This document shows positions 1-64,000 of a stretch of 64,000 bases of DNA, in pieces; positions within the stretch are counted from its first letter, which is position 1; each line of letters starts with the position of its first letter. The stretch is taken from NCBI RefSeq assembly GCF_036322625.1, contig NZ_AP027266.1:1491001-1555000 (forward strand), read 5' to 3'. Under the pieces are notes generated by a model that was given only the letters and a program-made list of their open reading frames with translations, was not told the origin of the DNA and did no database searches. The DNA comes from Roseicyclus marinus (lineage in GTDB: Bacteria > Pseudomonadota > Alphaproteobacteria > Rhodobacterales > Rhodobacteraceae). A program made the translations under genes and the position numbers.

Positions 1-24
1 CCCGCCAAGCTGGAGGGCCTCTAG
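1..24 (+). CDS. C-terminal end of an upstream gene (partial, possibly cysS)
   Basis: Reading from the first base gives Pro-Ala-Lys-Leu-Glu-Gly-Leu followed by a TAG stop at 22-24, which reads like the end of a real plus-strand gene. In Rhodobacterales cysteinyl-tRNA synthetase often lies just upstream of cimA and can end in a similar short Pro-Ala-Lys-Leu motif, so cysS is a guess from context. Seven residues cannot identify a family. Confidence 0.35.
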   Translation, partial: PAKLEGL

Positions 25-41
25 ATGTCCGTCACTCATCC

Positions 42-93
42 CGGATTTTCGTACGAAAATCCGCAAAACCTGAATTTTCGTACGAAAATTCAG
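42..93. repeat. Two tandem near-identical palindromes upstream of cimA
   Basis: Two perfect palindromes share the 16-base core ATTTTCGTACGAAAAT. One covers 42-63 (22 bases) and the other 70-93 (24 bases). Their centres are 29 bases apart and the second ends 10 bases before the cimA ATG. The stems are AT-rich in the middle and neither is followed by a T-tract, so they do not look like ordinary terminators. They could be paired operator sites, an RNA hairpin pair in the cimA leader, or a dispersed intergenic repeat. Confidence 0.7.
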
Positions 94-103
94 AGGGTCC
101 ACC

Positions 104-1723
104 ATGCCTGACCGCCTCTATCTCTACGACACCACCCTCCGCGACGGCCAACAAACCCAGGGCGTGCAATTCTCGACCCCTGAAAAGATCCGCATCGCGC
201 AGGCCCTCGACGCGCTCGGCCTCGACCATATCGAAGGCGGCTGGCCCGGCGCGAACCCGACCGACAGCGCCTTTTTCGACGCCGCGCCCGAAACCCGCGC
301 CACGATGACTGCCTTCGGCATGACCAAGCGCGCGGGCCGGTCCGCCGAAAACGACGATGTTCTGGCCGCCGTGCTGAATGCCAATACCCCCGCCGTCTGC
401 CTTGTCGGCAAGACCCATGATTTCCACGTCACCGAGGCGCTCGGCATCACGCTCGACGAAAACCTCGACAACATCCGCGCCTCCATCTCGCATTGCGTGG
501 CCCAGGGGCGCGAGGCGCTCTTCGACGCCGAGCACCTGTTCGACGGCTACAAGGCCAATCCCGATTACGCGCTCGCCTGCCTGCGGGCCGCGCGCGACGC
601 GGGCGCGCGCTGGATCGTGCTCTGCGACACCAATGGCGGCACGCTGCCTGACGATATCGGCCGCATCACGGCCGAGGTGATCGCGGCGGGCATCCCCGGC
701 GACCGGCTCGGCATCCACACCCATAACGACACCGAAACCGCCGTCGCGGGGGCCCTTGCCGCAATCATGGCGGGTGCGCGCCAGATCCAGGGCACGCTCA
801 ACGGTCTGGGCGAGCGCTGTGGCAATGCGAACCTGACCACGCTCATCCCCACGCTTCTTCTGAAAGAACCCTATGCCAGCCGCTTCGAGACGGGCATCAC
901 CCGCGACGGCTTGCGCGGGCTGACCCGGATCAGCCGGATGCTCGACGACATCCTGAACCGTGTGCCCATGCGGCAGGCTCCCTACGTCGGCGCCTCGGCC
1001 TTTGCGCACAAGGCGGGGCTGCATGCCTCGGCCATCGTCAAGAACCCCGCCACCTACGAACACATCGACCCCGCGATGGTGGGCAATGCGCGCATCATCC
1101 CGATGTCGAACCAGGCGGGGCAGTCGAACCTGCGCCAGCGGCTCTCCGACATGGGCCTCGACGTGCCGCGTGACCATCCGGCCCTTCCCGCCATCCTCGA
1201 AGAGATCAAGGCCCGCGAGGATCAGGGCTATTCCTACGACACCGCGCAGGCGAGCTTCGAACTGCTTGCCCGCCGGGCGCTTGGCGACATGCCCCGGTTC
1301 TTCGAGGTCAAGCGCTACAAGGTCACCGTCGAACGCCGCAAGAACAAGTATGACCGCATGGTCAGCCTCTCCGAAGCGGTGGTGGTGGTGAAGATCGGCG
1401 AGGACAAGATGCTCTCGGTCTCCGAATCCATGGACGAGGCGGGCACCGATCGCGGCCCCGTCAACGCGCTGGCCAAGGCCTTGGCCAAGGATCTCGGCCC
1501 CTATCAGCGCTATATCGACGACATCCGCCTTGTCGATTTCAAGGTCCGCATCACCCAAGGCGGGACCGAGGCCGTGACCCGCGTCATCATCGACAGCGAG
1601 GATGGCACCGGGCGGCGCTGGTCGACCGTGGGCGTCTCGGCCAATATCGTCGATGCGAGCTTCGAGGCGCTGATCGATGCCGTGATGTGGAAACTGGTCC
1701 GTGACGGGGCACCCGCGACATGA
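104..1723 (+). CDS. cimA: (R)-citramalate synthase
   Basis: Condenses pyruvate and acetyl-CoA to citramalate, the first step of the pyruvate route to 2-oxobutyrate and isoleucine; cytoplasmic. The protein is 539 aa, normal for the long CimA type. It has the HMGL-like TIM barrel with the DTTLRDGQQT metal/substrate motif near residues 9-18, the HTHND motif with His205 and His207, and a GLGERCGNANL segment. The last ~130 residues match the LeuA-type allosteric domain, suggesting feedback control by isoleucine. The ATG is preceded by an AGAGGG ribosome site. The stop overlaps the start of the methyltransferase gene (ATGA). Homocitrate or isopropylmalate synthase is the alternative, but the length and first motif favour CimA. 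Confidence 0.9.
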   Translation: MPDRLYLYDTTLRDGQQTQGVQFSTPEKIRIAQALDALGLDHIEGGWPGANPTDSAFFDAAPETRATMTAFGMTKRAGRSAENDDVLAAVLNANTPAVCLVGKTHDFHVTEALGITLDENLDNIRASISHCVAQGREALFDAEHLFDGYKANPDYALACLRAARDAGARWIVLCDTNGGTLPDDIGRITAEVIAAGIPGDRLGIHTHNDTETAVAGALAAIMAGARQIQGTLNGLGERCGNANLTTLIPTLLLKEPYASRFETGITRDGLRGLTRISRMLDDILNRVPMRQAPYVGASAFAHKAGLHASAIVKNPATYEHIDPAMVGNARIIPMSNQAGQSNLRQRLSDMGLDVPRDHPALPAILEEIKAREDQGYSYDTAQASFELLARRALGDMPRFFEVKRYKVTVERRKNKYDRMVSLSEAVVVVKIGEDKMLSVSESMDEAGTDRGPVNALAKALAKDLGPYQRYIDDIRLVDFKVRITQGGTEAVTRVIIDSEDGTGRRWSTVGVSANIVDASFEALIDAVMWKLVRDGAPAT

Positions 1724-2442
1724 GCGATCGGCCGGATGACGCCTTTTTCACCCTCCATGCCGACCTGCCGCGCGAGGGGCCGGGGGAAACCGCCGATGTG
1801 GCCTGGGCCGCCGAGACGGCGGGCCTGCGCCCCGATGCGCGCATCCTCGATGCGGCCTCCGGTCCCGGCGGCGATATCGGGGCGCTGTTGCGCGCGGCCC
1901 CCACGGGCCATGTGACCGCCATCGACCTCCACGCTCCGTTCATCGAGGCGGCGCGCGCCCGCTGGGGGGCGGACCCGCGCGTCACGCTGATGACAGGCGA
2001 CATGACCGAACCAAGCGGCCCCTTCGATTTCATCTGGTGCGCGGGCGCGGTCTATTTCCTCGGGATCGAGGCCGCCCTCACGGCATGGGCCCCGCGCCTT
2101 GCCCCCGGCGGCGTCATCGCCTTTTCCGAACCCTGTCTCTTCACCGATACCCCCACCGACGGCGCCATCGCCTTTTGGGAGGGCTACGCGCGTCTCACCG
2201 ATGCGGCCGGCATCGCGGCACAGGCCACGGCGGCGGGGTATGAAACGCTCGCCACGCGGGCCATCGGCGATATCGGCTGGGAAAGCTATTTCCGCCCGAT
2301 GGAGGCGCGCATCGCCAAATTGCGCCCCGGCGCGGATGCGGCGCTTGCCGCCGTTCTGGATCAGGCCGAGGCGGAAGTCGCGCTCTGGCGCGCCCATCGC
2401 GCCGAAACCGGCTATCTCCTGTCGCTGGTGCGCCCGGCATGA
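1720..2442 (+). CDS. Class I SAM-dependent methyltransferase, substrate unknown
   Basis: A 240-aa protein with a Rossmann-type SAM-binding fold. Motif I reads DAASGPGGDIG at about residues 44-54, followed by an acidic strand end (TAIDLHAPF) and an MTGDMTE segment typical of motif III. No domain identifies the acceptor. The gene overlaps cimA and the following squalene/phytoene-synthase-like gene by 4 bases each (ATGA), so the three are probably co-translated. Family membership is clear; the substrate is not. Confidence 0.8.
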   Translation: MSDRPDDAFFTLHADLPREGPGETADVAWAAETAGLRPDARILDAASGPGGDIGALLRAAPTGHVTAIDLHAPFIEAARARWGADPRVTLMTGDMTEPSGPFDFIWCAGAVYFLGIEAALTAWAPRLAPGGVIAFSEPCLFTDTPTDGAIAFWEGYARLTDAAGIAAQATAAGYETLATRAIGDIGWESYFRPMEARIAKLRPGADAALAAVLDQAEAEVALWRAHRAETGYLLSLVRPA

Positions 2443-3209
2443 GCCTTCAGGCCTGCGCAGAGCTTGTCGCGCGCGGCGATCCCGACCGCTTCCGCGCGGC
2501 CATGGCTTCCCCCTTGGCCGCGCGGCAGATCCTGTTCCCGCTCTACGCCTTCAACATCGAGGTGAGCCGCGCCCCTTGGGTCACCGACGAGCCGCTCATC
2601 GCCGAAATGCGCCTGCAATTCTGGCGCGACGTGGTGGAGGAAATCGCCGCCGGCAAAACGACCCGCGCGCATGAGGTGGCCCAACCCTTGGCCGCGGCCA
2701 TCCCCGCCGATCTGATCGGCCCGCTCGATGCGCTGGTCGCCGCCCGCCGCTGGGACATCCACAAGGACCCGTTCGAGGACCGCGCGGCCTTCGACGCCTA
2801 TATCGCCGACACATCCGCGCCCCTTGTGACCGTCGCCGCCCGCGCGCTCGGCGCGGGGGCAGGGGCCGAACCGATCCTGCAAGACGCCGCGTGGGCCTAT
2901 GGCCTTGCCGCTTTCCTGCGCGCCATCCCCGCGCTCGAGGCCGCAGGCCGCGTGCCGTTGGTCGAGGGCACGCCCGATGCCCTGCGCGCCCTTGCCCAAG
3001 AGGGTCTTGCGCGCCTTGCCCGGGCCCGCGCCGGACGGGCCATGGTGGCACGCCACGCCCTGCCTGCGCTCTATGCCGGATGGCGGGCCGAACCCACGCT
3101 CAAGGCCGCGCTCGCCGATCCGCGCCTCGTCGCATCCGGGCAATTGCCGGGGGCGGGTCTGCGCGACAGCCTGCGCCTTGCGCGGCTTGCCGCGACCGGG
3201 CGCTGGTAG
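2439..3209 (+). CDS. Squalene/phytoene synthase-like protein (NDUFAF6 type)
   Basis: A 256-aa protein of the trans-isoprenyl synthase fold family. The N-terminal part (ILFPLYAFN, then the LQFWRDVVEEI helix) aligns with the first aspartate-region helices of phytoene synthases. The second Asp-rich motif of true synthases is replaced by an uncharged FLRAIPALEAAGR stretch, so head-to-head prenyl condensation is unlikely. This pattern matches the mitochondrial complex I assembly factor NDUFAF6 and its alphaproteobacterial relatives, so a respiratory-complex assembly role is possible but inferred. It is coupled by a 4-base overlap to the methyltransferase. Confidence 0.7.
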   Translation: MSLQACAELVARGDPDRFRAAMASPLAARQILFPLYAFNIEVSRAPWVTDEPLIAEMRLQFWRDVVEEIAAGKTTRAHEVAQPLAAAIPADLIGPLDALVAARRWDIHKDPFEDRAAFDAYIADTSAPLVTVAARALGAGAGAEPILQDAAWAYGLAAFLRAIPALEAAGRVPLVEGTPDALRALAQEGLARLARARAGRAMVARHALPALYAGWRAEPTLKAALADPRLVASGQLPGAGLRDSLRLARLAATGRW

Positions 3210-3215
3210 GGGCGA

Positions 3216-4460
3216 TCAGGCCGCCAGCGCATCCTTGGGGCGCAGCGCCAGCCAGATCAGCGCCGCACCTGCCAGGATCAGGAAGGGCAGCATGGCAAGG
3301 TTCACTGCCGTCCAGCCCTGCTGCACGTCATCGCCAAAGCTCATCATCAATCCCGACGACAGCGAGGCAAAGGTGACGCAGCCAAAGACGAGGAAATCGT
3401 TCAACCCCTGAACGCGGCCCCGTTCCTCGGGCGTATGGGCCTGCGTCAGCATCGCGGTGGCCCCGATGAAGCCGAAATTCCAGCCCACGCCCAACAAAAC
3501 GAGCGCGACGAAGAATTGCGTCAGCTCCACCCCGCTCAAGGCGACACCACCCGCCAGCGCCAGCAGCACAAGGCCTATGGCCACGATCCGCATCGCGCCA
3601 AAGCGCGCGATCAGGTGCCCGGTGAAGAACGAGGGCGCGAACATCGCGATCACATGGGCCGACACGATGTCGGCGGCATTGCCGGTGGTGAAGCCGCAGC
3701 CCACGACCGCCAAGGGGGTCGAGGTCATCAAGAGGTTCATCAGCGCGTAGGACACCATCCCGCAGATGACCGCGACCGCGATCCTGGGATCGCGCAGCAA
3801 TTCCATCCGCGTCCGCCCCGTCGCAGCCCCCGGCGCGGGCGGCGCGGGTTTCGGGACATCGAGAAAGGCAAACAGGATCGAACCGCCAAGGTTCAGCACC
3901 ACGACCGCCATATAGGCCCCGACAAAGGGCACCACCGTCGCATCCACCGTCAGCTTGACCAGCTGCGGCCCGATCAAGGCCGACATCAGGCCACCGGCCA
4001 TCACATAGGAAATCGCCTTGGGCCGGAACGCGGGGCTTGCCGTATCGGCAGCGGCAAAGCGGTAAAAGCCCTGCGCCGACATGTAGATTCCGGTCAGGTA
4101 GGAGCCGAAAAGAAACAGCGCGAAACTGTCGATCCACAGCCCATAGCCCGCCGTCGCGGCCCCGATGGCGCCCCCAAGCGATCCGGCCAGAAACCCTGCG
4201 CGCCGCCCGTACCGCTGCATCAGCGCCGACAGCCATGGCGCCGTGGTCATCGAGCCGAACACGATCAGCGATATCGGGATCGTGGCCAGCGCAGGCGCGG
4301 GCGCGATCATCAGCCCGGCAAGCCCGCCCACGGTAAAGATCAGCGGCATCTGGCTGCCCAGAATGGCCTGCGCCATGACCAGCACCGCGACATTGCGCCG
4401 GGCACGGGCATCGTCATGCGGGGCAGGGGTCGGGGCGATGGGCGCTGATCTATCCGTCAT
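3216..4460 (-). CDS. Major facilitator superfamily transporter
   Basis: A 414-aa inner-membrane protein with about 12 hydrophobic segments. An RYGRRAG-type loop lies between the second and third helices, matching the MFS A-motif region. A longer hydrophilic stretch near residue 200 (KPAPPAPGAATG) fits the central loop between the two six-helix halves. The cargo cannot be read from sequence. It is convergent with the squalene-synthase-like gene (6-base gap) and divergent from ctaA. A small-molecule exporter or an uptake porter are both possible. Confidence 0.8.
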   Translation of the reverse strand: MTDRSAPIAPTPAPHDDARARRNVAVLVMAQAILGSQMPLIFTVGGLAGLMIAPAPALATIPISLIVFGSMTTAPWLSALMQRYGRRAGFLAGSLGGAIGAATAGYGLWIDSFALFLFGSYLTGIYMSAQGFYRFAAADTASPAFRPKAISYVMAGGLMSALIGPQLVKLTVDATVVPFVGAYMAVVVLNLGGSILFAFLDVPKPAPPAPGAATGRTRMELLRDPRIAVAVICGMVSYALMNLLMTSTPLAVVGCGFTTGNAADIVSAHVIAMFAPSFFTGHLIARFGAMRIVAIGLVLLALAGGVALSGVELTQFFVALVLLGVGWNFGFIGATAMLTQAHTPEERGRVQGLNDFLVFGCVTFASLSSGLMMSFGDDVQQGWTAVNLAMLPFLILAGAALIWLALRPKDALAA

Positions 4461-4612
4461 GCCATTGCGGTAGCCGGAATTCCCCGTGCCGTCCAGCAGC
4501 GCCGATGCCGCGCAGGGTGCGGCGATTTCCGCCTCGGGGCAGGATGACGCGGTCGCTTGAAGGGGGGGGCAGGGCGCGATAGGTCTTTGGCCCGAAACAG
4601 GAGGGACCGCTC

Positions 4613-5755
4613 ATGGCCAAGTCGCGCAGCATCTTCGAGGAGGTCACCGAGACGCAGAAACCCGCCGCCACACCCGGCGGCGTGACGCGCGACCACGCCA
4701 AGGCCCGCCGCCGCGTGCGGATCTGGCTGATCATGCTCTTCTCGCTCGTCGTGACCATGATCGCCGTGGGCGGGCTGACGCGTCTGACCGATTCCGGCCT
4801 GTCGATCACGGAATGGGCCCCGCTTTCGGGCGCAATCCCGCCCCTGTCGGCGGAGGAATGGCAGGCCGAATTCGACGCCTACCGCCAGATCCCCGAATAC
4901 CAGTTGCAGAACCGCGGCATGAGCATGGCCGAATTCAAGGTGATCTACTGGTGGGAATGGGGTCACCGCCAGCTTGGCCGGGTCATCGGCCTTGTCTGGG
5001 CACTTGGCTTTTTCGGCCTCTTGCTCACCCGCAACATCCCGCCCGGCTGGACCGGTCGTCTGTTCCTTCTGGGCGTGCTCGGTGGCACCCAAGGGGCCAT
5101 CGGCTGGTGGATGGTCCATTCCGGCCTGCAAGAAGGGATGCTCGATGTCGCCTCCTACAGGCTGGCCACGCATCTGGGCCTTGCCTTCCTCATCCTCGGG
5201 CTCATCGCCTGGTACCTGATGAAACTCGGCCGCGAAGAGGCGCTCCTGATGCAGGCCCGCCGCGATGGCGACCGCAAGCTCAAGGGGATGGCGACGGGTC
5301 TCTTGCATCTCTCCTTCGTCCAGATCCTGATCGGCGCGCTGGTGGCGGGCATCGATGCGGGGCGCAATTACATCGACTGGCCGCTGATGGCCGGGGGCTT
5401 TCTGCCGCCGAATTTCTGGGTCTCGGAACTTGGTTTCCGAAACCTTTTCGAGAATGACGGCACGGTACAATTCATTCACAGAATGGTCGGTTATGTTATC
5501 CTTTTGTTAGCAATCGGCGCGTGGTTTGCCGCCCGCCGCAATGCGCGCGTGGCGACCCGCCGGGCCTTCGACTGGGTGCTCGTCGCGATCTTCGGCCAGA
5601 TCGTTCTGGGCATCGTCACGGTCATGCATTCCTCGCCCTGGTATATCGCGATCTGGCACCAGCTGGGCGCGGTCGCGGTCCTGACGCTTGTTCTGCGGGC
5701 GCGCTTCCTGTCGATCTATCCGCTGCCGCAATCGGTCAAGGCGTTGAAATCATGA
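4613..5755 (+). CDS. ctaA: Heme A synthase (COX15/CtaA family)
   Basis: Converts heme O to heme A for aa3-type cytochrome oxidase at the inner membrane. The 380-aa length fits the alphaproteobacterial/mitochondrial COX15 type. Eight membrane segments can be traced. Conserved heme-contact histidines sit in WWEWGHRQLGR (near residue 120), THLGLAF, FIHRMVGY and IWHQLGA. A strong AGGAGGG ribosome site precedes the ATG. The stop overlaps the M32 carboxypeptidase start (ATGA). Its presence implies aerobic respiration with an aa3 oxidase. Confidence 0.93.
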   Translation: MAKSRSIFEEVTETQKPAATPGGVTRDHAKARRRVRIWLIMLFSLVVTMIAVGGLTRLTDSGLSITEWAPLSGAIPPLSAEEWQAEFDAYRQIPEYQLQNRGMSMAEFKVIYWWEWGHRQLGRVIGLVWALGFFGLLLTRNIPPGWTGRLFLLGVLGGTQGAIGWWMVHSGLQEGMLDVASYRLATHLGLAFLILGLIAWYLMKLGREEALLMQARRDGDRKLKGMATGLLHLSFVQILIGALVAGIDAGRNYIDWPLMAGGFLPPNFWVSELGFRNLFENDGTVQFIHRMVGYVILLLAIGAWFAARRNARVATRRAFDWVLVAIFGQIVLGIVTVMHSSPWYIAIWHQLGAVAVLTLVLRARFLSIYPLPQSVKALKS

Positions 5756-7221
5756 GCGCACTTGCCGAGCTCTTGGCCTTCCAGCGCGAGACGGAGGCGC
5801 TGGCGCAGGTCATGGGGCGACTTGGCTGGGACCAGGAAACCATGATGCCGCGCGGGGCCGCTGATCAGCGCGGCGATGAAATGGCCGCCCTCGAAAGCGT
5901 GCTGCATGCCCGCCGCACCGACCCCAAGCTCGGCGATTGGCTGGCCAAGGCGCAAGCCGAAACCGAGGCCGAGCACGCACAATTGCGTTTGATTTCGCGC
6001 AGTTACGACCGCACGCGCAAGGTTCCGGCCCGCCTCGCCGCCGAGATCGCGCGCGTCACCTCCGTCGCTCAAGGCAAATGGGCCGAGGCGCGCAAGACCG
6101 AGGATCTGGCCGGTTTCCTGCCGGTTCTGGGTAAGGTCGTGGCGCTTAGGCAAGAGGAAGGGGCGGCGCTGGCCGATGGCGGCGATGCCTATGACGCGCT
6201 TCTCGACGGCTATGAACCCGACCTGACCGGCGACGAAATCGCGTCTCTTTTCAAGGCGATGCGCCCCCGTATCGTGGCCTTGCGCGAGAGGGTCATGGCA
6301 GCCCCGCCGGCGCCCGAACTGACCGGGCATTTCCCGAAAGCGGCGCAACTGGCCCTGTCGGCCGAGATCGCCCAGGCCTTTGGCTATGACCTTGCGCGCG
6401 GGCGGATCGACGAGGCGGTCCATCCCTTTTCATCCGGCTCCTTCAACGATGTGCGCATCACCACGCGGGTGGATGAAACCGATCCGCTCGGCGCGCTCTA
6501 TTCCACGATCCACGAGGTAGGCCACGCGGGCTACGAGCAGAATATCGATCAATCCCATGGGCTTACGGTTCTGGGGCAGGGCGTGTCCATGGGCGTGCAC
6601 GAAAGCCAGAGCCGGATCTACGAGAACCAGCTCGCGCGCTCGTCCGCCTTTTGTCATTGGCTTTACGGACGGATGGTGGACCGTTTCGGCCCGCTCTCCG
6701 TCGCGGGCCCCGACGATTTCGCCCGCGCCGTGAACCGGGTGGCATCGGGCTATATCCGGACCGAGGCGGACGAGGTGCATTACAATCTGCACATCATGCT
6801 GCGCTTCGATCTGGAACGCGCGCTGATGCGGGGCGATTTGGCCTTGGGCGACCTGGAGGCGGCTTGGAACGACCGTTTCCTGTCGGATTTCGGGGTTGCG
6901 GTGGACCGCCCCTCGCACGGGATGTTGCAAGATGTGCATTGGCCCGTGGGGCTGTTCGGATATTTCCCGACCTATAGCCTCGGCAATGTCTATGCGGGTT
7001 GCCTGCATGCGGCGCTGCGCGCCGATCTGCCCGCGCTCGACGATGACCTTTCGCGCGGCGATCTGTCTGGCGCGCTTCTTTGGCTGAAGACGCGCGTGCA
7101 GACACATGGCGGCCTGCGCCCGCCGCGCCAGACGATCGAGCATGCCATCGGCGGCCCCGTCGGCGAGGGGCCGCTTCTCGATTACCTCGAGGCGAAATTC
7201 CTCAGCCTTTACAAGGTTTAG
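5752..7221 (+). CDS. Carboxypeptidase M32 (Taq family)
   Basis: A 489-aa zinc metallocarboxypeptidase that releases C-terminal residues from peptides; cytoplasmic. The HEXXH metal motif (HEVGH) starts at residue 254. The family-diagnostic HESQSRIYEN motif, containing the third metal ligand, starts at residue 283. A later IRTEADEVHYNLH block is also typical. The start was placed at the ATG overlapping the ctaA stop rather than at an upstream in-frame codon inside ctaA, because the family N-terminus begins at this position. The 3' end overlaps the convergent M20 gene by four bases. Confidence 0.93.
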   Translation: MSALAELLAFQRETEALAQVMGRLGWDQETMMPRGAADQRGDEMAALESVLHARRTDPKLGDWLAKAQAETEAEHAQLRLISRSYDRTRKVPARLAAEIARVTSVAQGKWAEARKTEDLAGFLPVLGKVVALRQEEGAALADGGDAYDALLDGYEPDLTGDEIASLFKAMRPRIVALRERVMAAPPAPELTGHFPKAAQLALSAEIAQAFGYDLARGRIDEAVHPFSSGSFNDVRITTRVDETDPLGALYSTIHEVGHAGYEQNIDQSHGLTVLGQGVSMGVHESQSRIYENQLARSSAFCHWLYGRMVDRFGPLSVAGPDDFARAVNRVASGYIRTEADEVHYNLHIMLRFDLERALMRGDLALGDLEAAWNDRFLSDFGVAVDRPSHGMLQDVHWPVGLFGYFPTYSLGNVYAGCLHAALRADLPALDDDLSRGDLSGALLWLKTRVQTHGGLRPPRQTIEHAIGGPVGEGPLLDYLEAKFLSLYKV

Positions 7222-8642
7222 GCGGCATCCGGCCGGGGCACGAGCGGCGGCTTGTGGTCGGACGGCATGGGGCAGGTATAGGGCGTCAGCGCCAGTCTTT
7301 GGGCATGTTCTTCCTTGGCCTCGGCCAGCCGCGCCGGATCGCTGATCAGGATTTCGGCGACCCGTCCCATCGCCTTGGCGGCATGGATCATCCCCTTGTG
7401 CGCCGCGCCCGATTTGCCCTGCGCCGTCATCTGCCAGCTGTGGAGCGGCGTGCCGATGGCCGCGGTGGCGACCAGAACCTCGGTCGTCGGCACTTTCCAC
7501 GTCACATCGCCCACATCGGTCGAACCGATCAGCACCTTGCCGTTCGGGCGCATCGGCACGACCCAATCGCACAGCACGGCATCCGACGGCGCCTGGTTCA
7601 CCACCGACCATTCGGCGGCAATGTCGGAGGGGGACAGCGTCGCGCGGATCTTCGCGGCATAGGCGCGGTCGAGGTCATCGAAGGGCACGCCGCCCAGCTC
7701 ATCGAGCGCCTGCTGCATGACCTTGTCCATCGTCAGGTTCTCGAAATGGTTCGAGACGGCGGCGAACATCTGGAATTCAACGGAAGTTTCGGTCATCAGC
7801 GCGGCTCCTTGGGCCACCTTTTTCACCCGTTCGACCAGCGCCAGCATCTCGTGCAGATCGAGCGCGCGGATGGAATAGCGCACGCTGGCGCGCGCCTGCA
7901 CGACATTCGGGGCCTTTCCGCCTGCGTCGAGATAGGCGTAATGGATGCGCGCATCCTGCACCATGTGCTCGCGCAGGTAGTTGACGCCGACCGACATGAG
8001 TTCGACCGCGTCGAGCGCGGACCGCCCCAGATGCGGTTGCGCTGCGGCATGGGCGGCACGGCCCGAAAAATGGAAATCCATCCGTGTATTGGCGAGCGAC
8101 AGGGGGTCATCGACCCGCGTCATGCCGCCCGGATGCCATGTGACGGCGGCATCCACATCGTCGAAGGCCCCGTCGCGCACCATGAAGGTCTTGGCAGCCC
8201 CCCCTTCCTCCGCCGGGCAGCCGTAGTAGCGCACGCGGCCGGGGGTGCCGGTGGCCTCCAGCCAATCCTTGACCGCGCAGGCGGCCAGCATGGCGGCCGA
8301 CCCCAGGAGATTGTGGCCGCAGCCATGGCCCGGCCCGCCGGCCTCCAGCTCCTCGGGGCGGTCGATCCCTGCGACCTGGCTCAAGCCGGGCAGCGCATCG
8401 TATTCGCCCAGGATCGCGATCAGCGGCCCGCCCGTGCCTGCCTCGCCCGTGACGGCGGTGGGGATGCCCGCCACCCCTTCGGTCACGCGAAACCCCTTGG
8501 CGCGCAGCATCGCGGCATGTTCGGCCGAGGACCGGAATTCCCCGTAAAGCGTCTCGGGCATGCCCCAGACGCGGTCGGCAAGGCCCGTCAGATCGTCCTG
8601 GTGGCGCGCGACAAGGCCCGGGATGGCGGAGGTATTTTGCAT
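7218..8642 (-). CDS. M20 amidohydrolase, AbgB-like
   Basis: A 474-aa metal-dependent amidohydrolase of the M20 family, closest in motif pattern to AbgB-type aminoacyl- or aminobenzoyl-glutamate hydrolases. Metal-site motifs are visible as LGEYDALPGLS, GHGCGHNLLG and CPAEEGGAAK in the first 200 residues, with a central dimerisation domain (HPGG followed by a HFSG-RAAHAA region). It is the last gene of the importer operon, 15 bases after the M14 gene. The expected role is release of an amino acid from an N-acyl or peptide-like substrate in the cytoplasm. The exact substrate is unknown. Confidence 0.85.
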   Translation of the reverse strand: MQNTSAIPGLVARHQDDLTGLADRVWGMPETLYGEFRSSAEHAAMLRAKGFRVTEGVAGIPTAVTGEAGTGGPLIAILGEYDALPGLSQVAGIDRPEELEAGGPGHGCGHNLLGSAAMLAACAVKDWLEATGTPGRVRYYGCPAEEGGAAKTFMVRDGAFDDVDAAVTWHPGGMTRVDDPLSLANTRMDFHFSGRAAHAAAQPHLGRSALDAVELMSVGVNYLREHMVQDARIHYAYLDAGGKAPNVVQARASVRYSIRALDLHEMLALVERVKKVAQGAALMTETSVEFQMFAAVSNHFENLTMDKVMQQALDELGGVPFDDLDRAYAAKIRATLSPSDIAAEWSVVNQAPSDAVLCDWVVPMRPNGKVLIGSTDVGDVTWKVPTTEVLVATAAIGTPLHSWQMTAQGKSGAAHKGMIHAAKAMGRVAEILISDPARLAEAKEEHAQRLALTPYTCPMPSDHKPPLVPRPDAA

Positions 8643-8657
8643 GATATTCCTTTTGTC

Positions 8658-9650
8658 TCAGCCTGCGACGGGTTCGGCCAATCGCACGGCGGTCTTGCCG
8701 CGCCAAAGCCTGCGCGAGGGCATGATGAGCACGGTCACCGGATGGGGCGCACGCACCTCGGTCGGGCCATCATAGCCGATCAGCGTGCCTTGGGGCAGGC
8801 GCTCCAGCCCGGTCCAGTTCTCGGCGAAACGGAAATCATCGGTTTCGATCGTCACCGCGCGCGAGACCTGGAAGAATTGCATCGGTTCGGGCGCGGGACG
8901 GCTGGCCATCCAGTCGGCGGCGAAATCGGGGGCGACAACGCCTGTTGTCCGCAGGAAGCGGATGGCGGTTTCCATCGCGACACCTTCGGCGGCGGCTTCC
9001 CAATGCTGGCCGCATTCGACCAGCATGGCGTTCTTGCCCGAGGCCGGGTCCGAGAACCCGCCGTAATCGCGCATCCGCATCCCTTCGGCATGGCCGTGGT
9101 CGTTGATGACAAGATCGGGGTAGCCCACGTCGCGGGCCAATTCCCGGCCCTTGGGCCGCAGACCCGCGATGGTGAGCGGCGCGTTGCGGTTCTGCATGGA
9201 ATGGATGTCGAGCAGCAGATCGACCGTGTCGAGCCACGGCCGCACCTCGCGCGCGCGGCGCAGTTCCTCGGTCAGCTTGCGGTCGGGATCGTCGAGGGTT
9301 TCGGCGGACCAGAGGCGGTTGAAATCCTCGTCGATCCAGCGCGAGGCATCGGGGACATCCGGGTCGAAAGCCTCGTGCGCCGCGACATTCATGAAGGCCA
9401 AGGACAGCTTGCCGCGCAGGGGGCGCGTGTCGCGTTTCATCAACCAATCGAGCGTCAGCGCACCGCAGGGTTCGTTGCCATGGACGATGGCAGTGATCGC
9501 CACATGGGGCCCGGGCAGGCCGCTGTCGAAGGTCCAGACATAGGGGATGCCGGTATTGCCCTTGGCATAGGCGGTGATGTCGGGGGGCGTCAGTTCGACG
9601 GGAAAGGGATTGGGCAGGCCGGTGGCCGAGCCCTTGCGCGTTTCGGTCAT
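8658..9650 (-). CDS. Succinylglutamate desuccinylase/aspartoacylase family hydrolase (M14)
   Basis: A 330-aa zinc hydrolase of the AstE/AspA family, which deacylates N-acyl amino acids. Zinc ligands are visible in HGNEPCGA (His and Glu, near residue 57) and in DIHSMQ (His, near residue 147). An NRLW segment after DEDF fits the substrate-carboxylate binding region. The start overlaps the stop of the N-formylglutamate amidohydrolase gene by four bases. Operon context suggests deacylation of an imported compound. Ectoine-pathway DoeB also belongs to this family, but no other ectoine genes are present here. Confidence 0.85.
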   Translation of the reverse strand: MTETRKGSATGLPNPFPVELTPPDITAYAKGNTGIPYVWTFDSGLPGPHVAITAIVHGNEPCGALTLDWLMKRDTRPLRGKLSLAFMNVAAHEAFDPDVPDASRWIDEDFNRLWSAETLDDPDRKLTEELRRAREVRPWLDTVDLLLDIHSMQNRNAPLTIAGLRPKGRELARDVGYPDLVINDHGHAEGMRMRDYGGFSDPASGKNAMLVECGQHWEAAAEGVAMETAIRFLRTTGVVAPDFAADWMASRPAPEPMQFFQVSRAVTIETDDFRFAENWTGLERLPQGTLIGYDGPTEVRAPHPVTVLIMPSRRLWRGKTAVRLAEPVAG

Positions 9651-10525
9651 TCTGCGGGCGTCCTTTCGAGCCGGGTTTCGACATGGTCGGCCAGATGCGC
9701 GGCCAGCGCGGTGAAGCAGGTCTTGAGCGCGTCATAGCCCGCGTTCGGTTCGCGGGTCGTCTCGTCCATGTAGAGCTTGCGGTTGACCTCGATCTGCATC
9801 GAATGGCGGGCTTGCGCGGGATCGCCATTGGCGCGGATCAGCTCCATCCCCTTGTAGGGATCGTTGACGGCGACCGAATAGCCGCGCGCGGTGAGGAAAT
9901 CGCGGATCGTCGCGGTAAGGCCCGGTTCGCAGGCCGTGCCGTCCCGGTCGCCCAGCACGAAATCGGGCCGTGGCGTGCCGCGCGCCTGCGTCGACATGGC
10001 GGAGGCGACCTCTTGCATGGAATGGCAATTGACGTGCCAGACAGCACCCCAGCGCGCATGCGACGCGTCAAGGATGGCGCGCAGGCGTTCCTGGTAGGGG
10101 CGGTGATAGCGCGCGACGCGGGCGGCCACCTGTTCGGCGGTCAGGCGGCGGTCATACATCGGCCCGCCCGCGGGCGGCACACGCGTCCAGCACAGGCCGA
10201 TGCCGAGCGTGCTTTTGACCGTGGGGTTGAGGGGGGCGGGATAGCTGCCCTCGATCTGGTCGGGGTCCATGTCGTCGGGGGCGCGATTGGCATCGACATA
10301 GGACCGCGGGAAATGCGCCTCGAGCAAGACTGCGCCGGCCGCGACGGCCCCCGCCCACAGATCGGCCACATGGGTATCCTCGGCGTTCCTGAGCGTGGCG
10401 GGATCGGCGATATGGCCGAAATCCTCCGGGTAGTCGGTGCCCGAATGCGGGCTGTCAAAGACGAGCGGCAAGCGTTGCGACGACAGGCCATGAAGGCTGA
10501 GGACACCGGGAAGGGTTTCGGTCAT
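9647..10525 (-). CDS. N-formylglutamate amidohydrolase family protein
   Basis: A 292-aa member of the N-formylglutamate amidohydrolase family (HutG2-like), which hydrolyses N-formylglutamate to formate and glutamate in one branch of histidine degradation. Family motifs are DSPHSGTDYP near the N-terminus, a SYVDANRAPDD stretch, and WHVNCHSMQEV in the centre. No hut genes are nearby, so in this operon it more likely acts on the importer's substrate. It overlaps the upstream ATPase gene and the downstream M14 gene by four bases each. Confidence 0.85.
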   Translation of the reverse strand: MTETLPGVLSLHGLSSQRLPLVFDSPHSGTDYPEDFGHIADPATLRNAEDTHVADLWAGAVAAGAVLLEAHFPRSYVDANRAPDDMDPDQIEGSYPAPLNPTVKSTLGIGLCWTRVPPAGGPMYDRRLTAEQVAARVARYHRPYQERLRAILDASHARWGAVWHVNCHSMQEVASAMSTQARGTPRPDFVLGDRDGTACEPGLTATIRDFLTARGYSVAVNDPYKGMELIRANGDPAQARHSMQIEVNRKLYMDETTREPNAGYDALKTCFTALAAHLADHVETRLERTPAE

Positions 10526-11520
10526 TCGGTTCCCCCGTCATGCAGGTGGCAGGCGGTCACATGTGCGCCGTCGGTCAGGGTGCGCGGCACCTCGCGGCGG
10601 CAGCGGGGGCCGGCCATGGGGCAGCGCGGGTGGAAATGGCAGCCGGGCGGCGGGTTCAGGGGCGAGGGGATCTCGCCCTTCACGGTGCGGAATTCCTGTC
10701 GCCCGGCCCCAAGGCGTGGCACCTGATCCAGAAGCGCCTGCGTATAGGGATGGCGCGGCGCGTCGAACAGCGCCTCGGTCGGGGCGGCCTCCACGATCCG
10801 GCCCAGATACATGACGACGACGCGGTCGGCGATATGTTCCACGACGCCAAGATCATGGCTGATGAACAGATAGGTCAGGTCCAGATCGCGGCGCAGGTCC
10901 TGGAAGAGGTTGATCACCTGCGCCTGGATCGAGACATCCAGCGCCGCGATGCTTTCGTCGCAGATCAGGAATTCGGGCTGCACCGCGAGCGCGCGGGCGA
11001 TGCCGATCCTCTGGCGCTGGCCGCCGGAAAACTGGTGCGGGTAGCGCTGCGCATAGGCCGGGTCGAGACCCACCTTTTCCATCAGGCCCGCGACATAGGC
11101 GGGCATGTCGGCGCGGCTGGTCAGGCCGTGATGCACGGCAGCCTCTCCGATGATGTCCTGCACCTTCATCCGGGGGTTGAGGGAGGACATCGGATCCTGA
11201 AAGATCATCTGGATGCGCAGGCGTTTCTCGCGGGCCTGCGCGCTTTTCGTGTCGGTCACATCGACGCCTTCGAACCGGATCGTGCCGTCCGACACGGGCA
11301 AGAGCCCCGCCACCATGCGCCCCAGCGTGGACTTGCCGCAGCCGCTTTCGCCCACAAGCCCCACCACCTCGCCGCGCGCCACGGTGAAGCTTGCGCCATC
11401 CACCGCGTTCACGCAGGTCTCGCGCAGATCGGCCCCAAGACGGCGGGCCAGCCGTTCGACCCCGTCGAGCTTCTTTTCGAAGCGGCGCGAGACGCCGTGC
11501 AGTTCCAGCATCGCGGTCAT
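10522..11520 (-). CDS. Oligopeptide/dipeptide ABC transporter ATP-binding protein (DppF-like)
   Basis: A 332-aa ATPase of the Dpp/Opp importer type. It carries the Walker A GESGCGKST, the signature FSGGQRQRIGIARAL, Walker B FLICDESIAALD, and the C-terminal oligopeptide-transporter extension ending in a Cys-rich PGCHFHPRCPMA motif, which in relatives holds a 4Fe-4S cluster. The start was set to the ATG overlapping the upstream ATPase stop (ATGA); an earlier in-frame start would lie inside that gene. It pairs with the DppD-like ATPase to power import. Confidence 0.92.
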   Translation of the reverse strand: MTAMLELHGVSRRFEKKLDGVERLARRLGADLRETCVNAVDGASFTVARGEVVGLVGESGCGKSTLGRMVAGLLPVSDGTIRFEGVDVTDTKSAQAREKRLRIQMIFQDPMSSLNPRMKVQDIIGEAAVHHGLTSRADMPAYVAGLMEKVGLDPAYAQRYPHQFSGGQRQRIGIARALAVQPEFLICDESIAALDVSIQAQVINLFQDLRRDLDLTYLFISHDLGVVEHIADRVVVMYLGRIVEAAPTEALFDAPRHPYTQALLDQVPRLGAGRQEFRTVKGEIPSPLNPPPGCHFHPRCPMAGPRCRREVPRTLTDGAHVTACHLHDGGTE

Positions 11521-12497
11521 GCAGCCCCCTCCGACACGAGATTGGGATGGTAGCAGCGCAGCGCGCGCCCGGTGGCCGGTTCGGTGATCTCGGGCGCGGC
11601 TTGCAGGCATTGCTCGCTTGTCCGCGTGCAGCGCGCGGCAAAGGCGCAACCCCGGGGCAGGCGGGCCATGTTGGGGGCCATGCCGGGGATCTGCGCCAGT
11701 CGTTCACCGCGCCGACCATGGCCGGGGATCGAGCCCAAGAGCCCCTCGGTATAGGGATGGCCGGGGGCGGTCAGCACGGCATCGGTCGGTCCGCTTTCCA
11801 CGATCCGGCCTGCATACATCACGGAGATCTTGTCGGCCAAGCCTGCCACCACGGCAAGGTCATGGGTGATCCAGATCAGCGCGGTTCCGGTTTCGCGCGC
11901 TAGCTCCTGCACCTCGGCCAGGATCTGGCTCTGGATCGTCACGTCCAGCGCGGTTGTCGGTTCATCGGCCACGATCAGGTCGGGACCGTTCAGAAGCGCG
12001 ATTGCAATCGCCACGCGCTGGCGCATCCCGCCCGAGAATTGGTGCGGATAGGCCATGAGCCGTTCGGCGGGCGAGGGGATGCCGACCTTGGCCAGAGCCT
12101 TGATCGCGCGGTCGCGCGCGGCGGCAGGACTGACGCGGTCATGGGCCCGGACGGCCTCGACCATCTGGGTCTCGATCTTGAGAACCGGGTTCAGCGTCAT
12201 CATCGGGTCCTGAAAGATCATCGCGATCTTGTTGCCGCGCAGGGATCGCATCTCGCGCTCGGACAGCTTGGCCAGATCCTGACCGCGGAAGTCGATCTGT
12301 CCGCCGACGACCCGGCCCGGCGGATCGACGAGGCGCAGGATGGAAAAGCCGGTGACCGATTTTCCCGATCCGCTTTCGCCGACCAATCCCAGCACCTCGC
12401 CTTCGCCCAGCGAGAAACTCACGCCATCCACGGCCTTGACCACGCCCGCATCGGTGAAGAAATGCGTTTGCAGGTTGCGCACATCGAGAACGCTCAT
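11517..12497 (-). CDS. Oligopeptide/dipeptide ABC transporter ATP-binding protein (DppD-like)
   Basis: A 326-aa ATPase with Walker A GESGSGKS, signature [15 protein letters not shown] and Walker [13 protein letters not shown], plus the C-terminal Cys-containing extension ([15 protein letters not shown]) of the Dpp/Opp family. The ATG overlaps the stop of the upstream permease (ATGA), which decides the start against a much longer upstream reading. It is the second gene of the nucleotide-binding pair and is translationally coupled at both ends. Confidence 0.92.
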
Positions 12498-13549
12498 CGG
12501 GTCAACCTCGGGTTCAGGGTGTCGCGCAGGCGGTCGCCCACCATGTTGATCGAGGCCACGATCGCCAGGAGCGCCACGCCGGGATACATGCTCATCCAGT
12601 ATTGCCCCGACAGCATGTAGCCATAGCCATTGGCGATCAGCAGCCCGAGAGAGGGCTGGGTGATCGGCACACCGACGCCGAGGAAGGACAGCGAGCTTTC
12701 CAGCACGATCGTATTGGCGACCTGCACGGTCGAGATCACGATCAGCGGCGGGATGCAGTTGGGCAGGAGATGCCCGAAGATGATGCGCCAGGACGGCAGG
12801 CCAAGGCCGCGCGCGGCATCGATATATTCCTTGCGTGCCTCCGACAGGGCGGTGCCGCGCACGGTGCGGGCGTAATAGGCCCATTGCACGATGATCAGCG
12901 CGATCACGATCTTGTCGAGACCACGCCCAAAGGCCGCCATCAGCATCAGCGCGACAAGGATCGAGGGGAAGGAGAGCTGGAAATCGACGATGCGCATCAA
13001 GATCGCCTCGATCCGCCCGCCCGCCCAGGCGGCATAGATGCCGACCACGACCCCGATGGCCATGGCCGCAAGCGTCGCGGCGATGGAGACCGAGAGAGAG
13101 ACGCGAAGCCCGTAAAGGATGCCCGACAGGATATCACGCCCCTGTTCATCGGTCCCGAGGTGAAAGGTCATGCTGCGGTCGAAGTTGGTCGAACCGGGGG
13201 GCTGGCGCCCATCCATGATGTCGAGCTGACGAAGGTCGTAGGGGTTTTGCGGCGCGAGTTCCGTCGCGAAGATCGCCAGAACGACGAGCAAGAGAAGGCT
13301 CGCCGTCGCCACATAGGCGGAGGGACCGGAAAAGAACTTGGCGTATTTGCCGCGCAAAAGCAGTGCCGCCAGAACGACCAGACCCACCAGCAAGATGATG
13401 CGCGACACGATGGGCGGCAGGCCGACACCGGACAAGAGCATCGCAAGCGCGGCTGCGACGGCGAGGCCCGCCACCCGTGCAGCGATGCGCCAGGGACGGT
13501 TGGGGTCCGTCGTGACCGCTTCGGGCAGGCTGGGCGTGGACGCGCTCAT
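12494..13549 (-). CDS. ABC transporter permease (DppC-like)
   Basis: A 351-aa inner-membrane permease. The first ~100 residues hold three hydrophobic segments, longer than in many DppC proteins, followed by the periplasmic loop with FHLGTDEQGRDILS, which is diagnostic of DppC/OppC. The permease EAA-type loop (TALSEARKEYIDAARGLG) contacts the ATPases. It overlaps its upstream and downstream neighbours by four bases and forms a heterodimer with the DppB-like permease. Confidence 0.9.
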   Translation of the reverse strand: MSASTPSLPEAVTTDPNRPWRIAARVAGLAVAAALAMLLSGVGLPPIVSRIILLVGLVVLAALLLRGKYAKFFSGPSAYVATASLLLLVVLAIFATELAPQNPYDLRQLDIMDGRQPPGSTNFDRSMTFHLGTDEQGRDILSGILYGLRVSLSVSIAATLAAMAIGVVVGIYAAWAGGRIEAILMRIVDFQLSFPSILVALMLMAAFGRGLDKIVIALIIVQWAYYARTVRGTALSEARKEYIDAARGLGLPSWRIIFGHLLPNCIPPLIVISTVQVANTIVLESSLSFLGVGVPITQPSLGLLIANGYGYMLSGQYWMSMYPGVALLAIVASINMVGDRLRDTLNPRLTR

Positions 13550-14523
13550 GCCGCTTCCCCTTTCACACGCACGCGCGGATCAAGCAGCGTGTAGATCACG
13601 TCGACCGTGAAATTGATGACGATGAAGATGATGACGGTCAGCATCAGGTAGGCGACGATCACCGGGCGATCCAGCGTCGTGATGCTGTCGATCAAGAGCT
13701 TGCCCATGCCGGGCCAGGCGAAAACGGTTTCGGTCACCACGGCAAAGGCGATCATGGAGCCCAGTTCCAGACCCAGAACCGTGATGATCGGGATCATGAT
13801 GTTCTTCAGCACATGCACGAAGAGGATGCGGGATTCCGACACGCCCTTGGCGCGGGCGAATTTGACGTAATCCTGCGTCAGGGCTTCTTGCGTTCCGGCG
13901 CGGGCCAGCCGCGTCACGAGCGAGGCCTTGTAAAGCGCCAGCGTCAGGGCGGGCAGGATCATGTATTGCAGGCCGTTCGAGGAAAAGATCGACAGCCGCA
14001 TGCCCAGAACCTCGACGGTGTCACCGCGCCCGGTCGAGGGCAGCCATTGCAGCTGGACCGCGAAGATCAGGATGAACAGCATGCCGACCCAGAAATTGGG
14101 CAGCGAAAAGCCGAAGATGGAGCCCGTCATGATGGCACGGCCCTGCCAGCGGTCGGCCTTGTAGCCTGCGTAAACGCCCAAGGGCACGCCGATGGCGACC
14201 GAAAAGAGCAGGCCGAGCGCGGCAAGTTCGAGCGTGGCGGGCATGTAGGACAGGATCAGCTGAACGGCGGGTTCGCCATGCACGAAGCTGCGCCCCAGAT
14301 CGCCCTGCAGCGCGTTGCCCACGAATTTCAGGAACTGGATATAGACCGGCTGGTCAAAGCCGAAGCGCGCCATCGTCTCTTCGATCTCGGCGGGCGTGGC
14401 GTCGGGCGAGATGAGGATGTCGACGGGGTTGCCGATCATGTAGACGCCGAAGAACACGACGATCATCATGGCGATCAGCACGAAGACCGATTGCGCAAGG
14501 CGTCGGAGCAAATAGACGAGCAT
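13546..14523 (-). CDS. ABC transporter permease (DppB-like)
   Basis: A 325-aa inner-membrane permease beginning MLVYLLRRLAQS, the typical DppB/OppB N-terminus. It has about six hydrophobic segments and the cytoplasmic loop TQEALTQDYVKFARAKGV that docks the ATPase. The proline-containing FAWPGMGKLLIDSI segment near the C-terminus is conserved in DppB proteins. It lies 80 bases downstream of the substrate-binding protein gene and overlaps the DppC-like gene. Confidence 0.9.
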   Translation of the reverse strand: MLVYLLRRLAQSVFVLIAMMIVVFFGVYMIGNPVDILISPDATPAEIEETMARFGFDQPVYIQFLKFVGNALQGDLGRSFVHGEPAVQLILSYMPATLELAALGLLFSVAIGVPLGVYAGYKADRWQGRAIMTGSIFGFSLPNFWVGMLFILIFAVQLQWLPSTGRGDTVEVLGMRLSIFSSNGLQYMILPALTLALYKASLVTRLARAGTQEALTQDYVKFARAKGVSESRILFVHVLKNIMIPIITVLGLELGSMIAFAVVTETVFAWPGMGKLLIDSITTLDRPVIVAYLMLTVIIFIVINFTVDVIYTLLDPRVRVKGEAA

Positions 14524-14603
14524 CGTGGATGCGTCCCGGTGTCAGGAGTTTCGGATGTGCCGCGCGGGGATTTTGCGCCCCCGCGCGGCGGTGATCCCAG
14601 GCC

Positions 14604-16229
14604 TTACTGGGCCGGACGGATCATGTAGGGCAGCGTGTACTGGTCGGCGCGCGGGACATAGTCGATGCTGGCACGCATCGCCCAGGGCGTCACCTCGTAA
14701 TGCAGCGGGATGATGGCGTAATCATCCATCGCCATGCGCGATGCCTGGCGCAGCAGCGCCTCGCGGGCATCGTCATCCACCGTGCGCAGCGCCTCGATCA
14801 GGACGGCGTCCATCTCGGGGTTGGAATACTGGCCACGGTTGGTGCCGCCCAGACCCAGATCGCTGTTGCGCGTCGCCAGAAGCGCCCGCAGCGGCGAGGA
14901 CATTTCGCCCGTGCCCGCACCCCAGCCTGCAAGATAGGCCGAGAATTCGAAGGCATTGCGCCGCGAGAAGAAGGTCGAGGCGGTGGAGGCGTCGATCTCG
15001 GTCTCGATCCCGATGCGCGACCACATCTGCGCCACGGCCTGTGCGACCTGCGCGTCGTTGATGTAGCGGTCATTGGGCGTGCCGATGGTGATCCCGAACC
15101 CGTCCGGATAGCCCGCCTCGGCCAGAAGCGCCTGGGCGCGTTCCGCGTCATAGGCGCGGGGCGGAAGATCGCCGTCCTCATGCGCGCCGAACATGCCCGG
15201 CGGCAGCAATTCGCCCGCCGACACGGCCACGCCGCCCATGATGCGTTCCACGATGGCGTCCCGGTTGACCGCGATGGTCAGTGCCTCGCGCACGCGGATA
15301 TCCTGCAGCGGGTTGGCCCCGTCGGTGCCGGTGATCATGGGCGAGGGGACCTGCGCGTGATCGAGGTGGATGTAGATCACCCGGTTCGAGATACCCTGCA
15401 CCACGCGCAGGTCGCTGTCGGCGCGCAGGCGGTCAAGATCCTGCAGCGGCGGGTTCTCGATGAAGTTCACATCGCCCGCGATCAGCGCTGCGACACGCGG
15501 ACCGTCCGAGGTCAGCGGAAGCATCGTCACGCGCTCCCACGGCGCGGCCTCGCCCCAGTAATCGGGGTTGCGGACCAGCTCGATCCCTTCACCCCGGCGG
15601 AAGCTTTCCAGAAGGAAGGGGCCGGTGCCGACAGCGGCGGTGCCGTCGTTGAAGGCCTGGGTGGCCGGCACGGGCAGATCGTCGCCGCAGCCTTCGGTGC
15701 TGAATTCAAGGCTCGAGGTGTCGACGCCATTGGCGCGTGCCGAGATGATCCCGAAGGTCGAGAATTCCGTCGGCATCAGCGGATAGGGGTCGGCGCTGTG
15801 GACGATCAGGGTGTGGGGGTCTACGACCTCCATCCCGGTGATCCCGCCAGTATAGGTGGTGAAGAGCGAAGGCGAATCCGGCACGCCGGGAATGCGGCAG
15901 ACGGTATAGACCACGTCATAGGCATCGAAGGGCGATCCATCCGAGAAGGTCACGCCCTGACGCAGGTTGAACCGCCAGCTCGTGTCGCTGGCCGGTTCCC
16001 AGCTTTCCGCCAGAAGCGGCGTCAGCTGCTGGGCCTCGTCGGTGCCGACAAGCGATTCGAAGATGTTGCGGCGCAACTGGTTGTTGGGCCCGAGATTGTG
16101 GAAATGCGGGTCCGCCGAGGACGGTTCGGAGGCAAGTCCGATGCGCAATTCCTGCGCGGCAAGGGGCAGGGCCGGGATGGCGCTGGCAAGCAGCGCCGCG
16201 GCCAGCCCACGGAAAACGGGTCTGGACAT
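14604..16229 (-). CDS. ABC transporter substrate-binding protein, family 5 (DppA/OppA-like)
   Basis: A 541-aa periplasmic binding protein and first gene of the importer operon. The N-terminus (MSRPVFRGLAAALLASA, then PLAAQE) is a Sec signal peptide with cleavage after AQ or AAQ. The mature part has the family-5 pattern: LTPLLAESWEPASDTSWRF, then FSDGSPFDAYDVVYT. The chosen ATG has a GAGGAG ribosome site and places the signal peptide at the very start. It sets substrate specificity, probably for peptides or acylated amino acids given the downstream hydrolases. The ligand is not predictable. Confidence 0.9.
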   Translation of the reverse strand: MSRPVFRGLAAALLASAIPALPLAAQELRIGLASEPSSADPHFHNLGPNNQLRRNIFESLVGTDEAQQLTPLLAESWEPASDTSWRFNLRQGVTFSDGSPFDAYDVVYTVCRIPGVPDSPSLFTTYTGGITGMEVVDPHTLIVHSADPYPLMPTEFSTFGIISARANGVDTSSLEFSTEGCGDDLPVPATQAFNDGTAAVGTGPFLLESFRRGEGIELVRNPDYWGEAAPWERVTMLPLTSDGPRVAALIAGDVNFIENPPLQDLDRLRADSDLRVVQGISNRVIYIHLDHAQVPSPMITGTDGANPLQDIRVREALTIAVNRDAIVERIMGGVAVSAGELLPPGMFGAHEDGDLPPRAYDAERAQALLAEAGYPDGFGITIGTPNDRYINDAQVAQAVAQMWSRIGIETEIDASTASTFFSRRNAFEFSAYLAGWGAGTGEMSSPLRALLATRNSDLGLGGTNRGQYSNPEMDAVLIEALRTVDDDAREALLRQASRMAMDDYAIIPLHYEVTPWAMRASIDYVPRADQYTLPYMIRPAQ

Positions 16230-16352
16230 GTGGGGTAGTCTCCTCTGTTGTCGGTCGGGACGGGTTTCGCACCCGGCCTCGTTTCTGTTTCGTGACAGGG
16301 GCACCCTATCCGAGCGGTCGGGAGCGGGAATTGGAAACTGCATGTTTTGGTG

Positions 16353-16366
16353 TTATGGACCCATAA
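16353..16366. promoter_or_regulatory. Candidate LysR-type operator
   Basis: TTATGGACCCATAA has six-base inverted arms (TTATGG / CCATAA) and contains a T-N11-A spacing, the usual LysR-family recognition pattern. It lies in the 146-base gap between the importer operon and the divergent LysR gene. It ends 9 bases before the upstream candidate start of the regulator, so binding could control both directions and repress the regulator itself. Confidence 0.5.
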
Positions 16367-16375
16367 GGGTTTCGC

Positions 16376-17344
16376 ATGACCCGGCAGAACGGGGGGAAGA
16401 CCATGCGTCCACGCGCGTCGATCCGGGAATACGAGGTGCTGCGCGCCGTCATCACCTCGGGGACGGTGACGGCGGCGGCGCATCGCTTGGGCATCTCGCA
16501 ACCCGCTGTCAGCCGGCTATTGGCGCAGCTTGAATCCAATGTCGGCGTGACGCTCTTCGAGCGTCGTGGCGGGCGGTTGCGCCCCACGGCAGAAGCGGTG
16601 CGGCTGAACGGGCGGCTTGACCGGCTGTTCGATGCTCTGGCCTATCTCGATGGCACCGATCCCACGGATCCGGCCAGCCAGCCCCTTCGGCTCGCCGCGC
16701 CGCCGACGCTGGGGCATCGGTTCCTTGCCGGTCTCATGGCCAGTTTCATCAAGCAAAACCCCGGCCAGATGGTCTCGCTCGAAACCTGCACCTCGAACGG
16801 GTTGGTGAGCCGCCTTGTCGATGACACGATCGATCTGGGCTTCACCCTTGCCGAACTGACCCATTCGGCGATGGAGTTGATCCCCTTTCACCGCACCCGC
16901 GCGGTCTGCGTCATGGCCCATGACCACCCGCTGGCCCGCCACAAGGTAATCACGCCGGAAATCCTGCATGGTCAGGACCATATCGCGTTGATGCGGCGGC
17001 ACATGGTGCGGACGCGGCTGGATCAGGTCTTTGCCAATGCCAATGTGCGGCCCCGCACGGTGGCCGAGGTGGCAACGGGCGTCAGCGCGATCACGCTGGC
17101 GCGGGCGGGTGTGGGCGTGGCGGTGATCTGCCCCTTTCCGCTGGTGCGGCAGGCCGATGCCGATATCGCCGTGCGCCCCTTCGAGCCGGAATTCGTCTAT
17201 CGCGCCTCTTTTGCGGTCTCCACCGTGCGGCCCATGACGCGGGCCGCGCGCGCCTTCATGCGGCATGTCCAACTGGCGGTGCGCTCGGATGCGCGCAGTG
17301 CTTATGAACTGCGCCCGCCCGAGGATCTGGTGACAGCCGTCTGA
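16376..17344 (+). CDS. LysR-family transcriptional regulator
   Basis: A 322-aa regulator with an N-terminal winged helix-turn-helix (residues ~15-70; AAHRLGISQPAVSRLL is the recognition region) and a periplasmic-binding-protein-like effector domain after residue ~100. It is divergent from the importer/hydrolase operon, so it most likely controls that operon in response to the imported compound or a breakdown product. A second in-frame ATG at 16403 has a purine-rich GGGGGGAAG ribosome site and would give a more usual LysR N-terminus; the true start could be there. Confidence 0.88.
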   Translation: MTRQNGGKTMRPRASIREYEVLRAVITSGTVTAAAHRLGISQPAVSRLLAQLESNVGVTLFERRGGRLRPTAEAVRLNGRLDRLFDALAYLDGTDPTDPASQPLRLAAPPTLGHRFLAGLMASFIKQNPGQMVSLETCTSNGLVSRLVDDTIDLGFTLAELTHSAMELIPFHRTRAVCVMAHDHPLARHKVITPEILHGQDHIALMRRHMVRTRLDQVFANANVRPRTVAEVATGVSAITLARAGVGVAVICPFPLVRQADADIAVRPFEPEFVYRASFAVSTVRPMTRAARAFMRHVQLAVRSDARSAYELRPPEDLVTAV

Positions 17345-17351
17345 CGGGCGA

Positions 17352-18146
17352 TCAGCCCTGTGACCAATCCGGTTTGCGCTTGTCGAGGAAGGCAGAGATC
17401 CCCTCGGCCGTGTTGCGGTCGAGCATGTTTTCCACCATCACCGCCCCCGTCATTTCGTAAGCCTTGTCGAGCGGCAGCTGGATCTGGTCGTAGAAGGCGC
17501 GCTTGCCCACGCGCACGGCGGACCCCAGCTTGGCGGCGATCTGTTCGGCAAGGGCTTCTGTCTCGGCCTCCAGCGTTTCGGAGGGGGCGATGCGGTTGAT
17601 CAGGCCGATCTCGCGGGCGCGGGCGGCAGAGATGAAATCGCCCGTCACCAGCATCTCGAACACCTGTTTGCGGGGCGCGTTGCGCGACAGGGCAACCATG
17701 GGGGTCGAACAGAAAAGCCCGATATTCACCCCGTTGACGCCAAAACGGCAATCTTCGGCCGCGACGGCCAGATCGCAGCTTGCGACCAGCTGGCAACCGG
17801 CCGCAGTGGCGATGCCATGGGTCTGGGCGATGACGGGCTGGGGCAGGCGGGGGATCATCTGCATCATCCGCGCGCACCGGTCGAACAGGTCACGAAGCGC
17901 GGCAGCCCCCCGGTCATTGCTGTCGCGCTTGGCCTGCATCTCCTTGAGGTCGTGACCGGCGCAGAATGCCTTGCCCGCGCCCTTAAGAACGATGACGCGC
18001 TGGGTTTCGGAGATCATGAGCGCGCCGAAAACCTCGGTCAGGGCGGCGATCATGCCATCGGAAAGCGCATTGAGCTTGCCGGGCAGGTTCAGCGTCAGAT
18101 GCGTGACAGCGCCCCGATCCTCGCGGATCACCAGTTCCTCGGTCAT
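17352..18146 (-). CDS. Enoyl-CoA hydratase/isomerase family protein
   Basis: A 264-aa crotonase-fold protein. The oxyanion-hole segments are FCAGHDLKEM (near residue 62) and the HGIATAAGCQLVASCDLAVA region (near residue 110). It resembles the ECHDC3/short-chain hydratase type and shares long identical blocks with the second hydratase at 42049-42840, so the two are paralogs. The pathway is not shown by neighbours. It is convergent with the LysR gene. Confidence 0.85.
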   Translation of the reverse strand: MTEELVIREDRGAVTHLTLNLPGKLNALSDGMIAALTEVFGALMISETQRVIVLKGAGKAFCAGHDLKEMQAKRDSNDRGAAALRDLFDRCARMMQMIPRLPQPVIAQTHGIATAAGCQLVASCDLAVAAEDCRFGVNGVNIGLFCSTPMVALSRNAPRKQVFEMLVTGDFISAARAREIGLINRIAPSETLEAETEALAEQIAAKLGSAVRVGKRAFYDQIQLPLDKAYEMTGAVMVENMLDRNTAEGISAFLDKRKPDWSQG

Positions 18147-18234
18147 GGTCTTTCCTTCCCTTGTCGTCTGCCCTAACCCCTATGCGGTGACCCTGTATAG
18201 CGGCATGGCCGCGTCAGGGAAGGGGGAGGGTATC

Positions 18235-18657
18235 ATGGCATTGGCAATGGATGTGGCCGCGCTGACGCGGTTTCTGGACGAGGTTTTTCCGCAGGTCGCG
18301 CAGGATTTCGTGATCGAGGATCTTGCCGAAAAGCATCTGACCGTGCGCCTGAAGGTCGAGGATCGCCACCTCAGGCCCGGCGGCACCGTGTCGGGGCCGA
18401 CCATGTTCGCGCTGGCCGATGTGTCTGTCTATCTTGCCATTTTGGCCATGATCGGGCCCAAGGCGCTGGCCGTCACCACGAATTGCGCGATTGATTTCAT
18501 GCGCAAACCCGCCGCCGGGGTCGACATGATCTGCGAGTGTCGCATCCTGAAACTGGGTCGCGTTCTGGCGGTCGGCGATTGCCTGCTCTATTCGGTGGGC
18601 CAAGCCGAGCCCGTTGCGCGCGCCTCGCTCACCTATTCCATTCCGCCCGAGCGCTAG
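18235..18657 (+). CDS. PaaI-type hotdog thioesterase
   Basis: A 140-aa hotdog-fold protein. The RHLRPGGTVSGPTMFALAD segment matches the PaaI/YdiI thioesterase active-site helix region, where an Asp or Glu is catalytic. It probably hydrolyses acyl-CoA thioesters in the cytoplasm. The start at 18235 has a GGGGGAGGG ribosome site 4 bases upstream; an earlier in-frame reading overlaps the divergent hydratase gene and was rejected. The divergent pairing with an enoyl-CoA hydratase suggests shared acyl-CoA metabolism. Confidence 0.8.
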   Translation: MALAMDVAALTRFLDEVFPQVAQDFVIEDLAEKHLTVRLKVEDRHLRPGGTVSGPTMFALADVSVYLAILAMIGPKALAVTTNCAIDFMRKPAAGVDMICECRILKLGRVLAVGDCLLYSVGQAEPVARASLTYSIPPER

Positions 18658-18714
18658 GGCGACCCTGCGACACCGCGCGGCGCTGTCCGCGATGACGGCG
18701 CGGGATAAGAGTGA

Positions 18715-18727
18715 TTGACCACGTCAA
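18715..18727. promoter_or_regulatory. Inverted repeat TTGAC-CAC-GTCAA before the channel gene
   Basis: Five-base arms with a three-base spacer lie 18 bases upstream of the channel ATG. The arms equal CRP/FNR-family half sites, but the spacer is one base shorter than the usual four. Either a non-FNR operator or chance. Confidence 0.3.
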
Positions 18728-18745
18728 ATCAGCCGGAGACGCAGG

Positions 18746-19726
18746 ATGACCGAGGCCGCCAAAGACGCAAAGGAAGATTTCAGCAGGCTGGAACATCTGC
18801 CTGTCACCTTCTTTGCGATCACCATGGGGCTGTTCGGGCTGGCCTTGGCCTTGCATGCGGCGGCGGGCAGTTACGATTGGATCGAAACACCGGCGCGCGC
18901 GCTGCTTTGGGCGGGGCTTGGCTGTTTCGCCGTGATCGCGGGCTTTTATCTTGCCAAGGCGATCCGCCATCCCGACGCTGTCGCTGGGGAATGGCATCAT
19001 CCGGTCAAGCTGGCGTTTTTCCCGACCATCACCATCTCGCTTTTGTTGATGGCCACGGCCATCCACGGCTATCGCCCCGATCTCGCCCAACCGGTCTGGC
19101 TTGTCGGGGTGGTGGGGCAGGGCGCGCTGACCATCGCCGTCATATCGGGCTGGATCAGCCACCGTGCCTTCGAGGTCGGGCATCTGACGCCCGCCTGGTT
19201 CATCCCGGCGGTGGGCAATGTGATCGTCCCCCTTGCCGGCGCGCAGATGGGTTGGATCGAGACGAGCTGGCTGTTCTTTTCGGCTGGCATGATCTTTTGG
19301 CTGATCTTGCTTGTTCTGGTCTTCAACCGCCTGATCTTTCACGCGCCGATCCCGGGGCGCTTGTTCCCGACGCTGGTCATCTTGATCGCGCCGCCGGCCG
19401 TCGCTTTCGTCAGCTATTTTCGGCTGGCGGGCGGGGTCGATGCCTTTGGGCATGTGCTGCTGAACAGCGCCTATGTCTTTGCAGCACTTGTGCTTATGCA
19501 GGTGCCAAAGCTGATGAAACTGCCCTTCGCGCTCAGCTGGTGGGCGCTCAGCTTTCCCCTCGCGGCGCTGTCGGTGGCCAGTTTCGTCTATGGGCGCGAG
19601 GCGGCGAGCGGGACCCATGTCGGCATCGGGCTGGTGGTTCTGGCAGCCCTTGTTCTGGTCGTGGCGGGCCTGTTGTATCGCACGGGCCTTGCCATCTTGC
19701 GTGACGAGATCTGCCGCCCGGAATAG
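18746..19726 (+). CDS. TDT/SLAC1-family transporter or anion channel (TehA-like)
   Basis: A 326-aa inner-membrane protein with about ten hydrophobic segments. The N-terminal LEHLPVTFFAITMGLFGL and the FFPTITISLLLMA and TPAWFIPAVGNVIVP segments fit the tellurite-resistance/dicarboxylate transporter (TDT) family, which includes TehA, malate permease Mae1 and plant SLAC1. It would pass small anions. The start has a purine-rich site (GGAGACGCAGG). It is monocistronic and convergent with speE. Confidence 0.75.
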   Translation: MTEAAKDAKEDFSRLEHLPVTFFAITMGLFGLALALHAAAGSYDWIETPARALLWAGLGCFAVIAGFYLAKAIRHPDAVAGEWHHPVKLAFFPTITISLLLMATAIHGYRPDLAQPVWLVGVVGQGALTIAVISGWISHRAFEVGHLTPAWFIPAVGNVIVPLAGAQMGWIETSWLFFSAGMIFWLILLVLVFNRLIFHAPIPGRLFPTLVILIAPPAVAFVSYFRLAGGVDAFGHVLLNSAYVFAALVLMQVPKLMKLPFALSWWALSFPLAALSVASFVYGREAASGTHVGIGLVVLAALVLVVAGLLYRTGLAILRDEICRPE

Positions 19727-19753
19727 GCCCGGGCGAGAGCGCATGTCTTGCCC

Positions 19754-20632
19754 TCAGCCGATCAGCCGCGCGACATAGGGGGGCAGGGCGAAAGCGCCGA
19801 GATGCACCGCGGGCGTATAATAATCGGTCTCGAACCCCGCCGCCGCGAAGCGTTCGGTCAGCGTGGCCAGATCGACGCCCCGCGCTGCCCCATCCGTGCC
19901 CCAGCCAAAGGCCATGGGCCCGCCCGCATAGGTCGGGATCGTCGCAAGATAGCAGGTCGCATCGGCGAAAAGCGCGGTGAAGGCGCGCATCGTGTTCGTG
20001 AGCTCCGCACCCTGCAGAAACGGCACGCCGTTTTGCGTGACGAGGATGCCACCCGGCGCAAGCCGTGCCTTGGCATGGCCGTAGAAGGTGTCGGTGAACA
20101 ACACCTCGCCCGGGCCGACAGGATCGGTGGAATCGACGATGATCACGTCATAGACATCGGCGTTCTGCCGCATGAAATCCGCGCCATCCGCGATCACGAG
20201 GTCAAGGCGCGGATCGTCGAAGGCTCCGGCGGAAATGCCCGGCAGGTGGGATTTGCAGAAATCGACCACCGTTCCGTCGATCTCGACCATGGTGACCTGT
20301 TCGATATCCCGATGCTTGAGCACCTCGCGCGCCATGCCGCCATCGCCGCCGCCCACGATCAGCACGCGCCGCACCGCCCCATGGGCGAAGATCGGCACAT
20401 GGGTCATCATCTCGTGGTAGATGAAATTGTCCGCTTCCGTGACCTGCACCACGCCATCGAGCGTCATGATCCGGCCAAAGGTCGGGTTTTCGAAAACGCG
20501 CAGCCGCTGGTGTTCGGTGGCGCTGTCATAGAATTCGGCGGTGATGCGCAGGGCCTGCGAATGATCGGCGTGCAGACGCTCGACATTCCAGTCCCCGGGC
20601 CAGTCCGCAGGCGAGGGTCCGCGATCGGTCAT
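19754..20632 (-). CDS. speE: Spermidine synthase (polyamine aminopropyltransferase)
   Basis: Transfers an aminopropyl group from decarboxylated SAM to putrescine. The 292-aa protein has the family's N-terminal beta domain, the GGGDGG nucleotide motif at residues 94-99, and the catalytic loop DSTDPVGPGE with Asp167 and Asp170. It lies downstream of speD on the same strand with a 65-base gap, so the two probably form one transcription unit for spermidine synthesis. Confidence 0.94.
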   Translation of the reverse strand: MTDRGPSPADWPGDWNVERLHADHSQALRITAEFYDSATEHQRLRVFENPTFGRIMTLDGVVQVTEADNFIYHEMMTHVPIFAHGAVRRVLIVGGGDGGMAREVLKHRDIEQVTMVEIDGTVVDFCKSHLPGISAGAFDDPRLDLVIADGADFMRQNADVYDVIIVDSTDPVGPGEVLFTDTFYGHAKARLAPGGILVTQNGVPFLQGAELTNTMRAFTALFADATCYLATIPTYAGGPMAFGWGTDGAARGVDLATLTERFAAAGFETDYYTPAVHLGAFALPPYVARLIG

Positions 20633-20697
20633 GGCAATCTCCGGCAGGCAGGAGGAGGGGGGAGGCTGCCATCGCAGCCTCCGCTATCTGGTCTGTG

Positions 20698-21225
20698 TCA
20701 GGCGGCGGCGGTGTCGCGCACCAGGCCCTCACCGCGGCGCAATTCCTTGACATGCACCGTCTCGGTTCCGAAAGCGCGTTTCAGCACGCCCACGGCCTTC
20801 CACGGATCGGCATCGCCGCACATGAACACGTCAAAGGCCCCGTAGCCGATCTCGGGCCATGTGTGGACCGAGATGTGGCTTTCGGCCAGAACGGCCACGC
20901 CCGATACGCCCTGCGGGCTGAACTTGTGGGTGTGGATGTGCAACAGCGTGGCGCCGCAGGCATCGACGCAATCGCGAAACGCCTGTTCGATCCGGTCCTC
21001 GTCATCCAGGCCGTGGCCGTTCTCGACCTCGATGATCAGATGCGTTCCGGCAAAGACGACGCCGTCGCGCCTTATGAAGTGATCGTCACGGTCGCAATCG
21101 AGCACGTCGCGCTGTGCGACAGGATCTTCAAACACGATGTCAGCGGCCAAAAGGCCGCGGGAGTCTTCCGCATGGGCGCCTGTCTCCAGACCAGTCCCCA
21201 GTTGGAAGAGGTTGGCGCGGGTCAT
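20698..21225 (-). CDS. speD: S-adenosylmethionine decarboxylase proenzyme
   Basis: Makes decarboxylated SAM, the aminopropyl donor used by SpeE. The 175-aa proenzyme has the self-cleavage site LAESHISVHTWPE; Ser116 would become the pyruvoyl group after cleavage at Glu115-Ser116. His and Cys residues in HIHTHKFSPQG and DVFMCGDA match the bacterial class 1 active site. A GGGGGAG ribosome site precedes the ATG. The N-terminal ~50 residues are longer than in minimal SpeD proteins. A highly structured leader lies 36 bases upstream of the start and may control it. Confidence 0.93.
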   Translation of the reverse strand: MTRANLFQLGTGLETGAHAEDSRGLLAADIVFEDPVAQRDVLDCDRDDHFIRRDGVVFAGTHLIIEVENGHGLDDEDRIEQAFRDCVDACGATLLHIHTHKFSPQGVSGVAVLAESHISVHTWPEIGYGAFDVFMCGDADPWKAVGVLKRAFGTETVHVKELRRGEGLVRDTAAA

Positions 21226-21595
21226 GAGCGCTCCCCCTTCTTACCAGCAGAGTGATGTGGTGGGTCCTTAGCGCCCCCCCGAGGTTGCCCTCGAAGTTGG
21301 GATCGGTCCCGGTTCTCGTGGGGGGGCACCTAAGCCCCCGGACCCCCGGGATCAAGGAAAAATTCACGAAAGTGCGAAGGCTGTCGTGCGTCCGTCACCA
21401 TGGGATCGGGGTGAAAATTATGGGGTAAAATGATACCTTATCAGTAAGATATTGTTTTTGCACGGTTTATACAAAAACATGCCGGTTGACGCGCCGTGGA
21501 AATCCCGTAAAAGCACGCCATCGCAGGGCGGCCATGGGCCGTCTTTCGCCATTCCGGCCGGGCCCTCATGCCCGCCCCCGAAAGGACCGAGTGAA
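21226..21595. other. Intergenic region between divergent speD and rplM
   Basis: This 370-base gap holds the structured speD leader (21262-21345). Beyond it is an AT-rich stretch (about 21411-21480, with TAAAATGATACC and TTTATACAAAAA) that is unlike the surrounding GC-rich DNA and probably contains the promoters of both genes. The last ~60 bases before rplM are GC-rich leader ending in the AAAGGA ribosome site. Confidence 0.6.
21262..21345 (-). ncRNA. Candidate structured, switch-like leader RNA of speD
   Basis: In the minus-strand transcript, the 5' arm GGGUCC-GGGGG-CUUAG-GU-GCCCCCCC (21345-21320) can pair with the 3' arm GGGGGGGC-G-CUAAGGACCC (21280-21262). This gives about 18 base pairs interrupted only by a G5 bulge and a small internal loop. 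The same 5' arm can instead fold locally as GGGGGC-UUAGGU-GCCCCC (21339-21322). The enclosed region holds a GAGG-GCAA-CCUC hairpin with a GNRA loop and a GGGA-CCGA-UCCC hairpin. Two exclusive folds this close to a polyamine gene resemble a regulatory leader. I do not match it to a known riboswitch class. Confidence 0.5.
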
Positions 21596-22057
21596 ATGAA
21601 GACCTTTTCTGCCACCCCGGCGGATATCGACAAGCAGTGGGTCGTGATCGACGCCGAGGGCGTTGTTCTGGGCCGTCTCGCTTCGATCATCGCCATGCGG
21701 CTGCGCGGCAAGCACAAGCCGAGCTTCACCCCCTCCATGGACATGGGCGACAATGTCATCGTCATCAACGCCGAAAAGGTGCAGGTGACGGGCAACAAGC
21801 GCAACAAGCCCAATTACTGGCACACCGGCTTCCCGGGCGGGATCAAGTCGCGCACGACCGGCCAGATCCTCGAGGGTGACCACCCCGAGCGCGTCGTGAT
21901 GCAGGCCGTCAAGCGCATGCTGCCCGGCGGCCCGCTGTCGCGCAAGCAGATGACCAACCTGCGCGTCTATGCCGGCGCCGAGCATCCGCATGAGGCGCAA
22001 TCGCCCACCGTGCTCGACGTCAAGTCGATGAACCCCAAGAACACCCGGAGCGCATGA
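21596..22057 (+). CDS. rplM: 50S ribosomal protein L13
   Basis: A 153-aa L13 protein beginning [15 protein letters not shown]. The conserved GVVLGRLAS block and the [12 protein letters not shown] and [13 protein letters not shown] segments identify it. The start was set at 21596, where AAAGGA precedes the ATG and the family N-terminus begins; the 48-residue in-frame extension upstream has no family match. It overlaps rpsI by four bases, the universal rplM-rpsI pair. Confidence 0.97.
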
Positions 22058-22551
22058 CCATGGCCGAGACCCTGAGTTCGCTCGACGCCCTGAAAGGCGC
22101 CGTGGATGCAAGCCCCGCCGCAATCACCCTGTCCGACGCCCCCCGCGAGCCGCAGCGCGACGCGCTGGGTCGCGCCTATGCCACCGGCAAGCGCAAGGAC
22201 GCGGTCGCCCGCGTCTGGATCAAGCCCGGCTCGGGCAAGGTCGTGGTGAACGGCAAGGAAATGAACGCCTATTTCGCGCGTCCCGTTCTGCAGATGATCC
22301 TGCGCCAGCCCTTCCAGGTGGCCGGGGTCGAGAACGAGTTCGACGTGATGGCGACCGTCAAGGGCGGTGGCCTGTCCGGCCAGGCCGGCGCGGTCAAGCA
22401 TGGCATTTCCAAGGCGCTGCAGCTCTATGAACCGAGCCTGCGCGGTGCGCTGAAAGCGGCAGGTTTCCTGACCCGCGACAGCCGCGTCGTGGAACGCAAG
22501 AAGTTCGGCCGCCGCAAGGCCCGCCGCAGCTTCCAGTTCTCCAAGCGCTGA
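22054..22551 (+). CDS. rpsI: 30S ribosomal protein S9
   Basis: A 165-aa S9 protein. It has the alphaproteobacterial N-terminal extension of about 40 residues, then the conserved [15 protein letters not shown] block and the basic C-terminal tail ending [17 protein letters not shown], which reaches the decoding site in the ribosome. Start at 22054 (ATG overlapping the rplM stop) or at the next ATG at 22060. A strong terminator follows directly. Confidence 0.97.
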
Positions 22552-22577
22552 AGATCTTTCCCTTCGTGGGATCATGG

Positions 22578-22605
22578 AAAGGCCGCCCCTTTGGGCGGCC
22601 TTTTT
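22578..22605 (+). terminator. Rho-independent terminator after rplM-rpsI
   Basis: Perfect eight-base stem GGCCGCCC / GGGCGGCC with a four-base loop CTTT, preceded by AAA and followed by TTTTT. It begins 27 bases after the rpsI stop. Confidence 0.9.
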
Positions 22606-22698
22606 GCATGTCCGATCACGCTTTCGCGAGCGGGTCTTCAAGCCCCGTTAGAGCGTCCCAAATCCCGCGCCGTGGACGTCAGCAATGGAGGTTTTCGC

Positions 22699-22950
22699 AT
22701 GAAATCCATGCTTCTTTCCGGCGTTTTCGTTCTGGCCAGTGCCGGACTGGCCACAAGCGGCCTCGAGGGACCGACAGCCCCTGACGCCAAGCCCGCCGAT
22801 GCCACGCTCGTGCGCGTGACCGAGGCCGAGGTCGAGGCCGTGATCGCCAGCAAGAAGGACACCTTTGTCCAGCAGGTGACGCAGGCGATGACCGATTGCA
22901 CCGAGGATGGCACCATGCCCCTGTGCCAAGGGGCAGAGACCAAGAACTGA
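22699..22950 (+). CDS. Small exported protein, function unknown
   Basis: An 83-aa protein starting MKSMLLSGVFVLASAGLATS, a plausible signal peptide. The mature part of about 60 residues is polar, with two cysteines (TDCTEDGTMPLCQG) that could form a disulfide in the periplasm. A GGAGG site lies upstream of the ATG; an earlier in-frame start at 22591 would put the signal peptide internally and overlaps the terminator. No family is recognised. Confidence 0.6.
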   Translation: MKSMLLSGVFVLASAGLATSGLEGPTAPDAKPADATLVRVTEAEVEAVIASKKDTFVQQVTQAMTDCTEDGTMPLCQGAETKN

Positions 22951-23026
22951 CCGCGCATCGGCGCAAGCGCCCCGGTGCCGTCCGAGGGCGCTTGACGCCG
23001 CCGCGCGCTGTGACTAGCTGCCCGCC

Positions 23027-24850
23027 ATGGCGCGCGCACCCCTTTTGCAATTGACCGATATCTCGCTGACCTTTGGCGGGAACCCGGTGTTTTCCGACAT
23101 GTCCCTCGTGGTCCAGGAGGGCGACAGGCTGGCGCTCGTCGGGCGCAACGGATCGGGAAAATCCACCCTGATGAAGGTGATGGCGGGTCTTGTCCTGCCC
23201 GATACGGGCCGCGTGGTCACGCCCGATGGCGTGCGCGTGGGCTACATGGAACAGGACCCCGATTTCGCGGGCTTTGCCACATTGGGCGATTTCGCCACGG
23301 CCACGCTGGACCCGTCCGAAGCCTGGCGGGTGGAGGCGGCGGCCGAGGGGCTGAAGCTGCGCCTTGACGCGGAACCGGGGCGCGCCTCGGGCGGGGAACG
23401 GCGGCGCGCGGCGCTCGCGCGGCTTTTGGCCGAGGCACCCGAGTTGATGCTTCTGGACGAGCCGACCAACCACCTCGACATCGAGGCGATCGGCTGGCTG
23501 GAGCGTAACCTCTTGGAAACGCGGGCGGGTTTCGTGCTGATCAGCCACGACCGCGCCTTTCTGACGGCACTGGCGCGCGGCACGCTCTGGCTCGACCGTG
23601 GCGTGGTGCGGCGGCAGGATCAGGGGTTCGGCACCTTCGAGGCCTGGCGCGAAAAAACCTGGGAGGAAGAGGACGCCGCCCGCCACAAGCTGGACCGCAA
23701 GATCAAGGCCGAGGCGCGGTGGGCCGTCGAAGGCATCAGCGCGCGGCGCAAGCGCAACCAGGGTCGCGTGCGCGCGCTGCAGGCTTTGCGCGAGGAACGC
23801 GCGAACCAGATCCGGCGGCAAGGCACCGCCGATATGGCGCTGGAGGCGGGGAGCCAAAGCGGCAAGCGCGTGATCGAAGCGCGCGGGATTTCAAAGGCTT
23901 ACAACGGGCAGACGATCCTCGAACCCTTCGATCTGCGGGTGCTGCGAGGGGACCGGATCGCCTTTGTCGGGCCGAACGGGGCGGGCAAGACGACGCTTTT
24001 GAACATGCTCACCGGCCAGCTTGCGCCCGATACAGGCGAGGTGACGCTTGGGACCGGCATCGAGATGGCGGTGTTCGACCAGACGCGAGCGCAGCTCGAC
24101 CCCGAGGCGACGCTCTGGGACAGCCTGACCGATGATCCCGCGGCCCGGGTCAGCGGCGCGTCGGACCAGGTTCTGGTGCGCGGCCAGCCGCGGCACGTGG
24201 TGGGATACCTCAAGGATTTCCTGTTCGACGAGGCGCAGGCCCGCGCGCCGGTCAAGTCCTTGTCGGGTGGGGAAAAAGCGCGGCTTTTGCTGGCGCGGAT
24301 CATGGCGCGGTCCTCAAACCTTCTGGTGCTCGACGAACCGACCAACGACCTGGATATCGAGACGCTTGATCTTCTACAAGATTTGTTGGGGGACTATCCC
24401 GGCACGGTGCTTTTGGTCAGCCACGACCGCGATTTCATCGACCGCGTGGCCAGCGTGACCGTCGCGCTGGAGGGGCGGGGGCGGGCCACGGTCTATGCTG
24501 GCGGCTGGAGCGATATGGCGGCCCAGAGGGGGCAGGTTGACCCGGTGGCCGAGGCGAAACCGGCGCGCGGCGCGGCACCGGTGGTTCAGGCCAAGCCCAA
24601 GGCGCAGAATGCAAAATCCGGCCTGTCTTTCACCGAGACGCATCGGCTGAAGGCGCTGCCGGACGAGATTGCGCGGCTCGAGGCGGAGATCGGGAAGCTT
24701 GCGGAATTGCTCTCCGACCCGGCACTGTTCAGCCGCGAACCGGTCAAATTCCGCAAGGCGACCGAGGCGATGGCGGAGCGTCAGGCGAAGCTGTCGGCGG
24801 CGGAGGAAGAATGGCTTTTTCTTGAGGAAAAGGCCGAATCCGCGGGTTAG
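23027..24850 (+). CDS. ABC-F family ATP-binding protein (Uup-like)
   Basis: A 607-aa soluble protein with two ABC domains and no membrane segment. The first has Walker A GRNGSGKST (residues 39-47), signature ASGGERRR and LLDEPTNHLDIEAI. The second has GPNGAGKTT near residue 317, LSGGEKARLLLARI and LDEPTNDLDIETL. A linker rich in charged residues joins them, and a ~90-residue coiled-coil-like C-terminal tail follows, as in Uup. ABC-F proteins act on the ribosome or on DNA intermediates rather than in transport. It ends in a four-base convergent overlap with the HExxH lipoprotein gene. Confidence 0.9.
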   Translation: MARAPLLQLTDISLTFGGNPVFSDMSLVVQEGDRLALVGRNGSGKSTLMKVMAGLVLPDTGRVVTPDGVRVGYMEQDPDFAGFATLGDFATATLDPSEAWRVEAAAEGLKLRLDAEPGRASGGERRRAALARLLAEAPELMLLDEPTNHLDIEAIGWLERNLLETRAGFVLISHDRAFLTALARGTLWLDRGVVRRQDQGFGTFEAWREKTWEEEDAARHKLDRKIKAEARWAVEGISARRKRNQGRVRALQALREERANQIRRQGTADMALEAGSQSGKRVIEARGISKAYNGQTILEPFDLRVLRGDRIAFVGPNGAGKTTLLNMLTGQLAPDTGEVTLGTGIEMAVFDQTRAQLDPEATLWDSLTDDPAARVSGASDQVLVRGQPRHVVGYLKDFLFDEAQARAPVKSLSGGEKARLLLARIMARSSNLLVLDEPTNDLDIETLDLLQDLLGDYPGTVLLVSHDRDFIDRVASVTVALEGRGRATVYAGGWSDMAAQRGQVDPVAEAKPARGAAPVVQAKPKAQNAKSGLSFTETHRLKALPDEIARLEAEIGKLAELLSDPALFSREPVKFRKATEAMAERQAKLSAAEEEWLFLEEKAESAG

Positions 24851-25533
24851 GAGCAGAGGCCGTTCGGCTCGATTCCCTGCCACGGCAGGAAGGTTTCGAC
24901 GGCGTCGGCGCGGGTCTGCCAGGGGGTGACGGGCATGACCTGGGCGATCAGGCTTTCGAGCCGCGCGGTGCGGCTGCCCCTGGGGTCGAGGGCGCGGCAG
25001 CAGACGTATTCTTCTACAAGAGAGGCCTGGGCCTCGTAGCCGTAGTCGAGGAACCGGCGGTTTTCCGTGGTGTCGAACAGGTAGGGATCCTCGATCCGGG
25101 CGTGTTCGCGGGCGGCGCGGAGCGGGTGGTAGCCGGTGAGCTCCCGGTTCTGCCATTGCCAGACATGCGTCATCTCATGGGCAAAGAACATCGCAGCATA
25201 TAGGTGGCGGCGACCGTCCGGCATCAAGGTATAGTCGGGCACGCTCATGTCGCGGCGGATGTGGAGCGTGTTGAACAGCACCATTCCGGCGGTGCGGCCT
25301 TCGATCACGGGGCCATCGGGCGGCGGCAGAACGCGCTCGCGGCAGGTGGTCTGGGGGCGGGCCGGGTAGCGCTGCACGATCAGGCCGATGAGCGGATTTT
25401 CGGCGATGCGGACGGGGGCGGAGTCGAATGTGTCGCCCTGGAGATCGGCCATATAGGCGACCTCCGCCTCGGTCAGGGGACGGCCGCAGGCGGCGAGCGC
25501 GAGGATCAGGACGAGGGCAAGGGCGCGGCGCAT
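24847..25533 (-). CDS. Putative lipoprotein with an HExxH metalloprotease-like motif
   Basis: A 228-aa protein starting MRRALALVLILALAACG, a lipoprotein signal with the lipobox LAAC. The central FFAHEMTHVWQWQN segment contains HExxH, the zinc-protease signature, preceded by a hydrophobic stretch. A third acidic ligand could come from the later ARIEDPYLF or QASLVEEYVCC region. The start is set by the lipoprotein signal; upstream in-frame residues come from REP-repeat DNA. I know no named family. A membrane-anchored peptidase or a non-catalytic relative are both possible. Confidence 0.65.
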   Translation of the reverse strand: MRRALALVLILALAACGRPLTEAEVAYMADLQGDTFDSAPVRIAENPLIGLIVQRYPARPQTTCRERVLPPPDGPVIEGRTAGMVLFNTLHIRRDMSVPDYTLMPDGRRHLYAAMFFAHEMTHVWQWQNRELTGYHPLRAAREHARIEDPYLFDTTENRRFLDYGYEAQASLVEEYVCCRALDPRGSRTARLESLIAQVMPVTPWQTRADAVETFLPWQGIEPNGLCS

Positions 25534-25644
25534 GGCCGGAGGGTAGGGGCGGGACGGGGACCGGGCAAGGGGCGTAGGGAAAGGGTAGGGCATGCGTAGG
25601 GGATGTGTAGGGAATCTGTCGTTACAGGTGTGGTGGGGGGTGGT

Positions 25645-25665
25645 GGTGGGTTTCACCCACCCTAC
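25645..25665 (+). repeat. REP palindrome copy 1
   Basis: GGTGGGTTTCACCCACCCTAC: an imperfect hairpin (GGTGGGT-TTC-ACCCACC) with a CTAC tail. It is followed nine bases later by an inverted copy. Confidence 0.8.
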
Positions 25666-25674
25666 GGAGGCTAG

Positions 25675-25695
25675 GTAGGGTGGGTGCAACCCAAC
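25675..25695 (-). repeat. REP palindrome copy 2, inverted and diverged
   Basis: GTAGGGTGGGTGCAACCCAAC is the reverse orientation of copy 1 with a few changes. Copies 1 and 2 form a face-to-face pair. Confidence 0.7.
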
Positions 25696-25727
25696 GTGTC
25701 CGCGACGATTATGGGGGGGCGTTGAAT

Positions 25728-25748
25728 GGTGGGTTTCACCCACCCTAC
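25728..25748 (+). repeat. REP palindrome copy 3
   Basis: Identical to copy 1 (GGTGGGTTTCACCCACCCTAC). It lies 40 bases before the transposase start codon. Confidence 0.8.
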
Positions 25749-25788
25749 GGGTAAGGCTTTGTTAACCCGGTTCCGGCAACAAGACGGC

Positions 25789-26283
25789 ATGTCGGAGTAT
25801 CGCCGTCTCTTCGTGCCCGGGGGCACCTATTTTTTCACGGTCGCGCTGGCCGGGAGGGGGGGTGATCTTTTGGTGTCGCGTATCGGGGATTTGCGGGCCG
25901 CCTACGCGGAGGGGCTGTGTGATCGTCCGGTGCAGACGAGGGCGATCGTCGTCTTGCCCGATCATCTGCACGCCATCTGGACCTTGCCCGAGGGCGACAG
26001 CGATTTCCCGGAGCGGTGGAAGCGGATCAAACGGTCCTTTACGGTCCGCGTCGGTGAAACGCGGCCGCGCAGTGCCAGCAAGTGGGCCAAGGGCGAGGCC
26101 GGCATCTGGCAGCGCCGGTATTGGGAGCGCTGCATCCGCGACGAGGCGGAATTGTCAGCCGCGTTGCGATACGTTTGGGCCAATCCGGTGAAACACGGGC
26201 TGGTGTGTCGCGCGGTCGATTGGCCGTATTCGTCCCTTCACCGTGAAATCCGCGTCGGGAGCGTGGCGCAGGCGGGTGTGTAG
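25789..26283 (+). mobile_element. REP-associated tyrosine transposase (RAYT, Y1 type)
   Basis: A 164-aa single-strand transposase of the IS200-like Y1 superfamily. The HUH motif is HLH in VVLPDHLHAIW; the catalytic tyrosine is expected in the ALRYVWANPVKHGLV block, the hallmark of RAYT proteins. The start at 25789 begins MSEYRRLFVPGGTYFFTV, the normal RAYT N-terminus; an upstream in-frame start would read through a REP copy. REP palindromes flank it on both sides, and its TAG stop lies within copy 4. Such proteins are thought to mobilise REP sequences rather than themselves. Confidence 0.88.
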
Positions 26284-26300
26284 GGTGGGTGAAACCCACC
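26280..26300 (-). repeat. REP palindrome copy 4
   Basis: GTAGGGTGGGTGAAACCCACC, the exact reverse complement of copy 1. It contains the stop codon of the transposase gene. Confidence 0.85.
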
Positions 26301-26322
26301 AATCGCCCCATTTTCGTATCAT

Positions 26323-26343
26323 GGTGGGTTTCACCCACCCTAC
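26323..26343 (+). repeat. REP palindrome copy 5
   Basis: Identical to copy 1. With copy 4 it forms an inverted pair separated by 22 bases. Its final bases include the parE stop codon on the minus strand. Confidence 0.85.
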
Positions 26344-28301
26344 ACGTCCAACTCCTCCACGAACCGCGCATTCTCCTGGATATACTGGAAGCGCAATTCG
26401 GGCTTCTTGCCCATCAGCCGTTCCACCAGGTCGCCCGTTTCGCCCGGCGCGTCCTCGTCCACCGAGACGCGGATCAGTTTGCGGGAGGCAGGGTCCATCG
26501 TGGTGTCCTTGAGGTCTTTCGCGTCCATCTCGCCCAGACCCTTGAAGCGGCTCACGTCGATCTTGCCCTTGCCGCCCAGACCCTTGGCCATCCATTCGGC
26601 CTTTTCCGCCTCGTCCAGGCAATAGACGCGGCGCGCGCCTTGGGTCAGGCGGAAGAGCGGCGGGCAGGCGAGATAGAGGTGGCCTGCGTCGATCAGCGGG
26701 CGCATCTGGCTGAAGAAGAAGGTCATCAGGAGCGAGGCGATATGCGCGCCGTCGACATCGGCGTCGGTCATGATGATGACCTTGTCGTAGCGCAGATCCT
26801 CGATGTTGAATTTCGTGCCCATGCCCACGCCAAGCGCCTGGCAGAGGTCCGAAATCTCGGTGTTCTGGCCGAGCTTGGAGCTGGCAGCCCCCAGAACGTT
26901 CAGGATCTTGCCCCGGAGCGGCAGGAGGGCCTGGGTCTTGCGGTCGCGGGCCATCTTGGCCGAGCCGCCCGCGCTGTCACCCTCGACGATGAAGAGTTCC
27001 GTGCCGTCGCGGGCGCTTTGGGAACAATCGACGAGCTTTCCGGGCAAGCGCAGGCGCTTGGTCGCGGATTTGCGGGCGGTTTCCTTTTCCGCGCGGCGGC
27101 GCAGGCGTTCTTCGGCGCGGAGCACGAGGAAATCGAGGATCGCGCCCGCCGATTTGGTGTTGGCGGCAAGCCAGTTGTCGAAATGGTCGCGCACGGCGCC
27201 TTCGACCATGCGGGCGGCCTCGGTCGTGGCGAGGCGGTCCTTGGTCTGGCCCACGAATTCGGGTTCGGCGATGAAGCACGACACAAGCGCGCCTGCGCCC
27301 GAGACCAGATCGTCACGCGTGATATTGGCCGCTTTCCGGTTACTGGCCAGTTCGCCATAGCCGCGAATGCCCTTGAGGATCGCGGCCCAAAAGCCCGCTT
27401 CATGCGTGCCGCCCTCGGGCGTGGGGACGGTGTTGCAATAGGATTGGATGAAGCCGTCGCGCGCGGGCGTCCAGTTGATCGCCCATTCGACGGAACCCGG
27501 CTGGCCGAAGCGCGGCTGGAATTCCACTTTTCCGGCGAAAGCGGTTTCAGAATAGGTCGCCGCAGCGCCCATCGTTTCCTTGAGGTAATCGGCAAGGCCG
27601 CCGGGGAAGTGAAAGACGGCTTCGGTGGGCGTTTCGCCGTCGTCGATCTCGGATTTCCAGCGGATTTCGACGCCGGAGAAGAGATAGGCCTTGGAGCGGA
27701 CCATCTTCATCATGCGGGCGGGTTTGAAGCGGTGCGAGCCGAAGATCTGTTCGTCTGGATGGAAGGTGACGGAGGTGCCGCGCCGGTTGGCCACGGCGCC
27801 CGCCGCGCGCACGGGCCCCTGCGGGATGCCGCGCGAGAATTCCTGCACGAACAATTCGCGGTTGCGCGCGACCTCGACCCGGACATGGTCGGAGAGCGCG
27901 TTGACGACCGAGACGCCCACGCCATGCAGACCGCCCGAGGTCTGGTAGGCCTTGCCCGAGAATTTGCCGCCCGCGTGAAGGGTGCAGAGGATCACCTCGA
28001 GCGCGGATTTGTCGGGGAATTTCGGATGCGGATCGACGGGGATGCCGCGCCCGTTGTCGCGGATCGTGACGGAGAAATCGGCGTGAAGCTCCACCTCGAT
28101 GCGGGAGGCGTGGCCTGCGACGGCCTCGTCCATGGAATTGTCGAGCACTTCGGCCACGAGATGGTGGAGCGCGCGTTCATCGGTGCCGCCGATATACATG
28201 CCGGGGCGTTTGCGGACGGGTTCCAGCCCCTCGAGCACCTCGATGGAGGAGGCGTCGTAGGTGGAGGGGTCGGGCGTGTTTTTCAGCAGGTCATCGGCCA
28301 T
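26340..28301 (-). CDS. parE: DNA topoisomerase IV subunit B
   Basis: A 653-aa GHKL ATPase subunit of topoisomerase IV, which decatenates daughter chromosomes. Visible motifs: DNSMDEA and NGRGIPV (ATP site, residues ~50-90), GLHGVGVSVVNALS (glycine-rich lid), and in the C-terminal half EGDSAGGSAK and MTDADVDGAHI of the TOPRIM domain. Its length and the absence of the longer GyrB insert favour ParE over GyrB. The start is the ATG of MADDLLKNTPD. The stop lies inside a REP element. Confidence 0.92.
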   Translation of the reverse strand: MADDLLKNTPDPSTYDASSIEVLEGLEPVRKRPGMYIGGTDERALHHLVAEVLDNSMDEAVAGHASRIEVELHADFSVTIRDNGRGIPVDPHPKFPDKSALEVILCTLHAGGKFSGKAYQTSGGLHGVGVSVVNALSDHVRVEVARNRELFVQEFSRGIPQGPVRAAGAVANRRGTSVTFHPDEQIFGSHRFKPARMMKMVRSKAYLFSGVEIRWKSEIDDGETPTEAVFHFPGGLADYLKETMGAAATYSETAFAGKVEFQPRFGQPGSVEWAINWTPARDGFIQSYCNTVPTPEGGTHEAGFWAAILKGIRGYGELASNRKAANITRDDLVSGAGALVSCFIAEPEFVGQTKDRLATTEAARMVEGAVRDHFDNWLAANTKSAGAILDFLVLRAEERLRRRAEKETARKSATKRLRLPGKLVDCSQSARDGTELFIVEGDSAGGSAKMARDRKTQALLPLRGKILNVLGAASSKLGQNTEISDLCQALGVGMGTKFNIEDLRYDKVIIMTDADVDGAHIASLLMTFFFSQMRPLIDAGHLYLACPPLFRLTQGARRVYCLDEAEKAEWMAKGLGGKGKIDVSRFKGLGEMDAKDLKDTTMDPASRKLIRVSVDEDAPGETGDLVERLMGKKPELRFQYIQENARFVEELDV

Positions 28302-28474
28302 GGGGTTTCGCTGCCTCTGCTCTATCTTGTGGGCGTTTTGCGCGATCATGGCAGGTTTGGGGTCGCGGGGAAAGGGGAGGTGGGCGCGAGATTGACCTGC
28401 CTCAAGGCGGGGGGGGGGCGGGATCTGCGAGGATGGGCGCGCAGGAACACCCGGCCAGAGGAGGGACAGACCCC

Positions 28475-29452
28475 GTGAAAGACATGAGCGCAGAGATCGT
28501 GGACGCCCCCGTGGAGGCCGAAACCGCCCCGCAAGCCAATCCGGCCGAGGAGGCGCCCGCGCCGCGGTTGCGCCGCCCCGCGCCCTCGGTGGCCGAGATC
28601 CGCGCGGCTTTCGAGACGGGGGAATATCCCTATCAGAGGCGGCTGTCGCGCCGAAGCTACGAGGCGCAGAAGGCGCGGCTGCAGGCGGAATTGCTGAAGG
28701 TGCAGAAATGGGTGGGCGAGACCGGCCAGAAGATCGTGATCCTGTTCGAGGGGCGGGACGCGGCGGGAAAGGGCGGGACGATCAAGCGCTTCACCGAACA
28801 TCTCAACCCCCGCGAGGCACGGGTGGTCGCGCTGAACAAACCCACCGACGAGGAGCGCGGGCAATGGTATTTCCAGCGCTACGTCAACCATTTGCCGACC
28901 GCGGGCGAGATCGTTTTCTATGATCGCAGCTGGTACAACCGGGCGGGTGTCGAGCGGGTGATGGGGTTTTGCGAGCCCAATGATTACCTCGAGTTCATGC
29001 GCCAGACCCCCGAATTGGAGCGGATGTTGGTGCGTTCGGGGATCCGGCTTTACAAATACTGGTTTTCGGTCACCCGCGACGAGCAGCGCCGCCGCTTCCT
29101 GAGCCGGGAGAGCGATCCGCTGAAACAGTGGAAATTGTCGCCCATCGACCGCGCGAGCCTCGACAAATGGGAGGATTACACCGAGGCGAAGGAGGCGATG
29201 TTCTTTTACACCGACACGGCCGATGCGCCCTGGACGGTGATCAAGTCGGACGACAAGAAACGCGCAAGGATCAACTGCATGCTGCATTTCCTGAGCGGTC
29301 TGGACTATCCGGGCAAGGACCGCCGGCTGGTCCATGCGCCCGATCCGCTGATCGTGGGGCAGGCGGGGCATGTGATCCACAAGGCCGATCACATCCTGGG
29401 CGCCTCGCTCCACCCCGATATCCGGCGCGGGCGGGCGCGGGCGGAGGGCTGA
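28475..29452 (+). CDS. ppk2: Polyphosphate kinase 2 (class I)
   Basis: Transfers phosphate between polyphosphate and nucleoside diphosphates; cytoplasmic. The Walker A motif FEGRDAAGKGGTIKR and the lid/Walker B region FYDRSWYNRAGVERVMGF are diagnostic of PPK2, and a single PPK2 domain of about 230 residues indicates class I. The protein is 325 aa from the GTG at 28475, which has a GAGGAGGG site nine bases upstream; the ATG at 28484 is too far from that site and the ATG at 28433 lacks one. An Ala/Pro/Glu-rich N-terminal tail of about 35 residues precedes the domain. Confidence 0.9.
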   Translation: MKDMSAEIVDAPVEAETAPQANPAEEAPAPRLRRPAPSVAEIRAAFETGEYPYQRRLSRRSYEAQKARLQAELLKVQKWVGETGQKIVILFEGRDAAGKGGTIKRFTEHLNPREARVVALNKPTDEERGQWYFQRYVNHLPTAGEIVFYDRSWYNRAGVERVMGFCEPNDYLEFMRQTPELERMLVRSGIRLYKYWFSVTRDEQRRRFLSRESDPLKQWKLSPIDRASLDKWEDYTEAKEAMFFYTDTADAPWTVIKSDDKKRARINCMLHFLSGLDYPGKDRRLVHAPDPLIVGQAGHVIHKADHILGASLHPDIRRGRARAEG

Positions 29453-29464
29453 CGGCGCCTTGTG

Positions 29465-29941
29465 TCAGAGGTAGGATTCGAGGCTGCCCGTGCCGCCGTC
29501 GACGCCGAAATACTGATCGAGGATCTGGGCGTCGATGATGTTGCGCTGGCGCGCGACGGAGGCCATGGCCGTGAGGTAGAGCATGTCCTCCGGCGTCAGT
29601 TGGCCCGCCTGAAGCTGGGCGATGCCCGCTTCGAGCCAGTCGATGATTTCCTGGTTCATCATCAGGTTGATGGCGTCGAAGGCTTCGAGGGCCTGTTCGG
29701 GGGTGGCAAGGCCGCGCTCGTAGAAGGGTTCGAAATGGGCGGAGGTGAAGCGCACGAAACTGTCGCTCATCTGCTGGTCGCGCAATTCCGCATCGAGGCG
29801 GGAGACCATCGCGTCGAGACCGCCGGTCAGAACCCCCGCGGTCGCGATCGACATGGCGACGGAGGCGGCGCTCAGCACCACCCAATCGACCGTCACCGCG
29901 CCGCTTTCATCTGAAAGAAAACTCGAAAATATCGCTGACAT
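29465..29941 (-). CDS. Pilin-like small membrane protein, function unknown
   Basis: A 158-aa protein. Its N-terminus, FLSDESGAVTVDWVVLSAASVAMSI, has a charged leader, a Glu-Ser-Gly-Ala break and one hydrophobic helix, like Flp/Tad-type pilins and related Rhodobacterales proteins. The remaining ~110 residues are acidic and helical. The chosen ATG puts the leader at the start; the longer in-frame reading upstream has no support. No tad genes are nearby. It is convergent with ppk2 (12-base gap). Confidence 0.6.
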   Translation of the reverse strand: MSAIFSSFLSDESGAVTVDWVVLSAASVAMSIATAGVLTGGLDAMVSRLDAELRDQQMSDSFVRFTSAHFEPFYERGLATPEQALEAFDAINLMMNQEIIDWLEAGIAQLQAGQLTPEDMLYLTAMASVARQRNIIDAQILDQYFGVDGGTGSLESYL

Positions 29942-30160
29942 ACTGTCCTGCGCACCACTTACCCGACCTGCTCTAGAGCTGAAAAAGGGTAGGATTGTGG
30001 CCGTTTGTCTGCATGTCTGTGAACACTGTCCCGTCGGTCCGGAAACAATCCGCGCTGCGCGCGGCGGGATCGGCAATCCGCCGCCGCCCTACGGGCCCTG
30101 GTGGCGGGCAGGCGGGGCGGGGGATTGTCCCGGGGGCCATGGTCATCCTAAGTGGGGGCC

Positions 30161-30811
30161 ATGATCACGCCCGCGCGTCTGTTTCCGGCTATCTGTCTTG
30201 CGCTCTGGGCCGCGCCGCTCGGGGCGCATCCGCATATCTTCGTCGATGCGGGGCTGAGGCTGTTGCGGGATGAGGCCGGCGTGGTGACGGCGGTCGAGGT
30301 GACCTGGCGCTATGACGAGCTTTACACCCTGCTTTTGACCGAGGATTACGGGATCGATCCCGATTATGACCTGGTGCTGACCGAGGCGGAGGTCGCGCAG
30401 ATGCTGGGTTTCGACCTGAACTGGAGCGGCGGGTTCGAAGGGGGGCTGGTGGTGCGGCAGGGCGACAGGCTGCTCGATCTGGGCGCGCCCGAGCCCGTTT
30501 CGCTGGCGCTTTTGCCCTCGGGACAGCTGGAAACCACGCATCGGCGCGCGGTGCAGGGCGCGGTTGCGGGCGATCTGGTGGCCCAGGTCTATGACCCCGA
30601 ATTCTACATCGCCTTTGAAATGATCCTGCCGGTGAGTGTCGCAGGAAGCCCCGCCTGTGCGACCGACCTGGTGCGCGCCGATCTGGATGCGGCCTATGCG
30701 GTTCTGGAAACCGCGCTGGAGGAGATCGGGGGCGCGGTCGCGGCCGAGGACAATTTCCCGCCCGTGGGGGCCTATTTCGCCGACCGGGTGGAGGTGACAT
30801 GCCCCGGTTGA
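30161..30811 (+). CDS. DUF1007 family periplasmic protein
   Basis: A 216-aa protein with a Sec signal peptide (MITPARLFPAICLALWAAPLGA) and then HPHIFVDAGL at the mature N-terminus. The His-Pro-His motif at the processed end is typical of DUF1007 proteins, which are encoded with NicO-type metal permeases and may bind metal. It overlaps the downstream NicO gene by 13 bases. A GTG at 30152 is in frame, but the ATG at 30161 fits the signal peptide better. Confidence 0.82.
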   Translation: MITPARLFPAICLALWAAPLGAHPHIFVDAGLRLLRDEAGVVTAVEVTWRYDELYTLLLTEDYGIDPDYDLVLTEAEVAQMLGFDLNWSGGFEGGLVVRQGDRLLDLGAPEPVSLALLPSGQLETTHRRAVQGAVAGDLVAQVYDPEFYIAFEMILPVSVAGSPACATDLVRADLDAAYAVLETALEEIGGAVAAEDNFPPVGAYFADRVEVTCPG

Positions 30812-31713
30812 TCGCGCTGGCGGCGCTGGCGGGGATCGCGGGTCTGGCAGCGCTCTACCTGTCGGGCGGCGCGCGGGTGATCGAGGCCTGGGCGCTGGCG
30901 GGCCAGCAAGAGGCGCAAGGGGCCATGGCGCGGGGGTTGCGCGCGCTCAGGGCAGGCGAGGCTGCGGCGCTGGCGGGGTTCCTGGCGGTCTGTTTCGGAT
31001 ACGGGTTTTTCCATGCGGCGGGGCCGGGGCATGGCAAGCTGTTGATCGGTGGCTATGGCGCGGCGCGGTCCATCGGGGCCTTTCGACTGTCGGCTGTCGC
31101 CCTGGCCTCGAGCCTTGCGCAGGGGGCGAGCGCCATCGCGCTTGTGGCCCTTGGTCTTTGGGTCTGGCGGTTGGGGCGGGAGGCGATGACCGACATGGCC
31201 GATCGTCTGCTGGCCACTGTGAGTTTCGCGGCGATTTCGCTGGTCGGTCTGTGGCTTGTCTGGCGCGGGGTGCGGCGACTGATTGTCGTGACGCGGGGGG
31301 CGGGGCATGGTCACGACCACGCCCACGGCCATGACGATGGCGCGGCCTGCGCCGTCTGCGGCCATGCCCATGCGCCCGATCCGGGCGCTGTGGCGCAGGC
31401 CACGGGTTGGCGCGAGATCGCGGCGTTGATCGCTGCGGTCGCGATCAGGCCCTGCACCGGCGCGCTCTTCGTGTTGATCGTGACGGCGCAGATGGGGATT
31501 TTCGCGGTGGGCATCGCGGGAACGCTTGCCATGGCGCTGGGAACGGCCTCGGTCACGGTGGCGGTGGCGCTGGCGGCGGTGACGCTCCGGCGCGGGGTTC
31601 TGGCGGGGATGGCGGAAAGCGCGGCACTGGCGCGCGCCCAACCGGTGCTGGAGATCGCGGTGGGCGGCGTCGTGGCGGTCCTGGCCGCGCAACTGGCGCT
31701 CGCGGCGCTCTGA
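30799..31713 (+). CDS. NicO-family nickel/cobalt transporter
   Basis: A 304-aa inner-membrane protein with six or seven hydrophobic segments. FFHAAGPGHGKLLIGGY and RPCTGALFVL match the conserved metal-path motifs of NicO/RcnA proteins. A His/Asp-rich cytoplasmic loop (HGHDHAHGHDD, near residue 173) followed by CAVCGHAHA is a probable metal-binding segment. Together with the overlapping DUF1007 gene it forms the usual two-gene uptake or efflux unit for Ni or Co; direction is not shown by sequence. Confidence 0.88.
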   Translation: MPRLIALAALAGIAGLAALYLSGGARVIEAWALAGQQEAQGAMARGLRALRAGEAAALAGFLAVCFGYGFFHAAGPGHGKLLIGGYGAARSIGAFRLSAVALASSLAQGASAIALVALGLWVWRLGREAMTDMADRLLATVSFAAISLVGLWLVWRGVRRLIVVTRGAGHGHDHAHGHDDGAACAVCGHAHAPDPGAVAQATGWREIAALIAAVAIRPCTGALFVLIVTAQMGIFAVGIAGTLAMALGTASVTVAVALAAVTLRRGVLAGMAESAALARAQPVLEIAVGGVVAVLAAQLALAAL

Positions 31714-31762
31714 GGTCGCAGGCAGGCTTGCCGGGGGCGCGGCGCGGGTCTAAGGCCCGGTC

Positions 31763-33127
31763 ATGACGACACTTTCGGCCCATATCCGCGCGACGCTGAC
31801 GCTTGGCCTGCCGCTGATCGGGGGGATGCTGGCGCAGATCGCCATCACGCTCACCGATACGGTGATGATGGGCTGGTACGGGGTGCCGGAACTGGCCGCC
31901 GTGGCGCTTGGCGGGTCCTATTTCCATGTCGTGCTGATCCTTGGGATGGGGTTCGGGCTGGCCGTCATGCCGATGGTGGCGGCGGCGGCGGCCAATTACG
32001 ACCGGCGGCAGGTGCGGCGGATCACGCGGATGGGGCTTTGGATCGCGCTGATCTTTTCGGCGCTGGTCCTGCCGCTCTTCTGGTTCTCGGGGGCGATCCT
32101 GCTGGCGCTTGGCCAGAGCGAGATCATCGCCGGGATGACGCAAAGCTATCTGAGGATCGCGGGGTTCGGGATCGCGCCTGCGGTGGTGATGACGATGCTG
32201 CGCAGCCATCTGTCCGCGCTCGATCATGCGCGCGTGGTGCTTTGGGCGACGCTGGCGGGGGCGGGGTTGAACGCCGGTCTCAACTGGATCCTGATCTTCG
32301 GCAATCTCGGCGCGCCGGAACTGGGCATCGCGGGGGCGGCCTATGCCTCGGTCGGGACGCAGGCCCTGATCGCGCTGATCCTGGCGCTGCATGCGGGGCT
32401 GCACCGGGACCTGAGGCAGGATACGCTGTTTGCCCGCTTCTGGCGGCCCGATTGGGAGGCGTTCGCGCAGGTATTCCGCCTGGGCTGGCCCATCGCGCTG
32501 ACGCTTTTGTCGGAATCGGGGCTTTTCATGGCGACGATGGTGATGATGGGCTGGCTGGGGCCGAACCCGCTGGCGGCCCATGGCATCGCGCTGCAGATCT
32601 GTTCGGCGACGTTCATGGTGCATATCGGCCTGAGCCAGGCCGCGACCGTGCGCGCGGGGCGCGCCTGGGGCAGGGGGGACCAGGCGGGGCTCAGGCTGGC
32701 CGCCTTTGCCGCGCTGATCCTGTCGGGGGGGATGGTGGGCTTGACCATTCTCGCCTTCGTGCTGATCCCCGAGCCGCTGATCGGCCTTTTCCTTGACCCC
32801 GCCGATCCGCTGCGGCCCGAGATCATCGCGATGGGGGTAAGCCTTTTGTTGGTGGCCGCGTTGTTCCAGCTGGCGGATGCGGGGCAGGTGATGGCGCTGG
32901 GTCTTCTCCGGGGGGCGCAGGATACGCGTATGCCGATGATCTATGCGCTTGTGTCCTACTGGGGGCTTGGCCTGCCTGCGGCCTGGGTCATCGGCTTTCC
33001 CCTGGGCTACGGGGGGCCGGGGATCTGGGCGGGGCTGGTCGTGGGTCTTGCCTTTGCGGGCGGGCTGATGATGGCGCGCTTCTGGCGGGGGCCTGCGCGG
33101 ATGACCGGGGGCGCCGCCCCGGCCTGA
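31763..33127 (+). CDS. MATE family efflux transporter
   Basis: A 454-aa inner-membrane protein with about 12 hydrophobic segments in two similar halves. The N-terminal LTLGLPLIGGMLAQIAITLTD and the later AAHGIALQICSATFM segment are typical of NorM-like MATE drug/cation antiporters. It starts 49 bases after the NicO gene. The exported compound cannot be predicted. Confidence 0.9.
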   Translation: MTTLSAHIRATLTLGLPLIGGMLAQIAITLTDTVMMGWYGVPELAAVALGGSYFHVVLILGMGFGLAVMPMVAAAAANYDRRQVRRITRMGLWIALIFSALVLPLFWFSGAILLALGQSEIIAGMTQSYLRIAGFGIAPAVVMTMLRSHLSALDHARVVLWATLAGAGLNAGLNWILIFGNLGAPELGIAGAAYASVGTQALIALILALHAGLHRDLRQDTLFARFWRPDWEAFAQVFRLGWPIALTLLSESGLFMATMVMMGWLGPNPLAAHGIALQICSATFMVHIGLSQAATVRAGRAWGRGDQAGLRLAAFAALILSGGMVGLTILAFVLIPEPLIGLFLDPADPLRPEIIAMGVSLLLVAALFQLADAGQVMALGLLRGAQDTRMPMIYALVSYWGLGLPAAWVIGFPLGYGGPGIWAGLVVGLAFAGGLMMARFWRGPARMTGGAAPA

Positions 33128-33163
33128 TCCAGCCTGTCTTTGCTTTCACAAATACTCACGGCG

Positions 33164-33200
33164 CGCCCTTGCCCCCCGAGCGATCCGAGGGGCAAGGGCG
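33164..33200. terminator. Inverted repeat between convergent MATE and M20 genes
   Basis: Perfect 12-base arms CGCCCTTGCCCC / GGGGCAAGGGCG with a 13-base loop. The position between two converging genes fits a bidirectional transcription stop. There is no clear T-tract on either side, so it may need Rho. Confidence 0.55.
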
Positions 33201-33209
33201 GTCGCAGCC

Positions 33210-34586
33210 TCAGCTTTCGGCGATGCCCGTCAGGATGCGGGCCCAGGCGCGCATGCCCCGGTGGAAACTGTCCAGGTCGTATTTCTCGTTCGGGGAATGG
33301 ATCGCGTCGTCATCCTTGCCGAAGCCTGCAAGGAGCGAATCCATCCCGAGGATCTCCTTGAAATGCCCCGCGACGGGGATCGAGCCGCCGCCGCCGATGA
33401 AGGCGGCCTCGCCCGGCCATTCCTGGCTGAGGGACGCGCGCGCGATGGCAAAGGCGGGGTGGGAGATATCCATCCGGCTGGCCGGGCTTGCGCCATGGTC
33501 TTTCCACGCGATGGTGCAATCCTCGGGCAGTTGCGCCGTGACCCAGGCGCGGAAGGCCTCGCGCAGCTTGAACGGGTCCTGGCCCGCGACAAGGCGGAAC
33601 GACACCTTGGCATGGGCCTCGGACGGCAGGACGGTCTTGAAGCCCGCGCCGGTATAGCCGCCCCAGATGCCGTTGATTTCCGCCGTGGGGCGCGACCAGA
33701 GCGATTCGAGCGGCGTGCGGTCGGTTTCGCCCGCAGGGACCGAGAGGCCCACATCGCCCAGAAAGCCGTCGGCATCAAAGCCAAGGCCTGCCCATTGCGC
33801 GGCCAGATCCTCGGAGATCTCCTCCACCCCGTCGTAGAAGCCCGGCACCTGCACGCGGCCCTGATCGTCATGCAGCCCGCCGAGAATGCGGGTCAGCACC
33901 CGGATCGGGTTGATCGCCATGCCGCCATACATGCCCGAATGCAGGTCGATGCGGGGGCCGGTGATCGTCATCTCCTCGCCCAGAAGGCCGCGCAGCTGGG
34001 TGACGATGGCAGGCACGCCCTCGGCGAAAAGGCCCGTGTCGCAGATCAGCGCGAGATCGGCGCGGAGCGCATCGCCATGGGCCTTGAGATAAGGCACGAG
34101 GGAGGGGGAACCCGATTCCTCCTCCCCCTCGAGAAAGACGGTGATCTTGCAGGGCAGGGTGCCTGTTTCGGCCTTGATGGCGCGGCAGGCCTCCAGGAAG
34201 GTCATCAGCTGGCCCTTGTCATCGGCGGCCCCGCGCGCGCGGATCACGCGGCCCTTGGGCGTCTCCTGCAGTTCGGGATCGAAAGGGTCGCGGTCCCAGA
34301 GCGACAGGGGATCGACCGGCTGCACGTCGTAATGACCGTAGAAGAGCAGATGCGGGCCGGGGCCGTCATGGTGGCCCACGACCATCGGATGGCCGGTCGT
34401 GTCATGGACCGCCGCCTGAAACCCCATGCCCGCCAGATCCGCGCAGAGCCAATCGGCGGCGCGGCGCACATCGGGGGCGAAGGCGGGATCGGTCGAGATC
34501 GAGGGGATGCGCAGCAATTCGAAAAGACGCGCGGTGGCAGCGTCGAGATCGGCATCGAGCCGGGCGAGAACGGCATCAAGCGACAT
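33210..34586 (-). CDS. M20 family dipeptidase
   Basis: A 458-aa zinc peptidase of the carnosinase/PepV-like M20 group. Metal ligands lie in GHYDVQPVDP (near residue 84), the GAADDKGQ block, EGEEESGSPS (near 154) and a CDTGLF segment; the last His is near the C-terminus in DDAIHSPNEKY. It hydrolyses dipeptides in the cytoplasm. It is a different subfamily from the M20 gene at 7218-8642. It is convergent with the MATE gene. Confidence 0.9.
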   Translation of the reverse strand: MSLDAVLARLDADLDAATARLFELLRIPSISTDPAFAPDVRRAADWLCADLAGMGFQAAVHDTTGHPMVVGHHDGPGPHLLFYGHYDVQPVDPLSLWDRDPFDPELQETPKGRVIRARGAADDKGQLMTFLEACRAIKAETGTLPCKITVFLEGEEESGSPSLVPYLKAHGDALRADLALICDTGLFAEGVPAIVTQLRGLLGEEMTITGPRIDLHSGMYGGMAINPIRVLTRILGGLHDDQGRVQVPGFYDGVEEISEDLAAQWAGLGFDADGFLGDVGLSVPAGETDRTPLESLWSRPTAEINGIWGGYTGAGFKTVLPSEAHAKVSFRLVAGQDPFKLREAFRAWVTAQLPEDCTIAWKDHGASPASRMDISHPAFAIARASLSQEWPGEAAFIGGGGSIPVAGHFKEILGMDSLLAGFGKDDDAIHSPNEKYDLDSFHRGMRAWARILTGIAES

Positions 34587-34718
34587 GGGCCGGGGCCTTT
34601 CGGTTGGAAACTCGGTCGCGGGGACACTGGCCCGCGCATCGGGGGAATGTCCAGCGGTTGCCGGATGCCCGAGGGGAGGCTATTTCGGGGGCAGGCGGCA
34701 GGACAAAGCGAGAGAGCC

Positions 34719-35282
34719 ATGGTGCGAACAGTTTTTCGGGGCGGTCTGGCAGGGGCGTTTGTGCTTGGGCTTTGCGGGGCCGGCATGGCGCAGGACCTGC
34801 CCAATCTGCGCGAGGCGCGGGGGCTGGTCTACGAGGATGCGGGCATCGCATGGGAGGTGTTCCCGGTCGAGGGCTTGAGCGATGCGGATATCGCCACGCT
34901 GGAGCAGATCAACCTGATCCAGCCGCAGCCCCATTACGCGGCGATGGCGGTGCATCCGGCCTCGGGGCTGGCGTCGGAGCGGACCTCGCTGGCGGCCAAT
35001 TACCATGACGAGGACAATGCGCGTGCCGCCGCCATGGCGGCCTGTGGCGAGGATTGCGCGGTGGTGATGGTGATCCGCCCCGCCGGATGGGAGCCGGGTC
35101 GGCCGCTGCAATTGTCGGCGCAGGCGGTCGAGGTGCTGACGGGCGATTACCGCCGCCTGCCGCGTCGGTCGCGCGCCATGGCGATCAGCCCCGCGACGGG
35201 ACAATGGGGGATCGGGGAAAGCCGGGAGGCCGCGATCGCCGCCTGCGGCGCAGAGGATTGCCGCGCCGTGGTGGAGGGCTAG
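34719..35282 (+). CDS. Secreted protein with two Cys-paired repeats, function unknown
   Basis: A 187-aa protein with a signal peptide (MVRTVFRGGLAGAFVLGLCGAG, cleavage near MAQ). Two similar motifs, AAAMAACGEDCAVVM and AAIAACGAEDCRAV, each hold a Cys pair and resemble DUF4189-type secreted repeats that form small disulfide loops. No catalytic motif is seen. The gene is just upstream of hemA on the same strand, separated by an FNR-type site. A longer reading frame that runs through from 33261 is antisense shadow of the dipeptidase and was not used. Confidence 0.65.
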   Translation: MVRTVFRGGLAGAFVLGLCGAGMAQDLPNLREARGLVYEDAGIAWEVFPVEGLSDADIATLEQINLIQPQPHYAAMAVHPASGLASERTSLAANYHDEDNARAAAMAACGEDCAVVMVIRPAGWEPGRPLQLSAQAVEVLTGDYRRLPRRSRAMAISPATGQWGIGESREAAIAACGAEDCRAVVEG

Positions 35283-35301
35283 GACAGAAGGCCCGCGCCG
35301 C

Positions 35302-35315
35302 TTGACACAGGTCAA
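35302..35315. promoter_or_regulatory. FNR/CRP-family operator upstream of hemA
   Basis: TTGAC-ACAG-GTCAA has perfect five-base arms with a four-base spacer, the spacing of FNR-family sites (consensus TTGAT-N4-ATCAA). It lies about 130 bases before the hemA start. In Rhodobacter relatives, hemA is controlled by FnrL in response to oxygen, so regulation here is a reasonable inference. Confidence 0.65.
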
Positions 35316-35405
35316 AGTCGGGCGCGCGTCAATTTGTAACTTGGCCCGGGACATGCAAAGGACATATTCCGAAGCCTGAATGATTACGCCAGCGTCTTGA
35401 CGGTG

Positions 35406-35425
35406 GGTTCCCGGAGAGGGGAACC
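35406..35425 (+). promoter_or_regulatory. Hairpin in the hemA leader
   Basis: GGTTCCC-GGAGAG-GGGAACC is a perfect seven-base stem with a purine-rich loop resembling a ribosome site. It ends 19 bases before the hemA GTG start. It may influence translation or mRNA stability. Confidence 0.45.
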
Positions 35426-35443
35426 GGGAAGGGGAGACAGCCA

Positions 35444-36667
35444 GTGAACTACGACAGCGCGCTCGACGCAGCCTTGAATCGCCTGCACGAAGAAGGCCGG
35501 TACCGGACCTTTATCGACATCGAGCGCCGTCGGGGCAATTTCCCCCATGCGATCTGGAAAAAGCCCGATGGGACCGAGCAAGAGATCACCGTCTGGTGCG
35601 GCAACGATTACCTGGGCATGGGCCAGCACCCGGTCGTGCTGAACGCGATGCACGAGGCGCTGGAGGCGACCGGCGCAGGCTCGGGCGGGACGCGCAACAT
35701 CTCGGGCACGACGGTCTATCACAAGGCGCTGGAGGCCGAGCTGGCCGATCTGCATGGCAAGGAAGCGGCGCTTGTCTTTACCTCGGCCTACATCGCCAAT
35801 GACGCGACGCTGTCGACGCTGCCGATGCTGTTTCCCGGGCTGATCATCTATTCGGACGAACTCAACCACGCCTCGATGATCGAGGGGATCCGTCGCAACG
35901 GCGGGGCCAAGCGCATCTTCAAGCACAATGACCTTGCCGATCTGCGCGCCAAGCTTGCCGCCGACGATCCGGCCGCGCCCAAGCTCATCGCCTTTGAATC
36001 GGTCTATTCGATGGATGGCGATTTCGGCCCCATCGCCGAGATCGTGGAACTGGCCCGCGAATTCGGCGCGCTGACCTATCTCGACGAAGTGCATGCGGTG
36101 GGCATGTATGGCCCGCGCGGCGGCGGCGTTTCCGAAAAGCTGGGTCTGGCCGGGCAGATCGACATCATCAACGGCACGCTGGGCAAGGCCTATGGCGTGA
36201 TGGGCGGCTATATCGCGGCCAGCGCGAAAATGTGCGACGCGATCCGCAGTTACGCGCCGGGCTTCATCTTTACCACCTCGATCCCGCCCGCCGTCGCGGC
36301 GGGGGCTGCGGCGAGCGTGCGGCATCTGAAGACCGATCAGGGCTTGCGCGACCTGCACCAGGAACGCGCCGCCGTGCTGAAGCTGCGGCTCAAGGGCATG
36401 GGTCTGCCGATCATCGACCATGGCAGCCATATCGTGCCGGTGATCGTGGGCGATCCTGTGCATACGAAAAAGATCTCGGACATGCTGTTGTCGGAATTCG
36501 GCATCTACGTGCAGCCGATCAATTTCCCGACGGTTCCGCGTGGCACCGAGCGGCTGCGCTTCACGCCGTCGCCCGTGCATGACCCCAAGTCGCTGGATGC
36601 GCTGGTGCGGGCGATGGACGCGCTCTGGAGCCATTGTGCGCTGAATCGTGCCGAGATGTCGGCCTGA
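35444..36667 (+). CDS. hemA: 5-aminolevulinate synthase (C4 pathway)
   Basis: Condenses glycine and succinyl-CoA to 5-aminolevulinate, the first step of tetrapyrrole synthesis; PLP-dependent, cytoplasmic. The 407-aa length matches alphaproteobacterial HemA. The PLP lysine is Lys248 in [23 protein letters not shown] and [12 protein letters not shown] are typical cofactor-contact segments. Translation starts at a GTG, with GGGGAG ten bases upstream. The promoter region carries an FNR-type site, implying oxygen control. Glycine made by the sox operon could feed this step. Confidence 0.96.
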
Positions 36668-36726
36668 CGGATTCTCTTGATGCAAAGCCTGCCGGACGCA
36701 TGATACCCGTGATCATGTGAGAGGTA

Positions 36727-36743
36727 TTGGGGAATCACCCCAA
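36727..36743 (+). terminator. Short hairpin after hemA, possible terminator
   Basis: TTGGGG-AATCA-CCCCAA is a six-base stem with a five-base loop, followed by GTTTGAC. It lies 60 bases after the hemA stop. The T-run is short, so this is weak. Confidence 0.35.
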
Positions 36744-36836
36744 GTTTGACTAGTATATGCGGTAGCGGGTTGCGTCTGACCTACCAGATGCTGGTCCAAG
36801 TTTGCCGCGGGCACGGGCAGGGAAGGCAGTCGAGGG

Positions 36837-38090
36837 ATGGGTCAAGACCACGACCAGTGGCAGGGGCAGGGTGAAGTGCAACCCAGCGCAAGCCCCGCCG
36901 TGGCCGGTGCCTTTGACGGCTATGACGTGACCGATGTGCCGCTGGGCGACCTGATGCGGGGCGAACGCGCCACGCTGGGCAAGTCGCTTCTGGATGTCGA
37001 ACGCGAACTCAAGATCCGCGCCGCCTATATCGCCGCCATCGAGAATGGCGATGTGGGGGCCTTTTCCTCGGCCGGGTTCATCGCGGGCTATGTGCGGTCC
37101 TATGCGCGCTATCTTGGCATCGACCCGGAATGGACCTTCCGCCGCTTTTGCGACGAAACCGGATTTTACGGGGTGCACGGGCCCTCGGCCCAACAGGCGC
37201 GCGCGGCCAAGCGCGAGGTGAGCGATGCGCCGCCCCGCCGTGTCGACCCCAACGAGGTGATCCAGAGCGCGCGGATCAGTTTCGCGCCGGAACGCGAGCG
37301 GCTGTTTTCGGGGATGGAACCCGGCGCGCTTGGATCGGCGGCGGTGCTGGTCGCGCTGGTGCTGGGGCTGGGCTACGGGGCCTGGTCGGTGCTGCACGAC
37401 ATCCAGCGCCTGCAGATCGCGCCCGTGGACGAGGCGCCGGTGCCGCTGGCGCAGCTCGACCCCTTGGCGGGGGCGACCCAAGGGGCCTTTGCCGTGGCGC
37501 AGGAGTTCGACATCGCCGTGCCGGGGCCGGACAATTTCGGACGGATCTACCGGCCCGAGGCGCTGGAAACCCCCGTTCTGACCCCGCGTGACGGCGCGCT
37601 GGCGCAGCTTGATCCCGACGAGGTCGGAACCCTGGGCGGGCTGGACGTTGCCCCGACGCGCGACGTGCCGCGGCTGGCCTTGGCCGGGTCCGTGGCGGCA
37701 GAACCGCGCGCGACCGAAGAACCGGCCAGCGTGCGCGTGACCGAAGCGCGCAGCGACGAGCTGGTGATCTTTGCGGTGCGCCCGTCCTGGGTGCGGGTGA
37801 CATCCGCCTCGGGGGCGACGCTGTTCGAGGGGACGTTGAACCGGGGCGACAGCTATACCGTGCCTGAAAGCGCCGAGGCGCCCTTGCTGCGGTCAGGCAA
37901 TGCGGGTTCGGTCTATTTCGCGGTGAACGGGGTCACCATGGGCCCTGCGGGACCCGGTGCCACGATCGCGCGCGATGTCGTGCTGTCGGCCGATGCAATC
38001 AGCACGACCTATGCCATGGCCGATGCCGCCGCCGACCCGGATCTTCCCGAAGTGGCGGAGCTGATCCTGTCGGGCGATCCCGCGCGCTGA
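36837..38090 (+). CDS. RodZ-like helix-turn-helix membrane protein (DUF4115)
   Basis: A 417-aa protein. Residues ~35-105 form an XRE/Cro-type helix-turn-helix ([21 protein letters not shown], then [15 protein letters not shown]), as in RodZ. A single membrane segment ([19 protein letters not shown]) is near residue 170. The C-terminal periplasmic domain ([19 protein letters not shown]) matches DUF4115. RodZ proteins link the MreB cytoskeleton to the wall machinery. The order with ispG directly downstream is conserved in alphaproteobacteria and supports the call. Confidence 0.85.
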
Positions 38091-38199
38091 GGCGCGGCTC
38101 TGCGTCCCAGCCATGGGGCGGGTGCCCCCGGTTGTCGTGGCGCGCCGACAGGGCTATCGTCGCGAAAAAGCTCCGGCATATCCCGCAAAGGCCCTGTCC

Positions 38200-39333
38200 A
38201 TGTCGCACAATCCCATCCGTCCCTGGCGCAACATCGACCGCCGGAAAAGCCGCAAGATCATGGTGGGCCCGGTCGCGGTGGGGGGCGATGCGCCGATCAG
38301 CGTGCAGACCATGACCAATACGCTGACGACCGATGTGAAGGCGACGGTCGAGCAGGTGCAGCGCTGTGCGGAAGCCGGGGCCGATATCGTGCGCATCTCG
38401 GTGCCCGACGAGGCCAGCAGCCGCGCGCTCAAGGAGATCGTGCGCGAAAGCCCGGTGCCGATCGTGGCCGATATCCATTTCCACTACAAACGCGGGATCG
38501 AGGCGGCCGAGGCGGGCGCGGCCTGCCTCAGGATCAATCCCGGCAATATCGGCGACGAAACGCGCGTGAAGGAGGTCATCAAGGCCGCGCGCGACCATGG
38601 CTGTTCGATCCGGATCGGGGTCAATGCCGGGTCGTTGGAAAAGCACCTGCTGGAGAAATACGGCGAACCCTGCCCCGAGGCGATGATCGAAAGCGGTCTC
38701 GACCATATCCGCATCCTGCAGGACAACGATTTCCACGAGTTCAAGATTTCGTGCAAGGCGTCGGACGTGTTCCTGGCCGCTGCCGCCTACCAGGGTCTGG
38801 CCGAGGCGACGGATGCGCCGATCCACCTGGGGATCACCGAGGCCGGCGGGTTGATGTCGGGGACGATCAAGTCCTCCATCGGGTTGGGCAGCCTGCTGTG
38901 GGCCGGGATCGGCGACACGATCCGCGTGAGCCTGTCGGCCGATCCGGTCGAAGAGGTGAAGGTGGGCTTCGAGATCCTGAAATCGCTGGGTCTGCGCCAT
39001 CGCGGGGTGAACATCATTTCTTGCCCCAGCTGCGCGCGGCAGGGGTTCGACGTGATCAAGACGGTCGAGGCGCTGGAAAAGCGGCTGGAGCACATCAAGA
39101 CGCCGATGAGCCTGTCGATCATCGGCTGCGTGGTGAACGGGCCGGGCGAGGCGCTGATGACCGATGTCGGTTTCACCGGCGGCGGGGCGGGATCGGGGAT
39201 GGTCTATCTGGCCGGTGTCCAGAGCCACAAGCTGTCGAACGAAGGCATGATCGAGCATATCGTCGAGCAGGTGGAAAAGAAGGCCGCCGAGATCGAGGCC
39301 GCGCGCGCGGCGGAAACCCAAGCGGCGGAATGA
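38200..39333 (+). CDS. ispG: 4-hydroxy-3-methylbut-2-enyl diphosphate synthase
   Basis: Catalyses the reductive step from MEcPP to HMBPP in the MEP isoprenoid pathway. The 377-aa protein has the TIM-barrel N-terminal half ([26 protein letters not shown]) and the 4Fe-4S domain with Cys275, Cys278 (SCPSCARQG) and Cys310 ([12 protein letters not shown]). The start was set at [12 protein letters not shown], the normal N-terminus; the upstream in-frame extension reaches close to the RodZ-like stop and is not conserved. Confidence 0.95.
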
Positions 39334-39388
39334 CCCCTGATTTTGCGTTGCGGGCCGCCGTGCTGCCCGCTATACGCCAAGTCGGAAA

Positions 39389-39465
<77 letters not shown>

Positions 39466-39788
39466 GTTTCCGTGACATCTCGGACCTGTGTTGGCCTAGG
39501 CATGCGAGGGCGCAAGGCCCGCCAAGGCGCTGCGGTCTTGTGGCTGTCTGGCCTGTCCGCATGGGAGCGTTGACGGCACAGCCCACATGCCCAAGCAGAA
39601 TGGTTTCTGCAGGATGGATCCATCATCCGGGTGGTTTGGCACAAGGCGCTGTCGTCTTTGCCGTTCCTGGCGGAAGGCGGGTCGCAAAAGGCACCGACAG
39701 GTCGGGCGCATGACCTAAAGTCCAGCTCTCCCGCGGGGGGCCGACTGCGGGCCGTCCCCTGATTTCCGGCAGCGAAAGCGATGACCCA
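39466..39788. other. Intergenic region between tRNA-Arg and the Lrp-type gene
   Basis: These 323 bases hold no convincing gene on either strand. A 12-base palindrome GATGGATCCATC (39613-39624) is the only clear symmetry. No second copy of the tRNA 3' end or integrase remnant was seen. The region presumably carries the regulator's promoter. Confidence 0.5.
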
Positions 39789-40292
39789 GTGAAGAAAATC
39801 GGCCTTGATGCGACCGACATCCGTATCCTGAACGCCATTCAGAGCCACGGCCAGATCAGCAAGACGCGGCTGTCGGAGATCGTGAACATCTCGGCCACGC
39901 CGTGTTGGGCGCGGCTCGACCGGCTCAAGGCTGCGGGCTACATCCGGGGGTATCACGGCGATATCGCGCTCGAGCGGATCTGCGATTTCTCGCAGGTGAT
40001 CGTGACGGTATCCCTGACGCATCATCGCAAGGCCGATTTCGACCGGTTCGAAGCCTGGGTCGGCGCGCATGACGAGGTCACCGAATGCATGGCGACCGGC
40101 GGCGGCATGGATTACGTGATGAAGGTCATTTGCCCCTCGCTTGGCGCATTCCAGGCGATGATGCAGGCCATGGTCGAGGCCGAGCTCGGGATCGACCGCT
40201 ACATGACCTATATCGCGACTCGGGTCATCAAGGCGGCACGGCCGAACATCGCGAAACTCGTCGGTCCCGTTCCCCGCGACCGAACGGTCTAG
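39789..40292 (+). CDS. Lrp/AsnC family transcriptional regulator
   Basis: A 167-aa regulator with an N-terminal winged HTH (LDATDIRILNAIQSHG, then SKTRLSEIVNISATPCWARLDRL) and a C-terminal RAM ligand-binding domain. Translation starts at a GTG (39789). It lies upstream of, and in the same direction as, the DmdA-like cluster, with a 140-base gap that contains the palindrome CTGAATTCAG (40301-40310). It most likely senses an amino acid or a related metabolite and controls that cluster. Confidence 0.88.
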   Translation: MKKIGLDATDIRILNAIQSHGQISKTRLSEIVNISATPCWARLDRLKAAGYIRGYHGDIALERICDFSQVIVTVSLTHHRKADFDRFEAWVGAHDEVTECMATGGGMDYVMKVICPSLGAFQAMMQAMVEAELGIDRYMTYIATRVIKAARPNIAKLVGPVPRDRTV

Positions 40293-40432
40293 AACAGGCC
40301 CTGAATTCAGCCCGATCAGACAGGTTTCGGCGCGAATTTTGGACCACATCGGGCGGGCCTCGATGCGTAGAAAAGCGGCATGTTCCACCATCCACCGGGC
40401 GTCAATCCGGGTCTCATGAAGGGCGCAAGACC

Positions 40433-41572
40433 ATGCAGGCAGATGAGTTCGGCTTTGGCACCCAGATCCGCAAATCCCCCTTTTTCGATGCGACCATCCG
40501 CTGGGGAGCCAAGGGGTTTTCCGTTTACAATCATATGTATATCCCGCGCGATTTCGGCGATCCGGAACAGAATTTCTGGAACCTCGTGAATGATGCGATC
40601 CTGTGTGATGTCGCTGTCGAGCGGCAGGTCGAGATCACCGGCCCGGATGCTGCGCGCTTCGTGCAGATGCTCACGCCGCGCGATCTGTCGAAGATGGCGG
40701 TGGGGCAGTGCAAGTACATCCTGATCACCAATGCCGATGGCGGCATTCTCAACGACCCGATCCTGCTGCGTCTGGCCGAAACCCATTTCTGGATATCACT
40801 CGCGGACAGCGACATCCTGCTCTGGGCGCAGGGTGTGGCGGTTCATTCCGGCCTCGACGTGCAGATCCGTGAACCCGATGTGTCGCCCCTGCAATTACAG
40901 GGGCCCAAATCGGGGCTGATCATGCAGGCGCTGTTCGGGGAGGAGATCCTCGATCTCAAATACTACTGGCTGCGGGAAGTCGAGCTGGACGGTATCCCGC
41001 TGATCGTCTCGCGCACGGGCTGGTCGAGCGAATTGGGTTACGAGCTGTATCTGCGCGACGGGTCCAAAGGCGACATGCTGTGGGAACTGATCATGGCGGC
41101 GGGGATGGAATACGGGCTCAAACCCGGCCATACCTCGTCGATCCGGCGGATCGAGGGCGGGATGCTGTCCTACCATGCGGATGCCGACATCAACACCAAT
41201 CCGTTCGAGCTGGGTCTGGACCGGCTCGTCAACCTGGACATGGAGGCCGATTTCATCGGCAAGGCGGCGCTGCGGCGCATCCGCGACGCGGGTGTTGCGC
41301 GCAAACAGGTCGGGCTGATCATCGATGCCGATCCGCTGACGGGGCCCAATACCACCTTCTGGCCGATCAACAGCGACGGTGCGGAGATCGGGAAGGTGAC
41401 ATCGGCCGTCTATTCGCCAAGGCTCGAGCGCAATATCGCGCTGGCCATGGTCGCGGTGGATCATGCCCATCTCGGCCTGCAGGTGGAGGTTGTGCTGCCC
41501 TCGGGGCCGACGACGGCCACGGTCGTGGAACGCCCCTTCTTCGATCCCAAGAAGTCGCTGGCTGCGGCCTGA
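40433..41572 (+). CDS. DmdA-like demethylase, GcvT/aminomethyltransferase family
   Basis: A 379-aa folate-binding methyltransferase. Several blocks match dimethylsulfoniopropionate (DMSP) demethylase DmdA as I know it: VYNHMYIP, CDVAVERQVEITGPDA, QMLTPRDLSKM, GGILNDPILLRL, HFWISLADSDILLW and EPDVSPLQLQGPKSG. DmdA moves a methyl group from DMSP to THF, giving methylmercaptopropionate. Differences from characterised DmdA are clear in the last third, so another methylated substrate is possible. It is followed by OsmC, enoyl-CoA hydratase and acyl-CoA ligase genes, a plausible CoA-dependent downstream route. Confidence 0.68.
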   Translation: MQADEFGFGTQIRKSPFFDATIRWGAKGFSVYNHMYIPRDFGDPEQNFWNLVNDAILCDVAVERQVEITGPDAARFVQMLTPRDLSKMAVGQCKYILITNADGGILNDPILLRLAETHFWISLADSDILLWAQGVAVHSGLDVQIREPDVSPLQLQGPKSGLIMQALFGEEILDLKYYWLREVELDGIPLIVSRTGWSSELGYELYLRDGSKGDMLWELIMAAGMEYGLKPGHTSSIRRIEGGMLSYHADADINTNPFELGLDRLVNLDMEADFIGKAALRRIRDAGVARKQVGLIIDADPLTGPNTTFWPINSDGAEIGKVTSAVYSPRLERNIALAMVAVDHAHLGLQVEVVLPSGPTTATVVERPFFDPKKSLAAA

Positions 41573-41588
41573 GCGGGAGCGTCGAGCG

Positions 41589-42038
41589 ATGTCCGATCTG
41601 GCGATCCAACTGCACTGGCAGCGTGCGGAACCCGTGCTTGCGGCGGGCCATTATTCCAATGCGCACCGGGTGTCTTTCAATGCGCATCACGATCTCGAGG
41701 TGGATGCCGCCCCCGATTGGGGCGGTGACCCGGCCCATACCAATCCCGAACAGGCGCTGGCCTCGGCGCTGTCGAGCTGTCACATGATGACTTTCCTCGC
41801 GCTTGCGGCCAAGGCGGGTTGGCCGGTGGCGGGGTATTCCGACCATGCCGTGGCCTATCTGGGCAAGAACCCCAGGGGACAGATGTCGGTCACCCGGATC
41901 GACCTGCATCCGGTCGTGCGCTTCGATGCGGGCTTTGCCGTGTCCGATGACGCCATGGCCGAGATGCAGGATCGCGCCCATCGATACTGTTTCATCGCGA
42001 ACACCCTGGCCGACACGGTCGAGATCAACATCTGCTGA
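41589..42038 (+). CDS. OsmC/Ohr family peroxiredoxin-like protein
   Basis: A 149-aa OsmC-fold protein. The two expected redox cysteines are in ALSSCHMMTFLALAAKAG and HRYCFIANTL, the standard spacing for organic hydroperoxide reductases. The start at 41589 lies 16 bases after the DmdA-like stop. It is cytoplasmic and probably protects against peroxides or reactive sulfur species produced by the pathway; that role is inferred from position. Confidence 0.85.
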   Translation: MSDLAIQLHWQRAEPVLAAGHYSNAHRVSFNAHHDLEVDAAPDWGGDPAHTNPEQALASALSSCHMMTFLALAAKAGWPVAGYSDHAVAYLGKNPRGQMSVTRIDLHPVVRFDAGFAVSDDAMAEMQDRAHRYCFIANTLADTVEINIC

Positions 42039-42048
42039 AGGCCCGCTC

Positions 42049-42840
42049 ATGAGCATTCTTTTGCGCGAACAGGATGCCGATGGCGTCTTGCGATTGACCC
42101 TGAACGATCCGGCGCGGCGAAACGCCTTGTCCGAGGCGATGCTGACGGCCCTTGGCGGAACCGTCGAGGAGGCGGGGCGCGACCCGGAGGTGCGGGTGAT
42201 CGTGCTGGCGGCCGAGGGGCCGGTTTTCTGCGCGGGCCATGATCTGAAGGAGATGACCGCCGGCCGCGCCGAACAGGACCGGGGCAGGGCCTATTTCACG
42301 CGCATCCTGGGCCAATGTTCGGCTGTCATGCAGGGGATCGTGGCCTGCCCGAAACCCGTGATCGCCGAAGTGCGCGGGATCGCGACGGCGGCGGGCTGCC
42401 AGCTTGTGGCCAGTTGCGATCTTGCCCTTGCCGCCGAAACGGCGATGTTCTGCACACCGGGCGTGCATATCGGGCTGTTTTGTTCGACGCCCATGGTGGC
42501 GCTGTCGCGCAATGTCTCGAACAAGCATGCGATGGAAATGCTGCTTACGGGCGACATGATGCCTGCTGCCCGCGCGGCAGAGATCGGATTGCTCAACCGC
42601 AGCGTGGCGCCCGAAGTCTTGCGGGACGAGGTCACGAGCCTGGTGCGCAAGATCGCGTCCAAATCCGCCCTCACGCTGGCCACGGGCAAGCGCGCGTTCT
42701 ACGCGCAGCGCGAGATGCCGCTGGCAGAGGCCTATGCCCATGCATCGCAGGTCATGGTCGAGAACATGCTGGCCCGCGATGCCGAAGAGGGGATCGGCGC
42801 ATTCGTCGAAAAGCGCGCGCCCGTCTGGGTGGATGCCTGA
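42049..42840 (+). CDS. Enoyl-CoA hydratase/isomerase family protein
   Basis: A 263-aa crotonase-fold protein, ten bases after the OsmC gene. Oxyanion-hole segments are FCAGHDLKEM and RGIATAAGCQLVASCDLALA. It is a close paralog of the hydratase at 17352-18146. In the DMSP demethylation route a crotonase (DmdD/AcuH type) hydrates methylthioacryloyl-CoA, so such a role is possible here, but the DmdC dehydrogenase step is not encoded nearby. The last base overlaps the ligase start. Confidence 0.83.
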   Translation: MSILLREQDADGVLRLTLNDPARRNALSEAMLTALGGTVEEAGRDPEVRVIVLAAEGPVFCAGHDLKEMTAGRAEQDRGRAYFTRILGQCSAVMQGIVACPKPVIAEVRGIATAAGCQLVASCDLALAAETAMFCTPGVHIGLFCSTPMVALSRNVSNKHAMEMLLTGDMMPAARAAEIGLLNRSVAPEVLRDEVTSLVRKIASKSALTLATGKRAFYAQREMPLAEAYAHASQVMVENMLARDAEEGIGAFVEKRAPVWVDA

Positions 42841-44491
42841 TGCAGAGTTTCTACAACACGGGGCTGGACAGGACTTCGGCGAATTACCAGCCGCTGACGC
42901 CCCTGGGGTTTCTGGAACGCGCAGCGACAGTGTTTCCCGATCACACGGCCATCGTTCACGGTGGGCTGCGCCGCAGTTACGCGGCCTTCTATGACCGGTC
43001 CCGGCAGTTGGCCTCGGCGCTGGCGGGGCTGGGGATCGGACGCGGCGATACGGTGTCGGTGCTCTTGGCCAACACGCCTGCCATGCTGGAATGCCATTTT
43101 GGCGTGCCGATGTGTGGCGGGGTGCTGCATGCGATCAACACCCGTCTCGATGCGGCCATTGTCGCGTTCCAGCTGGATCATGCGTTGTCGCGATTGGTCA
43201 TCGTCGATGCCGAATTCCTGCCGCTCTTGAAGGAGGCGCTGGCGCTTTCGGCGACGAAACCGGCCGTCGTGGTGTATGACGATCCCGAATTCGCCGGGAC
43301 GAGGCTTGTCTTTGACGCCATCGACTACGAGCGCTTCGTTGCTTCAGGTGACCCGCAATTCGACTGGCTTGTGCCCGAGGATGAATGGGACGCCATCGCG
43401 ATCAGCTATACCTCGGGCACCACGGGCGACCCCAAGGGCGTGGTGACCCATCATCGGGGGCCTATCTGCTGGCGCAGGGCAATGCCCTGACCGCGTCGAT
43501 GGCGAAGCACGCGGTCTATCTCTGGACGCTGCCGATGTTCCATTGCAACGGCTGGTGTTTCCCATGGACCCTGTCCGCGATCGTCGGCACGCATGTCTGT
43601 CTGCGGCAGGTCCGGGCCGAGCCGATCTGGGCGGCGCTTGCCGAGGAAGGCGTGACGCATCTGTGTGGCGCGCCCATCGTGATGTCGCTGATGCTGTCGG
43701 CATCCGACACGGCCAAACGCGCCTTGCCCCGGCCCGTGCGCTTTTTCACTGCCGCCGCGCCGCCGCCCGAGAAAGTGCTGGCCGAGATGCGGGAGGCCGG
43801 TTTCGAGGTCACGCATCTGTATGGCCTGACCGAGACCTATGGACCTGCGGTGGTGAATGACTGGCATGAGGCCTGGTCGTTCCTGCCGCCTGCAGAACAG
43901 GCCCGCCTGAACGCGCGCCAGGGCGTGCGCTACCTGCCGCTCGAAGGGCTCGACGTGCGCGATCCCGAGACGATGCTGCCGGTGCCGAGGGATGGCGAGA
44001 CCATTGGCGAAGTGATGTTCCGGGGCAATGTCGTCATGAAAGGGTATTTCCGCAATCCGGCGGCGACCGAAGCGGCTTTTCGCGGCGGATGGTTTCATTC
44101 CGGCGATCTCGCGGTCGTGCATCCCGACGGCTATATCCAGATCAAGGACCGATCCAAGGACGTGATCATTTCGGGGGGCGAGAATATCTCGTCCATCGAG
44201 ATCGAAGAGGTGCTTTACCGGCACGAGAGCGTGTCCGTTGCAGCGGTGGTCGCCATGCCGCACGCGACATGGGGCGAGACACCGTGCGCCTTTGTCGAAC
44301 TGGTCGAGGGGAAAGCCGCCGATGGCGACAGCCTGCGCAGGTGGTGCCGTGACCACCTCGCGCATTACAAGGTTCCGGGGCATTTCGTCTTCGGCACGAT
44401 CCCCCGCACCTCGACCGGCAAGATCCAGAAATTCGTTCTGCGCGACCAGATGCGCGCGCTGGAGGGCGCAACGGAACAGGTCGATGCGTGA
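42840..44491 (+). pseudogene. AMP-forming acyl-CoA ligase, interrupted by one frameshift
   Basis: Two overlapping frames give one normal ~550-aa ligase. The first frame runs from MQSFYNTGLDRT through the AMP motif YTSGTTGDPKGVV to HHRG. The second continues AYLLAQGNALTASM through GLTETYGPAV, GWFHSGDLAV and the C-terminal catalytic lysine motif RTSTGKIQKF. The break is in the G5 run at 43456-43460, where a sixth G would restore HHRGAYLLAQ. All catalytic motifs are intact on both sides, so a recent mutation or a sequencing error is likelier than an old pseudogene. It would activate the acid produced by the DmdA-like step. Confidence 0.85.
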
Positions 44492-44664
44492 CAGTCCGGC
44501 GCGCCGGGGATGGGGCGGCGTCCTGCGCGCCCCCGTCACCGGGCCATGTGCCGCGCGACATGTGCAGGTGGCGGGCCGGGCCGGGTGGCACGAGGGATCG
44601 ATTATGCGTAAAAGGGCGCAGATCGGGCCGCTGTGACGCCAAGTGCCCCCGAGGAGAGCCTTGA

Positions 44665-45663
44665 ATGTCCCTGACCGCCGCCACGACTGCCGCGCGCCTG
44701 TCGGTTGCCCCGATGATGGACTGGACCGACCGTCATTGCCGGTATCTGCACCGGCTGATGTCGCGTGAGGCGCTGCTTTATACCGAGATGGTCACGGCCC
44801 CCGCCGTCATTCACGGAGATCGCGACAGGCTTTTGGGATTTGACGCGGCCGAGCATCCGGTGGCCTTGCAGCTGGGCGGGTCCGATCCGGCCGAACTGGC
44901 CGAGGCCACGCGGATCGCCGCCTCCTATGGGTATGACGAGATCAACCTCAATGTCGGCTGCCCCTCGGACCGGGTGCAATCGGGGTGTTTCGGCGCGGTC
45001 CTGATGGAACGGCCGGGTCTTGTCGCCGATTGCGTGGCCGCCATGATCGCGGCAAGCCCGGTCGAGGTGACGGTGAAATGCCGGATCGGCGTCGATGACC
45101 AGAACCCCCAAGAGGTGCTTCCGGCCTTTCTGGAAACGGTGTCGGCAGCCGGGGTGCGCCGCTTTGCGGTGCATGCGCGCAAGGCCTGGCTTCAGGGTCT
45201 GAGCCCCAAGGAAAACCGCGATATCCCGCCACTGGATTACCCGCTGGTCCATGCCATGACGCGCGCCTTTCCCGATCTGCACCTGTCGATCAATGGCGGG
45301 ATCACCACGCTGGAGGAGGCGCAGGCGCATCTGGCGGCCGGGATGGACGGGGTGATGATCGGGCGCGCGGCCTATCACACGCCCGCCGATATCTTGCTGT
45401 TCGCTGACCGCGACATCTTTGGCGCGGCGACCCCGCCCAGGACCGCCGAACAGGTCGCGCAAGCCATGCTGCCCTATATCGAGGCGCATCTGCAGGCGGG
45501 CGGGCGGCTGCACCAGGTCACGCGGCACATGCTGGGGCTTTTTGCGGGGCGTCCCGGCGCGCGGGGCTGGAAGCGCTACCTGAGCGAGAATGCCCATCGC
45601 GATGGGGCGGGGCCAGAGGTGGTCGAACACGCGCTGGCCGAGGTGACGGCGCGCGCGGCCTGA
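44665..45663 (+). CDS. dusA: tRNA-dihydrouridine(20/20a) synthase
   Basis: Reduces uridine 20/20a in the D-loop of tRNA using FMN and NADPH. The 332-aa protein has the N-terminal SVAPMMDWTDRHCRY motif, LNVGCPSDRVQSGCFGA with the catalytic Cys, and HARKAWLQGLSPKENRDIPPL, which is specific to DusA among Dus proteins. The 173-base gap upstream shows no gene; an AT-rich patch (ATCGATTATGCGTAAAAG, 44598-44615) may be part of its promoter. Confidence 0.94.
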   Translation: MSLTAATTAARLSVAPMMDWTDRHCRYLHRLMSREALLYTEMVTAPAVIHGDRDRLLGFDAAEHPVALQLGGSDPAELAEATRIAASYGYDEINLNVGCPSDRVQSGCFGAVLMERPGLVADCVAAMIAASPVEVTVKCRIGVDDQNPQEVLPAFLETVSAAGVRRFAVHARKAWLQGLSPKENRDIPPLDYPLVHAMTRAFPDLHLSINGGITTLEEAQAHLAAGMDGVMIGRAAYHTPADILLFADRDIFGAATPPRTAEQVAQAMLPYIEAHLQAGGRLHQVTRHMLGLFAGRPGARGWKRYLSENAHRDGAGPEVVEHALAEVTARAA

Positions 45664-45668
45664 ATGGC

Positions 45669-45911
45669 TCAGCCTTCGCCCATCCGCTTGATGCGGGCGG
45701 CACGCCCCCCCCGACGCTGGCCCAGCGCGCTCTTGCGGGCGGGCAGGGCCGCCATGACGGTGCGGCGGTCCTCGGGGCTCATCCGCGACCATTGCGTGAT
45801 CTCGTCGATGGTGCGCAGGCAGCCGGTGCAGATCCGCGCCTCGGGATGGACGACGCAGATCTTGACGCAGGGGCTTTCGATTTCCGCCCGGCTCCAGATC
45901 TCATCGGTCAT
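45669..45911 (-). CDS. DUF1289 family small Cys-rich protein
   Basis: An 80-aa protein with four cysteines in SPCVKICVVHPEARICTGCLRT, the DUF1289 pattern suggestive of a zinc or Fe-S site, followed by a Trp-containing helix and a basic tail. Function unknown. It overlaps ruvX by 11 bases and is the last gene of the ccmI-ruvX run. Confidence 0.85.
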   Translation of the reverse strand: MTDEIWSRAEIESPCVKICVVHPEARICTGCLRTIDEITQWSRMSPEDRRTVMAALPARKSALGQRRGGRAARIKRMGEG

Positions 45912-46395
45912 GGTCTATCCCTCGCAAATGCCGGAGCCTGTCCAGCGCTCCTTGCAGGATATAGCCTGCGGCGACCGCATCGATCACCTCTGCGCGACGT
46001 TTGCGTGACGTATCCGCCTCGAGGAGTGCCCTTTCTGCCGCAACCGTGCTGAGGCGCTCGTCCCAGAAGGTGATGGGCAGCCCCTCGAATTCGGGCAGGC
46101 GCGACAGGTTCCGGGCAAAGGCGCGGGTGGATTGCGCGCGCGGCCCCTCGCTCCCGTCCATATTGGCGGGCAGGCCCAGCACGATGCCGCCTATTTCGCG
46201 CGCACGGGCGATTTCGGCCAATCTTGCGGCGTCTTGGGTGAATTTCACCCGCTTCACGGTTTCCAGTGCGCTCGCCGCCGACAAGAGCCGGTCAGAGAGC
46301 GCGACGCCGATCGTCTTGGTGCCGAGGTCCAGCCCCATCAGGCCGCGATCCCTTGGCAGGGCGGCGGCGAAACCGGCGATATCCTCGAAAATCAA
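45901..46395 (-). CDS. ruvX: Putative pre-16S rRNA nuclease / Holliday junction resolvase-like (YqgF/RuvX)
   Basis: A 164-aa RNase H-fold protein. The three acidic motifs are visible: GLDLGTKTIGVALSD near residue 21, the DERLSTVAAERAL segment, and DAVAAGYILQGAL at the C-terminus. GLPANMDGSEGPRAQ is also characteristic. The family matures 16S rRNA and was earlier proposed as a junction resolvase. It overlaps ccmI by four bases and the DUF1289 gene by 11. Confidence 0.92.
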   Translation of the reverse strand: MIFEDIAGFAAALPRDRGLMGLDLGTKTIGVALSDRLLSAASALETVKRVKFTQDAARLAEIARAREIGGIVLGLPANMDGSEGPRAQSTRAFARNLSRLPEFEGLPITFWDERLSTVAAERALLEADTSRKRRAEVIDAVAAGYILQGALDRLRHLRGIDHDR

Positions 46396-47639
46396 TCCTG
46401 CGCCTCGTTCAAGGGGGCTGCGGCCGCATCGAGGATGGTCAGGGCCTCGGGGCTTTCGGCAAAGACGGTTCTGCCCTCGTCATAGATCGCGCGGGCTTGA
46501 TCGGTGCGACCCAGCACGATCTGCGCCCCGATCAGGCGCGCCCATTCCTCGGGCGTGCCGCCTTCGGAGGCGAGACGGGCGGCCAAACCCTCGACCATGC
46601 TTTCGATCATGGCCTGACGATCCTCGGCGCTCATGTTTTCGGCGGCCGCCAGATCCTCGGCGCTGGGGCCACGGGCGGTGCCGGCGGCAGGGGCGGGCTG
46701 GGGCAGGTCCGACATGCTTTCGGGCACACCGGCGAGGAACATTACCTCTTCGATCTGCAACAGGATCGGTTCGACCCAGGGCGCGTCGATGGTCGAATCG
46801 GCCAGAAGATTGCGCCAGATCGGAAAGGCGAGATCCGGCCGACCCTGCTGGGCAAACATCAGCCCCGCGTAATAGCGCCCGGTTCCGTTGCGCGGTTCCA
46901 GTTGCAGGCCACGGGTCAAGGCCGCCTCCGCCTCGGGCGAGACATAGCCGCCTGCGGCAAGGATCATCATCTCGGCCAGGTCGATGTGATGAAAGCCAGT
47001 CGCCTGATCGCCCATAAGCGCGATCAGGCGTTCCTGTGCCACGCGCGCGGCGCGGAAGTTGCCCAAGGCAGCCTCGTTCGTCGCCAGAAGGCCAAGACCC
47101 TGCGCGTCGTCTGGGCGCTGTTCCATGATGGTGCGCAATTGCGCCACCAGTTCCTCGCGGCGGGGATCGGGTGGCAGACCTTCGCGGAAGGGCACCTGTT
47201 CCTCGGCCTCGGCCTGTGCGGGTCGGGTGGCGCGGCGTTCCTCGACCAGTTCGATCCGGGTGGCAATCGGCAGGTCGCTGTAGCCCGGCGCGCCGATCTG
47301 GAGATAGACGAGAAAGGCCCCCGCCACGGTCGCCACAAGCCCCACACCAAGGATGGCGCGGTCAAGCCCGCTTGCGCGCAACTCCGCCGCCTTGGCCTGT
47401 TGCAGGGCGCGGTCCGCCTCCAGCACGCGGCGCGACACCTCGGTGCGCGCGCGCACCCCTTCTTCCTCGGACAGGATGCCGCGCGCGATGTCCTTTTCGA
47501 CCTCGCGCAGCTGGTCGCGGTAGACTTGCAGGTCGTAAGCCGCCGCCGGGACCGTCGCCTTGCGTGGGCGCAGGACGGCCAGCATCAGCACCAGCATCAC
47601 CAGCGCCGAAAACGCCCCCGTTGCAATCCAGAATCCCAT
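46392..47639 (-). CDS. ccmI: c-type cytochrome biogenesis protein CcmI
   Basis: A 415-aa inner-membrane protein for holding apocytochrome c before heme attachment. The N-terminus has a membrane helix (MGFWIATGAFSALVMLVLML), a cytoplasmic coiled-coil segment (YRDQLREVEKDIARGILSEEE, diagnostic of CcmI), a second helix near residue 105, and a periplasmic TPR-rich part. The start was set at the first helix; the upstream frame has no conservation. It implies System I cytochrome c maturation. The other ccm genes are outside the window. Confidence 0.9.
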   Translation of the reverse strand: MGFWIATGAFSALVMLVLMLAVLRPRKATVPAAAYDLQVYRDQLREVEKDIARGILSEEEGVRARTEVSRRVLEADRALQQAKAAELRASGLDRAILGVGLVATVAGAFLVYLQIGAPGYSDLPIATRIELVEERRATRPAQAEAEEQVPFREGLPPDPRREELVAQLRTIMEQRPDDAQGLGLLATNEAALGNFRAARVAQERLIALMGDQATGFHHIDLAEMMILAAGGYVSPEAEAALTRGLQLEPRNGTGRYYAGLMFAQQGRPDLAFPIWRNLLADSTIDAPWVEPILLQIEEVMFLAGVPESMSDLPQPAPAAGTARGPSAEDLAAAENMSAEDRQAMIESMVEGLAARLASEGGTPEEWARLIGAQIVLGRTDQARAIYDEGRTVFAESPEALTILDAAAAPLNEAQD

Positions 47640-47833
47640 TCCTTGCGCGCCCTTGCCTATCCTGTTCGTTCTCACATAAGCCTTGCGCCTGTGCCGGAAA
47701 ACCCGGGCAGATGCCGCAGGCTTGAGACATTCTGCCCCTGCGTCGCAATTTGCGCAGATGTGGTCGGCCTTGGTATCCTGTTCGGGACTGTCCTGTCCCA
47801 CATCAGGCAAGCAGCCAGAGGGAGCCGCAACAG

Positions 47834-49078
47834 ATGCGCCGCTATTCCGCCTTCGCCATCGCCCGCGAGGCTTTTCGTCACCACGAGGGATGGGAACGCG
47901 CCTGGCGCAGCCCCGAGCCAAAGGCGCGCTATGACGCCGTGATCGTCGGCGCGGGCGGCCATGGGCTTGCCACGGCCTATTACCTTGGCAAGAACCACGG
48001 CATCCGCAATGTCGCCGTGATCGAAAAGGGGTGGCTCGGGGGCGGCAACACCGGGCGCAACACCACGATCATCCGCTCCAATTACCTGCAGGACCCGTCG
48101 GCCGCGATCTACGAAAAGGCCCGCAGCCTATATGAAACGCTGTCCCAGGACCTGAATTACAACATCATGTTCAGCCCCCGCGGCGTGATGATGCTGGCCC
48201 AGACGGAACACGAGATCCGCGGCTATCAGCGCACCGCCCATGCCAATGCGCTGCAAGGGGTCGCGACCGAATTCATCAGCCCGCGCCGGGTCAAGGAATT
48301 GTGCCCGATCATCAACCTCGACGGGCCGCGCTACCCGGTTCTGGGCGCGCTCTGGCAGCCGCGCGGGGGCACCGCGCGTCATGACGCGGTCGCATGGGGA
48401 TATGCGCGGGCCTGTTCGGACATGGGGATGGACATCATCCAGCAGACCGAGGTGACCGGCGTGAAGCGCGAAGGGGGCAAGGTCGTGGGCATCGACACGA
48501 CCAAGGGTCCCATCGCCTGCGGCAAGCTTGGCATCGTGGTGGCGGGCCATTCCGGCGTCATGGCCGAGCGCGCGGGCTTTCGCCTGCCCATCGAAAGCGT
48601 CGCGCTTCAGGCGCTCGTGTCCGAGCCGATCAAGCCTGTGATGGACGTGGTCGTGATGGCCAATACGGTGCATGGCTACATGAGCCAGTCCGACAAGGGC
48701 GAAATGGTCATCGGTGGCGGCGCGGACGGCTACAACAACTACACCCAGCGCGGGTCTTTCCACCATGTGGAGGAAACCGTGCGCGCGCTGATCGAGACGT
48801 TCCCGATCATCTCGCGGCTCAAGATGCTGCGCTGGTGGGGCGGCATCGTGGACATGACAGGCGACCGCTCCCCCATCATCTCGAAAACGCCGGTCGAGGG
48901 GGTTTTCGTCAATTGCGGCTGGGGCACGGGCGGGTTCAAGGCCATTCCGGGCTCGGGCTGGGCCATGGCGGAATTGATGGCCAAGGGGCATTCGCCGCTC
49001 GCCGATGCCTTTTCTCTCGACCGGTTCCGCGAGGGGCGGTTCATCGACGAGAGCGTGGCGGCAGGGGTGGCGCATTGA
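47834..49078 (+). CDS. soxB: Sarcosine oxidase beta subunit
   Basis: Catalytic subunit of heterotetrameric sarcosine oxidase, which oxidises sarcosine to glycine. The 414-aa protein has the FAD dinucleotide motif VIVGAGGHGLATAYYLG near residue 36. The GGTARHDAVAWGYARA segment contains the histidine expected to carry covalent FMN. GWGTGGFKAIPGSGW near the end is also typical. The start is the ATG of MRRYSAFAIAREAF. The stop overlaps a TTG that starts the next gene. Confidence 0.94.
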   Translation: MRRYSAFAIAREAFRHHEGWERAWRSPEPKARYDAVIVGAGGHGLATAYYLGKNHGIRNVAVIEKGWLGGGNTGRNTTIIRSNYLQDPSAAIYEKARSLYETLSQDLNYNIMFSPRGVMMLAQTEHEIRGYQRTAHANALQGVATEFISPRRVKELCPIINLDGPRYPVLGALWQPRGGTARHDAVAWGYARACSDMGMDIIQQTEVTGVKREGGKVVGIDTTKGPIACGKLGIVVAGHSGVMAERAGFRLPIESVALQALVSEPIKPVMDVVVMANTVHGYMSQSDKGEMVIGGGADGYNNYTQRGSFHHVEETVRALIETFPIISRLKMLRWWGGIVDMTGDRSPIISKTPVEGVFVNCGWGTGGFKAIPGSGWAMAELMAKGHSPLADAFSLDRFREGRFIDESVAAGVAH

Positions 49079-49824
49079 TCCCGGCCATTCCCAGACGGCT
49101 TGCCCATATCTGGATCGGGGAACGGCCGCCGCCGCTGCACTGGATGCAGACATGGCGCGACCACCATCCCGATTGGGAATATCGGCTTTACGACAACGCC
49201 TATCTGACCGGCCGGCGCTGGCGCAACCAGCGGCTGATGGCCGAATATTTCCGGCGTGGGCGGCTTGAGGGCGTGGCCGATCTGATGCGCTACGAGATCC
49301 TGTTCGAGACGGGCGGCTTCATCCCCGGCGCGGATTTCGAGGCGCTGCGCCCCTGTGATGCGCTCTTTGCCAAGCCTGTGACCTATTCCTGCTATGAAAC
49401 CCATCCCAAGGGGCGCTGCAGGATCGTGCCCTGGCTCGCCTCCGCGCCCGGAACGCTGACGCTGGCCATGACCATCGACGAGATCCACGAGGCCTATGCC
49501 GAAGATCCCGCCAAGGCCGAACAGCCGTGGATGTCGGTCGGCAACCTGTTCTTGCGCGGTTTCATGGAGCGCAACCGGGAGGTGGTCGGGGATTGCCGCA
49601 TCCTGCCGGCCTATACCTTCATCCCGCGCCACAAGGACGGGCCGCGATACGAGGGGCCGGGGCAGGTCTATTCCGAGCATCACTGGGGCACGACCAAGGA
49701 TCGCTACGCCCCCGAGGATGCGGCAAGATCCGGGATGACCAAGGCCGAGGTCCAGGCGACACTCGAGGCGACATTGCCGCTGGAACTGGCGCAAGACCCT
49801 GAAAAGGAAGTGATTTCATGCTGA
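49075..49824 (+). CDS. Glycosyltransferase-like protein (GT32/Gly_transf_sug type) inside the sox operon
   Basis: A 249-aa protein from a probable TTG start that overlaps the soxB stop (TTGA). The N-terminus IPRRLAHIWIGERPPPLHWMQ, then HPDWEYRLYD, matches the start of GT32-like sugar transferases, and LMRYEILFETGGFI matches the region before the DXD motif. There the usual first Asp is replaced (GADF), so metal-sugar binding may be altered. It overlaps soxD by seven bases, so it is co-translated with the oxidase genes. It is not a known part of sarcosine oxidase. Confidence 0.7.
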   Translation: MIPAIPRRLAHIWIGERPPPLHWMQTWRDHHPDWEYRLYDNAYLTGRRWRNQRLMAEYFRRGRLEGVADLMRYEILFETGGFIPGADFEALRPCDALFAKPVTYSCYETHPKGRCRIVPWLASAPGTLTLAMTIDEIHEAYAEDPAKAEQPWMSVGNLFLRGFMERNREVVGDCRILPAYTFIPRHKDGPRYEGPGQVYSEHHWGTTKDRYAPEDAARSGMTKAEVQATLEATLPLELAQDPEKEVISC

Positions 49825-50138
49825 CATTCCGCTGCCCCTGTTGCGGCATCGACGCCTGCGAGACGGAGCTTGCGCCCGGTGGCGAGGCGCATCTGAAACG
49901 CTTCGGACCCGGATCCACGGACGAGGATTTCGAGGGCTACCTGTTCTTGCGCCACAATGCCAAGGGCGTGCATTTCGAACGGTGGCGGCATGCGATGGGC
50001 TGCGGAAAGTGGTTCCTTGCGGCACGTTGCACCGCGACCTTGGAGGTGTTTGGAACCTATTCGGCGCAAACCCTTGAACCTCCGAAAGACATCATCGACG
50101 CGATCCGCGCCAAGCGGCCGGACTGGAGCCTGACATGA
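49818..50138 (+). CDS. soxD: Sarcosine oxidase delta subunit
   Basis: A 106-aa zinc-binding small subunit. CPCCG near the N-terminus and the later HAMGCGKWF and AARC cysteines and histidine form the zinc site. The NAKGVHFERWRHAMGC segment is diagnostic. It overlaps the glycosyltransferase-like gene and soxA (ATGA). Confidence 0.94.
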   Translation: MLTFRCPCCGIDACETELAPGGEAHLKRFGPGSTDEDFEGYLFLRHNAKGVHFERWRHAMGCGKWFLAARCTATLEVFGTYSAQTLEPPKDIIDAIRAKRPDWSLT

Positions 50139-53100
50139 GCCTGCGTTTGCCACAGGGCGGTCGCCTGATCGACCGCAGCCGAACGATCGGTTTTTCCTTC
50201 AACGGCAAGAGGTTGAAGGGGTTTGCGGGGGATACCTTGGCCTCGGCCTTGATGGGGTCGGGGCACAGGATCATGGGGCGTTCGTTCAAATACCACCGCC
50301 CGCGCGGCGTGGTGGCAAGCGGCGTGGAAGAGCCCAACGCGCTTGTCAACCTGGGCAAGGGCAAGACGCACGAGCCGAACCAGCGCGCCACGACGACCGA
50401 GATTTTCGAGGGATTGCAAGCCACTAGCCAGAACCATTGGCCGAGCCTGGCCTGGGATATCGGCGAGGTGAACGCGCTGATCCCGCGGTTTCTGCCGGCG
50501 GGCTTCTATTACAAGACCTTCATCCATCCGCGCGCCTTCTGGAAACATGTCTTCGAGCCCTTCATCCGGCAGTCTGCGGGTCTGGGCAAGGCGCCCGATC
50601 CGAAGCTGCAAGACCCTGATAGATATGAACAATTCTACGCCCATACCGACCTGGTGATCGCGGGGGGCGGCATTGCGGGATTGCAGGCAGCACTCGAGGC
50701 GGGACGCGCGGGCGCGCAGGTGATCTTGTGCGAGCAGAGTGCCCATTGGGGCGGACGCGCCCCGGTGGATGGGGTCGAGATCGAGGGACAACCAGCCGAG
50801 ATTTGGATAAAGAACGCCGTTGAAGCGCTTGAAAAGATGAAGAATGTCCATCTTCGTCTGCGCTGCATGGTGGCGGGCGTCTATGACCATGGCTATGTGC
50901 TGGCCTATGAGCGGGTCAGCGATCATGCGCCACAAGATGATGTGGTGCGCCACCGGCTTTGGCGTATCCGTAGTCGCAACGTGATCGCGGCGACGGGCGC
51001 TTTGGAGCGGCCCTTGAGCTTTGCGGGCAATGACAAGCCGGGGGTGATGCTGGCCTCGGCTGTGCGGGACCATCTGATAAATTACGGCAGCGCCCCCGGA
51101 GAACGTATTGTAATCGTTACGAATAATGATGACGCCTATCGCACGGCGCTGGTGTTGGCGGATGCGGGGCTGACGGTGCCTTGCGTCGTCGATGCGCGCG
51201 CGCGGGCCGAAGGTGCGCTGCCCAGGGCCGTTCGGGCGCGGGGCATCCGGGTTTTGACCGGAATGGGAATCAGCAATATCAAGGGCTTGCGCGGCGTTGT
51301 TGCAGCACAACTTTGCCGTCAGGATGGCTCGGGCGAGGTCATCGAGGATGTGATCTGCGATGCGGTCGCCATGTCGGGTGGCTGGTCGCCGGTCGTGCAT
51401 CTGTGGTCGCATTGCGGTGGCAAGCTGTTGTGGGACAAAGAAAATTCTTTCTTCAAGCCTGACCCGGACAGGCCGCCGACCGATCAGAACGGGGCGGGCT
51501 TTGTCATTTGTGCGGGCGCTGCCAATGGCGCTTTACAGGCGGCCCAAACCCTTGAGGATGCGTTAAAATCCACGCGCAAATCCTTGGCATCCCTTAACAT
51601 CGCCGCGAGCGATCAACCGGTCGTTAACGCCTCTGCCGCTGATGAGGCCCCGATGGAACCGGTCTGGGTCATGCCCGCCAAGGCGGGGCCGAAGAAGCGG
51701 TCGAAGATGTGGCTCGATTTCCAGAACGACGTGAAAGTGTCGGACGTGCAGCTGGCCGCGCGCGAGGGCTACGAGAGCGTCGAACATACCAAGCGTTACA
51801 CGACGCTGGGGATGGCGACCGATCAGGGCAAGCTTTCCAACATCAACGGGCTTGCCATTCTGGCCGATGCGCTTGGCGCGGAGATCCCGCAGGTGGGCAC
51901 GACGACCTTTCGCCCGCCCTATGCGCCGATTTCGATGGGGGCGCTTGCGGGCGAGGCGCGCGGCGTGCTGTTCCAGCCGCTCAGGCGCACGCCCATCCAG
52001 GGCTGGCACGAGGAGAATGGCGCGCATTTCGAGCCGGTGGGCTATTGGCGCAGGCCCTATTGCTTTCCCCGAAAGGGCGAGAGCCACCGCGATGCGGTCA
52101 ACCGCGAGATCCTGGCCACGCGCAACGGTGTGGGCCTGCTCGACGCCTCGACGCTGGGCAAGATCATCGTGAAAGGCCCCGATGCGGGGCGGTTCATGGA
52201 CATGCTCTACACCAATGTGATGAGCAGCCTGAAACCCGGCAAATGCCGCTACGGGCTGATGTGCAGCGAGAACGGTTTCCTGATGGATGACGGCGTGGTC
52301 GCGCGGTTGGACGAGGAGACGTTCCTTGTGCATACCACCACGGGCGGGGCCGATCGCATCCATGCGCATATGGAAGATTGGCTGCAATGCGAATGGTGGG
52401 ATTGGAAGGTCTATACCGCCAATGTCACCGAACAATGGGCGCAGATCGCGGTCGTGGGGCCCAAGGCGCGGGCGCTTTTGGAAAAGATCGGGGCGGATGT
52501 CGACCTGTCCAGGGAGGCGCTGCCCTTCATGGGTTGGGCCGAGGGGCGGATCGGCGGGTTCGACGCGCGGGTGTTCCGTATCTCATTCTCGGGGGAATTG
52601 TCCTTTGAAATAGCTGTTCCGGCGAGCCAGGGCCGGGCATTCTGGGACAAGCTTCTGGAGGCGGGCGCGGAATTCGGCGCAACGCCCTATGGCACCGAGG
52701 CGCTGCATGTGATGCGGGCCGAAAAGGGCTTCATCATGATCGGGGACGAGACGGATGGCACGGTCATTCCGCAGGACCTGGGCCTTGATTGGGCGATTTC
52801 GAAGAAGAAGGACGATTACCTGGGCAAGCGGGCGCAGGCGCGCAGCCACATGACCGATCCTGCGCGGTGGAAGCTGGTGGGGTTGGAAACGCTCGATGGC
52901 TCGGTCCTGCCCGATGGCAGCTATGCGGTGGCCGATGGCGTGAACGAGAACGGGCAGGGGAATACGCAAGGGCGCGTCACCTCGACCTATTATTCGCCGA
53001 CGCTGGGGCGGGGCATCGCCATGGGTCTGGTGCTCAACGGGCCGGACCGCATGGGTGAGGTGATCGAATTCAACACCACCAAGCCTGGTGCCAAGGGCGA

Positions 53101-53176
53101 GGGGTTCAAGACCGTGAAGGCTCGGATCGTCAGCCCGGTTTTCTACGATCCCGAGGGGGAGAAGCAGAATGTCTGA
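50135..53176 (+). CDS. soxA: Sarcosine oxidase alpha subunit
   Basis: A 1013-aa large subunit. Residues ~1-100 form the N-terminal ferredoxin-like domain (FNGKRLKGFAGDTLASALMGSG). An NAD-binding Rossmann motif (AGGGIAGLQAALEAG) lies near residue 174. The C-terminal third is a GcvT-like folate domain that captures formaldehyde as methylene-THF. Codon use is unusual between about 50610 and 51660: AGA, ATA, GTA and AAT codons appear that are rare elsewhere in the window. It overlaps soxG by eight bases. Confidence 0.95.
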   Translation: MSLRLPQGGRLIDRSRTIGFSFNGKRLKGFAGDTLASALMGSGHRIMGRSFKYHRPRGVVASGVEEPNALVNLGKGKTHEPNQRATTTEIFEGLQATSQNHWPSLAWDIGEVNALIPRFLPAGFYYKTFIHPRAFWKHVFEPFIRQSAGLGKAPDPKLQDPDRYEQFYAHTDLVIAGGGIAGLQAALEAGRAGAQVILCEQSAHWGGRAPVDGVEIEGQPAEIWIKNAVEALEKMKNVHLRLRCMVAGVYDHGYVLAYERVSDHAPQDDVVRHRLWRIRSRNVIAATGALERPLSFAGNDKPGVMLASAVRDHLINYGSAPGERIVIVTNNDDAYRTALVLADAGLTVPCVVDARARAEGALPRAVRARGIRVLTGMGISNIKGLRGVVAAQLCRQDGSGEVIEDVICDAVAMSGGWSPVVHLWSHCGGKLLWDKENSFFKPDPDRPPTDQNGAGFVICAGAANGALQAAQTLEDALKSTRKSLASLNIAASDQPVVNASAADEAPMEPVWVMPAKAGPKKRSKMWLDFQNDVKVSDVQLAAREGYESVEHTKRYTTLGMATDQGKLSNINGLAILADALGAEIPQVGTTTFRPPYAPISMGALAGEARGVLFQPLRRTPIQGWHEENGAHFEPVGYWRRPYCFPRKGESHRDAVNREILATRNGVGLLDASTLGKIIVKGPDAGRFMDMLYTNVMSSLKPGKCRYGLMCSENGFLMDDGVVARLDEETFLVHTTTGGADRIHAHMEDWLQCEWWDWKVYTANVTEQWAQIAVVGPKARALLEKIGADVDLSREALPFMGWAEGRIGGFDARVFRISFSGELSFEIAVPASQGRAFWDKLLEAGAEFGATPYGTEALHVMRAEKGFIMIGDETDGTVIPQDLGLDWAISKKKDDYLGKRAQARSHMTDPARWKLVGLETLDGSVLPDGSYAVADGVNENGQGNTQGRVTSTYYSPTLGRGIAMGLVLNGPDRMGEVIEFNTTKPGAKGEGFKTVKARIVSPVFYDPEGEKQNV

Positions 53177-53732
53177 GATTGCGGTGAGCGCGCTGCAGGG
53201 CGCCGAGGCCAGGGGCTTGGTCACGATCAGGGAGATGGGGCGGCAGGGCATGGTGAGCCTGCGCGCCGATCTGGGGGAGGCGGCCCGGGCCGTGGCCCGC
53301 GTGACGGGGGCCGAGATGCCCGCCCGGCGCAGGATCAGCACGGGCAAGGATTGCGCAGTGGCGTGGATGTCGCCTGACGAGCTGTTGATCCTGTGCGACG
53401 CCGATCAGGCGGGCAAGATCGCCTTTGACCTGTCGGAGGCCTTGACCGGCCAGCATCACCTGGCGCTCGATATCAGCGATGCGCGGGCGATGTTTTCGGT
53501 CACGGGCGCGGACGGGGCCATCCGCGACGTGCTGGCCAAGATCACGCCCGCCGATATCGGGGCGCTGGCCGTGGGCGAGATGCGGCGCACGCGGGTGCAG
53601 CAGGTGGCGGGGGCCATCTGGTTTCAGAGCGAGGGCGAGGCGCGGGTGATCTGTTTCCGGTCGGTCGCGCGCTATGTGTTCGATCTCATGGCGATGTCGG
53701 CGCGCGAGGGGGGCGCTGTCGGCTATCACTGA
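53169..53732 (+). CDS. soxG: Sarcosine oxidase gamma subunit
   Basis: A 187-aa subunit with a fold related to the GcvT N-terminal domain. AWMSPDELLILCD, ALDISDARAMFSVTG and RSVARYVFDLM are typical SoxG segments. It completes the soxBDAG tetramer and is the last gene of the operon, followed by a run of hairpins. Confidence 0.92.
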   Translation: MSEIAVSALQGAEARGLVTIREMGRQGMVSLRADLGEAARAVARVTGAEMPARRRISTGKDCAVAWMSPDELLILCDADQAGKIAFDLSEALTGQHHLALDISDARAMFSVTGADGAIRDVLAKITPADIGALAVGEMRRTRVQQVAGAIWFQSEGEARVICFRSVARYVFDLMAMSAREGGAVGYH

Positions 53733-53738
53733 GACGGC

Positions 53739-53758
53739 GGGAAACCCCGGGGTTTCCC
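53739..53758. terminator. Palindrome after soxG (hairpin 1 of 3)
   Basis: GGGAAACCCCGGGGTTTCCC is a perfect 20-base palindrome starting seven bases after the soxG stop. It probably ends or stabilises the sox transcript. Confidence 0.6.
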
Positions 53759-53762
53759 ACCC

Positions 53763-53780
53763 GAAAAACCCGGGTTTTTC
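53763..53780 (+). terminator. Palindrome after soxG (hairpin 2 of 3)
   Basis: GAAAAACCCGGGTTTTTC is a perfect 18-base palindrome. The 3' half contains five T residues, so it could work as an intrinsic terminator in either direction. Confidence 0.55.
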
Positions 53781-53790
53781 AGGATGGGAC

Positions 53791-53813
53791 GGGGGCGTGG
53801 GGTTGACGCCCCC
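53791..53813. repeat. GC-rich hairpin before sodB (hairpin 3 of 3)
   Basis: GGGGGCGT-GGGGTTG-ACGCCCCC has eight-base arms and a seven-base loop. It ends 57 bases before the sodB start, so it may sit in the sodB leader. Confidence 0.5.
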
Positions 53814-53870
53814 CCGGTCCGACCTCCATCTGTGCCGCAACCGACAACCAACAACGAGGGGGGCCGACAC

Positions 53871-54470
53871 ATGGCTTTCACACTTCCCGATCTTCCGTAT
53901 TCCCATGATGCGCTGGCAGGCCTCGGCATGAGCCGCGAGACGCTGGAATATCACCACGACCTGCATCACAAGGCCTATGTCGACAACGGCAACAAGCTGA
54001 TCGCGGGCACCGAGTGGGAGAACAAATCCCTCGAGGAGATCATCACCGGCACCTACCAGGCGGGTGCTGTGGCGCAGAACGGCATCTTCAACAACGCGTC
54101 GCAGCATTGGAACCACAACCAGTTCTGGGACATGATGGGTCCGGGCGAAGGCGGCATGCCGGGCGAGCTGGAAAAGGCGCTGGTCGAAAGCTTTGGGTCG
54201 GTCGACGAGTTCAAGGCGCAGTTTTCGGCGGCGGGCGCGGGCCAGTTCGGCTCGGGCTGGTGCTGGCTGGTGAAGGACGTCGATGGCGGGCTGAAGGTCA
54301 CCAAGACCGAGAACGGGGTGAACCCGCTGTGCTTTGGCCAGACGGCGCTTTTGGGCTGCGATGTGTGGGAACATTCCTACTACATCGATTTCCGCAACAA
54401 GCGGCCCGCCTATCTGGAGAATTTCCTCAACAAGCTGGTGAATTGGGAAAACGTGGCCTCGCGCCTCTGA
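53871..54470 (+). CDS. sodB: Superoxide dismutase (Fe/Mn family)
   Basis: A 199-aa dismutase beginning MAFTLPDLPYSHDAL. The four metal ligands are His28, His82 (WNHNQFW), Asp164 and His168 (DVWEHSYYIDF). Fe or Mn use cannot be settled by eye, though the overall pattern is FeSOD-like. The ATG at 53871 has GAGGGGGG upstream. Being next to the H2O2-producing sarcosine oxidase suggests a shared oxidative-stress setting. A strong terminator follows. Confidence 0.94.
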   Translation: MAFTLPDLPYSHDALAGLGMSRETLEYHHDLHHKAYVDNGNKLIAGTEWENKSLEEIITGTYQAGAVAQNGIFNNASQHWNHNQFWDMMGPGEGGMPGELEKALVESFGSVDEFKAQFSAAGAGQFGSGWCWLVKDVDGGLKVTKTENGVNPLCFGQTALLGCDVWEHSYYIDFRNKRPAYLENFLNKLVNWENVASRL

Positions 54471-54493
54471 TTTCCGACGGTCACGATGCGATG

Positions 54494-54525
54494 CGGCCCG
54501 CCCGATCTGGCGGGCCGTTTTCGTT
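54494..54525 (+). terminator. Rho-independent terminator after sodB
   Basis: Nine-base arms CGGCCCGCC / GGCGGGCCG with a six-base loop CGATCT, followed by TTTTCGTTT. It begins 24 bases after the sodB stop, and its 3' end nearly reaches the stop of the convergent LOG gene. Confidence 0.85.
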
Positions 54526-54533
54526 TGCGGCGG

Positions 54534-55076
54534 TCAGGGGGCGAGATGGGCCATGAGGGCCGGCACATCGGGGACCACGGTGAGGTAATCGCGCAAGCCC
54601 GGATCGGCGAAGCCCTGGGCGATCACGTGATCGATGAGCGCCAGAAGCGGTTGCCAGTAGCCGTTCACGTCCAAGAGGTAGACGGGTTTGGCGTGGAGCC
54701 CCAATTGCCGCCATGTCAGAACTTCGAACAATTCGTCGAGCGAGCCTGCGCCACCGGGCAGGACGGCCACAGCATCGGCATTCATGAACATGACCTTTTT
54801 GCGTTCATGCATGGTTTCGGTGACGACGAAGGTGGTCAGGTCGCGCTTGCCGACCTCCCATGCCATGAGATGGGCGGGGATGACGCCGAAGGTCTGGCCG
54901 CCTGCCGCCTGGGCCGCGCGGGCGACGGCCCCCATCAGCCCGACATCCCCCGCGCCATAAACGAGGCGCAGGCCCGCGCCCGCGAGGCTGAGGCCCAGTT
55001 CGGTGGCCGCTTCCATATGGGCGGGATCGGTGCCGGGGCGCGCGCCACAATAGACACAGACGGAGAGGCTTTGCAT
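54534..55076 (-). CDS. LOG family protein (cytokinin-type phosphoribohydrolase)
   Basis: A 180-aa protein with VYCGARPG near the N-terminus, LVYGAGDVGLMGAVA and the signature PGGAGSLDELFEVLTW (residues 107-122). The family cleaves nucleoside 5'-monophosphates, such as cytokinin ribotides or AMP, to free base and ribose phosphate. The start is MQSLSVCVYC at 55076, preceded by AAGGG; a far longer upstream frame is antisense to the LysM gene and was rejected. Confidence 0.9.
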   Translation of the reverse strand: MQSLSVCVYCGARPGTDPAHMEAATELGLSLAGAGLRLVYGAGDVGLMGAVARAAQAAGGQTFGVIPAHLMAWEVGKRDLTTFVVTETMHERKKVMFMNADAVAVLPGGAGSLDELFEVLTWRQLGLHAKPVYLLDVNGYWQPLLALIDHVIAQGFADPGLRDYLTVVPDVPALMAHLAP

Positions 55077-55197
55077 CGGCATCCCTTGCACTTGAACGGG
55101 TTTTGCCACCTGATAGGCGCAAAGGGGCTTGCGCTCAAGCAGGCCGGGACATGGTCGCCGGGCGGATCGCCGCCGGAGACAGGGAGACGGAACATCC

Positions 55198-56640
55198 ATG
55201 GCGGACCCCAAGACGACGGGACAGGCTTCTGCGGGGGCGATGTCGCAGGTGACGATCGCGGCGCTGGTGGGCCTTGTGCTGGTCGCCGTGGCGGTCGGCT
55301 TTGCCGTGATGCGGGAAACGCCCGAAAGCGCGCCTGAGGCGACGCAGACGACTGCGGAAGCGCCGGCGGAGCCTGCCGAGGCCGAGGAGAGCGCGACCGA
55401 GGTCGCATCGGAGGCCCCTGTCGCGGAGGAGGCTGTGGTGGCCCCGGAGCCGCCCCGGTTCGATCTGGTGCGGGTCGATGCGACGGGCAGCGCGGTGATC
55501 GCGGGGCGCGCGCCTGCGGAGGCGTCGGTGGTGCTGGTTCTGGATGGCGAGATCGTCGAGACGGTGACGGCGGATGCGGGCGGGCAATTCGCGGCGTTCT
55601 TGTCGCTCGAGCCCTCGGAGGCGCCGCGCATTCTGGGACTGCGGGCGGTCATGCCGGATGGCACGGAGATCGACGGGGCGGGCACGGCGCTGATCGCGCC
55701 CTTTGCCGGGCCCGTGGTGGCCGAGACCCCGGAAGCGCCCGCGCCGGAGACGGTGGAAGAGGTCGTGGCCGAAGCCCCGGCAGAGGCCCCGGCGGATGAG
55801 GCGCAGGCAGTTGCGGAAGCCCCGGCAGAGGCCGCGCCGACCGAGGTCGCGGCAGAGGAGGCCGTGGTGGCCGAGGCGGAGCCTGTGGCCGAGACGGTGG
55901 AGAGCGCGCCCGAGGCTGCGCCCGAACCGGTCGAGGAGGTTGCGGCCGTGGCCGAGCCGGTCACCGAGCCCGTGGTCGCGCCGGAACCGGCCCCTGCGGT
56001 CGAGGTTGCGGAGGCGGTGGCACCTGCCCCGGTCGAGGAGGCCGCGCAAGCGCCGGTGGTCGAACCTGCGCCCGTGGCCGCGCCCGAAGCCCCGGCGGTG
56101 CTTTTGGCCGACGAGACGGGGGTTCGGGTCTTGCAGGGGCCGGGGGGGGCTGCGGAAACCCTGCCGGAATTGCGGCTCGATGCGATCACCTATGATGTCG
56201 CGGGGGCCGTGACGCTGGCGGGGCGTGCGCCGGGTCAGGGCGATGTGCGCGCGACGCTCGACAACCGCGAGGTCACGAGTGGCGCGGTCGGTCCGGGCGG
56301 GGAATGGAGCCTCGATCTGCCCGATGTCGATCCGGGCACCTATACCTTGCGGCTGGAACAGCTGGCCGCCGATGGCAGCGTGACGGGGCGGATCGAAACG
56401 CCCTTCTTGCGGGAAGATCCCGACCGTATCCGCGACAATCCGATGCTGGTCGATCCCGGTGCCACGGTCATCACGGTCCAGCGCGGGTTCACGTTGTGGG
56501 GGATCGCGGAGGCGAATTTCGGCGACGGCATCCGCTACGTGCAGATTTTCGAGGAAAACCGCGACCTGATCCGCGATCCGGACCTGATCTTTCCGGGCCA
56601 GATCTTTGCGCTGCCCGATCTGCCGCGCGCCGCCCCCTGA
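55198..56640 (+). CDS. LysM-domain membrane protein with a long Ala/Glu/Pro/Val-rich stalk
   Basis: A 480-aa protein. A single membrane segment (VTIAALVGLVLVAVAVGFAVM) near residue 20 anchors it. Residues ~40-310 contain Ig-like pieces (LVRVDATGSAVIAGRAP and a similar AITYDVAGAVTLAGRAP later) split by a low-complexity Ala/Glu/Pro/Val stretch of ~130 residues. The C-terminal ~50 residues are a LysM domain (VQRGFTLWGIAEANFGDG, then FPGQIFALP) that binds peptidoglycan. It probably spans the periplasm and ties the inner membrane to the wall. Confidence 0.75.
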   Translation: MADPKTTGQASAGAMSQVTIAALVGLVLVAVAVGFAVMRETPESAPEATQTTAEAPAEPAEAEESATEVASEAPVAEEAVVAPEPPRFDLVRVDATGSAVIAGRAPAEASVVLVLDGEIVETVTADAGGQFAAFLSLEPSEAPRILGLRAVMPDGTEIDGAGTALIAPFAGPVVAETPEAPAPETVEEVVAEAPAEAPADEAQAVAEAPAEAAPTEVAAEEAVVAEAEPVAETVESAPEAAPEPVEEVAAVAEPVTEPVVAPEPAPAVEVAEAVAPAPVEEAAQAPVVEPAPVAAPEAPAVLLADETGVRVLQGPGGAAETLPELRLDAITYDVAGAVTLAGRAPGQGDVRATLDNREVTSGAVGPGGEWSLDLPDVDPGTYTLRLEQLAADGSVTGRIETPFLREDPDRIRDNPMLVDPGATVITVQRGFTLWGIAEANFGDGIRYVQIFEENRDLIRDPDLIFPGQIFALPDLPRAAP

Positions 56641-56710
56641 GGGCGGGCGGCTCTGGCCATTTCGTTTGGCGGGGCATAGGTAGACGGCGACACGCCCGCA
56701 AGGATCGACC

Positions 56711-58621
56711 ATGCCAGCCGACACACGCGCAGCCGGAAACGGCGCAGAGACCCGGACCGGCGCAAGCCGCGCGACGCCGCCGCAGCCCGACCGTATCGAG
56801 GCCGACGAGCGCCGTTCTGGGCTGCGCACGATCCGCAAGGTGGCCCCCTATCTCTGGCCCGAGGACAAGCCATGGGTGAAACAGCGGGTCGTGGCGGCCA
56901 TGGGCTTTTTGATCCTGGCCAAGCTGATCTCGATCGGGACGCCGTTTCTCTACAAATATGCCGTCGACAGCCTGGGCGGCGAGGTCACGAGCCCTGCCTT
57001 TTTGTTGGGGTTGGGGGCTGTGGGCCTGACGGTCGCCTATGGTCTGGCGCGGGCGGCGAATGTGGGGTTCCAGCAATTGCGCGACGCGGTTTTCGCGCGG
57101 GTGGCGCAAGGTGCGCTCAGGCAATTGGCGCTGGAGACCTTCAACCACATCCATGCGCTGTCCTTGCGCTATCACATCACGCGCAAGACGGGCGGGTTGA
57201 GCCGGATCATCGAGCGCGGGGTGAAGGGCGTCGATTTCCTGCTGCGCTTCATGCTGTTTTCCATCGGGCCGCTCTTGGTGGAGCTGCTGCTGACGGCCAT
57301 CGTGCTGGGTCTCTATTTCGATCTGGGCTACATGGTCGTGCTGATCGTGACCATCGTGCTTTATGTCTGGTTCACCTTCACCGTCACGGAATGGCGGGTG
57401 AAGATCCGGCGCGAGATGAACGCGCAGGACACGGATGCCAACCAGAAGGCCGTGGACAGCCTGCTGAACTTCGAGACGGTCAAGTATTTCGGGGCCGAGG
57501 CGCGCGAGGCGGAGCGCTATGACCGCGCGATGGCAGGTTACGAGGGGGCCGCGATCAAGACGGCGCTGTCGCTGGCGGTTCTGAACTTCGGGCAATCGGT
57601 GATCATCACGGCGGGGCTTGTGATCGTCATGGTGATGGCGGCCATCGGCGTGCAGCAAGGCGATCTGACGGTGGGCGATTTCGTCATGGTCAACGCCTTC
57701 ATGATCCAGATCACGATCCCGCTGAATTTCCTTGGCACGGTCTATCGCGAGATCCGGCAGGCGCTGGTCGATATGGGCGAGATGTTCGATCTGCTGGAAC
57801 AACCGCGCGAGATCGCGGACAAGCCGGATGCCCCCGAATTGCGGGTGGCGGGCGGCGAGGTGCGGTTCGAGGGCGTGCGCTTTGCCTATGATCCGAGCCG
57901 TCCGATCCTGAAGGGATTGGATTTCACGCTGAAGCCCGGCGAGACCGTGGCGCTGGTCGGGCCGTCGGGATCGGGCAAATCGACCATCGGGCGGCTGTTG
58001 TTCCGGTTCTATGACGTGACGGGGGGCGCGATCTTGATCGACGGGCAGGATCTGCGCGACGTGACGCAGGTGAGCCTGCATGACGCGATCGGCGTCGTGC
58101 CGCAGGACACGGTGCTGTTCAACGACACGATCCGCTACAACATCGGTTACGGGCGCGCGGGCGCGACCGATGCCGAGATCGTGGCCGCCGCCAAGGCCGC
58201 GCGCATCCATGATTTCATCCTGTCCCTGCCCGAGGGTTATGACACGGCCGTGGGCGAGCGGGGGCTGAAGCTGTCGGGGGGCGAAAAGCAGCGGGTGGGG
58301 ATCGCGCGCACGCTGCTGAAGGACCCGCCGATCCTGCTATTGGACGAGGCGACATCGGCGCTGGATACGGAAACCGAGCGCGACATCCAGAACGAGCTGC
58401 GGATGATGGGGCAGGGCCGGTCGGTCATCACCATCGCGCACCGGTTGTCGACGGTGGTGGAGGCCGATCAGATCCTTGTCCTCGAGGCAGGAGAGATCGT
58501 GGAGCGCGGCACCCATGAGGAGCTGCTGGCGCGCGGTGGGCGCTATGCCTCGATGTGGGCAAGGCAGATGGCCGAGGAGGAAGAGGCCGAGGGCGGCGGG
58601 GCCGAGACGGGCGGAGCGTAG
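56711..58621 (+). CDS. ABC transporter, Atm1/HMT1-like half transporter
   Basis: A 636-aa fused membrane-ATPase protein. Six membrane helices occupy residues ~60-340; FNHIHALSLRYHITRKTGGLSR is the Atm1-type coupling region. The ATPase has Walker A GPSGSGKST, signature LSGGEKQRVGIARTL and LLDEATSALDTETE. Bacterial Atm1 relatives export glutathione conjugates or metal-thiol complexes. The C-terminus is Glu/Gly-rich. It probably works as a homodimer in the inner membrane. Confidence 0.9.
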   Translation: MPADTRAAGNGAETRTGASRATPPQPDRIEADERRSGLRTIRKVAPYLWPEDKPWVKQRVVAAMGFLILAKLISIGTPFLYKYAVDSLGGEVTSPAFLLGLGAVGLTVAYGLARAANVGFQQLRDAVFARVAQGALRQLALETFNHIHALSLRYHITRKTGGLSRIIERGVKGVDFLLRFMLFSIGPLLVELLLTAIVLGLYFDLGYMVVLIVTIVLYVWFTFTVTEWRVKIRREMNAQDTDANQKAVDSLLNFETVKYFGAEAREAERYDRAMAGYEGAAIKTALSLAVLNFGQSVIITAGLVIVMVMAAIGVQQGDLTVGDFVMVNAFMIQITIPLNFLGTVYREIRQALVDMGEMFDLLEQPREIADKPDAPELRVAGGEVRFEGVRFAYDPSRPILKGLDFTLKPGETVALVGPSGSGKSTIGRLLFRFYDVTGGAILIDGQDLRDVTQVSLHDAIGVVPQDTVLFNDTIRYNIGYGRAGATDAEIVAAAKAARIHDFILSLPEGYDTAVGERGLKLSGGEKQRVGIARTLLKDPPILLLDEATSALDTETERDIQNELRMMGQGRSVITIAHRLSTVVEADQILVLEAGEIVERGTHEELLARGGRYASMWARQMAEEEEAEGGGAETGGA

Positions 58622-58681
58622 ACGGGCGGGGCGGCGGGCGCTAGCCTGTGCCAAAGCCCGTCCAACCCAAAGGTGCCGCCC

Positions 58682-59640
58682 ATGACCGACCCGTTTTTCC
58701 AGCCGCCTTCGGGCACGGACCTGCCGCGCTATGCGGGTGTGCCCAGCTTCATGCGGTTGCCCTATCTGCCGCCCGAGCATCCGCGCCGGGCGGAGGTGGA
58801 TATCGGGATCTTTGGCCTGCCCTGGGATGGGGCGACCTCGAACAGGCCGGGGGCGCGGCATGGGCCACGGGCCTTGCGCGATGCCTCGACCATGATCCGG
58901 GAAAGGAACCGCGCGACCGGGCAAGAGCCGTTTCGCGCGGTCAAGATCGCCGACCTGGGCGATGTGGCGATGAGCCCGGTCGATCAGGACGAGGCGCTGG
59001 GGAATGCGCAGGCCTTCATCCGGGGGTTCTGGGGCAGGGGATCCGGCCCTTCATGGTTGGGGGGGATCATCTGTGCACCCTGACGGTTCTGCGCGAATTG
59101 CGCGCGGCGCGGGGGGAGGCCTTTGGGCTTGTGCTGCTCGACAGCCACACCGATCTTTACCCGCCCTATTTCGGGGGCCGCACGCTGACCCATGGCAACC
59201 CGTTCCGGCAGGCGATCGAGGAAGGCTGTCTGGACCCTACGCGCTGCGTCATGGCGGGGATGCGGGGCACGTCCTACAACAACGCGGATTTCCAGTATGG
59301 CTGGGATCGGGGTGTGCGCATCCTGCCCATCGAGGAATGTGTCGCGCTTGGCTGGCCTGCGGTCATGCAGATCGCGCGGGAGGTCGTGGGGGATGGCCCG
59401 ACCTATGCCAGTTTCGACATCGATTTCGTCGATCCGGCCTATGCGCCGGGAACCGGGACGCCGGAGGTCGGGGGGCCGAATTCCTTTGAGGCAATTCAAT
59501 GCGTGCGGGCGCTGCGGGGGCTTGATCTCATCGGGGCCGATCTGGTCGAGGTCTCGCCGCCCTTCGACACGGGCGGGATCACGGCATGGCTGGGGGCATC
59601 GGTGATGTTCGAGCTGCTGTGCGCGATGTTGCCGGAATGA
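58682..59640 (+). pseudogene. speB: Agmatinase/ureohydrolase, interrupted by one frameshift
   Basis: Two frames combine to a normal 319-aa ureohydrolase, which converts agmatine to putrescine and urea. The first frame runs from MTDPFFQPPSG to AQAFIRG. The second supplies VLGQGIRPFMVGGDHLCTL, LLDSHTDLYPP and FDIDFVDPAYAPGTGTPE, holding the manganese ligands. The break is in the G5 run at 59022-59026; a sixth G would restore the frame. All metal motifs are intact. A guanidinobutyrase or similar relative is possible. Putrescine would feed SpeE. The stop overlaps the next gene (ATGA). Confidence 0.85.
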
Positions 59641-60851
59641 CCACGCCTGCGGACCGCACGCCCGCGCATCTGCTGGAAACCGACCGAAGGGCCGGGTTCG
59701 AGGTGGTGGCGGGGGCTGGGCGGTTCAGCCAGATGAACGACATCTTCACCCGCGCCTTTCGCGACGAGAGGGTGCGGACGAAGGACACCGACGCCTTTTT
59801 CGCCAGCTACCGGATGGAGGCCGCGCCGCGCCGGGGCGACGGATTCACCCAAAAGGATTTCGCGTTGCGCAACGCGGCTTGGCTGATTTCGGACATCGTG
59901 TCGGAACGCTCGGCCGCCGAAGGGCTGCGCGAGGGGTTCCAGGCCCCGATCCAGGCCGATACGCCGGTTGCGCCGGAGCGGGCGGAATTGGGATCGCCCG
60001 AGGCGGAGGCCGCCGAGATCAAGGCCGTGGCAAAGCTGTTCGGGGCCGATCTGGTGGGGATCACCCATCTGGACCTGCGCTGGCATTATGCCGAGCGACC
60101 GGATGTGCGGACAATGGAGCCTGTCGCCAACGATCTGCCCGAGGGGCTGACCCATGTCATCGTGATGGGCCATGCGATGGATGCGGGATTGGTCGAGACC
60201 TATCCCAGTGCGCTGGCGGGGGCCGCGACGGGGCGGGAATACAGCCACGAGGCGGCCATCGTGATGCAGGTCGCGGCCTATATCCGCAACCTGGGCTATC
60301 AGGCGGTGGCCAGCATGAACGACACGGCGCTGGTCATCCCCTATGCGATCAAGGCGGGGCTGGGGGAATACGGGCGGAACCAGATGGTGCTGACCCCCGA
60401 ATTCGGGCCGAGGGTGCGGTTTTCCAAGATCTTCACCGATCTGCCGCTGGCCGTGGACACCCCCCGCAAGCTGGGGATGGCAGCCTATTGCGAGGGCTGC
60501 GAAATCTGTGCGCGGGCCTGTCCGGTCAGGGCCTTGCCCTTTGGCGCGCCCGATTTCGGGGAAGAGGTGACGAAAGGTTCGCCCTCGACCTGGCGGGGGG
60601 TGCGCAAATGGTCGTCGGATGCGGAGGCCTGTTTCGGCTATTGGGCGAAGCTGAAAACGGATTGCGCGATCTGCATGCGCGTCTGCCCCTTTGCGCGACC
60701 GGTGAGGGGGCTGTCCGCGCGCCTGTGGCGGGGGCTGGCCATGGGGCGGTTCGGGCCGTCGGGGCGCAGGCTTGCCCGGATCTGGGAGCGTCGGCGCGGC
60801 GTCGCGCGGCGTGCGAAACCGGCCGAATGGTGGGCCGGTCACCGCCGGTGA
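59637..60851 (+). CDS. Reductive-dehalogenase-like Fe-S protein (RdhA family)
   Basis: A 404-aa protein. AYIRNLGYQAVASMNDTA, IKAGLGEYGRNQMVLTPEFGPRVR and the TDLPL segment match the cobamide-binding core of reductive dehalogenases. Two 4Fe-4S motifs follow: Cys285, Cys288, Cys291, Cys295, and Cys332, Cys343, Cys346, Cys350. There is no twin-arginine signal and no C-terminal flavin/ferredoxin reductase domain, unlike respiratory or known catabolic forms, so it would need a separate electron donor. Epoxyqueuosine reductase is a distant relative but lacks this pattern. It is coupled by ATGA to the agmatinase gene. Substrate unknown. Confidence 0.72.
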   Translation: MTTPADRTPAHLLETDRRAGFEVVAGAGRFSQMNDIFTRAFRDERVRTKDTDAFFASYRMEAAPRRGDGFTQKDFALRNAAWLISDIVSERSAAEGLREGFQAPIQADTPVAPERAELGSPEAEAAEIKAVAKLFGADLVGITHLDLRWHYAERPDVRTMEPVANDLPEGLTHVIVMGHAMDAGLVETYPSALAGAATGREYSHEAAIVMQVAAYIRNLGYQAVASMNDTALVIPYAIKAGLGEYGRNQMVLTPEFGPRVRFSKIFTDLPLAVDTPRKLGMAAYCEGCEICARACPVRALPFGAPDFGEEVTKGSPSTWRGVRKWSSDAEACFGYWAKLKTDCAICMRVCPFARPVRGLSARLWRGLAMGRFGPSGRRLARIWERRRGVARRAKPAEWWAGHRR

Positions 60852-60937
60852 GCGCACAAGCCGGGGCGGGCGGTTGTCGCAGGCGGGCCTTCTGCTAGAC
60901 TTGCGCGCAAGCAGGGTGTATCTGCCGGTCACAGGGT

Positions 60938-60953
60938 CCGTTAGCGCTAACGG
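60938..60953. promoter_or_regulatory. LacI-family operator upstream of zwf
   Basis: CCGTTAGCGCTAACGG is a perfect 16-base palindrome with the TTAGCGCTAA core typical of LacI-type sugar regulators. It ends 27 bases before the zwf ATG, a position suited to repression of zwf-pgl-pgi. The regulator gene is not in the window. Confidence 0.7.
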
Positions 60954-60980
60954 GACCCGCTTGGCAGGGGAAAGGCAGTC

Positions 60981-62429
60981 ATGGTATCGCGTGTCATTCC
61001 GGTCGATCCGTTCGACCTTGTCATCTTTGGGGCCACGGGCGACCTGGCGCGGCGCAAGATCCTGCCGGGGCTGTACCGGCGGTTCTGCGACGGGCAGATG
61101 CCGCCCGAGGCGCGGATCATCGGCGCGGCCCGGACCGAACAGGATAATGCGGCCTTTGCCGAGCAGGTGGCCGAGGCGATCGAGACCTTTTTGCCGGCGC
61201 AAAAGCGGGATGCGAAGGGGCTTGCGGCCTTTCTGGAGCGGTTGAGCTATGTGGCGGTCGATGCCCATGGCGATGCGGGTTGGGAAGATCTGCGCGCCGC
61301 GATGCGCGAGAACGTGGTGCAGGCCTTTTATTTCTCGGTCGCGCCGGGGCTTTTCGGGGCCTTGGCCGAGCGGCTGCACCATTTCGAGATCGCGCGGAAG
61401 GACGCGCGCATCGTGGTGGAAAAGCCCTTTGGCCGCGATCTGGAGACGGCGCGCGCGCTGAACGCGACGCTGGCCACCCATTTCGACGAAGCCCAGATCT
61501 ATCGCATTGACCATTACCTCGGGAAAGAGACGGTCCAGAACCTGATGGCGGTGCGGTTCGGCAATACGTTGTTCGAGCCGCTGTGGAACGCGCAATACGT
61601 GGATCACGTGCAGATCACGGTGGCCGAGGAGGTGGGCGTGGGCGGGCGCGGGGCCTATTACGACAAATCCGGGGCCATGCGGGACATGGTGCAGAACCAC
61701 CTGATGCAGCTGTTGTGCCTGACCGCGATGGAGCCGCCCGCGCGCTTCGAACCCGATGCGGTGCGCGACGAGAAGCTGAAGGTCATTCGCGCGCTCGATC
61801 CGGTCGCGCCCATCGACATCGTGCGGGGCCAATACAAGGCGGCGGGTGGTCATGCGGGTTACCTGGAGGATGTGGAGGCGGAGGTGAGCCGCACCGAAAG
61901 TTTCATCGCCATGAAGCTGCATGTCGCCAATTGGCGCTGGAACCGGACGCCGTTCTACCTGCGCACGGGCAAGCGGCTGCGCGCGCGGAAATCCGAGATC
62001 GTCATCCATTTCAAGGAGACGCCGCATTCGATTTTCGATGCGGATGCGGGAAACCGCGCCAATGTGCTGTCGATCCGGCTGCAACCCGACGAGGGGATCG
62101 ATCTGCGCGTGACGATCAAGGAGCCGGGGCCGGGGGGCATGCGCCTGATCGACGTGCCGCTCGACATGAGTTTCGCCGATGCGCTGGGACCGGAAGTGGC
62201 CGATGTGCCCGATGCCTATGAGCGGCTGATCATGGATGTGATCCGGGGCAACCAGACGCTGTTCATGCGCGGCGACGAGGTGGAGGCGGCCTGGGGCTGG
62301 ACCGACCCGATCATCGCGGGATGGGAGGCGCGGGGCGACCGGCCCGTGCCCTATCACGCGGGCAGTTCGGGGCCGGAAGAAGCCGCGATCCTGATGCATC
62401 GCGACAACCGCCGCTGGCGGGAGATCTGA
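60981..62429 (+). CDS. zwf: Glucose-6-phosphate 1-dehydrogenase
   Basis: Oxidises glucose 6-phosphate to 6-phosphogluconolactone, making NADPH; entry to the Entner-Doudoroff and pentose phosphate routes. The 482-aa protein has the nucleotide motif FGATGDLARRK near residue 15 and the substrate motif RIDHYLGKETVQNL near residue 175. RTGKRLRARKSEIVI is also conserved. AGGGGAAAGG precedes the ATG. It is the first gene of an operon with pgl one base downstream, behind a LacI-type operator. Confidence 0.96.
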   Translation: MVSRVIPVDPFDLVIFGATGDLARRKILPGLYRRFCDGQMPPEARIIGAARTEQDNAAFAEQVAEAIETFLPAQKRDAKGLAAFLERLSYVAVDAHGDAGWEDLRAAMRENVVQAFYFSVAPGLFGALAERLHHFEIARKDARIVVEKPFGRDLETARALNATLATHFDEAQIYRIDHYLGKETVQNLMAVRFGNTLFEPLWNAQYVDHVQITVAEEVGVGGRGAYYDKSGAMRDMVQNHLMQLLCLTAMEPPARFEPDAVRDEKLKVIRALDPVAPIDIVRGQYKAAGGHAGYLEDVEAEVSRTESFIAMKLHVANWRWNRTPFYLRTGKRLRARKSEIVIHFKETPHSIFDADAGNRANVLSIRLQPDEGIDLRVTIKEPGPGGMRLIDVPLDMSFADALGPEVADVPDAYERLIMDVIRGNQTLFMRGDEVEAAWGWTDPIIAGWEARGDRPVPYHAGSSGPEEAAILMHRDNRRWREI

Positions 62430-62430
62430 G

Positions 62431-63102
62431 ATGGAGCTGATCGAATATCCCGACCGCGACCTGTTGAGCTTGGGTCTGGCCGACCGGCTGACCGCCGATC
62501 TGGCCGAAGCCTTGCGGTTGAACGAACGGGCGAGTTTCAGCGTGCCGGGGGGCACGACACCCGGGCCGGTGTTCGATCTGTTGAGCGAGCAGGCGCTCGA
62601 TTGGGACCGGGTGTCGGTGGTGTTGAACGACGAGCGGTGGGTGCCCGAGGACAGCCCCCGGTCGAACACGGGGCTGCTGCGCAAAAGGCTATTGGTGTCA
62701 AAGGCATCGGCGGCGACGTTGATCCCGCTTTACGCGCCCGCCGCACAGCCCGAGGACAAGATCGCGGAGCTGGCCGAGGGGCTGGTGCCGCATTTGCCGC
62801 TGTCGGTCGTGCTGCTCGGGATGGGGGCGGATATGCATACCGCGAGCCTCTTTCCCGGTGCCGACAATCTTGAGGCGGCGCTGGCCGAGGATGCGCCGCC
62901 CCTGATGGCGATGCGGGCCGAGGGCGCGGGCGAGCCGCGCATCACGCTGACGGCCCCCGTGCTGAAGGGCGCGTTGAGCCTGCATATCCTGATCACGGGG
63001 GCGGAGAAGCGCGCGGCCCTGGAACGGGCGCAGCATCTGTCCGCGACGCAAGCGCCGGTGCGCGCCGTGCTGGGGCAGGCCGTGGTGCATTGGGCGGAGT
63101 GA
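62431..63102 (+). CDS. pgl: 6-phosphogluconolactonase
   Basis: Hydrolyses 6-phosphogluconolactone to 6-phosphogluconate. The 223-aa protein has the family motifs VPGGTTPGPVFD near residue 32, LNDERWVPEDSPRSN near 63, and GMGADMHTASLFPG near 130. It starts one base after the zwf stop and ends five bases before pgi. Confidence 0.94.
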   Translation: MELIEYPDRDLLSLGLADRLTADLAEALRLNERASFSVPGGTTPGPVFDLLSEQALDWDRVSVVLNDERWVPEDSPRSNTGLLRKRLLVSKASAATLIPLYAPAAQPEDKIAELAEGLVPHLPLSVVLLGMGADMHTASLFPGADNLEAALAEDAPPLMAMRAEGAGEPRITLTAPVLKGALSLHILITGAEKRAALERAQHLSATQAPVRAVLGQAVVHWAE

Positions 63103-63107
63103 GGGAA

Positions 63108-64000
63108 ATGGACGCGATCTGGAATGATCTCAAGGCTTTGGCGGCGGGTGTCGAGGGGCGGAGCCTTGTCTCGCTGTTCGAGGATGACAGCCGCGCTGCG
63201 CGGTTTTCGCGGCGCATGGACGACATGCTGTTCGATTTTTCCAAGACGCAGATCGACGATACGGTTCTGGCGCGGCTGATCGATCTGGCGCGGGCGGCGG
63301 GTGTCGAGGCGCGGCGCGAGGCGATGTTTTCGGGCGACAAGATCAACGAGACCGAGGGGCGCGCGGTGCTGCATACGGCGCTGAGGGCCGAGAGCGGTCC
63401 GATCCGCGTCGATGGTCAGGACGTGATGCCGGGGGTTTTGGAAACGCGGGCGCGGATGGCGGCATTCGCCGACAAGATCCGGGCGGGCGAGATCAAAGGC
63501 GCGGGTGGGCGCTATAGCGATGTGGTCAATATCGGGATCGGGGGATCGGATCTGGGCCCTGCGATGGCGACGCTGGCGCTGGCGCCTTGGCATGACGGGC
63601 CGAGGGTGCATTACGTCTCGAACGTGGACGGGGCGCATATCCATGACGTGCTGAAGGGGCTGGACCCTGCGCGCACGCTGGTGATCGTCGCCTCCAAGAC
63701 CTTTACCACGATCGAGACGATGACCAATGCCCAGACGGCGCGGGATTGGATGGGGCGCGCTGTGGCCGATCCGGCCAAGCAATTCGTGGCGCTGTCGAGT
63801 GCCGTCGATCTGACGAGCGCCTTTGGCATCGACCCCGAGCGGGTCTTTGGTTTCGAGGATTGGGTGGGCGGACGCTATTCGCTGTGGGGGCCCATCGGCC
63901 TGGGGCTGATGCTGGCGGTCGGGCCGGAAAGGTTCGGGGAATTCCTGCAGGGCGCGCGCGAGATGGACGACCATTTCCGGGCTGCGGAGTTGGACGAGAA
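63108..64000 (+). CDS. pgi: Glucose-6-phosphate isomerase (5' part, cut by window end)
   Basis: Interconverts glucose 6-phosphate and fructose 6-phosphate. The first 297 codons are present and open to the window edge. Conserved segments include NIGIGGSDLGP near residue 145, the VASKTFTTIETM phosphate-binding block near 195, and GGRYSLWGPIGL near 255. GAGGGAA precedes the ATG. It completes the zwf-pgl-pgi operon, which lets fructose 6-phosphate re-enter the Entner-Doudoroff route. Confidence 0.93.
   Translation, partial: MDAIWNDLKALAAGVEGRSLVSLFEDDSRAARFSRRMDDMLFDFSKTQIDDTVLARLIDLARAAGVEARREAMFSGDKINETEGRAVLHTALRAESGPIRVDGQDVMPGVLETRARMAAFADKIRAGEIKGAGGRYSDVVNIGIGGSDLGPAMATLALAPWHDGPRVHYVSNVDGAHIHDVLKGLDPARTLVIVASKTFTTIETMTNAQTARDWMGRAVADPAKQFVALSSAVDLTSAFGIDPERVFGFEDWVGGRYSLWGPIGLGLMLAVGPERFGEFLQGAREMDDHFRAAELDE

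Follow-up and report, generated by a model that had tools for sequence, protein, structure and literature searches.

A conserved RNA element spanning the leader and first codons of alphaproteobacterial speD, a probable cis-acting translational control element

The window, a 64,000-nucleotide stretch of Roseicyclus marinus contig NZ_AP027266.1, carries speD and speE on its minus strand, divergent from rplM-rpsI on the plus strand. S-adenosylmethionine (SAM) decarboxylase, the speD product, commits SAM to polyamines. The genes and the predicted promoter of speD are as follows:

20698-21225, minus strand: speD, S-adenosylmethionine decarboxylase of 175 aa whose N-terminal extension begins with MTRANLFQLG (PF02675, E 1.5e-37)
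19754-20632, minus strand: speE, spermidine synthase, the next gene downstream of speD (PF01564, E 1.8e-58)
21223-21225, minus strand: speD start codon ATG, in the loop of helix P3 (see below)
21350-21355, minus strand: -35 hexamer TTGATC of the predicted speD promoter, within a promoter arrangement conserved in the leaders
21328-21333, minus strand: -10 hexamer TTAGGT of the predicted speD promoter, inside the previously proposed 5' arm 21322-21345

A sequence-only reading had described an 84-base segment (21345 to 21262 on the minus strand, 36 bases before the speD ATG at 21225) as a structured leader with two exclusive folds, a local GGGGGC/GCCCCC hairpin (21322-21345) or a long stem of about 18 pairs around a GNRA-capped hairpin. 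The coordinates and the distance are correct, the arms are complementary as claimed, and a GCAA-capped hairpin exists in the window. On the speD strand the fold of the 84-mer does not stand out from chance (z -1.67; 12/200 shuffles as good); its plus-strand reading toward rplM was likewise considered and rejected (z -1.28; 29/200 shuffles as good). For wider comparison, the best 80 of 498 related stretches found in genome contigs, together with five further loci and the window, gave 85 readable leaders after removal of one truncated by a contig end (L089), all from Rhodobacteraceae or from unplaced alphaproteobacterial assemblies near them.

Across these leaders, the pattern TTG(A/C)-N16/17-T(A/T).. 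(TTGATC N16 TTAGGT in the window) is present in 61/84 against 2.6% of shuffles, and the 23 leaders missing it show, by eye, mostly one-base departures from the strict form. Transcription is predicted from this arrangement to start near 21320, so that the long stem's 5' arm would lie mostly outside the transcript. In 84 leaders there is no sign of co-evolution between the arms of the long stem (cognate arms -15.07 versus non-cognate -15.03 kcal/mol, permutation p 0.38), and its duplex is strong in the window (-27.7 kcal/mol), yet the 3' arms of 18 other leaders pair equally well with its 5' arm. The local hairpin reaches -13.6 kcal/mol in the window, with 2/100 shuffles as good; in the 83 other leaders the promoter-region hairpin averages -3.42 kcal/mol against -3.63 for shuffles (below 0.05 in 5/83), and GNRA loops occur in 5/84 leaders. 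The long stem and the local hairpin are features of a single sequence, that of the window. A switch between them within 21262-21345 can point to complementarity that is real there, at the duplex and hairpin energies just given, but is highly improbable in view of the missing co-evolution, the shuffle-like hairpins and rare GNRA loops elsewhere, and the overlap of the 5' arm with the -10 hexamer. Both proposed folds thus draw on promoter DNA and lack conservation across leaders. The more general proposal of a structured speD leader fared better, in that a conserved covarying element does precede speD, folded otherwise than drawn; the covariation sought in homologous leaders is absent from the long stem and present in a different structure (P1/P2 and P3), and the element runs beyond the segment originally delimited, past the start codon and as far as about codon 18. 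Its upstream part comprises:

21259-21310, minus strand: 5' domain (P1/P2), GGGACCGAUCCCAAC-(P2 hairpin)-GGGGGCGCUAAGGACCCACC, with covariation over 76 distinct leaders
21262-21310, minus strand: P1, pairing GGG 21308-21310 with CCC 21262-21264, CC 21305-21306 with GG 21266-21267, and UCCC 21299-21302 with GGG 21274-21276
21277-21296, minus strand: P2 hairpin, CUUCGAGG (21289-21296) with CCUCGGGG (21277-21284), loop GCAA

Every one of the 85 readable leaders, which belong to the nearest SpeD relatives, has this 5' hairpin domain, with the core UCGG-AACC-GAUCCCAAC-(P2 hairpin)-GGGGGCGCUAAGG-NN-CCGA, and GCUAAGG, preceded by CGA(U/C)CC, lies 45-65 nt ahead of the matched protein start in 85/85. 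Among the 76 distinct rows, P1/P2 positions are paired in 85.7% against 75.7% when shuffled, and the covariation score is 0.280 against 0.133, with 0/500 shuffles as high; pairs changed on both sides show no excess over shuffled rows (9 versus 8.5), six of the 11 pairs of the P2 helix having both-side changes. P1 is weak in the window (3 bp). A locus from another family (L133, genome G498) keeps the core and has P1 replaced by GCGAUG/CAUUGC. Two loci of the window's family (L015 and L016) carry the P3 module, but the hairpin ahead of it is of another kind (UUCCCA..UGGGGCUUCUGGG) and may represent a second 5' domain type.

Downstream of this domain, the leader is complementary to the first codons of speD, the two arms of the predicted helix P3 being:

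21233-21260, minus strand: 5' arm of P3, CCACAUCACUCU-G-CUGGU-AA-GAAGGGG(G), with the Shine-Dalgarno sequence (SD) GAAGGGGG at 21233-21240; pairs with the first codons
21186-21211, minus strand: 3' arm of P3 in the coding region, CCUCUUC-CA-ACUGGGGA-CU-GGUCUGG, from the last base of codon 5 to the first base of codon 14; frozen codons and UTR-coding covariation

In this helix the UTR arm (A)UCU-R-CUGG-..-SD pairs with coding CCUCUUC(CA)AYUGGGGA and leaves the AUG in the loop; the SD is predicted to pair with CCUCUUC, so that the ribosome-binding site (RBS) would be sequestered in a conserved stem. In an alignment of 64 rows (Rhodobacteraceae thinned at 90% to 37, plus 27 others), the outer helix of P3 is paired in 88.4% versus 83.2% shuffled, with covariation of 0.184 versus 0.118 and 0/500 shuffles as high; pairs changed on both sides (4 versus 4.3) and further pair types (11 versus 12.0) do not exceed shuffled rows. 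At pair 16-63, where a Leu codon restricts the 3' side to C or U, A is always matched by U (6/6 rows) and never by C. Among 102 distinct sequences, pairing exceeds shuffled values at n4-d1 (97, against 79.1+-2.1; n4 being a UTR base and d1 the base after GGGG), n3-d2 (69, against 60.0+-2.0) and n2-d3 (48, against 27.9+-3.3), and is not above chance at n1-d4 (94, against 92.4). Cognate P3 arms pair better than swapped ones, by a small advantage in Rhodobacteraceae (n=75; -16.60 versus -16.02 kcal/mol, p 5e-5) and also in other families (n=27; -20.29 versus -18.66 kcal/mol, p 9e-4), relatedness being ignored in both comparisons. The rows for arm pairing were chosen with CURCU(G/A) and GGGG (L096 and L237, having no CURCUG, were dropped), and these columns are invariant because of that selection.

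A structure-blind, gap-free covariation scan of all column pairs (L079 and L096 dropped) placed P1 at ranks 1 and 8 and P3 at rank 7, the other high-ranking pairs not being base-pair-like. Tree-aware tests were underpowered, with one or two supported independent pairs each; the partner never changed in the opposite sense and no median p fell below 0.5, the partner being mostly unchanged for n2-d3 and one P1 test. In synonymous-recoding tests P3 fell below 0.05 in 31/82 and 15/27 genes, a support that is moderate because the peptide itself permits pairing. Two further candidate pairings were rejected. An outward extension of P3 (CUGGAUUC or CCACAUC with GGUCUGG) exceeded the shuffle mean in 27/31 and 18/25 leaders and was individually below 0.05 in only 7 and 6, the window's own segment being no better than shuffles; a pairing of GGCGCU with AGCGCC just before the AUG is seen by eye in many leaders and is broken in several (L065, L074, L106). 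By eye, two loci outside Rhodobacteraceae (L238 and L252) have, just before GGGUCAUCUACUAAUU, a short hairpin that differs at both bases of a pair (CGACAUC/GGUGUCG versus CGGCAUC/GGUGCCG).

The codons across the speD start are frozen at synonymous sites. In 82 of 84 genes matched by a regular expression (L013 and L092 unmatched; 83 genes in a recount with the window), the Gln codon is CAA in 82/82 (27-28% in gene bodies), the Gly directly after it GGG in 82/82 (11-13%), the next Gly GGT in 81/81 (10%) and the Thr codon ACA in 75/82 (6%). Codons 16-17 are GGC in 83/83 and GCC in 82/82 (gene-body shares 71 and 50%, respectively), codon 20 is GAA in 82/82 (45%), and codons are variable again beyond. 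The same holds in 28 further alphaproteobacterial genes sharing this N-terminus, out of 143 loci screened, where CAA is used in 27/28 (about half in gene bodies) and GGG in 28/28 (13%). Such freezing points to a constraint on the RNA and not on the peptide alone. It bears directly on nascent-peptide control, whereby the N-terminal LFQLG-M/I-DL would stall the ribosome or act as a degron and DNA conservation would follow the peptide; the LFQLG-like N-terminus is indeed conserved in many of these SpeD proteins, and the odc1 motif likewise has a conserved peptide, encoded in a separate 11-aa uORF according to the part of PMC8632094 covered. With synonymous sites frozen (CAA, GGG and GGT without exception), UTR bases covarying with codons, and peptide divergence at the loci described below, this explanation is judged quite unlikely.

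Freezing in the window also extends past P3 (21164-21180; codons 16-17 and codon 20), which suggests further RNA structure there. The candidate helix P5 falls in this part:

21270-21276, minus strand: 5' arm GGGCGCU of P5 (candidate helix), pairing with coding GGCGCCC
21174-21180, minus strand: coding arm GGCGCCC of P5, codons 16-17 (GGC GCC) and the next base, the codons invariant as counted above (83/83 and 82/82)

P5 encloses P3 in 6/7 printed minimum-energy folds. Its arms are invariant except in L012, where both sides are changed; together, P1 and P5 would form a pseudoknot. Over 80 leaders folded from the predicted start to codon 21, mean pair probability is 0.62 for P2, 0.52 for the outer P3 helix, 0.19 for P4 (see below) and 0.02 for P1, and it exceeds 0.5 in 43/80 (outer P3), 16/80 (P4) and 0/80 (P1) leaders. 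Enforcing P1, P2 and P3 together costs a mean of 7.4 kcal/mol over the minimum free energy in programs restricted to nested folds, which admit no pseudoknots; the case for P1, being thermodynamically unfavoured, is made by covariation alone. The folds of the window leader are not unusual (z -1.34 and -1.77). The alternative helix P4 joins UTR ACCGAUCCC with coding GGGGAUCGGU at -13.3 kcal/mol, compared with -8.6 for synonymous recodings (66/82 genes below 0.05), L066 being no better than its recodings. P4 is mutually exclusive with part of P3 and is a possible alternative state, and competition between P3/P5 and P4 could, on this model, constitute a natural switch.

Genome searches tie both parts of the element to speD. 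R1, a model of the 5' domain, was found in one copy each in 21/195 relatives and 3/385 genomes of the class, and its 22 distinct loci all lie just upstream of speD, with SpeD about 30 nt downstream. R2, a covariance model of the P3 module, matched 48/385 alphaproteobacterial genomes at E<=0.1, of which 39 are strong matches (E<=5.1e-5). These 39 come from 23 families, occur once per genome and in every case immediately precede a PF02675 gene in the same orientation. As PF02675 is matched in 157/385 genomes, the strong matches cover 39/157 speD-bearing genomes, roughly a quarter under strict filters, about three quarters having no strong match. Eight of the nine weaker matches lie elsewhere and resemble noise; the ninth, in G180, is at speD. 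At phylum level R2 was found in 16/398 genomes (E<=0.01), all Alphaproteobacteria, with the non-class share of the 398 not given and one genome (G825) offering no locus to check.

By tblastn, SpeD lies downstream in 35 of 36 R2 loci. The exception (L298 of genome G831, 1531-2049) starts MAFNDTLFQLGMDL, has the LFQLGMDL start and the P3 module, and encodes the sole PF02675 match of its genome, a sub-threshold AdoMet_dc match (20.2 bits, cut-off 25 bits); the protein is probably related to SpeD but diverged, possibly with altered catalysis. In the window's genus, L014 and L018 have a speD without the N-terminal extension and match neither R1 nor R2. A decayed speD, with the usual ATG position altered and an internal TAA, is present in L017 (genome G059, 1880-2160), preceded by a decayed leader motif found only with filters off; such joint decay is expected if the motif serves speD alone.

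All twelve strong R2 loci outside the training set depart from LFQLG (nine from the printed frame, three from DNA by eye; LSRLG, FADLG, LIRSG, LARIG, LHDLG, TAKLG, LIQLG and LFQSG were printed), while the RNA arms are mostly kept, CURCUGG in 9/12 and GGGGA in 11/12 by eye, in loci that were found by the RNA model. This is the divergence that speaks against nascent-peptide control. The strong conservation of unpaired segments in primary sequence could instead mark a binding site for a protein or trans-acting sRNA at the speD translation start region, but one strong locus per genome implies no regulon and intramolecular complementarity is extensive, so we regard such a site as unlikely. Much the same estimate applies to a fixed attenuation hairpin or RNA thermometer in which P3 would set a low, ligand-independent initiation rate. 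SD occlusion alone would account for P3, and leaders outside Rhodobacteraceae have P3 without the R1 domain, some with short variable upstream hairpins by eye; yet a fixed hairpin leaves unexplained, as a matter of argument, the conserved UCU-R-CUGG/YUGGGGA wobble pairs (conserved in part by selection of rows), the P1/P2 domain with GAUCCCAAC and CGCUAAGG, and the freezing to codon 17 and beyond.

The statement of the sequence-only reading that no known RNA class is recognisable agrees with the Rfam 15 scans made. In the window only a tRNA (39389-39462) reaches the gathering threshold, and the leader region (E<=10) and 10 + 12 related loci (E<=1) gave only sub-threshold matches. SAM-II, SAM-V and SAM/SAH riboswitches and the speF RNA are RNAs associated with proteobacterial genes for methionine, SAM or polyamines; they resemble the speD element in gene association and differ from it in that none was matched in scans of the window and the 22 related loci. 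Nor did any SAM family match in the window, leader or 22 related loci as a SAM-I-like aptamer would, the spermidine-binding SAM-I variant being judged through the Rfam SAM families and not through a model of its own. As in riboswitches generally, a conserved covarying 5' UTR structure stands at a metabolic gene, with a predicted expression platform (SD occlusion); no U run of an intrinsic terminator was seen on inspection between P1/P2 and the ATG in 77 aligned leaders.

A literature search confined largely to the main text of openly available journal papers returned no earlier account of an alphaproteobacterial RNA in the leader or start region of speD; in the parts of the sources covered, a text search of PMC11109978 gave no relevant mention, and SAM decarboxylase is mentioned in passing in PMC4239095. 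The nearest analogue found in design and phylogeny is the odc1 (uORF-25-1) motif of alphaproteobacterial ornithine decarboxylase leaders, in which, according to the portion of PMC8632094 covered, the RBS lies in a long stem and the motif is largely upstream of a separate 11-aa uORF with a conserved peptide and UUG starts. Shared with the speD element are the occurrence in Alphaproteobacteria, a polyamine gene, a stem-held RBS, a conserved start-codon region and suspected control at the level of translation. Judged by its text description there, not by alignment, odc1 is set apart by preceding odc and having the 11-aa uORF (PMC8632094), and the speD element is not odc1 by this comparison: the loci checked lie at speD, or at the sub-cut-off AdoMet_dc gene of L298, and not at an ornithine decarboxylase. 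The RBS placed in a conserved stem by predicted P3 is a resemblance of mechanism, not of membership. The spermidine riboswitch, a SAM-I variant and genetic OFF switch found with speE, speB and speD among others (PMC10853860, in the part covered), shares the speD association and the logic of polyamine feedback, and differs in its SAM-I aptamer base; the speD element includes coding region.

Taken together, these observations make it likely that the element controls translation of the speD mRNA in cis and sequesters the SD, with feedback probably exerted by a polyamine-pathway metabolite; the earlier suggestion of a regulatory RNA for polyamine or SAM levels is plausible from the association with speD. 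The leader and first ~18 codons would form one folded RNA in which the SD and conserved UCU-R-CUGG pair with coding CCUCUUCCAAYUGGGGA (P3). Initiation would be throttled, the SD being paired and the AUG left in the loop, and the closed form, by hiding the SD, would most likely lower speD translation. In Rhodobacteraceae the upstream P1/P2 domain and the UTR-coding helix P5 would join this fold, and UTR ACCGAUCCC could alternatively pair with coding GGGGAUCGGU (P4). We infer that P3 represses, that the element switches and that the signal comes from the polyamine pathway, tipping the RNA between a closed state with P3(+P5) and a state that is open or has P4. The leading guess for that signal is spermidine, by analogy with the end-product feedback logic of the SAM-I-variant riboswitch in the part of PMC10853860 covered, followed by decarboxylated SAM or SAM.

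More tentatively, and as a possibility to which we give less than even weight, the element may be a new riboswitch class through which the speD mRNA senses its own pathway (spermidine, decarboxylated SAM or SAM). The coding region would then supply half of the sensing structure, P3 would present a purine bulge with wobble pairs on either side (UCU-R-CUGG / YUGGGGA), and Rhodobacteraceae would hold the structure locked through P1/P2 and a P5 pseudoknotted with P1. In the literature compared, as far as the sources extend, one polyamine riboswitch class occurs at speD, the SAM-I variant. Screens of intergenic regions could miss the present element because half of it is coding sequence. If the translational control reading is true, a control RNA conserved in 23 families of alphaproteobacteria would become a testable target; it would explain the frozen codons at the start of these speD genes and would warn against codon-optimising those starts.
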